Assembly (NCBI GenBank): GCA_020055645.1
Contig: CM034546.1
Location: 63,736,001-63,800,000 of the forward strand
Direction of reading: 5' to 3'
Source: Tomocerus qinae
Taxonomy: Eukaryota; Arthropoda; Collembola; Entomobryomorpha; Tomoceridae
DNA: 64,000 nucleotides
Shown here: piece by piece, positions 1 through 64,000 of the stretch
How the letters are laid out: each line of letters starts with the position of its first letter
Numbering within the stretch: the stretch's first letter is position 1
The notes under the pieces: generated by a model
Databases searched by the model: none
What the model saw: the letters and a program-made list of their open reading frames with translations, nothing else
What the model was told of the DNA's origin: nothing
Translations under genes and position numbers: made by a program

Positions 1-3000
1 AGAACGATTGTTCGTCTGACTTCGTGTAATTTTTCGATTTCCGGGTCCCTTGGCTGATCAGAGTGGGGAATAAGGGTAACTTCGATGGGCAGCAATGCTT
101 CGCGCCCGTATAGTAGATAAAACGGTGTTACTCGTGTAACTTTGTGTTGGGATGTATTGTATGCCAAACAGCAGTGACTAATGTACTGATCCCAATTTGC
201 GAATTTAGTCTTTTTATTGGCGTAGCAAGCAATCATGTCAGCAAAAACCGCATTATTTTTCTCGGTTAGACCGTTTGCGCGTGGATGGTAGGCCGTAGTT
301 TTATTGTGAGTACTACCCAGGTGTGCAATTAGGTTAGCTATCACACATGAGCAGAATTCTAATCCCCGGTCGGAGACTAGAAAGCGAAAAGCGCCATATT
401 TGCATATGACGTCATTGACAAGAAATCTTGCGATTTCGTCAGTTTCCTTAGTTTTAATCGGTTTTGCTATCACGTATCTGGAAAAATAGTCAGTGCAGAC
501 TATTAGGTATCGATTGCCTTCAATTTCACTTGCGGGGAAACTTCCTAAGAGATCAATTCCCATGCGTTCAAACAAATTGAATGTCAAAATACTCTGGAGT
601 GTGCCATGAGCAGAGGAATTGTTTCTTCTTCTTGCTTGGCATTCTACGCAAGTGAGAACGAAGTGAAGAATGTCGGTAGACATTTTAGGCCAATAAAATC
701 TTTTGTGAATTCTGTCGTAAGTTCTGTTGAACCCAAGATGTCCTGCTGTTGGAAGGTTGTGAAGTTGTTCCATTAGAATTGGCCTGAGGTCTGATGGCGC
801 AAAGAACAACTTGTTAAAGTCTAATGGTCGTTGGAGATAAAGTACTCCGTCTTCTAACGTGAAAAATCGCACAGAGCGTTTTTGTTTCTTGGTTTTATCT
901 TTCTTTGTCATTAAAGACAGTATTTCACGGACGGTGGGATCCTTCTTTTGCATTCCTCTGATGTCTTCAATGTGTAACATGCTGCACGAAAGAATAGGGA
1001 TCTCATCTTCTTCATCGATAGTGTCGGTTGGGTCATCAATGGGATTTCTACTAAGACAGTCTGGCACATGATGGAGTCGACCAGATCTGTACTGGATAGA
1101 GTAATCGTAACCTTGTAAGGCCACTGCAAATTTGGACAATCGATGTGTAGGGTCTTTACTAGTTTTTATAAAACACAATGCATGATTATCCGAGATGACT
1201 TTAAAGGGTTGTCCGTAAACATAATGGCGAAATTTTCGGACGGCCCATACTAGGCAGAGACACTCTAGATCGCAAGCGGGGTAATTCTTTTCGTGTTTCT
1301 TCACTGTACGGCTCACGTAGGCTACAGGGTGTTCATTTCCGTTGTGAATTTGCACTAATGCTGCTCCCAATCCTGTGTAGCTGGCGTCTGTATGTAGAAA
1401 GATTTCTTTTTCTGGGTCGAAGTGAACTAGGATGGGGGCGGCCGTTAATTTATCTCGGAGGGTGTTAAAAGCTTTTTCCGTGTGTTCGTTCCAATAAAAG
1501 GTGTTGTTTTTCTTATACATGTCCGTCAAAGGTTTTGCAATTTGGGCAAATCCTGGGATGTGTTTTCGATAAAATGAAAAGAGACCTACAACGGAGCGAA
1601 CTCCTGTTACATCTTTTGGGGTTGGCATGTCTCGTATGGCTCGAATTTTGTCGTCAGCTAAATGGACTCCTTCTTTATCCACTGTATGTCCGAGAACATT
1701 TACTCGATAAACTCCAAAGGAGCACTTAGTTGGACAAATCTTTAAGTTGTACTTGCGGAGACGGTCTAGAACTTTCTCCAGTTTTGTCAAATGATCTACA
1801 AAAGATTTTCCTGCAATAATTAAATCGTCAAGGTAACAGATGACGGTGTGGTATAGTAGGTTGCTCATTGTCATGTTCATAAGTCTTTGGAAGAATCCTG
1901 GGGCTGATGCCATTCCAAAGGAAAGTCTCTTAAATTGATATAGTCCGTTATGAATGATGAATGCTGTCTTCTCTCGGTCTTCTTTGGCGATAGGAATTTG
2001 CATGTAGCCGGCCCTGAGATCGAGGCTGGTATAGATGCATGTTTGCTGTAAGCAGTCAAGGCAGTCATCCATTCTTGCGAGTGGGTAACTTGAAAATCTT
2101 GTAATAAGGTTGAGTCTTCGGTAGTCCACACAGAATCTCATTGCTCCTCCTTTCTTTCTGACAAGGAGTACAGGGGAAGCCCAGGGGCTTTCGGAGGGTT
2201 CAATAATGTCAGCGTCCAACATTTCTTGAACCTGAGCTTCAATTTCTGCTTTTTCGGCCATTGAGTGTCTGTATGGAGGTCCTCTTACAGGTGCGTGGTT
2301 ACCTGTGTCAATGCGATATTCCATGAGATCGCATAACCCAATGTCTTTAAGGCTCCATGAGAAAACATCGGCGTATTGTCTTAATAGTTGCAGCATCATG
2401 TCTTGTTCGCTAAGTGATAATTCTGGATTGATGTTAATAATCTCTAATTGTTCTGGTGTGAATTCCGGTATACTAACTGGTCTGACTTCGTTGGAGTTGG
2501 CGTCGTGCTCTGTATCTTGAATATTTCCTTCGTCGACAATTTCGGGATCAATTTCAGTTGAATACCCAACAGTAATCCCACGCGGAAGTTGCTTTGGGTA
2601 ATTTTCGGTGTTTCGAATGTACAATTCGGTAGTGCCTATACCATTGTCGGTTTTCTTCTGGTCAATCTGTATGATTAATCTTGAAAAGTCAATGCCATAG
2701 CGTTCGTATAATTTTTCGTCAGGCTCTAGTAGAACAACTCCGCCGTTTGGTATTTTTGACAAAGGATAAGTGAGAATAACCTTTTTTGCTGTTTTTGGTG
2801 GAAACTTTACAGTTTCTTTCAGGCAAAATTTGACAAATGGGGTGTTATCTCCTGGATTCGGACAATACGCTAATGCGTAGGAGCTACTATTCTTTTTGCG
2901 ACCTTTGACTGCAAATGGGAGGGCAAGATGTTTGTACAAGAGACAGTTGTGTTTGAATGATACGCAAATTTGATTTTCCATGAGGAAGTCACTTCCGAGT

Positions 3001-3496
3001 ATGATGTCGTATGCTAGAGAATTTGGCATTACTAAGAATGTTTGAGTGAATGGTGCTCCGGATACTGTCATTGTTGTGGATGTTATTCCAATTGGATAAA
3101 TTGGATCAGAGTTGGCGGTGATGACTTTGATGAAACCTGGATCATCGACTTTCAAGTCCGGTGAAAGTAGTTTCTCTCGGAACATTGAACATGCAGATCC
3201 GGTATCCACAAGTATCTGGACGTCATGGGCTCCGAATTTTCCAGGACAGATAACTACTCCTCGTTTATTCTCACCTTCTGTTTTTACAATTTCGGACGCG
3301 TAACCTTCGTTTTCCGATGTTGTTGTGCATACTGGGATTTCTGTATTTGTGAATTTAGATTCGTGATGAATGTTGTTGTTGCTGTGTTCGGGGATGGTTT
3401 GAGATTCGGTTGTAGTATTGGTCAGTTGTTCGGGAGATGTATTAGAGTCATTGTTTGGGTCATCAGGCTGACTCACTTGGCCCTCGGTGGCTGGTT
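1..3496 (-). CDS. pol: Pol polyprotein of Ty3/Gypsy element (partial)
   Basis: The open frame begins inside the end of gag in the -1 frame and stays open to the window edge. In order it shows: an aspartic protease with a DTGSA active site near 3200; reverse transcriptase with the LDLRAGYMQ block near 2025 and the YLDD catalytic box at 1824-1835; RNase H with HTDAS near 1390; an HHCC zinc-binding integrase head at about 640-750; and an integrase core with its two Asp (CTDYFSRY near 495, SDRGLEF near 365) and Glu (RANGLTEKN near 270). The integrase C-terminal tail is beyond the edge. Frame was checked at the protease and integrase, and both are in the same phase. Confidence 0.88.
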
Positions 3497-5443
3497 TTTT
3501 GATACATCGCTGTCTTTCCGATTCTTAGCCTTACACTCAGCTGTAGTGTGTCCAGGGATCTTATGGAAAGAGCAGAACTTCCTTGAATTGCAATTTCGGG
3601 CAATGTGGCCATATTTACTGCACTCGTAGCATTGCAGTAATTTTCTCCGGTTTTCTTGGCTGTCTCGGGATGTACTTGGACGTTGGTCTTGCTGCGGAGC
3701 AGCATTTCCATCGTAAACCATGTTTTTCCTCAAGTCGTCGACGAGTTTTCTCAATTCGTCTATCTCCTTCTTTGTGTCATTTACCTGTGTCAATTCTCTC
3801 CCGTATAGCTTCTTCGCATTCTGGAGTTTACGTAGGTGATCCATGAAGGCTTCTTGATCCGGAAACTTGTGTGCATGAGTGTGGTCGTAGAAGATGGGCA
3901 ACAATCCTTTCACCAGATGCTTTTGACACTTATCCCATGGCATTCCTGGTGAGGAGACTTCGCAAAGACGAAGAACTTCGTAGCAGTACTGATCCACATC
4001 TTGGTCTCTGCTTTGTTGTATGGACATGAGTTCTGCTTCCGCTTTGTCAGCTTCATCCTTACCTTTAAAAGCAGCCAAGAAGGCGGCTTTGAGGACGTCC
4101 CAGTCATGGATATTCGCGACGTTTTTCTGTGTACGATGCCAGGCCTTAGCAGTTGGTCCTAACATCTGAGGGAATAGGCTCGCTTGGACAGCCTTGTCCC
4201 ATTTCGAGGCAGTAGCTATTGCCTCGTAGGTTTTCATCCACTCTACCGCCTCATCCTTGGTAGAGTCGAATGGCTGGAGTGCAGTTGTCGGGCTAAACTT
4301 TAATGCCATAACGGGAGTTAAGCTTCTGGGTGGTGTAGGTGGTCTGCTAGGGATTCGTATTGGAGATGGGCTTCGGTGTGGTGTCGGTGGTCTGCTAGGG
4401 ATTCGTATTGGAGATGGGCTTCGGTGTGGTGTCGGTGATCTGCTAGGGATTCTTGTTGGAGTCGGACTTCGGTGTGGTATCGGTGATCTGCGTGGGCTTC
4501 TTGTTGCACGTCTTCTTGGTGTGCTTTGGGTTCTTCGGTGGGTAGTTGTACGAGGGGGACTCAAGGATGGTGTTCGTCGTATGGGACTTCGGGACCGTGA
4601 TCGAACGGGTGATTGACGAGCCCTGCTTTGTGAATTATCCTCGTCTCGAGAGGAAGTCGGTCTTTCAGATGTACTAATGTTTTCTAATGAGGTTGACTTA
4701 TTTGTTTCTTCTGGTTGGGATGCTTGCGTACTGTGGAAAGTGTCTTGAGTCTCTTCTCTTGTTTCGGGGTTATGTTTGATAGGTGAGACAGTAAGGGAAG
4801 GTGGTGAGGTACGGGCTGGAGATTGGGAAGGAGTGGAGGTTTTTCTGAGATTTTTCAGGCGCTTTTCTATCCTAGAAAATTGTTCCTCGAACGCTTTCAC
4901 CCTATCTTTAACTGTGCTAGTGCTTTCGTTACTGCCTGCGGTTTCGCTACCTTCTCCTGAGTGGGGTGTCACGGGACCAGTACTGGTTGTGGTATCGAAT
5001 AACTCTTCCTGAGAACCCTCTGGTTCTGAACCCCCTAGATCGGCTGCAATATCCTCGTCTGCTATATTATCCTGATTACTGCCGATACTAGTATCAAATT
5101 CTGGCGGCTCTATTGGAGTCGTACTCTGGCTATCTATTGACTCTGCGAATGACTCGTCCCCTGTGGTGGATGGTTGGTTTAAGCCGGAGGTACTAGTAGA
5201 GCTACTGCGGCTTGTCTGAAGGGACTGTGTTCCCTTGTTCTTTTTACTTGTAGTTTGCGTTGATTTCTGCCTAGGCTCACTAAAGCTTCTCGTCTTTTCT
5301 ACTTTCTCTTTCGTTTGTTTTTGTGTATTCGTACTACCGGGTATAGGTTGTGTTTTCACGTCTCCAGTTACCTGCTGCAAAAATTCTACCTCTAAACCTT
5401 GTTTACGTCGTGATTTTCGAACCTGATCAGTCATATGTCCCAC
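3473..5443 (-). CDS. gag: Gag polyprotein of Ty3/Gypsy element
   Basis: This 656-residue Gag should form the retrotransposon particle and package its RNA. Residues 1 to about 260 are Ser/Thr/Glu-rich and look disordered. They are followed by an Arg-Ser/Pro block (about 265-375) containing tandem repeats built on the unit SPTPHRSPSPIRIPSRP, resembling an SR domain. A retrotransposon-type Gag (capsid-like) segment follows at about 380-545. Near the C terminus is one CCHC zinc knuckle (CYECSKYGHIARNC), then a second Cys/His cluster (CSFHKIPGHTTAEC). The stop lies 21 nt after a slippery heptamer that gives access to pol. The ATG sits about 10 nt after a GC-rich leader. Assignment is by motif and position; the SR block is the unusual part. 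Confidence 0.88.
   Translation of the reverse strand: MGHMTDQVRKSRRKQGLEVEFLQQVTGDVKTQPIPGSTNTQKQTKEKVEKTRSFSEPRQKSTQTTSKKNKGTQSLQTSRSSSTSTSGLNQPSTTGDESFAESIDSQSTTPIEPPEFDTSIGSNQDNIADEDIAADLGGSEPEGSQEELFDTTTSTGPVTPHSGEGSETAGSNESTSTVKDRVKAFEEQFSRIEKRLKNLRKTSTPSQSPARTSPPSLTVSPIKHNPETREETQDTFHSTQASQPEETNKSTSLENISTSERPTSSRDEDNSQSRARQSPVRSRSRSPIRRTPSLSPPRTTTHRRTQSTPRRRATRSPRRSPIPHRSPTPTRIPSRSPTPHRSPSPIRIPSRPPTPHRSPSPIRIPSRPPTPPRSLTPVMALKFSPTTALQPFDSTKDEAVEWMKTYEAIATASKWDKAVQASLFPQMLGPTAKAWHRTQKNVANIHDWDVLKAAFLAAFKGKDEADKAEAELMSIQQSRDQDVDQYCYEVLRLCEVSSPGMPWDKCQKHLVKGLLPIFYDHTHAHKFPDQEAFMDHLRKLQNAKKLYGRELTQVNDTKKEIDELRKLVDDLRKNMVYDGNAAPQQDQRPSTSRDSQENRRKLLQCYECSKYGHIARNCNSRKFCSFHKIPGHTTAECKAKNRKDSDVSKNQPPRAK
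3494..3500 (-). other. Predicted -1 ribosomal frameshift site between gag and pol
   Basis: On the minus strand the gag codons TCA AAA AAC contain the heptamer A_AAA_AAC, the canonical X_XXY_YYZ pattern for -1 frameshifting. Slippage by one base leads straight into the open pol frame, and the gag stop follows within about 21 nt. A downstream stimulatory structure was not worked out. Confidence 0.75.
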
Positions 5444-6700
5444 GTAGGTAGAGGCTGAAGTGACTTCGGAGTGAGAGTGCTACGGGGCGCAACCTATGTC
5501 TCTTTTGCTTATGATTTTACGTGGGTCTGCAAAGAAAATCTCTATACACTCAGCGAGTGTACACGCTTGTTCGAGTACTAGAGTACCTATTTCTATTTCT
5601 GATGCGTTTTGGATACAGGAATAGGGTTTTGGGGAATAAGGGTACAAATGTTTTAGGAATATTTGACGGTGAGAGGTGCAGTTAGCACAAGGATAAAGAA
5701 AACTTCCTAGTATAATTTTAGTAAAAGCTAATATGAGGGGAAGTATGATATGCCAGTAATTCATTTAATGACGGTTTGTCAATATTTGTTGTATATCGTA
5801 ATTGTAGTAGTCGGTTTTAGTCAGTCTTCCAGTGACCGTAAAGGTATGGACCGGGCTGCTTAACAGCCGGAGTTAAACGAATAGCGTGAGGGACAACGCC
5901 TAAACCCGAGTATGTACCCGAGGATTAGTGTATCCAAGCAAAGACAACACAAAACGAGCAATTGCCCTGTAATGTGAAGTTGTGCAAAGTGAAAAGAGAC
6001 ACTATGAAAATTACTTACGTTTTTCTTGGAGACTCTCACTCCTCGATCACTTCTTGCGACTACTGAAAAGGTGTACTTAAAAACTGATTGAAATCACTTT
6101 AGTATCCTGTAATCCGGCTTCTCGAAGGACCATGTGCAATTTAAGGGTCTAAGACCCGACTGATTCAGAAATTACAAGGAACTGTTTTAAGTGAGACACG
6201 AAAGATTGATTTATTTAAACGGTAAAGAGATGTTGTGTGAAGAGAGTGTAGGTACACTTACGTAACTATGGCCAATAGTTTGTTGAGCAGAGTAACGGGG
6301 TAGGGAGTAAAAAGTAGAATGTTGTTTCTGTGTTAATGTGTCAGGCTTTTATACTTAACTGAATTAAAGTCCTGGACATGAGTAGGTATATACGGGCATC
6401 TTCATATGATAACAATTCCCATTACGAGCTCATCTTATACAAGTAAATGTTACTATTTCCCTAAAACATTAAAATTAATTACCCATATTTTGAAAGGTCG
6501 ACAAGTTACAATGTACGAGTGCATTTAAGATAAGTAGTAACGAAAGGGAACTTGCTTATTTACCAATAAATGCATAAATGCACAAGTGAGGAGTGGAATG
6601 AATGAAACACGAACTAAGGCTTATTTTACTAATAAAAGTACAAGCAAGGAGTGTACTGAATGGAAACACAAACTAAGTTTAATGTGACAGATTTCAGGGC
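5444..6700 (-). repeat. 5' LTR and leader of the Gypsy element
   Basis: This stretch has no convincing gene. It precedes gag on the minus strand and carries a TATA box at 6346-6353, so it should hold U3, R, U5 and the primer-binding site. A GC-rich motif (GGTTGCGCCCCGTAGC on the minus strand) at about 5480-5497 is the most likely neighbourhood of the primer-binding site, but I could not match it to a tRNA 3' end. Around 6540-6690 a roughly 75-bp segment is imperfectly repeated (acaagtgaggagtg and acaagcaaggagtg), as in U3 enhancer repeats. Exact LTR ends were not found. Confidence 0.55.
6346..6353 (-). promoter_or_regulatory. TATA box of the LTR promoter
   Basis: The minus strand reads TATAAAAG here, within GTTAAGTATAAAAGCCTGAC, about 900 bp before the gag start. 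Position and sequence fit an RNA polymerase II LTR promoter. Confidence 0.6.
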
Positions 6701-7131
6701 AGATTCACTGAACCGTATCTATCAACTTGGATATTGTAACTTGTCGATAATGCACATCTTTATCCTGCATAAGTGCCCATAGTGGCTTTTAACTTTATGT
6801 GTGTATGATACATACCTATGTAGATTTACTAACAAGCTTCTTATAATTAATACCCATGTATAATTATAGCAGTGGAGATAACCAATCAATGCATGCAAGT
6901 ACGTATGTTTACATTACAATTGTATGCGTATTTCCTAATCGGACAATATTTGGTGTATGAAATCAAATATGAATTGGCGAATTTGCAGCATTTGGAAGAT
7001 TGTTATTTTGTCCAATATTTTATTAAACATGATTATTATGCAATTTAGTTTTCTAAATAAAGAAGTAAATTCATTAATTTTTTTAATCCAAGCTTTTAAA
7101 TCTGAAACGGTATACTTGACTAACTTGACCA

Positions 7132-9276
7132 TTATCGTTTTATTATAATCCAGGAAATAACGTTGCAAATATTTTCTAAATAAAATACTGAAATGCTAAT
7201 TAGGAATAAGAAAGCAAAGAATGGGAAAAAGTTATGAAAATATTTTGTGTGGCAATTATTTTTTAATTCGCTATTAACAATAAATTGCTGATATGATGTT
7301 ATAACTGTTTTGCTTTTAAAAAACGTTTGCCATTTATGAAAAAGATCATTAATTCCGGTTCCCATAAAATTCAGCATTTCTATGTACAATTGTTGTTTTA
7401 TGATATAATTAGGGATTTTAAATATAATTTGCTGTAAAAATAGGGATTCTTCCTTGTTCGTCATAAATTTTGAATCGTCGAATATGTATTTACCGTAAAG
7501 ATCCAGTTGGCTTTTAAAATCAATGTAGGCTCTTTTCTTAGAGCAATCTTTCAAAAATGATTTTGTTCTTTGAAAAAACAAATTCTGACTTTTTATTTTA
7601 TTGCATCGAGCATCGGGAAAACCAGTAATGGCATCTTGTACCAAATTATTTTGGCGTGTTCTCCAGAAAGTTTTGTCAGACAATTTATACCAAGCCCATT
7701 CCGTCATTTCGTTTTCCTCAATATTTTTTGCAATTAATAATTTTTCGTTTTTGTTGTATATATTTTGAATCTTCTTAGATAAGCGATACAAATCGCACAT
7801 AATATGTTTCTTCACATTCCCACATGAATCCCATGTTCTTCGTTCTCTGAGTTCGTCTTTGCAGAATGGGGAATAAGTCAGGGGTTCCCAAATGGAAGAT
7901 TCACCTTTTGTGTAGTAGGCCAAAGAATACTTTATTGTGGGCGGTGCTATTAAACTAAAGTTATTGAGATCATTGAAAAAATTGAAAGAATATCTCATGG
8001 GCGGAGGAATCGTCATTTGACTGACGATTATTCCCTTGTAACCATTGCTGAAAATAATTCCAAACAAGATCCAAATTCCAAAAGTCAAAGTAAGTTTCCT
8101 TCTATCTATCCCGTTACCAATTTGTACACCTTGTTCTATTAAAGTGGCAAAAAGGCAAAAAAGACATTTGGCAATCATTGATACTTGCAATTTTTGGAGC
8201 GTTTTTAGTATTAAAATTTTTTGTAAAGTAAGCACAAATGCGACTAAGATTAAAGATGCAAGAAGAAAAGTCCAAGATTCCTTATCGTAGGGTGCAACAA
8301 ATAAATTCCATGGAGGATCTTGGTATAATCCAGTACAAGTGACAAATTTTAAACTATCCATTCGATATAAGATTTGAGGAGTCGGCGGAATAGTATTAAT
8401 TGTTGGTTGATTTTCCCCCTTTAGAAATTTTACAAAATTATGTTTATTTCCCGATGTAATGACTTTGTATTTGTCCCACATAAACAAGTTCAGAATATCT
8501 TTGTCAGTTAAATTCTGCAGTTCTAAAGACTTAAATGGATTAATCCACTTTGCATCAATTGATGACCCATTAAAAGGAACCAATCGTGAATTTTTAACTT
8601 TAAATTCAAAAATAAATTTGGATGCATAGAATTCGTCAACCATGTTACGAAATTTTCGTAAAATTCGCTGAGTTTCATCAGGATCATCTAAAAGTGAGAA
8701 AACGTCTGTTAAATTTGCAGTATCGAGTTGTCCTGAGTTTTTGGTAACGTAAGGACAACCTTTGCACACAGTTTGCTCACATGTCATTTCGTATAATGAA
8801 AGTTCATTTTTGTTGCTACGATTGAAATTAGTATTCAGAATTAAGGAAAATCCATAAGGAAGGCTTTCATACGATTTAGACGAAGCGGAGGCAGATGAAA
8901 TGCGAACATGGTAACCAAAATTTTCATGACAAAATTCAGGTTTTTTGAACATTACAGAAATGATTTCATTGCAAGTGAAATCAGGAGAAACCATTTTATC
9001 CAAATCAAAACTAAAAGTCACTCGCAAAAATGGAAATATCCATTTTCGCCGACTCGAGAGTTTCTTAAAACGTTTGATATGTAAAATTGAAATAGGGACA
9101 TCTAAGCCATTATTTATTACGGGGAAATATTTATCGTAGATGAAAACGACAGCACAATCCTCAAATTCGTGGACTAGTTCTTCTAAATTCTGTAGTTTAA
9201 TTTCAGATATCAAATGTAGCTGCACTTCTACACATAATAATGGGAACAGAAACGATTTTAGTATACAAGATCTCAT
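7132..9276 (-). CDS. Divergent ionotropic receptor (IR), single exon
   Basis: The product is 714 residues, the size of an arthropod ionotropic receptor, a ligand-gated channel related to glutamate receptors and usually found in chemosensory neurons. It starts with a hydrophobic signal peptide (about 8-24). The large extracellular region (25-330) has a Cys cluster EQTVCKGCP at about 167-175. The channel follows: TM1 about 335-357, pore loop about 371-384 (CLFCLFATLIEQG), TM2 about 397-418 (TFGIWILFGIIFSNGYKGII), an extracellular second lobe (about 420-675), and TM3 about 680-703. The paralogue at 13705-15816 has the same layout. The ligand is unknown; the extracellular half is too divergent to identify glutamate-contacting residues. 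No introns are needed. Confidence 0.82.
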   Translation of the reverse strand: MRSCILKSFLFPLLCVEVQLHLISEIKLQNLEELVHEFEDCAVVFIYDKYFPVINNGLDVPISILHIKRFKKLSSRRKWIFPFLRVTFSFDLDKMVSPDFTCNEIISVMFKKPEFCHENFGYHVRISSASASSKSYESLPYGFSLILNTNFNRSNKNELSLYEMTCEQTVCKGCPYVTKNSGQLDTANLTDVFSLLDDPDETQRILRKFRNMVDEFYASKFIFEFKVKNSRLVPFNGSSIDAKWINPFKSLELQNLTDKDILNLFMWDKYKVITSGNKHNFVKFLKGENQPTINTIPPTPQILYRMDSLKFVTCTGLYQDPPWNLFVAPYDKESWTFLLASLILVAFVLTLQKILILKTLQKLQVSMIAKCLFCLFATLIEQGVQIGNGIDRRKLTLTFGIWILFGIIFSNGYKGIIVSQMTIPPPMRYSFNFFNDLNNFSLIAPPTIKYSLAYYTKGESSIWEPLTYSPFCKDELRERRTWDSCGNVKKHIMCDLYRLSKKIQNIYNKNEKLLIAKNIEENEMTEWAWYKLSDKTFWRTRQNNLVQDAITGFPDARCNKIKSQNLFFQRTKSFLKDCSKKRAYIDFKSQLDLYGKYIFDDSKFMTNKEESLFLQQIIFKIPNYIIKQQLYIEMLNFMGTGINDLFHKWQTFFKSKTVITSYQQFIVNSELKNNCHTKYFHNFFPFFAFLFLISISVFYLENICNVISWIIIKR

Positions 9277-10175
9277 AATGGAAAATTTAAAAAGTTTTTT
9301 AACGTTTTCTAAATATGATACTATGGAATTGGTGTTACGTGCTCCAACTTTTCAAAAAGCATCAGCACTAAAATAGGTACCTAAGTATTGCTTAACTGTA
9401 AAGTTGAAGAAAAATAAACATCCATATTAAAATAATTATTTATGGGAAGATAAAAAATTCCCCAAGAAGTGTATAAATAAGGTTTTATTGGTATATAGTA
9501 GCATGACAATTATGACTAATTTCGTAACACACAGACATCCATTATTGGCTAGAAACATTTTAAGCTATTAATTAAACAGCAAGGCAGCAATATACCTACC
9601 AGTATACCACTATTTAGCGAAAAGTTTTTGGACAAATTCTCAAGTAGTGCAATAATTACCCAAGATTTCAAAGATTATATTATTTAGCAATAGTGTACGA
9701 ATGAATGAAACTTTATTTACTGTTTTCTATGGTGGTTATAAAGTTATAATTATTACTTTTCTATTTGTATGTTCTAAACTAAAGAGTGTCATTAAAAAGA
9801 CGGCTTACATCATTCCGTAAGGTGACGGGGTTGGGGATATCCTATTTACCCAGTTTGCATTAAGTGTAAAAAAAGTTTTTACGAATAATATTTATTAGGT
9901 AGTCTCATGTAGTTATAATCGGTCCATTGTTTACGGGCTCAGCTTAATTGCAGAAAAGATTGTGTTGCTTTAACACTTTTAAGCTAATAAAATACTCTGA
10001 TCTGAAGCCTATTGTATTGAATACCAGGAATAACGACGTAATTTGAGTGATCTATATAGACTTTATCTTATCGCAGACTATAATACTGTGTAAAATTGGT
10101 ACAATTTTAGGCACGTGGACCATTATTACTACGACAATGCCATATAAATTATTCCTTTTGCATAAGTAATTTATT
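9277..10175. other. AT-rich intergenic DNA
   Basis: I see no gene, tRNA or dated element here between the first IR gene and the target duplication of the MULE. The stretch just after 9277 is the 5' flank of the IR gene. Confidence 0.5.
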
Positions 10176-10184
10176 CAAATTATT
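10176..10184. repeat. MULE target-site duplication, left copy
   Basis: CAAATTATT, matching the copy at 12495-12503 exactly. Confidence 0.85.
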
Positions 10185-10192
10185 GGTATTCG

Positions 10193-10346
10193 GTAAAAAC
10201 GCCTAAAACGAAAACCCAAATTTACATATGTAGATAATGCAAATGGCTATTATCAGAAAAGGAGATAATATCAAACGTCATTGGAGATAACATCAAACGT
10301 CATTGGAGAAAATTTCAAATGCCATTGGAGAAAATATCAAACACCA
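10193..10346 (+). repeat. MULE left terminal inverted repeat with internal 22-bp units
   Basis: This arm matches the reverse complement of 12330-12487. Its inner half is four tandem versions of a 22-bp unit (GGAGATAATATCAAACGTCA plus TT), two of them decayed to GGAGAAAAT-type. The units may be transposase binding sites. Confidence 0.85.
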
Positions 10347-10351
10347 TCGTA

Positions 10352-10485
10352 TTACTCATGTAATTTTTATTGCACATATTTAGTCAAGTAATTTTTTATT
10401 GCACATATTTAGTCAAGTAATTTTTGATTGCACACATTTAGTCAAGTAATTTTTGATTGCATATGTTTAGTCTTGTTATTTTATG
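10352..10485. repeat. Subterminal tandem repeat in the MULE
   Basis: About four imperfect copies of a 32-bp unit with the core TTTAGTCAAGTAATTTTT and then (g)attgcac. It sits between the left TIR and the 3' end of the transposase gene. Confidence 0.75.
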
Positions 10486-10514
10486 TAATTTTATGTAACA
10501 GAAAAAGGTAATAT

Positions 10515-12143
10515 TTATTCAATAGTATCAATCATGGTCAGGTCAGTTTTAGCATTTGCTTTTTTCTCTGTCTTTAGCAAATATGCAATGCTACGACAAT
10601 AATCGTCTATTTCGATTGTATTGTAAAGAACCACAATATTTTTCAACTTTTCGTTGATTAGATTGTATCTGTTAAGGGATGTCTTCGATAAGCCTGAAGT
10701 AACTTTAGATAGCAATGATAAGTACCATTTGTTCTCTTCAGAGCGTAACTTTTCAATGAAGTTGTACAAACGTGGGTGATTAGTGCGGAACCTGACATTA
10801 AGTGAGTTATGGTACCCTTCTGAAGAATTTGTTGTGCGTGGGAGACCTTGAAGGGTACGATCATAAACGTTCCACATTTTAGGAGGAAAAAGTGCTGGTT
10901 TGGAAAAAGTACCGATCCAAGTTTTTTCTACGTATTTTATAAAAGAATTTAATTGGGGAGGCATGTTTGACACCAAATCTAAAAATCTAGGCCTAATGTC
11001 AGCTTCTGGTACAAAGGATAGGGCAATTAAAGATCTAACATGCAAGCTTATACCTGTGTTTACATCAATGTACTCTTTCTGTAGACCCAGCTCCTGTATC
11101 TTTCGGTAAAAGCATTGCCCAAAATGAAATAGACAACCGAATACAATTGTTGAAGGCCAAACTTCAAGCAATGAATTTCTGACAGCAAGCTCAAAGTCAA
11201 TAATGACTTCAGTAGGATTCCATACCTCCCCAACGTTGGCGGTAGCTAATGCTGTGAATAGCTTTACATATGTTTCTTTCTGTTTATTCGGCAGCAGAGC
11301 ATAAACAAATGGGACCGCAACCTTGTTAACCAAGCCACTGATTATGTAGAGTTGAGCGTATTGTTTCGGTGTCACTTTAAACGTTCCATCGCATATCCAA
11401 GTTGTACATATCGCAAGTCTCTGTAAAAGATAAGCAAATTTTCAACGATATGTAACACTAGAAAACGCAGGAATACGATATGTAATTGTAAATTTGTACC
11501 TTAAGATTAGGCATAGTGGCAAATATTAATATTCTGTCCTCGTCCTTGCTGTCGTGGAACAAAAAGTCCAATTCTGGTCTATTATCACATAAAGTTTTCA
11601 CGGATATATTCAGGTCAATATCCCCTCTGGTCGCTGGCTCCTTAGGGTGATTTTGGTTCTTCTGTCGTCGGTATCGGATTACTCTTTTGGAAAGATCTTC
11701 CGATATCATACTTGCGGCGTCTTGAGATGCACCTTCCAACGCTTTTTGCACTACGACGCTTGGCATGTCATCTGAATCACATCTTTGGCGTATATCCTCT
11801 TTTATGCGATAAAATTCCAACCTTAAATTGTAAAATAAATCACAATTATAACAACATACAAGCTAATTAAATGATTCACCTAAATAATATAATTTATCAT
11901 TAGTAATAATATGCTTATTGAATTTTACCTTCCTCCGTCTGGCTCATGATTGTGCTCTTTTGTTACTTCCAAACCACGTCCATTTCCGTAATTGGCTCGA
12001 CTCGGGCAACTGTACTTTTCGCACCTCCAGTATGTGACTCCGTTTACGGTAGTGTTCGTTTTAGTGTACAAATAGCCTTGAAAACCTAACTTTTCTCCCC
12101 CTTTCTGACTTTTAACAAATTGCACTCCTTCGGACTTAGACAT
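10515..12143 (-). CDS. MULE transposase with FLYWCH zinc finger, three exons
   Basis: Exons are 12143-11929, 11821-11500 and 11420-10515. Both introns (107 and 79 bp) have GT-AG ends and keep frame, giving 480 residues. Exon 1 is a FLYWCH-type DNA-binding finger (F..Y.Y, YWRCEKYSC, then EHNHEP). Exon 3 holds the MULE catalytic core: first Asp in WICDGTFKVTP at its start, second Asp in IIDFELA followed by the family's C-x2-H box (GCLFHFGQ), and the Glu in SSEGYHNSLN. It should cut and paste the surrounding element. The start is the ATG of MSKSEG; an in-frame upstream codon at 12170 is not an ATG. Confidence 0.9.
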
Positions 12144-12329
12144 GGTGCCAGTGAAACGAACAAACAGCAACTACAGACACTTACCTTGAAATTCTTCTTT
12201 AACCTGGTACTGCAGTACTGATTATCATTGTCATAAATTGACATTCAAGCATTGCTTAAGGACAAATTTACATGAAATGGTATGAAAGACAGATAAACAT
12301 TCGTAATCTTAGTATTATCTGCATTTTCT

Positions 12330-12487
12330 CCAAAGTCATTTGACATTTTCTCCAATGACGTTTGATATTATCTCCAATGACGTTTGATATTATCTCCAAT
12401 GACGTTTGATATTATCTCCTTTTCTGATAATAGCCATTTGCATTATCTACATATGTAAATTTGGGTTTTCGTTTTAGGTGTTTTTAC
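12330..12487 (-). repeat. MULE right terminal inverted repeat
   Basis: Reverse complement of the left arm. It carries three near-perfect copies of the GGAGATAATATCAAACGTCA unit plus a GGAGAAAAT version. Confidence 0.85.
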
Positions 12488-12494
12488 ACCCAAC

Positions 12495-12503
12495 CAAATT
12501 ATT
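12495..12503. repeat. MULE target-site duplication, right copy
   Basis: CAAATTATT, matching the copy at 10176-10184 exactly. Confidence 0.85.
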
Positions 12504-13704
12504 ATATCGATACTGAATAATAGTTAAGAACCTTGAAACTTTTCTTTATCTACTACTTATAAAATTTTTAAACCCATGCTCAAGAATATTTACTTGTCCC
12601 AAACTAAAAATTGTTGCGTTTTTTGTTTCCAATTATTTAGTATATTGAAATGTACTCTTGTCAGGCAAAGAAAACATAACAAAGACTTAAATTGCTGTTA
12701 CTAAATATGTCTGTCACTTTAATTTGAAGCATAACAATACACTGAATCTCCACTATTAATAATATGATTGATTATATTGTTCATGCAATTACAAGGAAAA
12801 GTTTCAAAGCTGGTCTCATCCTCCACTACTACTTTACTACTATCCAACTTAACAAAATAAACAATACCCACAAGCTTTCTCAAATACCTATTCAATATTG
12901 TTTTACCAATAACCTAACATAAATTGCAGGCGAGCAAAATTTGCCGACATTTAAGGTAATTGCCGTTCAACTAAAAACAATAAAATTCACCTTCAAAGTT
13001 CGAATAATACAATGCAGCATCCCAATTTTGACAAAAGTTTCGTAGCTGACGAAGATGAAATGTTGCCCTTAAATGGAATATCTACTAGTACATTGAACGA
13101 AACACGAAATAGACTCTGAACATTTTTCCAAAACAAATATCAGAATAAATAGATTTACTATGAAAACGTGGCAACGACAGCACAAAGATAAATGTAGTGT
13201 GATAATATTGATTCAAGTTCTGAAATTTTAATGCCAGCAAAACATTTCTGCGATTTCAATAACCTCAAACAATATTTGGCATTTTAATGAAAATACAGTT
13301 GCAATTCAGTAATAGTTCGTTTATAAGGGATACTAATAAATAAATCAACTAAAAAATTTTACCATGTGCACAAAGAACTGTTGTTTTATACTAAAATTAG
13401 AAATTCTAAAATTTACTGTGGATGAGAAAAGTAAATAGCCTTTGCTAATTATATTCCCATAATTTTATTATTAAGGGTGAGATATATGAATTTATAAAAA
13501 CAACTTAATTCACATTCATTCAACTTATTTTTCCAAAGCAAATTAAAGAAGAGTAATGCACTAATGATTATTGAAATAATAATTGCTTTAAATTGTATAA
13601 ATGATAAACAAAAAGCGTCACAAGTTGGCCTTGTCGCTATTTGAAAATGTTGAAATGCAATTTGTGTTTCCCAATAAATGCGTCTATTTTTTATTAGTTA
13701 ATAG
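12504..13704. other. AT-rich intergenic DNA
   Basis: Only short chance frames on both strands; no recognisable gene or element ends. Confidence 0.5.
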
Positions 13705-15816
13705 CTATCTCACTAATAGTATAACTGAAGTTCGTGAATTATAATTATAATAATTTTCGAAGACAAAGATTAACAAAGCAAAAAGATAAACTACAGAAAT
13801 AAAAACACAAATATTAAAATAGTATATGAACTCGGAAGTCTCGCTCGGCTCGTTTTGTGATTTAATGGACTTTAATCTTACGCTTCTGAAAAAATTATTC
13901 CACTTAATAAACAGTTCGTTAATTCCCGAACTTATTAAATTTAGCATTTTTATGTACATTTGTTCTTTTATAATGAAATTAGGAATTTTAAAAGCCATGC
14001 TCTGTGAAAATAAGGATTTCTCCTTGCCAACCATAAACTTTTTATCTTTAAATATATATTTGCGGTAAAGGTCAAAACGACTTTGATAATCAACATAGGC
14101 TCTTTTCAGCGAGCAGTCTTTCAAAAATAACCTTGCCTGCTGAAAGTAAAAGTGCATATCTCTCTTGCATCTAGGATCAAAAAACCCTATCATGATTTCA
14201 GGTTTTAGTATGTTGTGCTTTATTCTCCAGGACGATGCCTTCTCTGATAATTTATACCAAATCCACTCCGACGTTTCATTTTCTGAGATATTATTTTGAA
14301 TGAATATTTGTTCGCTCTTGTTGCTTTCCCTTGAAGTTCCCATACATTCATATTCTCTGGCCGATTTTGATTCATTAAAATTAAGTTTGCCGCAAGAATC
14401 TGTTTTGTGTTTTGTATTAACCAAATGGCAAACGTTCAATTGCCTCCAAATTGTTCTATTTCCGTATGCGATGAAATTTTTCAGTTCTCTTGGTCCAATT
14501 AAAGTAAAATTGTTAAGTTCATCAAAAAAATTATAAGAATATCTCCTAGGAGGTGGGATTGTCTTCCGGCTAACTATTATTCCTTTGTATCCATTACTGA
14601 AAATTATTCCAAATAATAACCAAATCCCAAAAGTACAAACAGCTTTTCTTTTATCGATTCTTTTATCAATAGTCACATTTTGCTCAACAAGTGCAGCAAA
14701 GAAATTAAATAAATTGAAACCAATTATTTTCAGTGCCAATTTTCTTGTAATTGAGGATAGTAAAACTATTTTTTGTATCGTGAATACAAATACAAGCAAA
14801 AACATGGATAAGAAAAACAATATCCACGATCCTTTATCGTATGGTTTTATGAACAATTTCAAAGTTGAATCTTGATACATCAGTCCCGAACAAGTCACAA
14901 ACCGTAATTTTTCCATTTTGTAAACTATTTGATGGTATTGAAGGCGAAAAGAAGGAAGAAGATGAATTCCTCGATTTTCTCCAATTACAAAATCTTTTAT
15001 TTGATACTTGTTTTCTTTCGTGATTACACGATAACTCTCCCATAGAAATGTATACAGTACATCTTCATAAGTTAACTTTTGGCTTTTTATTGAAATGAAT
15101 GGATTTATCCATTTCGCATCAATAAATGACTGATTATGAGGAACAAAACTGGAATTTTGAGAATTGATTTCGAAAACATTTTTAGATTTGTAAAATGTGT
15201 CAGCAAAATAACGAAATTCTTCCAAACTTTCTTTTAAGTTTTCTAAATTAGCTGGAATTGTCGATACGTCAGTTAAATTTTTAAGTTCGGAACAGTTGGG
15301 ATTAGTTATCTTGCAAGGGCAACCGATGCAGACAGTCTGTTCACTTTTTATTCGAAAAGATTCGCCATCATTGTCTTTTTCATCAGTAGTTAAAATTAGA
15401 GATAGTCCGTAAGGGAACATCCCAGTAGTAGTGAAACCCGGGGCTATGTAAATGTGATATCCGAGAGATTCATAACAAAACTGAGCTTTGTTGTAGTTCT
15501 TAGCGTCATCACAACTACTATTGGTATACGGGTAGCCAAATGATTCCTTTTCAAAATTTAAAGTGATTCTCAAATATGGAAATATCCATTTTCGGCGTAC
15601 TGATATACTTTCCAACCTGCTGATGTGTATAATTGAAATTGGGACTTTTAAACCACTTCCAATGTTTGGCAGGTATTTGTCAAAAATGAAAACAGGAGCA
15701 CAGTCTGAAAATTCATTTGCCAACATTTCCAAATTATCGGAGTTTAGTACTACTGAGTTTACTTTTAGATATAGCAGAGAGAGCAAAAATATCTCTACAC
15801 AAAATTTCATTGTCAA
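13705..15816 (-). CDS. Divergent ionotropic receptor (IR), single exon, paralogue
   Basis: This 703-residue protein is a paralogue of the product of 7132-9276, and alignment by eye is continuous. It has a signal peptide (about 4-22) and an extracellular region with the same Cys cluster (EQTVCIGCP). A TM1 begins at GSWILFFLSMFLLVFVF, a pore loop contains LFNFFAALVEQNV, a TM2 is built on TFGIWLLFGIIFSNGYKGII, and a final TM lies near the C terminus. The strongly shared blocks are RRKWIFP near residue 75, DAKWINPF before TM1 and TIPPP.RYS after TM2. The function is probably a tuning-type chemosensory channel subunit. It would need a co-receptor, and none is in this window. Confidence 0.82.
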   Translation of the reverse strand: MTMKFCVEIFLLSLLYLKVNSVVLNSDNLEMLANEFSDCAPVFIFDKYLPNIGSGLKVPISIIHISRLESISVRRKWIFPYLRITLNFEKESFGYPYTNSSCDDAKNYNKAQFCYESLGYHIYIAPGFTTTGMFPYGLSLILTTDEKDNDGESFRIKSEQTVCIGCPCKITNPNCSELKNLTDVSTIPANLENLKESLEEFRYFADTFYKSKNVFEINSQNSSFVPHNQSFIDAKWINPFISIKSQKLTYEDVLYTFLWESYRVITKENKYQIKDFVIGENRGIHLLPSFRLQYHQIVYKMEKLRFVTCSGLMYQDSTLKLFIKPYDKGSWILFFLSMFLLVFVFTIQKIVLLSSITRKLALKIIGFNLFNFFAALVEQNVTIDKRIDKRKAVCTFGIWLLFGIIFSNGYKGIIVSRKTIPPPRRYSYNFFDELNNFTLIGPRELKNFIAYGNRTIWRQLNVCHLVNTKHKTDSCGKLNFNESKSAREYECMGTSRESNKSEQIFIQNNISENETSEWIWYKLSEKASSWRIKHNILKPEIMIGFFDPRCKRDMHFYFQQARLFLKDCSLKRAYVDYQSRFDLYRKYIFKDKKFMVGKEKSLFSQSMAFKIPNFIIKEQMYIKMLNLISSGINELFIKWNNFFRSVRLKSIKSQNEPSETSEFIYYFNICVFISVVYLFALLIFVFENYYNYNSRTSVILLVR

Positions 15817-16832
15817 AAATGTAATTTCATCACGGTCAGAAATGCATCAAGGAATTTCTTGCAGCTTGTATTCGCATCGATTAAAGCTTTCACAAAATGT
15901 TTTAGCTTCTTCTGCTCAAACTGATAACAATGTTACGTTTTCTTGCAACATATGATCCAGCAATTAGTATGCAAAACTATTAAACTGCACAACTTAATAT
16001 ACAATGCGAGATAAATGCTTAATAATGCCTTTCAGGTTTGAACTGACAAATAATAACTAGTTGCAGACTATTCCAGTTAGATATTCAAGTTTACTTCGTT
16101 TTAACATGCAACAACTCTTTTCTTACCCTCTAAAACTTTTTAATTTCTTTTTCACCTTTGGCATTATTAATTAGGTGGAAAAACTAAATTATCCCTAAAG
16201 AAGTTATTATAACATGGACAAATTGTATAGAGCTGCCTTTTTCTTTTTATTCTATATCTTTTATACATACAGACGTAATTAACAACTTTTATCGTTATAC
16301 GTGCGTCATATATTGCACCATTATTTAGAAAAGAAACCAGACACTAACAAAAGAGTTTATGCAAGTAAAATGCAGTAAGTATTTAGTCCTTTGAATAGGA
16401 TATTGTCTACTAGTACTTTTATTTTGACTAAAATGGCAGTTTACAAACTATCCAAATGGATGTGTCATAGTTATGAACATAATTAATTTAATAACAAGTG
16501 TAACTTTATAAGTATAAGGTAACATGTAGTGGAGGCATTAATAACAATGTCAGTCTTGCAAATAATATATAGCTCCATGAGCATAAAATAAAAGTATAAA
16601 TTAGTGATGCAGTAGTTTAGGAGATACATAATATACGAATCATTATAGATTTTTTTGTACATTTTATGAATATATTATACTATATGGTATCTATTTTACT
16701 ATAAATTATACTAACAAACTCAAAATCAAATAATCACAGTAAAAAATAAATAATACTACATAAATAGTAATTTCCCTTGCATCAAGGTAAAATTGCTACA
16801 GGTAGATGCATTGTGAAAACAGCAATATTAAA
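15817..16832. other. AT-rich intergenic DNA
   Basis: The 5' flank of the IR gene and 3' flank of the BCS1-like gene. Nothing recognisable. Confidence 0.5.
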
Positions 16833-18381
16833 TTACCCGTACATATTAGGGGGAGGGGAGTTGGCTCCACTTTTAATAAGTGAGATAGAGAACTGATCAT
16901 TAAAGTAATCTTCCATGTTATCAAGAACTTGTTGAAGAGATTCAGTATAGGTAATGAAAAGTCCTTGAATCATAGACATGCTAATGGTTGAGCTCAGGCT
17001 TGAAATTTTCTTGACAAGTTTATCTTTAAGTTCACTATAATTTTCAACAGGAAATTCTTCTTGAGGGAAAAATCTGGTGACCATTCCCTCAATTTGTGTA
17101 GAGTCAGGATTGTCAATTAAAACTTTGACGTCAACTCTTCCGGGTCTGGTGAGTGCCGGGTCGAGTTTCTCAACGTGATTGCTAGTCATAAATACAATTC
17201 TGCCTTCCATAGAGCTAACTCCGTCCAAGGCGTTTAAAAGTCCTCGGAAAGTAATCCGAGTGTCACTACAGCCTTCAAAAGCTAAATTGGTCTCCCTGGA
17301 AGAAGCATCTTTGCTTTCTCGACTAATAAATGCTGCATCAATATCTTCCAGAAGGATAATACTGTTTTTAGGAGCTTGATTCATTAAAGTATTTAATTGA
17401 TCATCAGTCAATCCTCTATGATTGAGTGACAGAATGCAAATGTCACTTTTCAATTCTCCAGCGAGGGCACGAATTAAACTACTTTTCCCATTTCCTGGAG
17501 GTCCGTATAATAAATATCCACGGCGATGAGGAATTCCACGATCTTCGTACCATTTACCTTTACTTAAATATGTACGAATATCTTGCAACAAACTCTGCAC
17601 ACGATTTCCAGATAATATCACACTGTCAATCGGCCGTTTCCTAATCGGGCTTCGGCTCTCGTACCAATTGTCATAATCAATATTCAACACTTTAGTAAAA
17701 TCTTGCTTCGGCTCCTCTGGCTTTGGAATTGCATCGTCTAAAATGGCTTGTAGGATACTTTGGTTCTTCTTCAATGTTGTTAGCTTAATACATTCATATG
17801 TTTCTTGCGAACAACGAATTTTTGGGACTACTTTCCTTTCGAAAAGGATCCAGTGACCTTCATGCTCAAATACTAATCGCCCATACCCAGGGAAAAATTT
17901 CGAGCTCACTTTATCAGGCTCTCCATCTTCTCCAAATTTTATTTCCACAACGGCAGTTGCATGTTTAGAAATAATCACTTTTTTACCAACCCATTTCAAT
18001 AGATGCTTGTGCATGTCATGTCCCAGATTTATTCCACCGTATACAAACACAGAGCTCTGAAAATTACAAACAATAACAAACAATTATTTTCTGACCATTA
18101 CAAATATTGAAAATACATTTCCCAATATTTTGTATAATATTGCACGTATAAAATGCAAAAAAATTATTTACCGTTAAATAGTGGAACAGAGTTGCAGCAC
18201 AATATTTTCCCACGAATAAAACTGCAACTAAAATTGCAGGCCAGAATATATGGATTAAGCAATATCTCCATGTAAAATAAATTCCCAAGAGACGGCAGAT
18301 ATTCAACACAGATATACACAGACACACATAACTAAGATTTTTAAATGTAATCCTATCTGCAATAAATGAATAAGCTGCCAT
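16833..18381 (-). CDS. BCS1-like AAA ATPase, two exons
   Basis: Exon 1 is 18381-18172 and exon 2 is 18056-16833. The intron (115 bp, GT-AG) lies in phase 0, giving 477 residues. BCS1 is a mitochondrial inner-membrane AAA protein that moves the folded Rieske iron-sulfur protein into complex III. Seen here: a BCS1-specific middle region with the RPIDSVIL and GKWYEDRGIPHRRGYLLYGP block, Walker A GPPGNGKSS, Walker B IILLEDIDAAF, and the second region of homology FMTSNHVEKLDPALTRPGRVD. It is 50-60 residues longer at the N terminus than usual BCS1 (about 420) and shows two hydrophobic segments (about 14-36 and 41-66) instead of one short anchor. Position 4 of the P-loop (GPPGN) is usually Cys. It could be the true BCS1L orthologue or a paralogue. 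Confidence 0.85.
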
Positions 18382-21300
18382 TTCGTTGCTGTCTTCTAGA
18401 CGGCAAAGTCAATAATGAATTCTGTGTGGAGACCGGCAATTCATTTTATAGCCACCACAACCTTGGATGTACATATCGTTCATGTGCAAGGCAAAGATTC
18501 AATGGAAAAAAGAGAATAGCAAATTGTGCAGCCTTTGCTAATGTGACTCTTCCGATACGAAGAACGAAGAATCGTGAATCATCTCACTGAGTCCCACGCA
18601 ACGCAAGTGAAACGTTGCTGACTCTCACTATGTTATTTAGCATGCAGTGGCGAAGAATACGTTTCAGTTCTGAAGCGAACACGACAGCATGCATAATACT
18701 TTTTGCACGATCCAGATACGTAGTCAATGCATACTAACGTTATTTGTACTACGAACGAATGCATACTTCAACGTTTTAACGAGACAAGTGAATCATAGAT
18801 ATTGTTATTACATCATCACGATATAATGACGTTTTCATTTCCAAACATTTTTGCAGGCGAATTTTTATGTTGGGCGATTATAGAATGAATCATGCAGAAA
18901 AAAATTCTTTACTATTTCTTATGCTTTTAGCTTTCATGCTTAGAATTATACGAACGTGCTTGGATTCTTTATAAAAAAAGTACCTAGTACATAGTGCAGT
19001 CCAGAGAAATAACATTGAACTCAACATCAACAGGTTCATTTCTCCATCGTACAACGTCCTACTTTTCTATCTCTATATAATAAAATTATTTATTCCTATG
19101 TCGCAGGTATCTATGTATCTATCTATGCCATGGACGATGCGGCATTTTGTTGCAATGCACATGCGCGTATACAAAACATGTTTCATAAAACAAGGAAGTC
19201 CAATATGGGTTAACATTAGCTTATTTCGAAATTAGACAATGATAAATATGCATAATCATTTTGAAATTCAGCAATGATACTGAGTGCCTATAATATTATT
19301 ATAACATCAAAACAAAAATAGAAATTTACATAAGATGATTACTTTGTGATGGAAATGATTGGCGAAAGGGAATATTTTGATCGTAATGTGCGTATTAATT
19401 AGCATTTCAAAACTCCAAAAACAAAAACTTTAATCCAAATTGGTTCTGTTAAATGTATAAACTTATTTAGCATTTTTAGTAGAGTTGGTTTTACTTTTTA
19501 TTACCCCCTGGACCCCCTTGATTCCTTTGTGCCAGCTTGCACACCTTTTTGTAGAATTAAATAACAGCACTGGGGGCTACTATTTATCCTTCAAAAATAT
19601 TAATTCGTAAGTTGCACTCATGGGATTTGTACGTTTTTCCAAATTCTCAGGGGGGTCTTATTTTTCTGATTTTAATTGGGAGCTTTTTGGTAACTTTTTG
19701 AGCTGTTTATTAAAAAATGGAGTCTTTCATTGTCCCCTGTATTCGATCATTCGATGCTACGATCTACAGTTATTGTTGCAGTTTAGTAAAATCCTTTTTA
19801 TCAGGAAGTCGGAACTGCAGTTAATTTTTCCAACCACTGTAGAAACTATATTTAAATTATTGTATTTTCAAATTTAATATAATAACCTAAGGGAAATACC
19901 GATGATTTTTTCGGGATTGTTTTTATTACTGTGATTGCGCCCCTTAGCTGGGTTCACTAGTATGCATATAATCCTTTTGCAAACATCATGATAATGCCAT
20001 TGTAAATGACACCGGTAGATAAAAACTTTTTTAAAGCAGCTTTTCCGTGCTGTGCATGGCTTTTTCATGTAATGATATCAAATTGAATTACCTACATATT
20101 TAATGTGAATCTTTATAATATGTATTTCTTGTGGGTAATATTTTCTCCGAATTTATTATTCAGGAATTGGTAGGTTACTGTATATAATGGGTTTGTGTGC
20201 CTGTCAGTCCATCATGTATATCTGTACCTATTTCTCCATTATTAATAAGTTTATGTTTAGGATTTTTAGCATCATCAACTTTACTTGTGAAGAAAAATGG
20301 ACATTGTCTGCATCTTTATTTATTTTCTTTTTTATAATTCAGCTTGATTTCCTAAATCACAAAAATAGCAAACGATCTTTTTGTGATTGCTTTGTAATGA
20401 AATTTTTTAAATCGAAAATATCATTACCTGGACAAGTAATTTCCAAGCAAACTTTTGAAGAGTAGTATCATTTTCAAGTGTTAAATTAATATCTGTAACA
20501 AATTAGAATTCCAATAATATAGATTCCTTGCATATACTACGCATGATGAACCAAATCATTCCAACTCTTCATCCACGATTTAAGCATCTCTTCATTTTTG
20601 AAGATATATCCAGTTTGAGCAAGGAATGATAAGTCTTTAGTTCAATCAATACGAAAAGGAAAACCCATAACTGAAATACTTAAATCTTTATTTACCACGT
20701 GTAATTCTATTATTAGTTGTCTGTGATTTCAACAATCGTATTATTGACCCAAATTGTACATAATGAATGAACACAAATGATATTTATTTTAATGTGGTTT
20801 ACACCTGAACACCGTTATCTTATTTTACCCCGTGATTTTAGCTTGAATTAATTTGTTTGCAACGGCAGTTAACGTTTGATAGGGATCGGTGAAAAACTGG
20901 AAGTTTATATGTTATTACTCTTATTACGTAGATGGGTATACAGTGTAAATATTATTATGAATAATAAGGTATAAATATGAATGAATATATATATATACAC
21001 TTATTTTCACTTATTATGTTATCTATATATATGCAATACTTGCCTGTGCATGCTAAACATATTTGGATCTGAATGTCTGTTATCAAAAGTCCAATGCAAT
21101 GCCACATTATTTATATACTGTTGATATTGCTTATTATTATCTCGTTTGTCAAATGGTTGGCAAAGTCCATGGGTTTTTGAACATTTATTTAGGCTAGTAT
21201 TTAAGGTATTTGTTTAAAAAAACTGTCATCAGCTGATTTCCAGTTCGTAATGTTAGTGTTTTATTTGAAACATAATTATTTTGCCCATAAATTTAACTTT

Positions 21301-22487
21301 AAAATACAAGCGTTTGTAATGGATCCTGTAAATGAAATAAATCCGGATTTTTGCGAAAAAGTATCAAAATCTGAAACCTTTGTTTGTTTATGAATTTCAC
21401 TGTTCAGTAAGTCATAAGTGGAATTAATATACAAGGACGGTCACACATAAAATAAATACACTACCTATATCGACTGTATGTGCACTCACAAAATGTTTTA
21501 TGCTTGTGCTTCCTGTTCTAATGAATGCACGACATGTTGGGGAATTAAGCGAACATTTATTTGAGAATTAAGTATTACTTTTCAAATATTCAACTTGTCA
21601 AAGATGACAGTTTTCCCAGAGAAACTCCTAATTTTAAGATTCCCATGGTTTCATTTTGAAAACCATTTTGTCAGTATTTCCCCAACTTCATGAATTGTAA
21701 TCACTTGTATATGAATTTTAATCACGCACACGTATAAGACTGTGAATATATTTTAAATAATTATTAGCAGCTTTTTAAAAAATTGTTAATAATTTACAAT
21801 GTCATGAACCAGAAGAACATTTCAACAGTCTATTACATGTTCAAATAGGTACGCTTAACTTAAGTAGATAATTATACATATGGGAATAGTCTTGATTGCA
21901 AACTAGGCTAAATATATAACTTGCTAGTCAGTAAATATACAAAGTTAGGTGCTCAATTTATTATTTACCCATCCAATTATTAATGCGGTTTAATTTACTA
22001 CCTGAACTTTCAGAGAAAATTCCATCGCCTTACAGCCATCGCCCCTGCTGATGGGTGTAGGTATTTTGCATGTAGGTATTATTAATATTTAATGGAATTT
22101 TCATACCAATTCAAAGAAAAACATGAATTTGTAAAAATTAGTTGAGCAACGGATATTACGACAATTCATTAGCGGATTGCATTCTTTTTTCAATATGTCG
22201 AGTAAGGGTAACTATATCGTAATGAAGAAATAAATGTGATACTAAAATTGAAACATTTTGAAGAGTACAGACAGTACAGAATGGACTTTATTTATTTTCA
22301 CACATAATATTAGTTTTCCTACCTTAAATTGTAAATTTAATTAACTGAACACTGCAAATTAGAATTACAATCATATTTTTAAGATAATTTATAATGTATC
22401 TATTTATTAACAATCTTTTATAAGACATTTCCCTGAAAACAGCAAAATTTGACGCAGAGATCCCTGATGGATCCGATTTAATACACG
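18382..22487. other. Long AT-rich intergenic region
   Basis: About 4.1 kb without a supportable gene. Short open frames (for example 19620-19877 and 20187-20465, plus strand) have no recognisable domain and base composition like their surroundings. There is a small AT dinucleotide run at 20986-21000. Sequence at 19070-19130 (ctctatataataaaa, then repeats of tatctat) is simple-repeat-like. Confidence 0.5.
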
Positions 22488-23536
22488 TTATTGCAATTTA
22501 GAATCCATAATTTCGTTTTCCAGCCAAGCAAATTTGTCTTTTCTCATTTTGTCAATGAAGGTTTCTTGCCTTGTCTTAGATTCAGAATTATTATTGTCTA
22601 TGTCGATATTTTCAAAAATTCCTAACTTCTTGATTTTGAAATAATTCACTTGATATTGAAGAGCAGCAGCGCATACCTTCCAGAAAGACAATTCAGGCCA
22701 CAAAACATCCACAAAGCAAAGAACGCTTTCTGCACTCTGCCAAAGAAGAAAATCGCTGAGTCTGGACTCTCCAGAAGTTCGAACCAATAAATCTAAAGGT
22801 CGACTTGGAATAATATCTAAGGATTGGCGAAATAAATCTTGGTTGATGTCTTCCGGTAACAAATCTCCGCTTTCAACTCCCCGATGAAGCAATTCCACTC
22901 CCCGGGCCATTTCATTACGAGAAGTGTATCCGAAGGCAAAGTTTATTTTCATTTTGGTGTTATAACGGGTAAGTGTCATTAGGGTAAATATCGGTTTTTG
23001 TAATTTTGGGGGAATGAGCGACCAGTCTCCTATACACTGAACGCAAATTCCATTCTGCATTAAACTTTCTTTGTTTTCCATAAAACTCGAGAATTTTTCC
23101 TCCGCCAAATCCATTAAACCGTCAACTTCTTCTTTACTCCGTTTGAAATTTTCAATACTGAATACATATGCAGTAACTTCCTTTATACCGAAATCCATAC
23201 CCCATCGCAACACTCGATCGAATTTCAGTGAACTAAAATTTCAATTTCAATATAAATCCATCTGTGCCTTGTAAGTAACGGCTTAAATAGTTTTTACAAC
23301 AACAATTTAAACGGCTTAAACCTCTAAAATGGAAAAATATTTCAAAATCACCCTTTTCGATGTCCTTCGATAGTTTTTAGTCCAGATTTTCGTGCATAGC
23401 GTCTATTTCCGTCCAAAATAAGCCCAACATGTTGAGGTACCGGTCCTTGGCACAAAATGTTCGTCCATAATTTTTGAAGCAATGTTCGATCATCTTCTAA
23501 TATCCAAGATCTCATTTTCGTAGTTAAATGAAACAA
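22488..23536 (-). CDS. DHDDS: Dehydrodolichyl diphosphate synthase catalytic subunit (cis-prenyltransferase)
   Basis: Exons are 23536-23352 and 23232-22488. The 119-bp GT-AG intron splits a Gly codon, and the joined 309-residue protein keeps the family's spacing across the join (EGHRKG to LRWGMDFGI). The enzyme adds isopentenyl units in cis to farnesyl diphosphate on the ER, with its NgBR/NUS1 partner, to make the dolichol precursor for N-glycosylation. Visible motifs: HVGLILDGNRRYA (catalytic Asp region), YVFSIENFKRS, and DLLVRTSGESRLSDFLLWQ followed by WPE. Length is near the usual 330. There is no C-terminal RxG motif, as expected for the DHDDS subunit. The start could instead be the Met seven residues in (MRSWIL). 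Confidence 0.92.
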
Positions 23537-24317
23537 ATACTTCAGTGCCCCTCAAACTATTCTGATAGTACCTAAACAGATGTGTAATTTGATACAGTTA
23601 CATAAAGCTGGGATTAAAAATATTAAAAATGAAGTCACAAAATTTTCTATGCTCGTTTGGGACCTTATTAAGCTGATAACGTAGCAACAAATGCAAAACT
23701 TTCACAATCTGCTTGCATTTATATCAACTCGTAATAAATTATATACATAACAATAACAAATGTAATGGCTATTCATAAGGAGATAATTACTAAAAGTAAC
23801 AAATAATAGTTACTTGTGTTTTTACAATGTGCTAGCCATCAGTTTATCTGTTAATTAGGCGTAATTTATCACAAGCCACTATTTACTATGCTTGTTTGTG
23901 ATGAGTTGATGGCGTGTGTATCTCGTGAGAATTTCCCATTTAAATACACGAACAGCCTTTTGGTGAGTGGCAAAAATTCAGACTTAGTGTTCATATCATT
24001 AACTGGTCAAAAATCAAAATAGAAAAATTTGGCTATGCAAAGTGCTATATTTATAATGGTTTCTGATCTGCGAGATAATTTTGAAGAGAGGCTAAATACA
24101 TAAAAATGAAAATTTAGTAAAAAATTTGAATGATAAGTTATAAATGATAATGTAAGATTAATAGTTCAATGAGTATCAGATAATGCTGTTGTAATTATGT
24201 ATTTAGGTGCAAATGCATATAGAAAATACGAGTCTGGTTTACAAAATTTAATTTTAAAAATTATTTATTGACAATATAAAAAATGGGTTTAGAATATGAA
24301 TATATGTTAACTGCAGT
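23537..24317. other. AT-rich intergenic DNA
   Basis: 5' flank of the DHDDS-like gene and 3' flank of the next IR gene. Nothing recognisable. Confidence 0.5.
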
Positions 24318-26980
24318 CTATTGGATACTAAATAGACTTAAAGCTATTTCACAAAATAAAACTGCAAAGCTAGCTGCAAATAAAGTTAGAAAAATGACAA
24401 ATGCTGTGAATGTATCACTCAGTCTGAATATTTCGTGTCGGTTGTTAGGTTTGGGTAAACATGACATTGTGTTTGCATTTATAGCGATAGCTATAACGAC
24501 ATACTACTACTACTACGACACCATGGAGAAGTGCCACCCAACTCCCACTAACTGGACAAGAAGGACTTCACGGGAATCTACGAGGGAATCACCAGTTGCT
24601 CTTTAGCCTGCGTTTGGGCTGAACCTTCCTTTTGGGATCTTGTTGTGTTTAACAGGAACATTTAGTGGTACCCATTTAACTCAATTAATTTTATTAAGAT
24701 ATAGTTTACTGTATTCTAGCTACGCATGTTCAATTAAGTTGCAAATTTTTTACGTTAATTCATAAAATGTTATGAAATAGGAAATATACAAAATAGGTTT
24801 CATTTTTAACTTTTAAATAAACTTCTGTATTAGGGCTTGGAGTAGAACTAGTAAAAAGTAATAATTGTGTTCATAATTTCCTGTTGTCATTCCCGTTTTA
24901 TTGGATTCTTCTGGACATCGGCTGCATTCTGGTTTGGTACTCATTTCATATTATTTATTATTAATATTTGGTAAAGAATCATTAAGAGAACTATCTGGGG
25001 AGCTCATATTATGGACCGTAATCCCTGAGCAATTTAATAGTAAGGTCTCTGCTGCATTCAACGGTGGCAGATCGTTACACATTTTTGTACACCCTTTTTA
25101 TCCTATATAAAAGTCCGTTTTCCAACATCCATAGAATTCTATAGAAAGTAAATACCTTTACTTCATTTTTTCCAACAAAAAATTGTACATTCCATTATCT
25201 TTGCATACTTACTTTCTATTGAATGACTCTTTAAAAGAGGAATTTTTTCTCACAATCATAGAAGCACTAAAAGTCGAATGTTTCAGGAATATTTTGAATA
25301 ATTTTGAACAGAGAAAACCACCTGAATGATAGTTTAACGATTGAGGTGACATTCTAGAAGTATCGAATTCTCTACTTTGAACAGAGATACTTTCCATTCT
25401 CAACGATACTGATGGGGCTTCTTTATTGAATATAGATTCAAGGGAATATTTTGATTTTGCCAAACTTCGGGAACCAGCAAAAGAAGGCCTATCTTCCGAC
25501 ATTTTCTATAGATTTTTAATTAATACCAGTAAATTGGCAATAACAAATTGATTTAAATATGATATTGAAGCAAAGCATAGGCTAATAATAAAACTGTGTG
25601 GTTTTAATGCGCAAAAATATTGTACGAAATATTCGTTATTTATATTTGTAACATAATATTCCAATAATTTGTAATAATTATTAGTCTGATTAATTTCAAT
25701 TTACCTGTATAAAAATTTCTGTATTAGGACTTGGAGTAGAACTGGTGAAAAATAAAAATTTCGCTGTCATCATATCATTTAAATTCTTAATTGGTACAAA
25801 ATCTGACGACAGTAGAGAAACTAATGCTGCTGAATACATACAGAAGGTAACGATCCCCGTTAATGCTCCACAGAACAGCGATATTTTTAAAGACGTTGAT
25901 CTTGCGTTCACAATATTTTCGTCTATAACACGAGTGTATACAACAATGGTTATAGATAGCAGTTAGTAGGTTGTATTATTAAAATAACTTGAAAAATTCA
26001 CTCAATTACCAGTTTGACAGATAATTCCAACACCCCAAATAAAAATGTCGTGTAAAGAAGTGTTTTCCAAATCCTTCCTTACAAATTTTTTAACTCCTAT
26101 GCGTATGATGTGAATACTGAAAAGTAAAATTATCCATATACAGGTCGTCGATATCCATAATTCCAATCGAAAAGCATTTAAGTAGATATCTCTTGTAGGA
26201 CTTGTAGAAAGTTGTAAAAAATACCCAACCATTCTGTAAAAAGATAAAAAATTAAATGGGAGGAAAAGCCAAGTTATTAATTTTTTTAAATATTAGCATT
26301 TAATATTTTGTATTGTTTGTTTATTATTTGTTTTTAATATTTTTTGTTTTTTTATTTTATTATTTCGTATTTAATATTTTTTGTAATGGAATGTGATTTT
26401 AGTTACCGATAATCAATGTAGGGGTGTAAAAATGTGAATTTTGATGCTCGATCCTCACTGAATTCGTGCATTGATGCACAAACATCTACTTGGTTATTTA
26501 AAAGCATTTCCACAACATTCGTTGTTGTAGTTAAATTTACAAGATTTGTGCCTGTGTCAGCCCAATTAACAGCGTCGAAGGCAGTATATTCCAATTGGTA
26601 CGATTCGAGAATAAAGCTAATTACTTCAAAATAAAGTCCTCCTGTAAATCGCAGAGAACCATTCTGGAATGTGTGACTTATTTCAATATTTCCCAACTGA
26701 AATAATTTACAGAAGTCAGGTTAAGTTTAGCTTGACTTTTAAATTTAAATAGTAATTTTTCCATTTCAAAAATGAACTTAACAATTGCTGGGATTCTGAT
26801 CACGTCGCCTTGTTGTAATTTCGGAATATTGACAATTTCTTTGGATATGTTGCAAAAACTGTTGTTTATTATGCCTTCACAAAAGGTATCAGTGTTTTTT
26901 GTTTGCAACATTTGCAATAAATCGTGGCACAATTCGTTGATCTTTTCTTGTTTAAAATTTATTAGATGATTTTCACCTTT
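24318..26980 (-). CDS. Ionotropic receptor, multi-exon; last exon rearranged
   Basis: Supported exons: about 26980-26783, 26696-26407, 26233-26010, 25922-25705, 25505-25213, then 25138 to about 25095, with the tail at about 24490-24318. All internal junctions are GT-AG and keep frame. Exon 2 is a glutamate-receptor-like ligand-binding lobe (FTGGLYFEV, then SEDRASKFTFLHPY). Exon 3 carries TM1 and the pore (WISTTCIWIILLFSIHII, then IFIWGVGIICQ). Exon 4 carries TM2 (MYSAALVSLLSSD). The tail carries TM3 (DTFTAFVIFLTLF). The neighbouring paralogue encodes exon 6 without a break. Here about 600 bp separates its two halves after VYKN, and that insert contains a decayed copy of the exon 4 end. So this copy may be a pseudogene unless the insert is spliced. 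The true start, probably a signal-peptide exon, was not found. Confidence 0.72.
24824..24872 (-). pseudogene. Duplicated exon-4 fragment inside the rearranged IR exon
   Basis: Plus-strand text around ctgtattagggcttggagta matches the end of IR exon 4 at about 25720-25745, including the conserved SSTPSPNTE coding stretch. It lies within the extra 600 bp that splits the last exon of the same gene, so a local duplication accompanied the rearrangement. Confidence 0.65.
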
Positions 26981-27377
26981 TTATCGTTACTGTAAGTTGA
27001 AGGTATTGTCTCAGTATCTGAGCCACAACAGCGTGTATTTATAATTAATATCAATTTTAATGACATAATTAAAATAGATATGCACATAACCATTAAGAAA
27101 ATATTATAAAGTGGCTAATTTGTAACCAAACACTCAAAAACAAATCATTTTGTGAAACGTTTACTGTTTGTCCCTATATTCAATAATATAATTTCTAGTT
27201 GGTTGCTTCAAACTCCATTAGTCGTTTATACCACTTTTAATATCTTCTAAATCCACATTGTGAACCGCTTTCAAGTTCATAGAATGTATTAAGTAAGCTA
27301 TAAATGTAGATAGTTACGTAAAATGATTAAATAATTGTTAAGAAATGACATTATGTGGTATACCAATCAATTTAGTG
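26981..27377. other. AT-rich intergenic DNA upstream of the IR gene
   Basis: No gene seen. An undetected first exon of the IR gene at 24318-26980 could lie here. Confidence 0.4.
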
Positions 27378-27385
27378 GATACATA

Positions 27386-27631
27386 CAGAGTTCAACTAGC
27401 CGGTGGGTAGTGGCTAGGGGGCAAAAGTGGCTAGTGGGCGGGTAAATTGATAGGTGGCTAGTGGGCAAAAGGGGCAAAAGTGGGCAAAAGTCAAAATGGG
27501 GCTAATAGATACACTAAAGGATGGAAAAATTGGCGCAAAATTTTGAATATTAGGTACTTTTGCCCCTTTTGCCCCTTTTACCCAGGTGGGTATGGGCAAA
27601 TGTAGTTTTAGCCGGCTAAAACTGAACTCTG
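27386..27631. mobile_element. hAT-type MITE, 246 bp
   Basis: Ends CAGAGTTCA / TGAACTCTG, flanked by the exact 8-bp duplication GATACATA (27378-27385 and 27632-27639), the hAT signature. The interior is made of runs such as gggcaaaag and tttgcccc facing each other, so the whole can fold back. The proline-rich minus frame inside (27414-27638) is a by-product of the repeats. Confidence 0.85.
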
Positions 27632-27639
27632 GATACATA

Positions 27640-28070
27640 AGTAGATAAATATGTTAGCACTTAACTTATCATTAGAGGTTCAAATGCTACAATATCCGTG
27701 AGAAATAAAACAATTTATTTTCAAGCCGCACCAAAGTATGATTTCTGAATAAATAAAGCAGGAATTGTAAGTTATGTTCGGACAGACAAAATAATGAATG
27801 ATTACTTAAATTGTCGTCTTACGACAAAAGGCAGACAAATAAAGAAAAATATTGTGCATTGTACGAAAATAATGCAATTAAATGCAAATACCTGTGCATA
27901 ATAAATATTATTCTGCAAATGCATATAAAATATCAAAGAGAGAGAACACTTTATTATAAGTATCTGTCATACATTTATGATAGCCACAAGGACTCAGAAT
28001 ACCAATTTTTAACAAGAACAATATAAACAATAAAATTAAGATATTATCGATCCATTATCAAATTCATTCA
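27640..28070. other. AT-rich spacer
   Basis: No gene or element recognised. Confidence 0.45.
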
Positions 28071-28481
28071 TTAGTTATGGATATGATTATGTAGAATATT
28101 TACTGAGCCTCTAATGACAGAAATTATTATTTCTTCAATTAAAGACTTTCGTAGATTAAACTTTTTAATAAAATCCAGAAGGAATGAGAATATCGTTCCT
28201 CTGGCACCAACAAGTAATCCAAAGATTTCAATATTTTGTGCGTGAAAGTTTTCTTCAAAAAACTTTATGGCCGGGGAGTATTTCTCTTTTTTTTCGTTGT
28301 GGACATTCAATGCTTGATTTAAATCAATTTCCATTCTTATTGTAGGGTCAAGAATATATGCATTACGATTTTGTTTATGTATTGCAAGGATATCAATTCT
28401 ACCAGTTGAACCATCTTCAAGAATGCAATGTAATTCTTCTTTAACATCCCAGATTTCTTTATCAAAACTGTTGGCAATCAA
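28071..28481 (-). pseudogene. Fragment resembling a retroelement endonuclease-like tail
   Basis: The minus frame of 136 residues has the pattern GRIDILAI, then ILDPTIRMEID, then EKYSPAI, and finally GLLVGARGTIF. I have seen this order at the C-terminal ends of arthropod retroelement-encoded proteins, where the two Asp and the Glu look like a PD-(D/E)xK nuclease core. No reverse transcriptase is left: upstream codons on the same strand carry several stops (28485-28530). I treat it as a truncated relic. It lies directly downstream of the last exon of the IR gene at 28650. Confidence 0.4.
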
Positions 28482-28649
28482 TGATATATAATATCTTTAC
28501 TATCTTAAGAACCTCCTAATAGAAGTTTATGGCTTGTTGACAAAATATGTTTAGCATGTCCATCCACACAGGTTAGGACTCCTTTTTACTCCCAAGAATT
28601 CCAGATTGTCTGGATCTTACTTTTCGGTTTCAAATGATTTACCAATCAC

Positions 28650-30480
28650 TTAATATGAAAATATTTCTCGTAGTATACTCCTCTGAAAATTCCAAAAATA
28701 CAACACAATTTCAAAAATCAAGACAATGATGCTGGTTGTAAGTAAACTTGGAAAAATTATAAATGCTGTGAATGTATCAGCCAATCCCAATCTTTCATGT
28801 CGGTTAAGTGATTTGGGTAAGCATGACATGGTCGTCTTTTGCTTGTACACATTTTTCATTCGATACAAAAGACCATTTTCCAACATCCAAAGTATTCTAG
28901 GTATAAGACATTTAACAAATCCTTTTGACTACTAAAAATGAATTTTCAAAATTTATTTATATATAGCAGATTTTTAAACCGATAAAATTGCATACTTTAT
29001 GTTGAACATTTCCTTCATAGGGGAGTTTTTTCTTACAATCATCGCAGCACTGTGATGTGCGTGTCCCACGAGTACTTTAAATAATTTTCGACAGAAGAAA
29101 TTGTCAGAATACTTTTGGCGTGTCTGGGGAGTTAATCTGGATATGTCATACTCTCTTCTTTGTACGCTGACACTTTCCATTCTTAATGAAACGCTAGGAG
29201 TTTGTGGATCAAATATGTGTTCAAGAGGATATTTGGCACCAGTCACTCTGACAATATTGGCTATAGCAGGTTGATCTTCCATTAGCTTCTACTTTCATAA
29301 TAATATAGGTGTGAGTAAAAAAGTAATTTTTGGTAGTTACATTTTAAGATTTAAATTTTACCTTCATAAGTAATTCGGTGTTAGGGCTTGGAGATGATTT
29401 CACATACAATAGGAACTTAGCTCTTATAACATCATTTAAATCTTTAATCGGTACAAAATCCAATGACAAGAGGGAAACTAATGCAGCTGAGTACATCCAA
29501 TAAGAAATAACGCCAAACACTACTCCACAAAATATTGCTATTTTTAAAGATGTCGACTTTGCATGAATAATACTTCCATCTGAAATTAGAGTCGTAATTG
29601 TAGTTTCTGAGTTTAAAACTGTGAATAAGGTGGAAGATATTAAATTTTTTTAAACTATTTTACCATTTTGGCAGATAATCCCAACAGCCCAAACGAAAAT
29701 ATCATAGACATAAATTTTGTCATCCTTATCTGCCATAAATTGATGAATGTAGATCAGAATGAAAATACTGAGCAATATAATTGCCCATATACACATCACG
29801 GCTGTCCACAGTTCCAATCGAAAGGCATTCAGGTAGATATCTCTCGTAAAACTTGCTGGAGGTTGAAGGAAATAGCCAACCGTTCTGTACAAGTGAACAT
29901 AATAATAATGTATGAATTTTTTCCCGAAACTTGGAAATATTTTGCCTGATTTTTGCGAGAGGAAAAGAACCTGGAAAATAAATTGATTGATTTTAAAAGG
30001 TTTCTTTTCATACCTGTGATAGACATAAGGATGTAAAAATGTGAAGTTTTTAAGTCGACTTTCGCTGAATTCATGAATAGTTACAGAAACATCAACCTCT
30101 CCCTTTAAAATCATTTGCCCTATATCCGTTGTATTTAAAGTTGTGTTTATCAAGCCTATTCCTGTATTAGCCCATACAAATCCATCAGAAGCAACGTAAG
30201 TGAGATTGTAGGAATCTAGAATGAACTTGAAAACTGTGAAATACAATCCTCCCGTAAATTCAAGATGGCCATTTTGGAATGTGTGATTTAGTTCGTTTTC
30301 AAATCCTAACTGTATTCAAAGAAATTCAAATTATACAGTGTACTTACTATAAACATTAGAAAAGCGTAATAAAACATCCAGTTTGACTTAACAATGCCTG
30401 CGGCTTTAATAACACGTTGATTTATTGCCAGTTTGAAAAAAATATCTTCAGTGATTTCGTACAGATTTAAGCTCCTGTTT
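28650..30480 (-). CDS. Ionotropic receptor, six exons, apparently intact paralogue
   Basis: Exons: about 30480-30393, 30309-30014, 29884-29664, 29579-29362, 29288-28996 and 28896-28650, all with GT-AG junctions in phase. Exon 4 (218 nt) and exon 5 (293 nt) have exactly the lengths of the paralogue at 24318-26980. Exon 2 gives the ligand-binding lobe (FTGGLYFTV, then SESRLKNFTFLHPY), exon 3 TM1 and the pore (YDIFVWAVGIICQNG), exon 4 TM2 (MYSAALVSLL), and exon 6 TM3 (AFIIFPSLLTTSIIVLIF) and the stop. Shared motifs such as PSVSLRMES and SAAMIVRKNS mark the second lobe. Likely a chemosensory channel subunit. The 5' end is uncertain: codons before about 30480 contain stops, so a leader exon further upstream is probable. 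Confidence 0.78.
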
Positions 30481-31986
30481 ATCCAAGTGTGTCTTACTTG
30501 ATATCAAAAATCTTTCAAATGCTTTAATCTGCAGGGCTTGCATTTGCTTACAATGCAGTCAACTAAATAGTATTTGTGTATCTGAATCTCTATCTGCTGG
30601 TGCCCTTACTAAAATCCAGGGAATTCGAATGGTTTCTACAAAACTGTCTTTGGTGTTAATTTCATGGAAATCAAACGCAATTGGCCATTAATTTTATTTC
30701 CCCAAGGGAATAAATAAAAGAGAAAATTAAGTAGACTACAACGTATTAATTCACTTTATGTTACAAAACGAATTTATTTGAATATTATGAAAAGTATTAA
30801 TCATGTCTTCATATTGTATTATTATCTGAATTCTGAATTCCATACTATTTATTTAGCTTCGTTATTATTAGTCCTTTTTCTAATAGAGTTTTTGTTAGCT
30901 ACGTATTACAAAATGTACATAGGAGTAGTTAATAAGTCAAGCAAATATTATTGAACATGTAAAATAAATAAAAAAATATTTATGATTCGGTATGTATTTC
31001 TCTTAATTCTGATCGAAGTGGGTACTAACAATAAGGCATCACTTTAAGTAATTGAGTAAGCGCAGCAGCTAAATGCCATGAAATTAAGGTACACACATTT
31101 ATTACTATTAGGAAGGATGGTACACAGCAGTTTAATACTTACAGCGAATGTAAATAACTAACAATGGGTAAAAAATGAATTGTATACTTTACAAATATAA
31201 AGGTTATTCTAAGCTATACTAATATTTGCGGTACCCGGAAAATCCTAGAAACCATTAAATTATCTACAGTAGCAGAAAACACTGTTGATGATATTTTCAC
31301 TAAATTCTAATAAAATTAGGTACATCAAATTGTAATATAATATTATATATTATGCACAACATCACTATCACAAAATTTAAGTTCGTAAGTTGCAATATAA
31401 AACAGTACCAAAAAATTTGTTTTTAAAATTATTGTACAATAATATTGTTTTAGAATATAATGATAATTATATTATACCAAACTGACGAGGGTTTTGCTTA
31501 CGATAAACATAATTATCTATCTATAACCATAAGCATTTACCACAATTGGATTATTTGGTTTTGTTAAAACTGAGAGTTAAAAGTGGTCTAAATACACTAT
31601 TCTATTATATTGTATTATACTGTGCTATACTATATTATACTAAGACCTTGATTACTATAATAAGCATTGCAGTAATTTTCACATGTCATCACGCGGTAGC
31701 CAATAATTTTTAACATTAAATTTTTTCATGTTAGTTAACAGTATGATATTTTGACATAAATTAATCTTTCGTCATATCATTGTATGATAAACATTTATTT
31801 AGTGATTGGGATATTTACATTTCAGTTCATACATTTTTAGTTCTTGAATTTATCATGCTAATGAAAATGAAATTTCGTTGCGTTGTACTATTTAATTTGA
31901 CATAATAAGTCATTTGAGTAAAATGGTCGGTGTTTTGTTCCCCTGATGCCTACTTTGCCTACTTAATGTGGTCTGAGAATTTAAAT
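30481..31986. other. AT-rich intergenic DNA
   Basis: About 1.5 kb with no recognisable gene. It may hide the leader exon of the IR gene and the polyadenylation region of the STAND gene to its right. Confidence 0.45.
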
Positions 31987-31994
31987 AGTGCTAT

Positions 31995-32344
31995 CAAGGA
32001 ACAATAAAGGACCTTTTATTGCTTTTTTTGCTTTTTTGTAAAAAAGGTAAGTGCAAAATTGTAAAAAAGGTTACCTTTTTGCTTTTTTACTTCTAAAAGT
32101 TGAAATAAAAAATAAATAAAATGTCTTATTTTGTAGTCCGATATTTCTAGATTAGTGTTCTGTTGATTTAAAACACTATTTCACATTCACACTACAAATG
32201 TTTTATATTTGATTGGTTTGCGTGGTAGTTCTGGAATGACTTCGTCTTTATGCATAGGTAAAAAAGCAAAAAGGTAAAATAGGTACCTTTTTTTAAAAAA
32301 AAGGTACATTTTAAGTAAAAAAGGCATTGCTTTTTTGTTCCTTG
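31995..32344. mobile_element. hAT-type MITE, 350 bp
   Basis: Ends CAAGGAACAA / TTGTTCCTTG flanked by the exact 8-bp duplication AGTGCTAT (31987-31994 and 32345-32352). The interior is low-complexity poly-T/poly-A built from aaaaaaggtacctttttt-like palindromes. It lies about 95 bp beyond the stop codon of the STAND gene, so probably in its 3' UTR. Confidence 0.85.
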
Positions 32345-32439
32345 AGTGCTATACAATGCAGTTATTTTATGTGTAGATATGATTGCACTATGAACTTTGA
32401 ACCTTTTAGATTCCTTTGTGGTACAATACTTTGTGTACT

Positions 32440-35400
32440 TTAACAACAGCATGAACGTTTGGATCTGTGAGGGGTCTCTAAAAGCGTATGGGCCTGTGGA
32501 GTTATTCCTTTTGCACACATGTAGGGCTGACCCTGGTCAATAAATTGTTGTTTTTCTATTGCTCTTCCCTTTGAGTTTTCAAACTGATAAAATTCAGATT
32601 TGGAATCAACGCGTTTAGCAAATGATTGCTTAAAATAAGCATCACTTTTCCAGTAGAAACTTCCAATAGACACTGTCTTCTTTGGTTTCTGCAAATATTT
32701 GAGTACTGCCAATAAATCTTGTTTGTTCTGGCATTGACATTCAATTTTTAACAAAGTAGTACATTTTTTGAATAGGGCCAAACAAGTAGTACTTGTTTCC
32801 TCGACATTTAAATATTTTAAGTTGGTAAGACTGAAAGTTTTGAGTGTCGATTTTATTTTTGTTTTTTGACCAAAAGTAATTTTTTCTACACTCTTCGGTA
32901 TTGCAATAAGATCTATAAGAACAGGTTGATCGAAAGATCCATGTATTTCAATTTCTTTGATGGTCGTTAGAATTTGTGATGAGAAAGGGAATTTGTAGAA
33001 GCTGAATTTGTTTACATTCCATTTAACTTTTTCTAAATCGATTATATTTGGTTCCCATAAGGTAACTGAGTCCATGTGGATATCGTCAGACATGTCAACA
33101 CAAATATCTTTATCGTTAACAGATAGTTTGTAAATATTTTTAAAATCGACAAACTCTTTCAAATGTACATCTGACGCAATGTCATTATATCTTTTGAATT
33201 TTACTTCTTCTACGTGAAGTTCTTTTGGGCAGACTCGATGGCCATGTCTCAAAATTACAGAACATTGACTTAAATAGAGATATTCAACGGAAGGGATTTC
33301 TTCAATTTGCACAGTAAATTGGGATGACGGGGTAGAACTAGAACTTCTGATTTCATTTACAGCCGTTCTCTGATTGTTATCAAATATTAACTCTTTTTTA
33401 TTGCCCATCCCGCTAAGTTTAAGTTTCCGGATGTCAGTAAAATTGAAAAATTCATTTAGATACAATTCTACATCAGCTTCGGCATTTTTATCGATGCGAA
33501 TAAAATTAACGTTTTGCAAGCCAAGCTCCCTGGGGGTGATTTTACTAAATTTTTTATCCACCAGAACTGTACAACCGTTTAAGTAAAGATAACGTAGACC
33601 GGCCATGTCTTCTAATGAGACAATAACATCCGTATAGCAATTCAATTGCAAGTAATTCATCTTTGTACTAACAATTTCTGAAGACAATCTAGATATTTGT
33701 GAAATGCCAGCCCTTTGGTCAAGAAACCAAACCCGATTTAAAACAAGTCGTTCCAAATCGCTTGGAAATTCAGTTTTCTGAATGCAACAATCACAAAGTT
33801 CCATCGTTTTTGTGTCGCCGTTTAACTGTAAACTGACAATTCCGTTTATGTAAGTAAAGCAATATCCCTGCACTTCTAATACTTTTAGGACGTTAACCAG
33901 ATACGTCAAATTGATGATCTCTAAGCGTTGATTTTCTTTCCTAAACTTAACTAGTTCATAAATGCCTTCGAATGCTTCTATTGCTAAATCGTATTTTAAT
34001 GCTATCAGCTGAAGAAAAAATATTTGAGTTTTAACCATCAATTTGTCTACAGAGCGACTTAGGGCCAAAAGAATGTCAAATTCTACATTTTCGGGTATTT
34101 GAATCGGTTTTTCAACTTGTGGGTAAAGATTTTGTAATAAATCTAATGCCTCTTCTAATTTTCCACATTTGCTAAGGCATATTGCATAGTTGACAGTCGC
34201 TGTTGAAAATTGGAGCTCGCTGCTCAGGTACTTTGCTGGTGTAAGACTTTCATGAAACTTTTTGTCATTAAATAGCTTATGAAGTTGATTTGTGTAGATC
34301 GAAATAATTTTATGCCAAACGGTAGACTTTGTGAGCTTTTCGTTGAGATCCATAAGATCAAAAGCATTTTCTTCATTGAATTTGAGTTCAGACTCGTCTT
34401 CCTTTTTTAGCTCCAAGATGAGATTATTTAATATTTCCAAAGCTTCTTTCGTTTCCCCAAATTTTTCTAGACAAACGGCATAATTGTACAACGATGCAGA
34501 AGATTGACTCTCTTGTGAAATGAATTTTGCCAAATCGACCGCTTTAACGAAGTTTCCAGAGACAATTAATTTTTCCAATTGCATCTGATCAATTAACTTG
34601 GCTCCAATACTTCGAAATTCTCTCTTGAGTTTTTCATCTGCATATGTATAAGGCTGCATTTTGTATTCCAAATAACCTTCGCACTGTAAAATCTTCTTTA
34701 ACACTTTTCGTTCGTTGTCTTTTCCATTGATTCTAATTGTTTGCTGTAAAAGTCGGTGCATACTTAACAAATCGACATCAACGCTTTGCCTTTTGGAACG
34801 AACTTTGTTCCAGAAACTGTCATTGTGGGTCAACTTTGTATCTGTCCCAGTTTTTGTTACTAGCGAATATTTCTCTAATAATTCGACAGCTTCCATCAAA
34901 TCTGGTTTCTTGACATTCCCAACACGTCGTAGAAATTCCGCATCCACATCATCTGAACGAACGTAGCCAAAAACTGTGAGTAAATCGAATGCCATTTTTC
35001 CTTTCGGTTCCTTTTGAATTAAATCTAAAGAAATCTGCATGTTTTTATTTATTGTTTTCTCGTAGTCATCAAATTTCTCGTTAAAGATGTTGGCTGACGA
35101 GTCGACTTTGCTTATCATGTCCTTGATATCTAATTTTCCATTATTAAGGGTGGCTACTGTTAGTTGGAGTGCTAAAGGCAAATTCCCTAGCATGTCGCAA
35201 AGTGTTTTTAATTCGCTGTCTTTGAATTGTATGTCAGGATTTAATGCATTCTTAACAAATTCGTAGCTTTCGTTAATTCCGAATACATCCATTTGAAAAT
35301 CGGTGATTCCATGTCCCGTTTTGTTTCCCCAGTCAGTACATCTTGAAGTAATGATACAGTGGAAATTTAAATCATTTTGAGGGAGTACATCCTTAATTCC

Positions 35401-36880
35401 AAGCTCTCCTTGGTATCTCTCGGCATTGTCAAATACCCACAGGCATTTAAATTTCCACATTTTCTCAAAACATTTTCTCGCTAAATTTTTCAAATCCAGT
35501 TCGTGACGAAAATTAATTTTTAAATCCATGGCTAAATCTTTGAATGATTTCAGCAAACTTTCTTCTCCACTGTCAATCCAAAAAATGTGTTGGTAGTCCT
35601 CTTGGTAGTGATTTGCAAACCATTTGGCTGTACTGGTCTTTCCAATCCCACCTAAACCCGAAGCTTTAGCCTTTTGAGTAATTACTACCATTTTATTGTT
35701 TGCTCCCAGCAATAATTCCATAATGTGCTCAATAATTGTTTTCCCATCCAATTTTCGTTCGTAAAAAGCGTTTACTAGAGCTTTTCTCTCTGGCCACCAT
35801 TTCGGGATTAGTTTCTCTTCCTTTTGTACCTCTTCCTTGACTTGACGATCAAGCTTATCACCAATTAGGTTCATATGCTCACAAATATGTCGCAGTAGTT
35901 CATTATTTTCCTTTTGTAAATCGGAAGAGTTTTTTCGATCAGTATCTTTAGGCTTAACAATTATTTGAATAAATTCTTGAATAGCATTTGGGATTTGTCT
36001 CCAATCGTTTTGCAATTGTAATGCACTCAGATGTTGTGACTCGACCTTCTTGTATCCTTTTAAAAGTTCGGTTTGGTTTTCAAACTCAAAGACGTATCTA
36101 AATTCGTTAAAGTTTTTCATTTCCTCAACATCTTGCTTGATGTAGAATTTGCTAAACCCATCTTTAACTATGACTATTGCTTCTTCAAAAAGTTCTTGCG
36201 TACTTAATTTCTTCTCTTTTGATTCTATATCCAATCCTCGTTTTTTAACTAGGGGATGAAATGTTGAACGTCCCTTTAAAAATGCATCAAAGATCATTTC
36301 AGGTGAAAGCTGTTTACCTTCACTGGCATGTTCTGATAAATAGTTGAAAATTCGACGAGTTGTGTCATGGAAAAAGCTTAATTTATTGTCATCGTTGTTA
36401 GTGATGGTATTCAATAAATCTTTGTAAGCTATGCAAATGTAGGACATTCCTGTGCTGACAATGACTTCGAATTCCTTTTCGGCTTTGCTGTTTAACGTAT
36501 TTGTCCAACTTAAAAGATTTTTTCGTTTCCTTTCATCAAGATTTCCCAATACTACATTTCCCACCTTTTCCAAAACACTTCCAACTCCCACTCTTGTTAG
36601 TCCTCTAGTTATTACTCCTGCCAATGGCGCCATTGTTATTGCACCTGTCGCAGCACCTGCAGTTATACCTGCAGCCGCTCCAATTACTATTGTATTTTCT
36701 AGAACTTTTGATGCAAACGTTGTCTTTTGATATTTCCGATCTTCTCTTTGTATTGGAAGCTCCTTAGAAATTAACGAGTTGAAATTTTTTAAGAATACCA
36801 TTTTTCCTGAGCAAATCCAATCTTCTAAAAGTTGTTTCTCGTCTTCGTCAAAGACGAAAGCATTTTCACAATTACTGGCA
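32440..36880 (-). other. NB-ARC, TPR-like, LRR-like and CCC-tail module (single large exon)
   Basis: Within this exon the STAND core shows Walker A GLGGIGKTST, Walker B CLWVFDNAE, the sensor box CIITSRCTDWG, GLPL-like GNLPLALQ, and the winged-helix MHD counterpart SMHRLLQQTIR. Two TPR-like units follow (LYNYAVCLEKFGETKEALE and NYAICLSKCGKLEEALDLL). Then come LRR-like strands (LRYLYLNGC, VEYLYLSQC, LKYLNVEE). The exon ends with a basic RSKR run followed by SCCC, which suits prenyl or palmitoyl attachment. It is open for 1480 codons, so it is not a pseudogene fragment. Confidence 0.88.
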
Positions 36881-38403
36881 CTGTTAAACATTAGTTTTCC
36901 TTTAGACTATGTTTAGGAAAACGGACATAAAGAAGTTACATTAAATTAATTAGTAAAATCACATACTTTTCATTGGTTCCAAATGCTGAGGGTGGTGCGA
37001 GGCTTGTTAACCTCTGTGAGTCGATAACTTCGGCTGTTGCTGCTGCTGGAATGTTGGAAGACGAATTTCCACTTTCTATATTTTCACACCTATTAATTTA
37101 ATAATATTCAATTGACTAAACATGACAATCTACTTTGTACAATCTTAGTACTATAATAATAATAGTAAAATTTGGACACGTTGAGGTTTAGTTTGAAGTT
37201 TTAAGAATGGAAAACTTTATCTACGGAAATATATTGCAGTAATAACAAGACCTGGAAAAATACCTGCCATTCTACCGCAAACACATGGTTTGGTCAGAGT
37301 CAATGCAGTCATAAGTGACATGATGTTTTGCTATTTACCTGTTCGGTTTTGCATCTTCAATAGACAAAGGAATCTTCTCACGAGTTAATATCTCACTCCA
37401 AAACTTAATTTGATCTTTGAATTCTTCCCCAGTTACTGAACACCCTGTTGTGGTTTTCTTTAGTTTTATTTGTTGTCGCATCAATTCAATAAATTGTTTT
37501 GAGTGCAGTGAGAATAAGGAGTCCAAATTATTCTCCTTAGAATACATAGCAAATGAGTTTCCTGGGTGAGGAAGCAAATAAACAGGTGCGCCTTCAAAAA
37601 ATTGAGCCACTTTTTCTTGTTTGAATACATCGTATATCTTGAATGGTTTTGAGCTATTTGTTTCTGATTTGTTCATTTGTGTTGAGCAACCCTTGGGATC
37701 ATAGTAGCCAAAATCATAGCCCGAGAAACTCCAGTCCCGAATCAACAACGTCGAATTTTGATACAAATTCTCATTCTCGAATCTAATATGCAAATTGTAT
37801 TTAATTATTGGCAAGTGAAACAAAAGTAATCATGTTACTATTATTAAATACAAAAATATACATAAACATAGCTAACCTATTATCGTCAGGCTTCAGTTGA
37901 TGTTGCAAGTAATCTTGAGACGCACGAAAGGATTGTAAAGCCTGTTGATCGATGCCTCTAATGCTATTGTAGATGAAAACGGAGCTGAGAAGCCGACTCC
38001 ACGCAAAAAGAGCGACGTTGTCTCTCCAAGTCGTTCCATCATCTTCAACTTGCAAAGTTTCATTACAGTCAATGAGCAATATTGCAATCTTCTCTCCTTC
38101 GTGTTGAATGAATATCGGCTCAGACCAAATATTTATACCGCCTATACTCTGTGTTTGATTATTGCCTTGAAATGGTTTTTTTGACTTCAAAGATTTTTCA
38201 AACCAGCCTTTCTCTTCAGCCTTTTGTATGTAATAAAGAAATTTGTCTAGAAGAAAAGATTTTCCAGATTGTTTTGGACCATTGATTGAATAAATTGCAA
38301 AACGACAGGAGCCAATTTTCGTTAGTATTTCAAATAAAACATCAGTATCCAAATTAAATGATTTCTCCTTTGGACCCAGAAGTTGGACAACTTTTCCATT
38401 CAT
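32440..38403 (-). CDS. Atlastin-type GTPase / NB-ARC / TPR / LRR-like STAND receptor (predicted fusion)
   Basis: Predicted exons: 38403-37877, 37782-37339, 37089-36967 and 36880-32440, total 1844 residues. The three introns (94, 249 and 86 bp) are GT-AG and each junction keeps frame (phase 2). Residues about 1-320 are an atlastin-family GTPase. The third exon is a 40-residue Ser/Ala linker. Then come a glycine-zipper hydrophobic stretch (about 429-459), a helical region, NB-ARC (about 755-1085), two TPR-like repeats (about 1160-1285), LRR-like strands (about 1435-1760) and a basic C-terminal tail ending SCCC. STAND ATPases of this plan oligomerise on ligand binding to trigger immunity or cell death. 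A separate NB-ARC gene starting at the ATG at 36889-36891 is the alternative; that ATG lies in intron 3 of the fusion model. The upstream TTTTTTGTTACAG acceptor at about 38410 hints at a 5' UTR exon. Confidence 0.7.
37339..38403 (-). other. Atlastin/GBP-superfamily GTPase module
   Basis: Two exons encode a domain that follows atlastin closely in order. P-loop GPKQSGKSFLLD; the switch I counterpart SIGGINIWSE (atlastins have a Thr-Thr-Gly form); the G3 counterpart LLIDCNETL; the G4 RD box LLIRDWSFSGYDFGY; and the base-binding YLLPHP block followed by a helical segment. Atlastins dimerise through GTP hydrolysis to fuse ER membranes. Here the G3 Gly of DxxG is replaced (D-C-N-E) and the switch I Thr pair is gone, so hydrolysis is probably changed. 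There is no atlastin-type transmembrane hairpin in this module. Confidence 0.82.
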
Positions 38404-38419
38404 GGTACCCTGTAACAAA

Positions 38420-39500
38420 AAATAATTATGGATTTTTTAGGCGATCACATAATATATAATCCTTGTTAGGTTGCTAATTTGAAAATTATAATTTCGAGGT
38501 TATTATTTCACAGCATTAAAATAATTACATAGGTTGTTTGGGTAGACATATTATAACATTGGATTTAATAATAATAATATGTATCATTCATTACCCAACC
38601 AAATAATAACAATAATATTATATTACTTTTAATTAATCCTTTTTGACATAACAGTTTTCATGTATGGCCCGCAGTAATCTTAAAGACAGGCATACAGATT
38701 CAATTTAAATAATTTAACTATTTAGTAATGTGTATTAAATGCAGATAATATTCCGAGTAGGTAGAAAAATTATTGTAATGTTCATTGTAACAAATGGTAA
38801 AGCAATGGCATGGGTTGACCAGGTCTATAAATAACACCACACTTAATCTTTAATTCAATTCACATTTATTTAAGTGCCAAAAAGTTCAAACCATACAAGA
38901 TGATATTCCTATAAATCTTATAAAATGTTATCATCCCACTTAGATATAAAGTAAATTAAAGTTGTCGTAATTAATGTAATTATACAGACGGCATTTCATA
39001 TTATTGATAATGGGAAACGTAGCTTTTCAACACAGGCAGCAATCTAGTGGTTCACAGTTCCAGATGTTATTCGTAATTCTAGCAATATTAATATTTTTAA
39101 GATAAAAACTTAAAGAATTTCTGCTATCTGAGCAATTAAAATATTGCCAACTGAATGATGACTTAAATGTATGTAATCTTTCTTGTGTAGACAGTGTGTC
39201 TGAATGATTTTAAAAAAATGAGATTTGTAATGCATAATACATAAAAAGACTCAATGTAAAGCAACTGTACTTCTGATTCTATATTAGCCTAAACTATTTT
39301 GTAATTCGAAAACTTGTAAGTTCGCGGCCATACAATGCCTCCTGGTGAGGACATGGTCGTCTATGTAAACTAAATTATTAATAAGAATAGTTTATTTATT
39401 GCTTAATTTTAAAAAATATATAAAAATAGAATTTCATTTATGAAATTTTTAAAACTTGCAACAAGGTCGACATAAATAATTTCGATTATGATTAAAAATT
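38420..39500. other. AT-rich intergenic DNA upstream of the STAND gene
   Basis: No gene recognised; should contain its promoter and possibly a non-coding first exon. Confidence 0.45.
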
Positions 39501-39509
39501 AAGCTGCGT

Positions 39510-39700
39510 TCACTTACTTTTATATTAAATTCTGTATTAAGACTTGGAGTAGAGCTAGTGAAAAATAAGAATTTCACTGTCAACATATCTTGATTGGCAC
39601 AAAATCTGATGACAGCAGGGAATGATATTTTCTGTTCGAAATAGTTTTAATAAATCGTCGTACAACTTTCTTGTAGTCTTGTTCTGTTTAAAGTTTACTG
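39510..39700 (-). pseudogene. Remnant of a third IR gene (exon 4 plus exon 1 fragments)
   Basis: 39515-39615 matches the 3' half of exon 4 of the 24-30 kb IR genes, including the splice-site side (ctgtattaagacttggagta) and the aaatctgatgacag block. It jumps directly into sequence like exon 1 (aataaatcgtcgtacaactt near 39645, compare aataaatcgtggcacaattc near 26915). Exons 2-3 are missing, so this is a deleted gene copy. Confidence 0.7.
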
Positions 39701-40754
39701 AGTACCTTATACCTTCTTTACCACTAGTGTACTGTTGGAAGTACTTATTTATATAGCTGGGCTACCACAAGTGTAATTATAATTACTACCAATATTGTTA
39801 ATGACACAGCTAAAAGTGATTTATGTATGATCATTTTGGAAATTTTATAAAAATGCTGATCTACGCGAGCCAAACCATTGCCAAATTAGAGAAATGATAA
39901 TTATCTGACGTTTGAACATTTATTTCCCTAAATTAAATAATGTTTGCTACTTAGAATAGGATATCAAAATAGAATATATAGCTAGTTAAAATAGTATCAA
40001 AATGCTGAAATGCAATCTAAATCTAATTAACTAATTTATTGCTTCAATTGCAATTCATCCGGCGCGTCACTTCTGTCAATTAATTGCGTACAAAAGTAAT
40101 GTGACGCACATATGCATATGACGTGACGTATATGAATTATGAAAACATCTGGTAAGTCAGTGTAGGATAAAAACCACACGCTAATATTTTATTATCATTT
40201 TCACTGTCATAATGTTAACAGTAATGACATTGTTCAAGGAATGCGTGTTGAATATCTGTTTATATTAACTGTGTATTGATTGTACTTTATGTATTATATT
40301 TTGTTGTACAGAGTAAAGATATAATATTACGTAAATGCTTTACCTTTTACATTTAGAGAATTCGTCAAGTAAACTTGTACATTATTAATTAAATTCAAAT
40401 CTATATATTTATTTTTATCACTGGTAAATACAATTTATTATTGACGTATTTCTTTTCTGCGAAATTAATCAAAATAATAAAAGCAGACAACTTTCTCTAG
40501 TCCAAGAATTCCAATCCAATTATAGAAAATGGTTGAGAAGTAGAAAATAGTGAAACGATACTTAAAATATTCGTGATTCGTGCAATGTACTATAGTTCAT
40601 TTCAATACGATACAAAGTGTTCAATCAAGTTAACTGTAATTGTTGATTTTCTCTATGCAGCATTTTTTATGCCGTATATTTAAATATGTTATACTCTGTG
40701 TCATGGAAATTATTCCGTTGTAGAACAAAAAACTCATTAGTACGTCTTAAATTA
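39701..40754. other. AT-rich intergenic DNA
   Basis: Nothing supportable. A short palindromic patch near 40060-40130 contains several TGACG motifs. Confidence 0.45.
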
Positions 40755-40757
40755 TTA

Positions 40758-40976
40758 GAGTATTCCTATAAGTTTACACAATGAGATTGTAGAACAATAA
40801 AACCGATAAGAAAATATAATAGGCGAGTTCACGGTTCAGTGTGCACGAACAAAGGTGCTCACTGATGCGCGAACTCGTCTATTGTTCGTGGTGACTGAAC
40901 CGCGAACTCGCCTATTATAATTTCTTATCGGTTTTATTGTTCTTCAATCTCATTGTGTAAACTTATAGGAATACTC
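40758..40976. mobile_element. Harbinger-like MITE, 219 bp, near-perfect palindrome
   Basis: Ends GAGTATTCC / GGAATACTC flanked by TTA on both sides (40755-40757 and 40977-40979), the PIF/Harbinger target duplication. The arms (about 85 bp) are almost identical inverted repeats, including ataggcgagttc and gaactcgcctat, around a short centre. Confidence 0.8.
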
Positions 40977-40981
40977 TTATA

Positions 40982-42135
40982 CAGGGATAGTACTAAGTTC
41001 CAATACACGTTTGTCGGCTAATAACTCAAAAACTAGACCAGATAGATAAATGAGAGTACTACCATTGGAAAGAGGCTGAACTAACTTAAAGATTGATATA
41101 TGACAAGTAATTATATGAAAGTAATTAATAGTCAAAAAATAATGATGAACTAAAATTAAATTTATACATGGGAAACCATAGGGAAAACATACCCGACATT
41201 TACTAGCTTTTGCAAGTTATAAAGAATATTTCATGCGTAAAAACTACCGGGAAGTGATTCGTCGTGTCAAGAAGCAATTTTCGACCATATTAACCCCATA
41301 TCACGCTATTATTAAAATCGTAATTAAAAAGTTTGAAGAAACTGGAAATGCAGTAGATGACCGAACGCGAGCTGGCCCCCCAATATCGTCCTCACAGAAG
41401 AAAATAAAGTAAGAATTGAAAAGTCGGTACTCTGTTAACCAAGGCAGTCCGTCGGAGACATTTCTATCAATGGGCTTCAGAAGAGGAATACGTTGGCTTA
41501 ATGTCCAAAAAGCATAAAAGAAAAGTCTGTATCTTGTTACTGGCCTACCAAAGTCCAGGAACTAATCCCAGCCAAATGAGACCTCATCAAATCAACCGAG
41601 TGAATTCTGTGACGAATTCTTATCACGTCTTGCTGAAAATCCGAATTATTGGAAGTCATAGTGTGAAATGATGAGTGCAATTTTAATCTCAATGAAATTG
41701 TTAATCGAAGGAATCAAGTGTACTGGACCAATCGAAACCACCATTTTACAGTGGAGAAAAGTCTCAAGAGTTAGGGCATAAACTTTTTAACTACAATTTT
41801 AATAATAGCTTGATGTGGGGGTAATATGGTCAAAAATTGCTTGATCCTGACACGACGGATCACTTCCGGGCAGTTTTTACACACGAAACATTCTTTACAA
41901 CTTACAAAAGTTAATTAATGTCGAGTATCTGTTCCCTATGGTTTCCCATGTATAAATTTAATTTTAGTTCATCATTATTTTTTGACTATTAATTACTTTC
42001 AAATAATTACTTGTCATATGCCAATCTTTAAGTTAGATCAGCCTCTTTCCAATGGTAGTACTCCCATTTCTCTATCTGGTCTAGTTTTTGAGTTATTAGC
42101 CGACAAACGTGTATTGGAACTTAGTACTATCCCTG
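40982..42135. mobile_element. Tc1/mariner-type element, long TIRs, dead transposase
   Basis: Flanked by TA on both sides, with 5' end CAGGGATAGTACTAAGTTCC inverted at the right end. The arms stay similar for about 350 bp. The 430-bp core carries degenerate transposase coding on the plus strand. It has the KFEETGNAVDDRTRAGPP helix-turn-helix linker near 41330-41385, and the second catalytic-Asp box (W-N-D-E-C-N-F, then V-N-R-x-N-x-x-Y-W) near 41655-41730, broken by stops and frameshifts. Confidence 0.82.
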
Positions 42136-42137
42136 TA

Positions 42138-43344
42138 TATCCCATGATTATCACAGTTTGTCATACCATGTTTGTTTGTTATTGGGAGAGAGCAAACTTG
42201 CTATAAATGAGTAAGCTGTACTACCGCTCAAGCCTCTAGGGCTTACTTGCAGTGACTCCCGTGACATTTTTTATACCCGACCGGAAACACGTCAATGCAA
42301 CCATGAATATATTGCATTGAGGGTGAATCTTGTCACCAATTCTAAATATGGTGAATTAGTACACCTGCGTAGCAGGTGGGGTATAGTATTAAATGCTACG
42401 AGTCCTAGCTATGTTTTATTGCTAAAAATTTGTGATGGGATGGTCTGTGTTAAAAAAAGGCAAAACGACAAGATACACATCATTTTATAATTGTCTTCAT
42501 GATATCATTTATTAGAAATCGAATAAATAACATACTAGTCTATTGTTCTCTCACTGCAAGGGAGCTAGAGAGGGGAAACAATGTCCAATTGTTAGCCCTT
42601 AAATAAAAAAGGAATTTCTCCTCCACCCGAAAGTAGCAGGTGATATAATTCGGGTTATCTTTTGGACATGGAATGGCACAAATTGCCACTCATTTCCAAG
42701 TAACTTCAAATCCTGGATTTTGTTAGGCAATCTGGGAAAAGAATACATTATAATTAGGAATTTTTTTGTTGAAAATTTGAATAGAGATGACCGCTTGTTT
42801 ATAGTTGTCGTTCAACCATCCCTGTAGGGGTTGTTCGAGAAACTCCGAGCAGTCAAATCTTAGTAGGAATTCGTCGATTTTGGAAATGATCCAATTTGCA
42901 GTGCCAGTATTGGCACATGAATAGATGATATGGCTCCAAGAATTTTTCTCGTTTCTATTTGAATTGCAAAGGGGAGGTCTGATTCCTCCCCAATTTTGAT
43001 ATCAAGGTATTCCCTGACAGACTCAGCCAAAGTTTGTGGAATTTCAGCCAGACTGTCTGCTCCAAATGTAATTGTAACATTGGCGCAGCCCGGCTTAGAA
43101 ACCTTTTTTATTGGTTGTCTTGGAGTGATGTGGAATTTGGTCTTTTTCGAGAACCAGATCTCTTCGGAGCAGACGGTGGAGGCATCAGGCCTGTCTCCCC
43201 CTTATGCGTCGAATTTTTCTGCTTCCGTAGCCTACTTTGTTTGTTTCGGTGTACCAACTGCCACTCGTTACTGCCAGTAGGAAAGGAAATTTCTATTGGA
43301 GGTTAGTGTCACTATCGAATCTTCAATTTTGCTCCTTTCAAATT
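42138..43344. other. Unresolved spacer, possibly old transposon debris
   Basis: Two overlapping plus-strand frames (42996-43280 and 43034-43306) show no domain I recognise. A TATACCC at about 42270 and a GGGGTATA near 42382 could be ends of a small element, but no target duplication was found. Confidence 0.35.
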
Positions 43345-43352
43345 GATCTGAC

Positions 43353-43724
43353 CAGGGTTGGCAAGTGAAATATTTCGCTTGAAATAAATAGAGAGATAAA
43401 TGACTTTATTTCGCGAAATATTTCACTTCAGCTTTTGTTGAAAAGTGAAATTAATGAAATTAATGAAATAAATACAACAAAGTGAAATAAAGTCATTTAT
43501 TTCACCTGTCTGAGGTGAAATAAAGTCATTTATTTCACTTGCCCAAGGTGAAATAAAGTCATTTATTTCACTTGAAAAGTGAAATAAATGCCATGTATCC
43601 CTATTTATTTCATTTTATTTCATTAATTTCAATTTATTTCTTTATTTCAATTAATTTCAATTAATTTCATTTATTTCACTTTTCAAGATAAAGTCATTGA
43701 AATGTGAAATAAATGCCAACCCTG
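43353..43724. mobile_element. hAT-type MITE, 372 bp, with internal palindromic repeats
   Basis: Ends CAGGGTTGGCA / TGCCAACCCTG flanked by the exact 8-bp duplication GATCTGAC (43345-43352 and 43725-43732). The interior has three adjacent 24-bp self-complementary units of the form GTGAAATAAAG.CATTTATTTCAC plus many GAAATAAAT variants. Confidence 0.88.
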
Positions 43725-43732
43725 GATCTGAC

Positions 43733-44270
43733 AGACCAGGGGAGCGTAACAGGCCAGGTGAGCGTAAGACCTCAATGTCCTCGTCGTTGTCCTTCAATAA
43801 TTCATCTTCATTGGCTACGACATCTGCTGACCAACTTTCCGAGAGTGATTCAAAGCCTTCCGGATTTCTTAGGACTTTCCCAGCAGGGGGCCTAATAAAA
43901 TATGATTAAATAATAATTATTATAATATTATCATAATTATTATTATGTTAATATTAATCAATATTATAATAATTATTAATATCAAATTTTATTTCGTCCA
44001 TCCTACGTCCTCTGGCATCACTGATAATATTTGTTTGACTAGAGTAGTTAAGCCCCACGGCAGTGGGGTAGGGCCCATGTACTTTAAAGCAAAACGTCGG
44101 GTGAACGTTTCACCCCCTAGTCCCAGCATGCGTGCTCGCTTCCCTTTCTAGCCTCATTAATCGTTTCATGGCCGTTGGGGTAGGACGCTCACCGATCGCG
44201 CTCACTATCGTTCGCTGCGATCAACAACATTGATTCTCTGGTGCAAAATATCATCATTTTAAGAGCAAGG
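43733..44270. other. Spacer with an AT microsatellite-like patch and a GC-richer leader
   Basis: 43900-43990 is almost pure A/T. 44040-44220 is clearly more GC-rich than its surroundings (for example ccccacggcagtgggg) and directly precedes the DIRS-like ORF1, so it may be that element's 5' terminal region. Confidence 0.4.
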
Positions 44271-45615
44271 ATGTCTACATCTGAAGATTCCAGAGGTGCT
44301 ATTATGCTGACCTCGTCAACTGCTTCCAGGTAAGTTTTTAGAACCAAAAATACCGGAGTAAAAATGCAAACCAGATCGTCTCAGTTTTGTACGTTATTTA
44401 AAAGTCCCTTGTACCGGCGGGAAATCAAATAATAAAATAGATTTTCTTACTTTAATATAAAAAATGACTTTCTCAACAGCTCAAAAGCTGAGGCTTCAAA
44501 TAACGACAGCTCAATTCTAGGCGAAATTCTTAAGAAAGTAACAGCCCTTTCATCTACGGTAGAAAAACATTCCAGTTCTTTAGACGAGCTTTCTGGAGTT
44601 GCCAGTTTGATTCAGAATTTCCAGAACGAGAACAGCGACAGTCTGGAGAGTTTGGAGGACGAATCTCATTCTCAGAATGTACAAATTTTATTGGCAAAAT
44701 TAGATGAGAAATCACAAAAAGAATCTACCATTACAGAGCAAGGTAGACGTCTAAATACTCCATTCTCAAAAAATAGTTGACCTTTTGTAATGTAATTACA
44801 AAAAATTACGGGTCTTTTGATACCAACGTAGTTGGGTCCAAATAATTAAATTATGCAAATTTGCATTTTTATAATAGATGTGAATTCTCCTACTGATGCA
44901 ATCGGAATGTTTGGAGACATATTGAACATAACCCAGACCGTGGAAAATATTGGTGCAAATTTAACGGAAGATGTTACGACATCATCGTATCTTAAATCAG
45001 GATTTGGATAAAGATTTGGTTAAGAAAATCTCAGATAAACTACACACTCCCGTTAACTGCAAAATACTTGCAGCTCCAAAAGTTAATCCTGAAATCGGGA
45101 ACCAGCTTCTCCAGCCTTCACGCAGTGAGGATCTGAAAAAGCAATTTTTACAGCAAAATATATCTGCTGGAATGACGGCGTTTGCAAAAACTGTGGAAAC
45201 AGTGATGGACATCCTGCAAACAAGGCTCGTGATTTAGTTCAAATAGCCATGGATGGGGCATCTATGCTCGGCGTAGCATTTCGAGACATTAACCAACAGC
45301 GCAGATCTAAATTAATAGAAAAAATTAACCCTGAATATGCCGGTATTTGTGCTTCAAAAATTTTCGTGTCGGAATTTTTATTCGGAGATGGTCTCTCTGG
45401 CGCACTGAAAGAATCCAAGAACAATTTGAAGATCATCAGAAAATCTCGTCCTCCGTTGGACAGACGCCGTTTTGTTCCATATGCTACAGGAACAAATCAG
45501 ACTAGATGTTACCCTGCCGGGTCTTTAAACTGGGGGGTGCCGCCTCGTCGCAGGGGCGGCGTTCAATTCCGTCGATCTCGCCCACAAAGTCCCATCCTTT
45601 ATATCGAGTTCTAAA
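44271..45615 (+). pseudogene. ORF1 (gag-like) of a DIRS-like YR retroelement, frame-broken
   Basis: The 5' part looks spliced: exons 44271-44329, 44480-44742 and from 44878, with GT-AG ends in phase. The encoded start is Ser-rich and coiled. The C-terminal part reads MDGASMLGVAFRDINQQRRS, then LFGDGL and an Arg-rich tail, the usual plan of DIRS/Ngaro ORF1 proteins. It is not functional as read: the frame must change at about 44980 and again at about 45225. Composition is GC-richer than the surrounding DNA. Confidence 0.6.
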
Positions 45616-45619
45616 ATCT

Positions 45620-46180
45620 TATTAGCAGATAAAGAGTCTAGGCAAGATTTAGACGACAGTGAATGGATGATTAATGATATCGAATTTAATACAATATGTA
45701 ATATTTTCTATAAGCCTAATATGGATTTATTTGCTAGTCAACACACAACAAAATGTATACATTTTATCTCTTGGAAACCTGATCCGAAATCATTATTCGT
45801 AGACGCATTCACCATCAAATGGAATGATAAGTTTTACGCATTTCCCCCATTTTGTTTAATTGGTAGAGTTTTACAAAAAATTATCGACGACAAACCGGAA
45901 GGCATTGTTGTCGTTCCCTTCTGGAAATCGCAACGTTGGTACCCAAGATTCATAGAATTAGCTTTTTCTAAAATTCTAATATTTAATCCAAAGAGTGATC
46001 TGCTTGTTTCTCCTTATGATTGCAGACCACACACTCTCCACTCAGATTTGCACCTTGCAGTCACAATCTTATCCGGGAAAGTCTAGAAAATCAAGGCTGC
46101 CCAGAAAATGTAGTAAAACTTTTATACGGTTCATGTTCTCAATCAACATGGAACCAATACGAGTCTGCCATCGAAAAAAA
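45620..46180 (+). pseudogene. DIRS-like RNase H and start of tyrosine recombinase
   Basis: The frame contains ADKESRQDLDDSEW, then DLFASQHTTK, SWKPDPKSLFVDAF, YAFPPFCLIGRVLQKI and VVVPFWKSQRWYP, the conserved order of the DIRS RNase H region. From about 46020, in another frame, a segment like the N-terminal core-binding part of a tyrosine recombinase follows (CSQSTWNQYESAI). The reverse transcriptase that should separate this from ORF1 is absent, so the copy carries an internal deletion. Confidence 0.68.
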
Positions 46181-46184
46181 AGTA

Positions 46185-46625
46185 TTATATATTATATTCA
46201 TGTATTGTATTTTGTAGTACTTCGAATATTTTATAGATTCCCCAGATGGGGGAATTTTAGCAACACTTTGCAATTTACTACAAAATACAATACACTATAT
46301 GAATATTATTATACACAGGATGCACACAAAGATTATAACTTTGCAAGGTACAACACAGAGTCATTTGTTAATGTTTGAATCGGTTTAAAATTATTAAAAG
46401 TAGAATGAATATGATTCCGTTGTTGTACCTTGCAACATTAATTTTTTGTGTGCATTCTGTGTATTATATTCATGTGTTGTATTTTGTAGTACTTCGAATA
46501 TTTTATAGATTCCCCAGATGGGGGAATTTTAGCAACACTTTGCAATTTACTACAAAATACAATACACTATATGAATATTATATTATACACAGGATGCAGA
46601 CAAAGATTATAGCTTGGCAAGGTTT
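46185..46625. repeat. Two tandem copies (about 275 bp apart) of a palindromic MITE-like unit
   Basis: Copies lie at about 46187-46340 and 46463-46615. Each is an inverted repeat with arms containing tgtattgtattttgtagta and tactacaaaatacaatacac around the centre ttccccagatgggggaa. The flank (acaaagattata, ttgcaaggt) is duplicated too, so a segment including the insertion was tandemly copied. Confidence 0.7.
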
Positions 46626-46649
46626 AATTACGGAATTTTATAATTTCAG

Positions 46650-46972
46650 AGAAGTGTGCAACATGTAACTATGTGATTGAACACGAAATGCCAGAATTGG
46701 TTGGAAAAGATGATGAAGAATGGTCATGGTGTGAAGGGTGTCATGTCGCCCCTGTGAGAACTAATTTTATGTGTTGCATGATCTGCAATACACCCACCGA
46801 CGCTGGATTGACACTTGCAGCTCATGCTGAGCATAAAATGCAGGTAGATGACTTGCGTGAAAAGTTGAAAATGGAAGATGAAAAGCTTCGAGAATATTTA
46901 CTTATGTCGAAAAAAAGGTGGTCCCTGTTGCTGTGGAAGATGCAATGGAGTGATTTCATTTCCAAGTTTTGA
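46650..46972 (+). CDS. Small Cys-rich protein fragment, unknown
   Basis: After a good splice acceptor (ttataatttcag, ending 46649) the frame reads EKCATCNYVIEHE, then WSWCEGCH and CCMICNTPTD, and a charged helix (VDDLREKLKMEDEKLREYL). Three CxxC-type pairs suggest a zinc-binding ribbon. It ends at 46972. I do not recognise the family. The frame lies just beyond the DIRS relic and could be its last exon, a transduced host exon, or an unrelated small gene. Confidence 0.35.
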
Positions 46973-48130
46973 AATCCTAGTTTTGAAATTTTGAATAAAA
47001 TTTTTTTTTGAATATTCAAGCGCCCTGTTATTAACCCCGTCCGTAGGACGGGTAACCTTACTCGTCACTAATAACTATATAACTTTTTGAGTACTTAATT
47101 ATCCGGGCCTTGCTGATATATTATAACCACGTTCAAATATGGACAAGTCTTTCATTTTACTTGAGTGCTTAGAGATGTGAAATTAAAATTTTTAAAGACT
47201 TTAGTGTAATTCTTAGTCCAAGGGACTAAGAATTGTCTTTGTTTAATAGTCCTTTGCGTCTTCGAAACTTGAAAAGGAAGAGGCAAATAGCTACTAAATT
47301 TATTGAAATCAACAAAAATTCAAATTTGATTATTTAGGTGTATTAAAATCAACAAAAATTCAAATTTGATTAATTAGGAGTATTAAAACCAACCAATATG
47401 ATTTCAATGCCATAATACCAATGTCTATAAATTATTGTTGATTATCAAAATCAACAGAAAATCAAAATCGGTTAATACTGGTTATCAAAACAAAAGGAAT
47501 TCGAAAAATCTAAATTTGCTATCAATTTGATAAATGCGAAATAGAGTCAATTTCGGCCTGGTTATCAATGGTTATTTTCTGGTTTTATTTACGTTATTAT
47601 AAAACCTTAAATTTGGTAGAACAGGAGCTCAATATTTTATATTATCAGGGAAACAATTTATAGGAAACACAATTGAAATTTTTATGGCCCATTTTCTGGT
47701 TTGACTATCAAATAAACACAAAGTGAGCGCGCAGTATCTCAGCAACCTTTCGACCGATATAAACCAAAATCACGTTCACTCCGCACGGCAGCATTACTGC
47801 CTTCACCGCATACACGGAATCCATTTTTCTTCTTGTTTACGGATGTTTTCTTCCTTTTTACTGTTTTCTTGCGTCCAAATCCCAATTGATTGACCTTCTT
47901 AACTTTTTTTGCTGTCTTCTCTTGCCCTACCATTTGGACAGTGAAGGACTTTGACCGACTTACGTTCTTTTTAATGGATTTTATCCTTTTTCTTACACTT
48001 TCTGTTTACTGATAGGGATAGCGCAAGGTGCTAGTTGTAGACCCAAGCCTCCTCCATACATTACTGGTTTTTCCATTTCTTATCTTCAGTATCTTTTGGG
48101 ACGAAACCGTAAAGTGACGTGAGACTCTCG
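46973..48130. other. AT-rich spacer with a 53-bp tandem duplication
   Basis: The phrase aaaatcaacaaaaattcaaa occurs twice (about 47307 and 47347) as part of a direct repeat. A short hairpin cccgtccgtaggacggg lies at about 47037-47053. A Lys-rich minus frame at 47739-47933 might belong to the relic at its right but has no clear domain. Confidence 0.4.
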
Positions 48131-48572
48131 TTAAGCAATTTCTTGAAAAGCGTAAGACAGTATTGATACGCTGATATCGGAAATATCGGTCTTTATTACA
48201 GGATGGTACTCAATATTGTCATATACCAAAGAGTACTTGTAGGGATGATCTTCAAAGTTAATTACCTTAAAGGCAGGAATATATTTGCCATTCACGGTGT
48301 AGGAATCCATTAAGTACCGACTTTCAATCAAAACTGGTTAATTCAAGCTTATAAAACCCCCCTTTCAATACTTCGGGATCGAAGTCGTGGGCAGGTGGTA
48401 TGGTATTATATGCTTTAGATATTTCAAATATCTCGTCCAAAAATGATTTATGATATCCTTTAGAGAAAATGGACTTGAACTTATAATATACCTTCTCTCC
48501 TACTTTATACTTAGGTTTCTTGGGGGCAGCTGGAGATTCGAAGGTGGAAGAACGGAAATTTATGTCGTCCAA
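48131..48572 (-). pseudogene. Integrase C-terminal tail fragment, Polinton/Maverick-like
   Basis: The minus frame 48572-48324 reads PKYKVGEKVYYKFKSIFSKG, then FLDEIFEIS, and ends GGFYKLEL. This is the SH3/chromo-like tail of integrases found in Polintons and related elements (K-x-VGD-x-V, F-x-KG, FxI, G-x-FY-x-x-EL). The next frame (48331-48131) starts anew and is not recognised. No catalytic core is left. Confidence 0.42.
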
Positions 48573-48721
48573 ATTTTATGTTTATGTAATAGTGGAAACT
48601 TCTCCCACCTTCCTTATATACCTAGACTCATTATCAAACATAAAACCAATCCATTCTCAAAATATTTTAACCTAAAAAAGTGAGTTTTTCTTGAAAATAA
48701 GAGATAAAAATTGGTACCTAC

Positions 48722-48961
48722 ATGTCTCAACAAGCTCAACCCGTTGGGATGGACTGCTCATCGCAAGATAACCACGTGATCAACGAAGCACCACAATCAA
48801 GCGACACACCTAACCTAAGTATTATTGAATTTTTGCGAACTGAAAAACAGCTGACACGACACCGAATACAGAAAAACTTAAAGGTAAACGTACAAGGATG
48901 GCCTACCCACACACGGCCGATCTTGTTGAGAGATACAAAATGCATTTGGTGGACCAGATGA
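48722..48961 (+). other. Short hypothetical frame of 79 residues
   Basis: Starts ATGTCTCAACAAGC in a reasonable context and is open to 48961. No domain recognised. It may belong to the same mobile-element relic as the integrase tail on the opposite strand. Confidence 0.2.
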
Positions 48962-49408
48962 CGAACCACGTACTTTAAGTTTAAGTCAATTTTTCAGTCT
49001 TGACGTAAATAAACCTGCTTCCTTGCTAAAATTTCAATTATATGTCTCTAAATTTTAATTATATCTGAACCTTGGATTTTTGGATTGGTAGATCAGAGGA
49101 TCTACCCCTCCCGCCGCCATTCCAAGACTTTGTGTCCATTCGCAGTAATGCCATTAAAGATGAACAATTGTGACAAGCACTGCAGCAAGTTGTGGAATGG
49201 CAATTCTAGTAAACGTATGTAATATAGTAATTGTCAAAACTATAGAAATAACAAGCATGTGGATTATTATATTGTTAAAAGAACAAAGAATTAATGTAAT
49301 ATTTGTAGCAATTAATACTTGTTTAAATCAAAAAAAGATGTTACAACTGCGATGACTTTGTTAGAAGAAAGCCTTCTTGAAGTAGTAATTAAGTATGAAA
49401 ACAAATAA

Positions 49409-50950
49409 TTTTCGGTGGAGATTTTAATTGCAGAATTGGCAGAGGTGGATATTGTGATGTGTATTTCGGCACACATGTTCTAGAAGTAAGAATCTCTCAG
49501 GATACTAAGATGGACTCTTGGTATCAGGGGTAAGACTCTCCTAAATTTTCTGGAGAATATGCGTTTGGTAGTACTAAATGGTCGCTGCCCAGCTAATCGG
49601 TCGGGTGCATTTACTTTTTCAACATCACAGGGTAGAACTGTTAATGACATAGTTTGTGTTAATAACTGTTTTATTTCCCATGTTTTGGATTTTAAAATCA
49701 TCGATGACATTGGTCTTTCAGACCACAACATTTGCCAGGTTTTACTGGAACCCGTTGCTCTGTCTCTCCGGCGAATGAATTACTCAGTTATAAAGTAAAT
49801 ACTTGGTAACTGAGTAGGTGCGAGCTTAATAGTCCTGAGTCAACGAATGGTAACGTAAACTTAAAACACGATTACATTGCTAGTGCAAGAAAAGAGTCAA
49901 TTAGAAAACGGAAAAAGTCTGGGAACAGACGGAATAACTTTCTGAAAAACATGCCTGCATGGCTACAAGAGGTGTCACTTGACCTTTTCAATGAAATGCA
50001 TATATCTGAGTGCGTCCCCAATAAGTGGTCAGTGATTGAGGTTGCATTAATTTACAAAAAAGACGACCCAAAAAACCCAAGGAACTATACAGGAAACTCT
50101 TTGCTGAATACCTTGCTCAAAAGGTTTACGTTTATAATTTTAATGAGATTGACTGTATTCGCAGAGAACAACAACCTAATGCTGGAAACATAAGCAGGTT
50201 TTGGAAACAGAAGGGGGTGTGACGACCACACATTTGCTCTTAATGCCATTATTCAGTATAGCATCCGTTACCCAAATAATGACGTCCATGCGGCGTTCGT
50301 CGTCAATAAATTTTAATTTACTGTGGCAGACCTTAGAAAAGCTGGGAGTGAGCTCGAAAATTTAAAAAATATTCCTATCTCTTTACCGTAAGGCAACAAT
50401 GACCATAAAAGCTTTCGATGGCCCCACACACACATGTTAAAAGTCACGCAAGGCTTATTACAGGGCGAATGTGCTCGGCTAATTGTTCTCGTTATACGTA
50501 CAGGATTTGAAGGACGTTTTTGAAAAAAGTACATTCTCTAAAGTCGACATTTAGGGTGGGAAAGGAATTCATATCCTGATGTACGCAGATGACTTAAATT
50601 TGCTTCGAGCATCAGCTAGGTCCAACCAACTGAAATTAAACTTCCTGAAACGCTATTGGGGCAAAAAACAGCTCAGAGTCAACATAACAAAAACAAAAAT
50701 AATGGTGTTCAATAGGGGTGGGCAACTAAAGAGAAAACATAAATATTTTTATAATGATCGAAGCTAGAGATAGTGAAGTCCTTCACCTATCTTGGTGTTG
50801 TGTTTTCTGCATCGGGACTATCAAAATGTTCAGCTCAGGACTTTGTGAGAAGAGCCAGTGTAGAATTACGCATTGTATGGTCCAGTATTGTAAAATCAAA
50901 AATGGATAGTTGGAACTCAAGATCGAGAATCTTTTCTTGCCCATGATTAA
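49409..50950 (+). pseudogene. Non-LTR (LINE) retrotransposon relic: endonuclease and reverse transcriptase
   Basis: The plus strand carries the end of an APE-type endonuclease: GGDFNCRIGRGG near 49415, LVVLNGRCP near 49565, then SDHNI near 49720. A damaged reverse transcriptase follows: VIEVALIYKKDDPKNPRNY near 50030-50090, and the catalytic MYADDLNLL at about 50578-50605, followed by KTKIMVFNRGG. Several stops and frame changes separate the blocks, and the finger/palm part is shortened. Superfamily jockey/CR1/I; I cannot place it closer. Confidence 0.72.
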
Positions 50951-53010
50951 AATAATAAGCTTTGAAAGATGTATTCCTTTCCATATAAGACATGCTCAGT
51001 GATTTTAATTGATATCAGAGAGGATGAATGTAAGTTTGGCCGATTTGGTGAATACCAACTAAAAACATATCTCTTCACTATCACATATTATAATTATGGT
51101 TATATCGTACAGTCCAGATAAAAAGTATGTATATTATAGTTAAATTACAGTATACTTACATTGATAAAATGGAAATGATAAGCGCTTAAAGCTTGGTCGT
51201 GGTTTATGGAAAGTGTGGTCAAAACATAAAGGACTTTGAATCAAATTTTCATACGAAATATATCATATTAAAATTTAGCATGAGGTTAAACATCAATGCC
51301 AACCAATTTAGCAAAATAGGTTTTACCATTGAGTGTAAAACTCCGATTGGTCATATGACTGACTTGTGGAGTGGATTATAACATAACCTATTTCATTTGT
51401 TGGGCAAGACCGTAATAATATTACACCGCAAAGAGAAATGAAATGTGAAAAAAACTCAAATGCAGGCCCAATAACAATTACTTGATTGACTTTTAAATGT
51501 TTCATAAACGAATTGAAGTATATTTAATTTATTTAAAGCAAGTAGTGCTGCTACTCGAAAGGGTAAATTCTGCAGAAATGGAGATATAAAGAGGAGAAGA
51601 TCGATTTTAACCGAATTTACTTTTAGCCATAATATTTCTTAAATAGATTGCAACAAAACGCAACCCTGGTTTTGTATTGATGTAACCATCTACCTATCTG
51701 TATTAAAATGTATTTTATTACCTATTATTACTATCTATTACTTATTATCTACGTTCGTATAGATATGTGACTTATAATAATAATATGATGAATTATTTCA
51801 TTGTAATATTATAAAGTAGCTCTGCTTTCAGGGCGTGTTACCTGCCATGCCATGTAATTTAAAATGGCCGATGCATACTGATAAAAGAGGTAAATTATGA
51901 TTTTAGGCACTCTTTTGTAGTAAACCAAACTACTTAGGTCCGCATCACCAGGAGATTTGTTTTTTTGCAACTAAATCTTAAAAAAAATAATGACTAAAAT
52001 TAACGTAACTGAACTTTCTCCATATTATTAGTGGCTGTCTTCCTTTTCGTCCTCTCACCAGCAAAACTATACAGTATAACTAAATATACCCGTGTCAAAA
52101 AGTGTACATCGAGCGTATCAAATTAAAAATATGCTATCGATTAGCCAGTGGTCAAAAAAGTGATTAGATACTCACAGAACTGAAAGCAGAATACTTGATT
52201 CACACAAACGTAAATGTTTTATCAACAAATTTTTGTAAGTGGTCACTATACAGTTTCGTTACTTACGTAACAAAAAAATGTAATTCATAATTCATCGGCA
52301 GAAACATCATTTCTTCAGTGCTGAGTGTGGAAATCGTTGCGTTGAACGTGAAGGGAGATAATCGTGTTGGTGACTCAGACAGCGGCGTGAACGCTGGCGA
52401 CATGCTAATGAGCGATAAGGCCTATTGAAGATCTGAGCTTGTATCCTGTCCAACAGTAATTATCGCTTGGCAAGTAATGCTTTTCTTACTAGCCTAAATT
52501 TGTCGCACGTATCTACCGCTTTGCATCCCATGACTGATTTCCAAGTTCTTCGGCAAAAGACAAGCAGTGTAGCACCAGTGATATCGTCTAGTCTAAGGTC
52601 CCCACTCTAGCACAGTGTCTACATGCTCAACTAATTGGCCTTTTTACGATTCTGTTATCACAAAGCTAACCTGGAATCTCCGCGTATACTGGATTATACG
52701 CGTAAATCTTGTAAGGGTTTACAATATCTACTTATTACATTTATTATATTACTTGTATTATAATATTGGATGAATTGTTTGGTTATGTTTATTAACTTCT
52801 GTATTGTTTGAGTGAAATGTGATTGCGCTAAGCTTCGATATCTCCTTCGGTGTCGACTGGAGCTTCGTTAGGGTCTCTCAATATGGGGCTATAGTAACAC
52901 AATTTGTTTTTCTGTTAGTACGAGTATAATAGTATTAATAATCTATATGGGTCGATCCTCCTGAGGATACAATTTATGTTTAATAATTTATGTATTACCA
53001 ATTTACTGTC
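50951..53010. other. AT-rich spacer
   Basis: No gene recognised. Short frames at 51193-51505 on both strands are chance. Confidence 0.4.
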
Positions 53011-53019
53011 TGTATATTA

Positions 53020-53168
53020 TATTAGAGGCTCTTTTTTCTGTACTGTTTTTTGCTTCTAATGTAATATCTCAAATTCCCTCATCCTTACATTTTATGTAAG
53101 TTTGGATCAGGGCTCATTACATCCTCGAGCACAATGGTCTGTTGAATAAATAAATAATAATAATAATA
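53020..53168 (+). mobile_element. 3' end of a LINE with a microsatellite tail
   Basis: The phrase cctcgagcacaatggtctgt followed by tgaataaataaataataataa is the typical end of a non-LTR element: short 3' UTR, then an AAT/AAAT repeat in place of poly-A. It is separated from the LINE relic at 49.4-50.9 kb, so it may be a different copy. It ends about 140 bp before the first exon of the CARD gene. Confidence 0.5.
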
Positions 53169-53310
53169 TCATATTTCTGTTATAGGGAAGCCAAACAAAC
53201 CTGAAATTAACGCTGATTTCCAAAAGAAGGAGAGGGTGATTCTATGGAAATTACTAGTGACACAAAGCAATGTTTATAATTAAAGCCCACAAAAATTGAC
53301 GGACTTTAAA

Positions 53311-56300
53311 ATGGAAAAATTGTTAAATAGAAATTTAGTTGACCTCACTGAGAAGTTGTCCGGTTTGACTTCGGTGCTCAACCGGTTAATCCAACATGAA
53401 ATAATCACACAAGTCGAAGCTAATATCATTGTAAGTTTCCACATAATTTATTTACTTTAAACAAAATGTTTGAACTGGATTATTAAAAAATATTCAATCT
53501 AAGCAGAAAAGCAAGACAACTGATATTGATGCAAATACTGAGCTGATGACCATTTTAAAGAAAAAACATGACAGGGTATTGCCCACATTTTGCCAAATTC
53601 TTCGCGACACCGGAAACAGCCATTTAGCCGACCAAATTGTCAAAAGTAAAGAGTTGGAAAACATTGAATGCAGCGATCATTACAATATGCCTGGACCTTC
53701 AAACTGGCCAAGATTTTCACATTCACTTCCGTCGGAAGATGTTCAATATAAAATACACATGAGTAAATCTGTGCGGGAAAAATCGCCTCAAAAAGTAACT
53801 TTGGTACCGACTTCCAAAATTGCAACTGCAGCATCGTCATGGAGCAGCCCTGCCATACAAAATAACTTGGGTACCACTACAATTAACCATAGGGGAGATC
53901 GCTGTCGGTTGTCCCGTGCTGTCGGTTGTCCGACTACCATTATTTGGAATAATACTTGTTAGTATGAACTGGGATTTATAGCATACATACAAGTTTGTTT
54001 AATGGAAACTGACACAAAATATTTTTAAAATCGGTTGGGAAATATGGCTACAAAAAATAAAATTCGGATTTTGAACTTTAAAGTAACTTTTTCATAGTCA
54101 GCAAAATTTTTATTAAAAACTGACGTGAATAATTTTGAAAGATAATAATTTTTTGACTACAAGTACTGATATTCAGGATTAAAATTTGATAATAATTTTA
54201 AGTTATTGTTTATACCCCTTCCAGGGAAAATTGGTCATTATTAAAATGGGCAAGTGCTGTCGGTTGTCCGACTAGTGCATGCTGTCGGTTGTCCATATTA
54301 AAACTAATGGTTAGAAAACAATAATACCACTTTTTTAAATTAATTGTTGTAAATAATGGTTTTGTTAAGATAATATGCCAACTCTACGTTTTTACAATTT
54401 AATTATCTAACATTAGTGTCTTGGATCAAACGAAAACACTGTTTTCTTCTTTGAGTTAGTATTTTCATTCGTTTTCATCTTTTTTTAACCGAAAAAAAGT
54501 TGCAAAATCCTTGAAAGTTTATACATATGTTTTTGAACATAAAACCATGACTTTTATAAAAATTTGAATTTGGTTTTATTGTTTGTTAGCTATTAATCTT
54601 AACTCGGACAACCGACAGCACTAGCGCTGTCGGTTGTCCGAAAATAATATTTTCAAATAAAATTAATTTTTCCCTACATTGAGGGATATGTGGTTAGTGA
54701 TATTAATTACGTCTGTACCTAAGATCCCAATAATTAAAATGTATAAAACACATTTATGAAAAATATTAAGGGTTAATTATAAAAATTATCGAAGTAAAAT
54801 CTCGGACAACCGACAGCACTCTCCCCTACAATTTATCAAGGAGATAAAATGTTTATAATAATACCAGAATAATTACATCTTAGATAAAAAGTGGTGGCCA
54901 GAAGAAAAACGTCTGGTTAAGTCATTTTACGAAAGAAAACTGAACGGACAATTGGTGGTTGACAAATTGTACTCGATGTTAAAGGAAAGTAAGACCACAG
55001 TGATCACTCAGGAGACATTAGTCGTATCAGGATTGGGAGGCATAGGAAAGACATCCATCGCTAAGTCGTTTGCAAATCATTACCAAAATGAATATAACCA
55101 CATTATTTGGATTGATTGTGGTGAAGGAAGTCTTGTTAAATCCTTCGAATCGTTGGCCAGAGATCTAAATGTAGAATATAGATCAGAACTAAACCTAAAA
55201 GAATTGGCACAAAAGAGTTTTGCCCTACTTGGAGGACTGAAGTGCTTAATAATCTACGATAATGCCGAATGCTATGTAGGCAATGAGGGAATTCGTGATG
55301 TCCTGCCCAACTCTGAACGAAACGCTAATCTCCATACGATAATAACATCAAGGAATCAAGATTGGGGAACAGCAACTGGCTATGGAAAGATCAATAAATT
55401 TTGCATGAATGTTTTCAGTGGGGAGGAGAGTTTTCAATTCATGAAAAACTCCCTCGAAGATAAATCAAATTTTAATGACCCACTGATTAGAAAACTTTGC
55501 TCACTACTTGGCCATCTTCCGTTGGCTCTACAAATTTCTGTGGCGACATTGAACAACCATGCGATAACCATTGCCGACTACATTGAACAAATAATCGACG
55601 ACGATGAAGATTTAATAAACGATGAACGTTTATTTGATGACTACGAACGCACAATTAACACAACTATGAAAATATCATTAGATCAAATAAAAATTGGAAA
55701 TGGCGGTAGAAATGCTTACAACATTCTAATTACATTTGGTTACATCCAACCCGATGACATTGAATTATCGTTTCTGCAGACAGTTGAAAACCTATCCTAC
55801 CCACAAGTAAAAAATGCAATATGTTTGCTTGAAAGGTTTTCTTTGGTCACGAAAGAAACCAAAATTGGAAAGAGAGGCCGAGAATCAACTTACGTCAGCA
55901 TTCATCGTCTATTACAGCAGGTCATAAGATACAATGGCAAGAAAAGTGAAAAAGAGGTTTTAAGAAAAATCTTATCTTTAGACAGGTACATCAATTACAA
56001 ATTAATCCCTTACACTTTCGCTGAAAAACACAAAGACTTGAAACAAGAGTTTCATTATTTACGAACGCAGTTGATTGACCAAGTGAAACTAGAGGATTTA
56101 CACAAAGAAAGGAGATTCGTTGAAGCAGCAGATTTAGCATTAATAATCCATGAGACCTTCAGCATGACAGAATTGCCTAAAGAATATTTGATATCCAAGT
56201 ATAATCACGCAGTTTGTTTGGAGAAGTCTGGGCAGAAAACTAAGTCCGTTGATGTTTTCATGTCTCTGTCTGGGGAATTGCATGATGTGGAGATGAACAA

Positions 56301-59300
56301 TTGTGATGAAATAAGCAAATCCTGGACAATTGATGAAAACGACGAAATTCAGCTCCATTTAAAATCATTAAGCGATACGATTCCCAACAAAATTATAATT
56401 AATAACTGCATTGATCTGTGTCAACAAAGCGCGGATGATTTACTTCAATTTTATAGATTGTGTGAAAATCAATTTGAAAACACTTTTCCTAAAATGCAAG
56501 CGTTTAACTACGACCAACTATTAATAATGCTTCATTTAGGATTAATGATTTCGGATGAGAAAGACTCTCTGTTAATTGGTAATGAATTTGTTGATGCTAT
56601 AGGTTTATACACATGCGAGAATTACTCCGTTGACTTTTCAATATGGTTGCACTTTTCTTCCAAGTTGCTAAAAGTGGCTATTAAATTGATATCTCAAATA
56701 CAAAATGAGAACAGTTCAAATTCAAAAACGGTGACAAAGTTATTTTTTGTATCACGAAAATATATTTTTCGAATTGAAAGTGAACAATTTCAGAAGAACC
56801 CCTCGAGATGCAAGCTGATTTGCGACGTTTTTCAGACTTTGATTGATAAAGTGAAGAATTTAAATGCGCTTGAAATTCTACATAATATCATCTCATATCT
56901 TAACTTTATCATAAAAACAGAATCTGGTGTTGCAGCGGACATGAAGGAATTTACTCCACCTCTGTATTTAGGTAATTTCTTATAATTGTGTAAACATAAA
57001 ACAACATAACTTATAATGACATTTTAAGGTGATGTATTTTTGATAAACTGACAAAAGCAAAGAATTCTTGATGGTATTAGGATATGCATTTTAGTTTTCT
57101 GAATGGACCTCGAAAACAAAAGGATTGAAAGATAATTAGACAATGAAAGTTCTCGCTCGACTCGGCTCACCGAGGTATATGCGTACCTAGTGAAGGAGTG
57201 CACACTGTGTATAATCAAGTGGACTAGCGGACATAATGGCGCAATGTATTGAGTAATGACTAAGGACTAGGAGATGGTTGGTTGAAGAGCATGAATTAAA
57301 CATTGTAAAGTAGGACACAAGTAAATAAAACACATATACTCAAAAATTAAACAATTAAAATTTATTTTTAAATCAGCAGTCTTAAAAATATAAAAGCGAT
57401 TTGCTTCAACAAACTTGCACAAAAACGACATTTTCGTATAAATGCGAGTTGCGTCGACAAAGTCGCAGTAAAAATAACATTTTCGTATAAATGCGAGTTG
57501 AGTCGACAAAGTCGCAGTAAAAATGACATTTTCGTATAAATGAGAGTTGAGTCGACAAAGTCGCAGTAAAAATGACATTTTCGTATAAATGCGAATTGCG
57601 TCGACAAAGTCGCACAAAAATAACATTTTCGTCACAACTCGCACTTCTACGAAAATGTTGGTTTTTGTGCGAGTTTGTCGACGCAACTCGCACTTATACG
57701 AAAATGTCGGCTTTGTGCGAGTTTGTCGAAGCAACTAATATTTATACGAAAATGTCGTTTTTTGTGCGAGTTTGTCGAAGCAAATCGCTTTTATAATTTT
57801 TAAAACTGCTGATTTAAAATTAAATTTTAATTGTTTAACTTTTGAGTGTTTTGTGTTTTATTTATTTGTGTCCTACTTTACAATGTTTAATTTATGCTCT
57901 TTAACCATCTCCTATTCCTTATACTCAATAGTCATTATACTCAATACATTGCGCCATTATGTCCACTTGATTAGACACAGTGTGCACTCCTTCACTAAGT
58001 ACGCATATACCTCAGTGAGTCAAGTCGAGCGAGAACTTTCATTGTCTTCTTATCTTTCAATCTTTTTGTTTTCAAGGTCTATTCAGAAAACTAAAATGCA
58101 TAACCTAATATTAGAAAACTGTTATAAAACTTTAGGAGTACCATGGAAAATAACTCATTCTGTGTTATACAGACACTTATCTAGAAATTTGTTCAAGGGG
58201 GCGGAAGCAAAAATTATACTAAAAACATTTTGCAATTTTCGGCCATTTTTGAGAAAAAAATTCTCTTGTTTTCAGATTTAGGGGGCGCTGCGCCCCCCCC
58301 CCCCGCCCCTTACTAAATTAATTTACGTAAAATACATGCTTGGTGTTATATACTGTCATTAGATTTATATTTTGAAAGAATTCAAAATATTTTAACATTA
58401 AGATTCTAATTTAACTATAATATTAAAAAAAATTTTCAACTTTTTTGCCTCTTATATTGGATTTAGATCTGTGATGCCCAGTTATTTAAACTATTGTTAA
58501 AGCCACTATTATTTTTTGATTAGATGAATACGGCTATCAAAAGACACCATCTATTATAGAGGGAAAATTTACGTATATGAAAGCCGATGAAGTTTTCTTC
58601 ACCCGTTTTTCCAATCCAGAATCACTCACGAGTCTCACTTTGGAGAGGATGACAATTTTTATGCCTTATCTGTTGTCTTCAATCGCTCAATGCTGCAATC
58701 TGGTTGAAATTTATTTTCAGAAAATTCGATTTTGGGGTTCATCTATATATAAAACAAGCTTGCCCAAGTTAAAAAGGTATGAAATGAATGTAGATGGTAA
58801 GGGTAGTGCCGAATTTTCTTTAATTGATTATTATACTTGGTTTGGAGGAAGAGAATTGTGCATTTGGACATCTATACAAAATTTAGAATATTATTCAATT
58901 GAAACATATCTTTGTTCCATTAAATCTGACAAACAGTCTCAGATTTTTGAACTTAAGGGAGTCTGGATTAACAAGTTCCATCAACGTCAACTAGGCTATT
59001 TCACCAATATAACCCTGACACTCTGTAAAATTCTTGATGATAATAAGAGTGTGTGTAACTGTCACAATTGTGTTGACAATGCAGAAAGGCCTCTTTCTAT
59101 TGTTACCGAATCTAAGACTGAGAAATGGAATCATTCAGAATTAATGATGGTGAGGGGTGAGGGATACAAAGAGTTAGATTGTCATATAATTGACTTTTGT
59201 AGTTTTTTGGGAGGGAGGAAGTCATGCATAAAAAAGATAGAGTGTTTGAAATATTCTTTCACAAATGAGTCAGGTTATTGTGTTGAATATCAAAATTCAA

Positions 59301-62300
59301 CCCTACAACTAAAGCAGGTACTGATTAGCAAATTCGACAATCAACTAAATTCTTCAAGGCAATTAAACATTAAACAATGTATAGTTCCCATAAGCTATGC
59401 TAACTGCGGTTGTGAGAATTGTTCTAGATTGGAACCATTAGACAATCCAGAATCATTTGAATTTCAAATTGACTTTTCGAAATTGAAACGTATCCAATTA
59501 ACGTTGAAAGAGGCTAGTGCTAATTTGTGGATAGATAGATTACTGACTGTAGATTTTGATGTTATTGATCATCATACTTTCTGCAGGGAAAGAAAACTCT
59601 GTATTTGGAAATTATTAAGAAGTTTAGAATACTTTTTTGTTGGTTCTGCGTCCACGTTAGCTAATTTTAGCAGGGAATCACAAACTTTAGACCTTAATAA
59701 CCTAGTGATAAAAGAGAGCGGTTTTATAATTAACTATTTTCGCAAAATAATTATACGCGATTGTACATTTCGTATTAGTAAGGGCAGTGATGGGAAATGC
59801 AGTTGTAGCTTTTGTGTTGAGAATTTATTAAACTTTGACCAAAACGTTGGGGATAATCATTCTGAAATTATAGACAGTCCTGTAAATATGAAAATGATTA
59901 CATACCAAAATAATGACTGTATTTCCATTATTGAAGATCTCGCAATTAGTGGAAGCTCATTTCTAGATGCAAAGAATAATGAAGAAATCAGCATGAATCC
60001 ATTTTTGTTTATGTGTACTAACCTTAAAGTTTTGCACATATTCGAGTGTCAGAGCCAACCACTTGACTTGCTAGGTTTGGACTTTATTGAAGAAATTCAT
60101 ATTAGAAAGACAAAAGTTCAAGGTGGCAGGTTAGCTGTGAATAGATCAAATGCCATTAATAGGCAGTTGTCTAAAACATGCAAGAAACTAACTCTTGTGG
60201 ACGTTACTTTTGTTGATGTTGGGGGGAATAAAGTAGAATCGATAGATTTCTCTTCCTTAATTGTCGACGAATTGGAGTGTTTTGATTTGTCTTTAACCTT
60301 TTGCCCCTTTCAATTTAAATCGTTTCGGAAAATACATATACGAAATTGTACATTTCGTATTATTGGGGACAGTGATGGGAAATGCAGTTGTAGCTTTTGT
60401 GTTGAGAATTTATTAAATGTTGGTCTAAGCGCTGCATATAATCATTCCGAAATTTTAGGCAGTGCTGTAAATAGCACATTAATTACAGACCAAAATAATG
60501 ACTATACAATCAAAACTGAGGAAATCGTTACTAGTAACACCTTATTTCTTGATACAAAGAATAATCAAGAAGTCAGTATAAATCTATTTCTGATTATGTG
60601 TACTAACCTTAAAGTTTTAAAGATATTCGACTGTAAGAACCATCCAGTTGACTTGTTAGGTTTGGACTTTATTGAAGAAATTTACATTCAAAATACAAAA
60701 GTTAAAGGAAGCAGGTTAGCTATGAACATAACAAGTGTAATTAATAGGCAGTTGTCTACAAGATGCAAGAAACTAACACTTGTGAACGTTACTCTTGTTG
60801 ATGTTGGGGGGAATAAAGTAGAATCGCCAGATTTCACTTCCTTAATTGTCGACGAATTGGAGTGTTTTGATATGTCTCTAACGTTTTGCCCATTTCAATT
60901 TAAATCTTTTCGCAAAATGTATATACAAAATTGTACATTTCGTATTAGCAAGGACGGTGATGGGAAATGCAGTTGTAGCTTTTGTGTTGAGAATTTATTA
61001 AACTTTGACCAAAACGTTGGGGATAATCATTCTGAAATTATAGACAGTCCTGTGAATATGAAAATGATTGCAGACCAAAATAAGGACTATACAATCAATA
61101 CAGAGGAGATTGTAATTAATAACACATTATTTTTAGATACAAAGAATAATGAAGTCAGTATAAATCTATTTCTGATTATGTGTACTAACCTTAAAGTTTT
61201 AAAGATATTCGACTGTAAGAAACATCCAGTTAACTTGTTAGGTTTGGACTTTATTGAAGAAATTTACATTCAAAATACAGAAGTACAAGGAGGCAGGTTA
61301 CCTGTAAGTAGAACAGGCGACAATAATCGACAATTTTCTAAAAGATGCAAGAAACTAACTCTTGTAAACGCTACTCTTGTTGATGTAGGGGGGAATAAAG
61401 TAGAATCGATAGATTTCATTTCCTTAGTTGTCGAGGAATTGGGGTGTTTTGATTTGTCTTTAACCTTTTGCCCGTTTCAATTTAAATCGTTTCGCAAAAT
61501 GCATATACGAAATTGTACATTTCGTATTAGTAGAGACAGCGATGGGAAATGCAGTTGTAGCTTTTGTGTTGAGAATTTAATAAACTTTGGTCTAAACGCT
61601 GCAGATAATCATTCTGAAATTTTAGACAGTGCTGTAAATAGGACATTATTTACAGACCAAAATAATGACTATACAATCAAAACTGAGGAAATCGTAATTA
61701 GTAACACCTTATTTGTAGATACAAAGAATAATAAAGAAGTCGGTATAAATCTATTTCTGTTTATGTTTAGTAACCTTAAAGTGTTACACATATTCGACTC
61801 TCAGAGCCAACCACTTGACTTGTTAGGTTTGGGCTTTATTGAAGAAATTTATATTAGAAAGACAAAAGTTCAAGGTGGCAGGTTAGCTGTGAAAAGATCA
61901 TGTGCCATTAATAGGCGGTTGTCTAAAACATGCAAGAAACTATTACTTGATAACGTTACTCTTGTTGATGCTGGGGGGAATGAAGTAGAATCGATAGATT
62001 TCTCTTCCTTAATTGTCGACGAATTGGAGTGTTTTGATTTGTCTTTAACCTTTTGCCCCTTTCAATTTAAATCGTTTCGCAAAATGCATGTACGAAATTG
62101 TACATTTCGTATTATTGGGGACAGTGATGGGAAATGCAGTTGTAGCTTTTGTGTTGAGAATTTATTAAATGTTGGTCTAAGCGCTGCATATAATCATTCC
62201 GAAATTTTAGGCAGTGCTGCAAATAGCACATTAATTACAGACCAAAATAATGACTATACAATCAAAACTGAAGAAATCGTTACTAGTAACACCTTATTTC

Positions 62301-64000
62301 TAGATACAAAGAATAATCAAGAAGTCAGTATAAATCTATTTCTGATTATGTGTACTAACCTTAAAGTTTTAAAGATATTCGACTGTAAGAACCATCCAGT
62401 TGACTTGCTAGGTTTGGACTTTATTGAAGAAATTCATATTAGAAAGACAAAAGTTCAAGGTGGCAGGTTAGCTGTGAATAGATCAAATGCCATTAATAGG
62501 CAGTTGTCTAAAACATGCAAGAAACTAACTCTTGTGGACGTTACTTTTGTTGATGTTGGGGGGAATAAAGTAGAATCGTCAGATTTCACTTCCTTAATTG
62601 TCGACGAATTGGAGTGTTTTGATATGTCTCTAACGTTTTGCCCATTTCAATTTAAATCTTTTCGCAAAATGTATATACAAAATTGTACATTTCGTATTAG
62701 TAGGGGCAGTGATGGGAAATGCTGTTGCACTTTTTGTGTTGAGAATTTACTAAACTGTGGTCAAAACGTTGGGGATAATCATTCTGAAATTAAAGACACT
62801 CTTGTACACATGAAAATGATTACAGACCAAAACAATGACTATACATCTATTATTGAGGATCTGGCAATTAGTGGAAGCTCATTTCTAGATGCAAAGAATA
62901 ATGAAGAAATCAGTATCAGTCTATTTTTGTTTATGTTTAGTAACCTTAAAGTGTTGAACATATTTGACTGTCAGAGCCAACCACTTGACTTGCTAGGTTT
63001 GGACTTTATTGAAGAAATTAATATTAGAAAGACAAAAGTTCAAGGTGGCAGGTTAGCTTTGAATAGATCAAATGCCATTAATAGGCAGTTGTCTAAAACA
63101 TGCAAGAAACTAACTCTTGTGGATGTTACTTTTGTTGATGTTGGGGGGAATAAAGTAGAATCGATAGATTTCTCTTCCTTAATTGTCGAAGAATTGGAGT
63201 GTTTTGATTTGTCTTTAACCTTTTGCCCCTTTCAATTTAAATCGTTTCGCAAAATGCATGTACGAAATTGTACAATTCGTATTAGTACGCACAGTGATGG
63301 GAAATGCAGTTGTAGCTTTTGTGTTGAGAATTTATTAAACTTTGGTCTAAGCGCTGCATATAATCATTCCGAAATTTTAGGCAGTGCTGTAAATAGCACA
63401 TTAATTACAGACCAAAATAATGACTATACATTCAAAACTGAGGAAATCGTAATTAGTAACACCTTATTTGTAGATACAAAGAATAATAAAGAAGTCGGTA
63501 TAAATCTATTTCTGTTTATGTTTAGTAACCTTAAAGTGTTACACATATTCGACTCTCAGAGCCAACCACTTGACTTGTTAGGTTTGGGCTTTATTGAAGA
63601 AATTTACCTTGAAAATACAAAAGTTCTAGGTGGCAGGTTAGCTGTGAGCAGAACAACTGACATTAATAGGCAGTTGGTCGCAAGTCGCAAGAAACTCATT
63701 CTTGACAACGTTACTTTTGTTGATGTTGGAGGGAATGAAGTAGAATCGATAGATTTCTCTTCCTTAATCGTCGACGAATTGGAGTGTTTTGATTTGTCTC
63801 TAACGTTTTGCCCATTTCAATTTAAATCTTTTCGTAAAATGCATATACAAAATTGCACAATTCGTATTAATAGTAACAGTGATGGGAAATGTAACTGTAG
63901 CTTTTGTGTTGACAATTTACTAAACTTTGGTCTAAACGCTGCAGATAATCAATCTGAAATTTTAGGCAGTGCTGTAAATAGCACATTAATTACAGATCAA
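53311..64000 (+). CDS. CARD / NB-ARC / LRR-like-repeat STAND receptor (Apaf-1/NLR-like), 3' end beyond window
   Basis: Exons 53311-53430, 53504-53870, 54884-56971 and 58524 onward. All GT-AG, phases 0, 1 and 1, giving at least 2684 residues. Residues 1 to about 88 form a CARD: six-helix pattern, with LNRLIQHEIITQVEANI, then ELMTILKKK and LRDTGNSHLADQI. NB-ARC follows the linker WWPEEKR (166-172): Walker A GLGGIGKTS (212-220), Walker B CLIIYDNAE (about 283), TIITSRNQDWG (about 314), GHLPLALQ (372-379), MHD-like SIHRLLQQ (about 501). Exon 4 is one frame of more than 5.4 kb, with diverged LRR-like sequence then 195-residue tandem repeats from about residue 1272. CARD-NB-ARC proteins assemble on a signal and recruit caspases or other CARD partners. 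Two introns carry transposon insertions. The start is the first ATG in frame; a possible acceptor at 53185 hints at a 5' UTR exon. Confidence 0.85.
53892..54826. mobile_element. Unclassified TA-flanked element, 935 bp, in intron 2 of the CARD gene
   Basis: Bounded by TA on both sides. It has inverted ends GGGGAGA(tc)GCTGTCGGTT and its counterpart AACCGACAGC(ac)TCTCCCC. The 15-bp motif GCTGTCGGTTGTCCG (last base varies) occurs seven times: at 53901, 53919, 54254, 54279 and 54627 direct, and at about 54606 and 54803 inverted. No transposase frame. It lies wholly between the exon 2 donor (53871) and exon 3 acceptor (54883), so coding is not affected. Confidence 0.75.
57075..58110. mobile_element. 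Foldback-type element with 49-bp tandem repeats, in intron 3 of the CARD gene
   Basis: A 1036-bp inverted repeat. The arms begin TATTAGG(A/T)TATGCATTTT and stay similar for about 350 bp, and meet in a block of 49-bp tandem repeats (cgcagtaaaaatgacatttt, then cgtataaatgcgagttg, then agtcgacaaagt). About four or five units point one way (57420-57630), and shorter relatives point the other (57630-57780). This is the layout of Foldback/Galileo-like elements. Open frames in it only translate the repeats. Confidence 0.8.
58195..58312. repeat. GC-rich MITE-like patch with a C12 run
   Basis: Starts AAGGGGGCGG and ends CCGCCCCTT, with the interior gggggcgctgcgc and a run of twelve C at 58293-58304. 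No clear target duplication. Lies in intron 3, about 210 bp before the giant exon. Confidence 0.45.
59762..64000 (+). repeat. 585-bp (195-codon) coding tandem repeats, about 7.3 units, run off the edge
   Basis: Unit anchors (the TGTACATTTCGTATT-like start) lie at 59762, 60347, 60932, 61514, 62099, 62684, 63269 and 63854. Spacing is 585 bp except one of 582, so frame is always kept. Each unit encodes CTFRI, then SDGKCSCSFCVEN, LKVLKIFDC, LDFIEEIYI, CKKLTLVNVTLVDVGGN, LIVDELECFDMSLTFCPFQF and SFRKM, that is five or six LRR-like strands plus a C-x-C-x2-C insert. Older, diverged relatives of the Cys insert occur upstream at about 59052 and 59402. Confidence 0.92.

Follow-up and report, generated by a model that had tools for sequence, protein, structure and literature searches.

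The window analysed here is a stretch of 64 000 nucleotides from the collembolan Tomocerus qinae (GCA_020055645.1, contig CM034546.1, positions 63,736,001 to 63,800,000). Its minus strand carries four exons that join into a single open frame of 1844 residues plus a stop, with all three introns of the GT-AG type and in phase 2 (Table 1). As read from the genomic sequence, one spliced open reading frame encodes the atlastin-type G domain, a linker, the private domain with its glycine zipper, the NB-ARC domain and the TPRs.

Table 1. Coordinates of the fused gene, its domains and the neighbouring receptor within the window
Feature	Position	Strand	Description
Exon 1	37877..38403	-	Start codon ATG; G domain of atlastin type, first half, with GPKQSGKS as P-loop, QSIGGIN as switch I and DCNE instead of DxxG
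Intron 1	37783..37876	-	94 bp; acceptor ATATTAG/ATTCG identical in the tandem copy and L029
Exon 2	37339..37782	-	Remaining half of the G domain, with IRDWSF and LLPHPG
Intron 2	37090..37338	-	249 bp; splice model
Exon 3	36967..37089	-	123 nt; low-complexity linker
Intron 3	36881..36966	-	86 bp; contains ATG 36891-36889, a potential separate start of the NB-ARC ORF
Exon 4	32440..36880	-	Private N-terminal domain, NB-ARC, TPR, C-terminal region, stop
Private domain	35803..36879	-	Residues 366-724 (about 360 residues), between GTPase head/linker and NB-ARC
Glycine zipper GAAAGITAGAATG	36643..36681	-	Within the protein's most hydrophobic 21-residue stretch
NB-ARC	35029..35664	-	Pfam PF00931, 1.9e-7, 31.1 bits (cut-off 23.5)
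TPR	34402..34560	-	Pfam TPR_19, 3e-6, above cut-off
FNIP/LRR-like repeat, weak	32863..32961	-	Pfam FNIP, 4.5e-5, above cut-off
Neighbouring paralog (not part of the gene)	53311..56985	+	CARD 53311-53430 and 53507-53794; NB-ARC-TPR exon from 54868

Exon structure and receptor domains

The preliminary description of this locus had proposed the four-exon model with its three introns and an in-frame 3' splice site close to the apparent ATG of the NB-ARC exon. Both hold in the 1844-residue frame: the acceptor at 36880 is in frame, and the ATG falls within intron 3. Five AG acceptors lie between 36935 and 36840, with those at 36880 and 36874 in frame and the two nearest upstream (36906 and 36899) out of frame. 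The donor of exon 2, CAG/GTAAAT, agrees with eight of the nine letters of what we take to be the donor consensus; such sites occur at 0.29 per kb. The phase argument of the same description stands in that the phases agree at all joins; taken by itself, this is a modest argument, and it was set aside as proof of fusion, because open phase-2 AG..GT pieces that score equally well occur in the noncoding DNA here at 0.66 per kb.

The C-terminal part of the protein is that of a STAND (NLR-like) protein, with an NB-ARC domain that contains GLGGIGKT, VFDNAE, IITSR, LPLAL and SMHRLL, strings that we presume to be the named NB-ARC motifs, followed by a C-terminal repeat array (TPR_19). The match to NCBIfam NF040586 (FxSxx_TPR; 2.6e-33) reaches 115.5 bits, below the cut-off of 300. 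The receptor had been described as NB-ARC/TPR/LRR, of which the first two parts lie above their cut-offs, and LRRs in the C-terminal region are weakly supported: a single FNIP repeat is above cut-off, the LRR_8 and LRR_4 matches are below theirs, the LxxLxL count is equalled by 434 of 5000 shuffles, and a blastp self-comparison of the protein yields no repeat pairs. A profile search finds no CARD in the fused gene, which separates it from Apaf-1/CED-4. The neighbouring paralog, 46.9% identical over 482 columns, has a CARD in the N-terminal position (7.1e-14 when spliced, with the splice sites inferred by eye). The 334 Mb genome as a whole contains at least 126 NB-ARC matches above cut-off.

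Between the head and the NB-ARC lies a domain without a Pfam family above cut-off or an NCBIfam match; likewise, no Pfam family exceeds its cut-off in the 407-residue stretch encoded by 36891-35671. This private domain precedes the NB-ARC in eight of its nine genome matches (one of the eight loci is broken), and genome-wide GTPase searches detected no GTPase at four of these eight loci. Because it heads paralogs in which no GTPase was found, we infer that the private domain is a candidate output part. Its glycine-zipper run, a pattern picked after sight, is present in 28 of 5000 shuffles. A BH3-like motif before the NB-ARC was not used: the Pfam BID match (0.019) is below cut-off, and the strict and the looser pattern, both picked after the motif had been seen, occur in 5 and 468 of 5000 shuffles, respectively.

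Paralogs with the fused layout

The diverged paralog L029 lies 1.6 Mb from the window gene, at a dS of 0.54–0.95. It has four exons in the matching layout with equal phases, a linker exon of 123 nt, the identical CAG/GTAAAT donor after the GTPase and no internal stop. Because L029 retains these features, we regard as settled the fusion of an atlastin-type domain to an NB-ARC/TPR STAND protein that had been claimed from the window alone, where it is borne out by the open frame. The linker exon is open in frame in L029 and in the tandem copy, where it measures 126 nt; three alternative in-frame acceptors in L029 would make the exon shorter.

In the opposing reading, two adjacent genes, one for an atlastin-like GTPase and one for an NB-ARC receptor, were duplicated together. 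It can draw on the ATG at 36891, which is in frame in both the window and the tandem copies, on the ORF of another paralog, L032, which begins right at the private domain, and on an ATTAAA at 37102. However, the ATG is gapped out in L029, which lacks any ATG for an independent start of the NB-ARC ORF and has its first in-frame Met at residue 113; conservation extends to the linker exon and to the donor that follows the GTPase; and the copy at 65.25-65.26 Mb has stops in both its GTPase and its NB-ARC halves. The L029 donor, linker exon and missing ATG led us to reject the two-gene reading, which we consider very unlikely.

The fused layout is found at four loci, namely the window gene and L029, which are open throughout, the tandem copy with an interrupted NB-ARC (the place of the insert being taken from tblastn) and a broken copy. 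Further fusions may lie among the long open frames whose GBP matches are weak; three such loci, read by eye, resemble what we take to be very large GTPases. The fused copies group as a single clade (100/100), and therefore, the fusion most simply arose once. Judged from the comparison of the window gene with L029, purifying selection acts on the GTPase exons, with dN/dS of 0.18 (bootstrap 0.11–0.30) and 0.34 (0.20–0.61). The C-terminal HRSKRSCCC of the window gene was considered as a lipid anchor and dropped as a conserved feature, given that L029 ends in EKQQFIAY.

The atlastin-type GTPase head

The joined GTPase exons match the Pfam GBP family (PF02263) at 6.1e-26 over residues 14-280, and the best PDB matches of the G domain are atlastins (1.3e-22 for atlastin-1 structures versus 1.8e-5 for GBP1). 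Met1 aligns with residue 1 of PDB 3x1d, a chain named Atlastin, and the G domain is colinear from there. The head is thus closer to atlastin than to GBP.

In the three fused copies that were read (window, tandem copy and L029), the Gly of the DxxG motif is replaced by Glu (DCNE). The same Gly is retained in all 17 unfused relatives read, these being the readable ones among the best 20 of 72 matches, with some near-duplicates and without the weaker members. The switch-I Thr is probably lost as well, depending on the alignment: with different gap settings, Thr120 falls opposite Ser or Ile and Thr121 opposite Ile or Gly, and the Ser that replaces Thr120 in two of the three settings is kept in L029. 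The P-loop GKS, the RDW motif and LPHPG are present in all three fused copies; the P-loop Arg is Gln in the window and tandem copies and Arg in L029. Given the intact P-loop and RDW and the Arg of L029, the head may still bind nucleotide and retain some hydrolysis. Atlastins carry a three-helix bundle and a membrane hairpin. In the fused protein, the matches stop at residue 314, and neither the bundle nor paired membrane segments were detected by sequence.

These observations bear on the proposal, made in the preliminary description, that the head is a working membrane-remodelling effector. Under such a scheme, the NB-ARC ring would cluster the heads; GTP-bound and dimeric, these would tether the ER membrane or deform it, anchored in it by the glycine-zipper segment. 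It would fit the N-terminal position of the head, the three motifs present in every fused copy, the conserved Ser near the position of the switch-I Thr and the purifying selection on the GTPase exons, as well as the reported requirement of zebrafish Gbp4, a GBP GTPase with a CARD, for its GTPase activity (PMC4932187). Nevertheless, the DxxG Gly is lost in every fused copy and kept in every unfused relative read, the atlastin bundle and hairpin escape detection, and the private domain also heads four paralogs that seemingly lack a GTPase. The effector role thus goes unsupported, and we treat it as a tentative, rather unlikely possibility. Since a key catalytic residue is lost and the copy is nevertheless kept by selection, a bait or docking part is more likely than a working enzyme.

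Another conceivable role is internal regulation, whereby the head would bind GTP or GDP without turnover and would set the threshold of the receptor or keep it closed, with no outside partner involved. A retained P-loop together with changed catalysis-linked residues is what such a regulator might display; against it, there is no sign of contact between the head and the NB-ARC, and paralogs appear to manage without the head. This role seems distinctly improbable.

A proposed integrated domain and its counterparts in known systems

We favor, at a probability of about 0.5, a STAND (NLR-like) receptor into which an atlastin-like domain, probably non-catalytic, has been integrated and serves as bait, docking part or scaffold. 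By analogy with known STAND proteins, the C-terminal repeats would keep the receptor off, and recognition would trigger nucleotide exchange at the NB-ARC and assembly of the receptors into a ring; the private domain would supply the output, as the paralog comparison suggests. The head, with little or no GTP hydrolysis and presumably no membrane remodelling by itself, would be an added domain through which the receptor is positioned at the ER network or at atlastins. Alternatively, it might be bait for whatever attacks atlastins; either event would be reported to the NB-ARC switch. A dN/dS above 1, which might hint at an arms race, was not seen between the window gene and L029, and this counts against the favored reading.

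The most specific form of this idea is an integrated decoy in an animal NLR-like receptor, that is, a degraded atlastin copy such that microbes or viruses seizing atlastin for ER reshaping would trip the receptor. What is observed in the fused gene is an added domain that is changed at DxxG; to our knowledge, the decoy design is so far confined to plants, and we regard its presence here as speculative and not very likely. Flaviviruses and Legionella are reported to use atlastins in hosts other than this animal (PMC7161947).

A survey of animal NLRs reports that the N-terminal effector domain is missing from arthropod NLRs (PMC11508797); the window contains a CARD-NB-ARC gene and a member of a receptor clade with an atlastin-like head. 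A head that is changed at a catalytic motif yet selected raises the testable question of whether an animal receptor guards the ER-shaping machinery, and a single receptor subfamily with members that have and lack the added head amounts to a natural experiment.

Outside this genome, a single distant relative was found: among the best 7999 candidates scored, one match reached 1e-5 or better, an ant protein with 29% identity over 28%; further searches returned none at 0.001 among 2852 candidates and none at 0.01 among the best 7996, all of these searches depending on shared 5-residue words. No relative emerged from collection scans that each used six short peptide patterns, and phage records gave no match. 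In the open-licence literature, no paper was found that combines atlastin with NB-ARC or Collembola with NB-ARC, and broader searches did not encounter the architecture in the titles or abstract openings of the matches listed.

The closest published counterparts share parts of the architecture. Zebrafish Gbp3 and Gbp4 likewise join a GBP-family GTPase and an inflammasome domain in a single protein, but their GTPase is of the GBP rather than the atlastin type and, in Gbp4, has to be active, their CARD is C-terminal, and the available parts of the two papers mention no NB-ARC (PMC4932187, PMC9978379). Animal TRADD-N proteins are described as fused to AIG and GBP GTPases (PMC8195603), so that a GBP GTPase domain is again added to an animal immune or apoptotic module; unlike here, TRADD-N takes the place of NB-ARC, and the word atlastin is absent from that paper. 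The NB-ARC-TPR STAND proteins, such as FxSxx_TPR and the fungal NB-ARC/TPR NLRs (PMC12258605), have the same pairing of NB-ARC with TPR, whereas the gene described here is an animal one with a GTPase and a private domain in front. Atlastins themselves resemble the head in the colinear G domain and in the PDB matches, and differ from it in the DxxG Gly, probably in the switch-I Thr, in the bundle and hairpin, and in not being joined to a STAND receptor. In plant NLRs with integrated decoys, a host protein is built in as a degraded copy besides the output domain; the fused gene is comparable in the addition of a degraded host-protein copy to a receptor, with the difference that those receptors are from plants and that the decoy here is a candidate.

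A single spliced gene and its paralogs

The four exons of the receptor (see table) join in phase 2 at all three junctions into a frame of 1844 residues plus a stop, in a window free of N bases. Judged from the window sequence alone, the case for a single gene is moderate. The coding score of the linker exon is 6.5 bits, a level reached by 1.5% of noncoding pieces, and comparable open AG..GT pieces occur at 0.66 per kb; the donor 3' of the G domain matches eight of the nine consensus letters, a strength found at 0.29 per kb.

The question is answered by paralogs elsewhere in the genome (334,443,149 bases), of which the window forms part of contig 1 (C1). The exon-4 protein gave at least 56 genomic matches (31 of the 738 candidates scored), including a paralog, L029 (C1:65.405–65.409 Mb, 78%), a tandem copy (63.820–63.825 Mb, 98–99%), a broken copy (65.25 Mb) and several that are more distant. 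The two GTPase exons (79.5% and 62.5% identity) precede the NB-ARC part of L029, with order and strand matching those of the window. In the alignment of the two, acceptor 1 and donor 2 are the same, donor 3 and acceptor 3 share columns, and the ATG that could start the window NB-ARC ORF alone is lost in L029, where the first in-frame Met of this ORF is residue 113, within conserved sequence. The L029 linker exon, if spliced at the first usable acceptor, has the window length of 123 nt, and any of three in-frame acceptors further on would shorten it; that of the tandem copy has 126 nt. The spliced L029 models contain no internal stops with any linker acceptor or with exon 3 omitted. By its conserved layout, splice sites and linker length, and the loss of the internal ATG, L029 bears out the preliminary description of GTPase and NB-ARC as one fused gene.

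Two of the four loci with the fused layout are not intact: the tandem copy combines open GTPase exons with an interrupted NB-ARC, and the copy at 65.25–65.26 Mb has stops in the NB-ARC half and in exon 1, with no match to exon 2 at that locus. The tandem copy (L030, C1:63.819–63.829 Mb) shows 97–99% identity except in the linker exon (67%), and its NB-ARC holds an insert of ~620 bp.

The Pfam GBP domain spans the exon 1/exon 2 join (residues 14–280, 6.1e-26 for the joined exons), with atlastin-1 (1.3e-22) and atlastin-3 (5.2e-20) as the top PDB matches and GBP1 much weaker (1.8e-5); residue 1 of the protein aligns to residue 1 of 3x1d, a chain named Atlastin. Exon 4 contains NB-ARC (1.9e-7) and TPR_19 (3e-6), both above the cut-off, and the strings GLGGIGKT, VFDNAE, IITSR, LPLAL and SMHRLL. 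These two domains stand as originally described; the LRR assignment is weakly supported, by a single FNIP match above the cut-off and a pattern count that 434 of 5000 shuffles attain.

A BH3-like motif, ICEHMNLIGDKLD, lies immediately N-terminal of NB-ARC (Pfam BID 0.019, under the cut-off; strict pattern in 5 and loose pattern in 468 of 5000 shuffles). HRSKRSCCC, at the C-terminus of the window copy, might act as a lipid anchor; this ending is not conserved in L029.

Coordinates of features in the window
Feature	Position	Strand
Exon 1	38403-37877	minus
Exon 2	37782-37339	minus
Exon 3 (linker)	37089-36967	minus
Exon 4	36880-32440	minus
BH3-like motif	35848-35886	minus
C-terminus of receptor	32440-32469	minus
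Ligand-gated-channel-like gene	7132-9351	minus
MULE transposase domain	10515-11441	minus
BCS1-like gene	16833-18083	minus
Cis-prenyltransferase-like gene	22488-23240	minus
CARD-NB-ARC-TPR gene	53311-56985	plus
CTGTCGGTTGTCC cluster	53902-54816	
49-bp tandem repeat, two arrays	57389-57795	

A changed GTPase head under constraint

Aligned to human atlastin-1 under three gap settings, the window head retains Lys80 and Ser81, has Gln for Arg77 and, in every setting, has Glu for Gly149 of DxxG. The gap cost decides whether Ser or Ile stands at Thr120, and whether Ile or Gly stands at Thr121. Among unfused GTPases (the best 20 of 72 GBP matches in the genome, 17 with a readable P-loop frame and some near-duplicates), the P-loop Arg and the Gly of DxxG are present in 17 of 17, and the switch I Thr in all 14 readable stretches. 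The three fused copies all retain GKS, RDW and LPHPG, and carry SIGG or SKGG in switch I and DCNE in place of DxxG; the P-loop Arg is Gln in the window and tandem copies and Arg in L029. The DxxG change is firm; whether switch I counts as changed turns on the ability of the conserved Ser to stand in for Thr. Nucleotide binding is likely kept, and the head is probably not a working enzyme. Replacement of a glycine that all 17 of these unfused GTPases keep speaks against the initial proposal of a working membrane-remodelling effector.

In a tree of these 17 unfused GTPases and the three fused copies, the latter group as a single clade (100/100) with a long stem, adjoining the unfused GTPase L054 (92/89), although long branches leave us unsure of this nearest neighbour. 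Nei–Gojobori estimates for the window versus L029 (own script; exon 3 excluded, stop and gap codons dropped) give dS of 0.54–0.95. The dN/dS ratio is lowest in NB-ARC (0.08), followed by the private domain (0.14), exon 1 (0.18), the C-terminal part (0.21) and exon 2 (0.34), which indicates constraint on the head, weakest in exon 2.

The private domain and a proposed working

Residues 366–724, between head and NB-ARC, match no Pfam family above the cut-off and no NCBIfam family. A genome search with this domain from L032, a paralog at which no GTPase was found, gave nine matches among 11 candidates: eight in NB-ARC loci (the broken copy included) and one fragment with stops. GTPase exons accompany four of the eight; genome-wide searches found none at the other four, and at three of these (L031, L032 and L033) tblastn also detected no GTPase in the 5.5–6.3 kb upstream. 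The L032 ORF begins with Met right at the private domain. Together, the eight loci, the four without a detected GTPase and the L032 start indicate that a subfamily of receptors carries the private domain as its N-terminal domain; most simply, a single clade then gained the GTPase ahead of it. A glycine zipper in the private domain, within the most hydrophobic stretch of the protein, would suit membrane insertion.

Around the observed elements, namely one spliced frame kept in a diverged paralog, NB-ARC motifs, a head changed at DxxG but under selection, and a private domain shared with paralogs where no head was detected, we infer the following working: NB-ARC would switch and form a ring as in other STAND proteins, the private domain would give the output, and the head would dock the receptor or serve as bait. 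Flaviviruses and Legionella make use of atlastins (PMC7161947), so that bait is, in principle, a plausible role for the head.

Repertoire, neighbors and known systems

The 334 Mb genome holds a STAND repertoire that is large for a possible arthropod, with at least 126 NB-ARC matches above the cut-off (126 of 253 candidates scored), and at least 72 GBP matches (83 candidates scored). GBP/atlastin-like GTPases are expanded (L038, L041, L043, L045 and other loci), some in open frames of 1490–1842 residues with long tails; the long open frames L055, L056 and L057 resemble, by eye, very large inducible GTPases, presumably of the VLIG/GVIN type.

The CARD gene of the window (spliced CARD 7.1e-14) shares 46.9% identity with the receptor across NB-ARC and TPR. 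A genome search for CARD gave three matches among 144 candidates, one ~400 bp upstream of NB-ARC at C1:70.66 Mb, and missed the window CARD, which is split by an intron. All seven occurrences of CTGTCGGTTGTCC in the window, with up to one mismatch allowed, fall within its cluster (shuffle expectation 0.02), perhaps a mobile element in the CARD gene intron; the 49-bp repeat lies directly 3' of this gene. The ionotropic-receptor-like gene matches Lig_chan under the cut-off (5.7e-6), which is no more than a hint of an arthropod.

According to one survey, an N-terminal effector domain is absent from arthropod NLRs (PMC11508797). For fungal NLRs, eight canonical N-terminal domains are listed, GTPase not among them, and the one mention of Dynamin_N concerns an orthogroup left out by the authors (PMC12258605). 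The only outside match of the exon-4 protein among scored candidates is an ant protein with OTU, ankyrin, NB-ARC and TPR, which might be of symbiont origin. Within the open-licence literature, we found no paper combining atlastin and NB-ARC. The significance of the head is bounded, as neither transcripts nor relatives in other species were seen; it matters as a conserved part, probably no working enzyme, that seems new in NB-ARC receptors. Animal TRADD-N proteins are fused to GBP GTPases (PMC8195603). In zebrafish Gbp4, which requires GTPase activity, a GBP GTPase is coupled to a CARD (PMC4932187).
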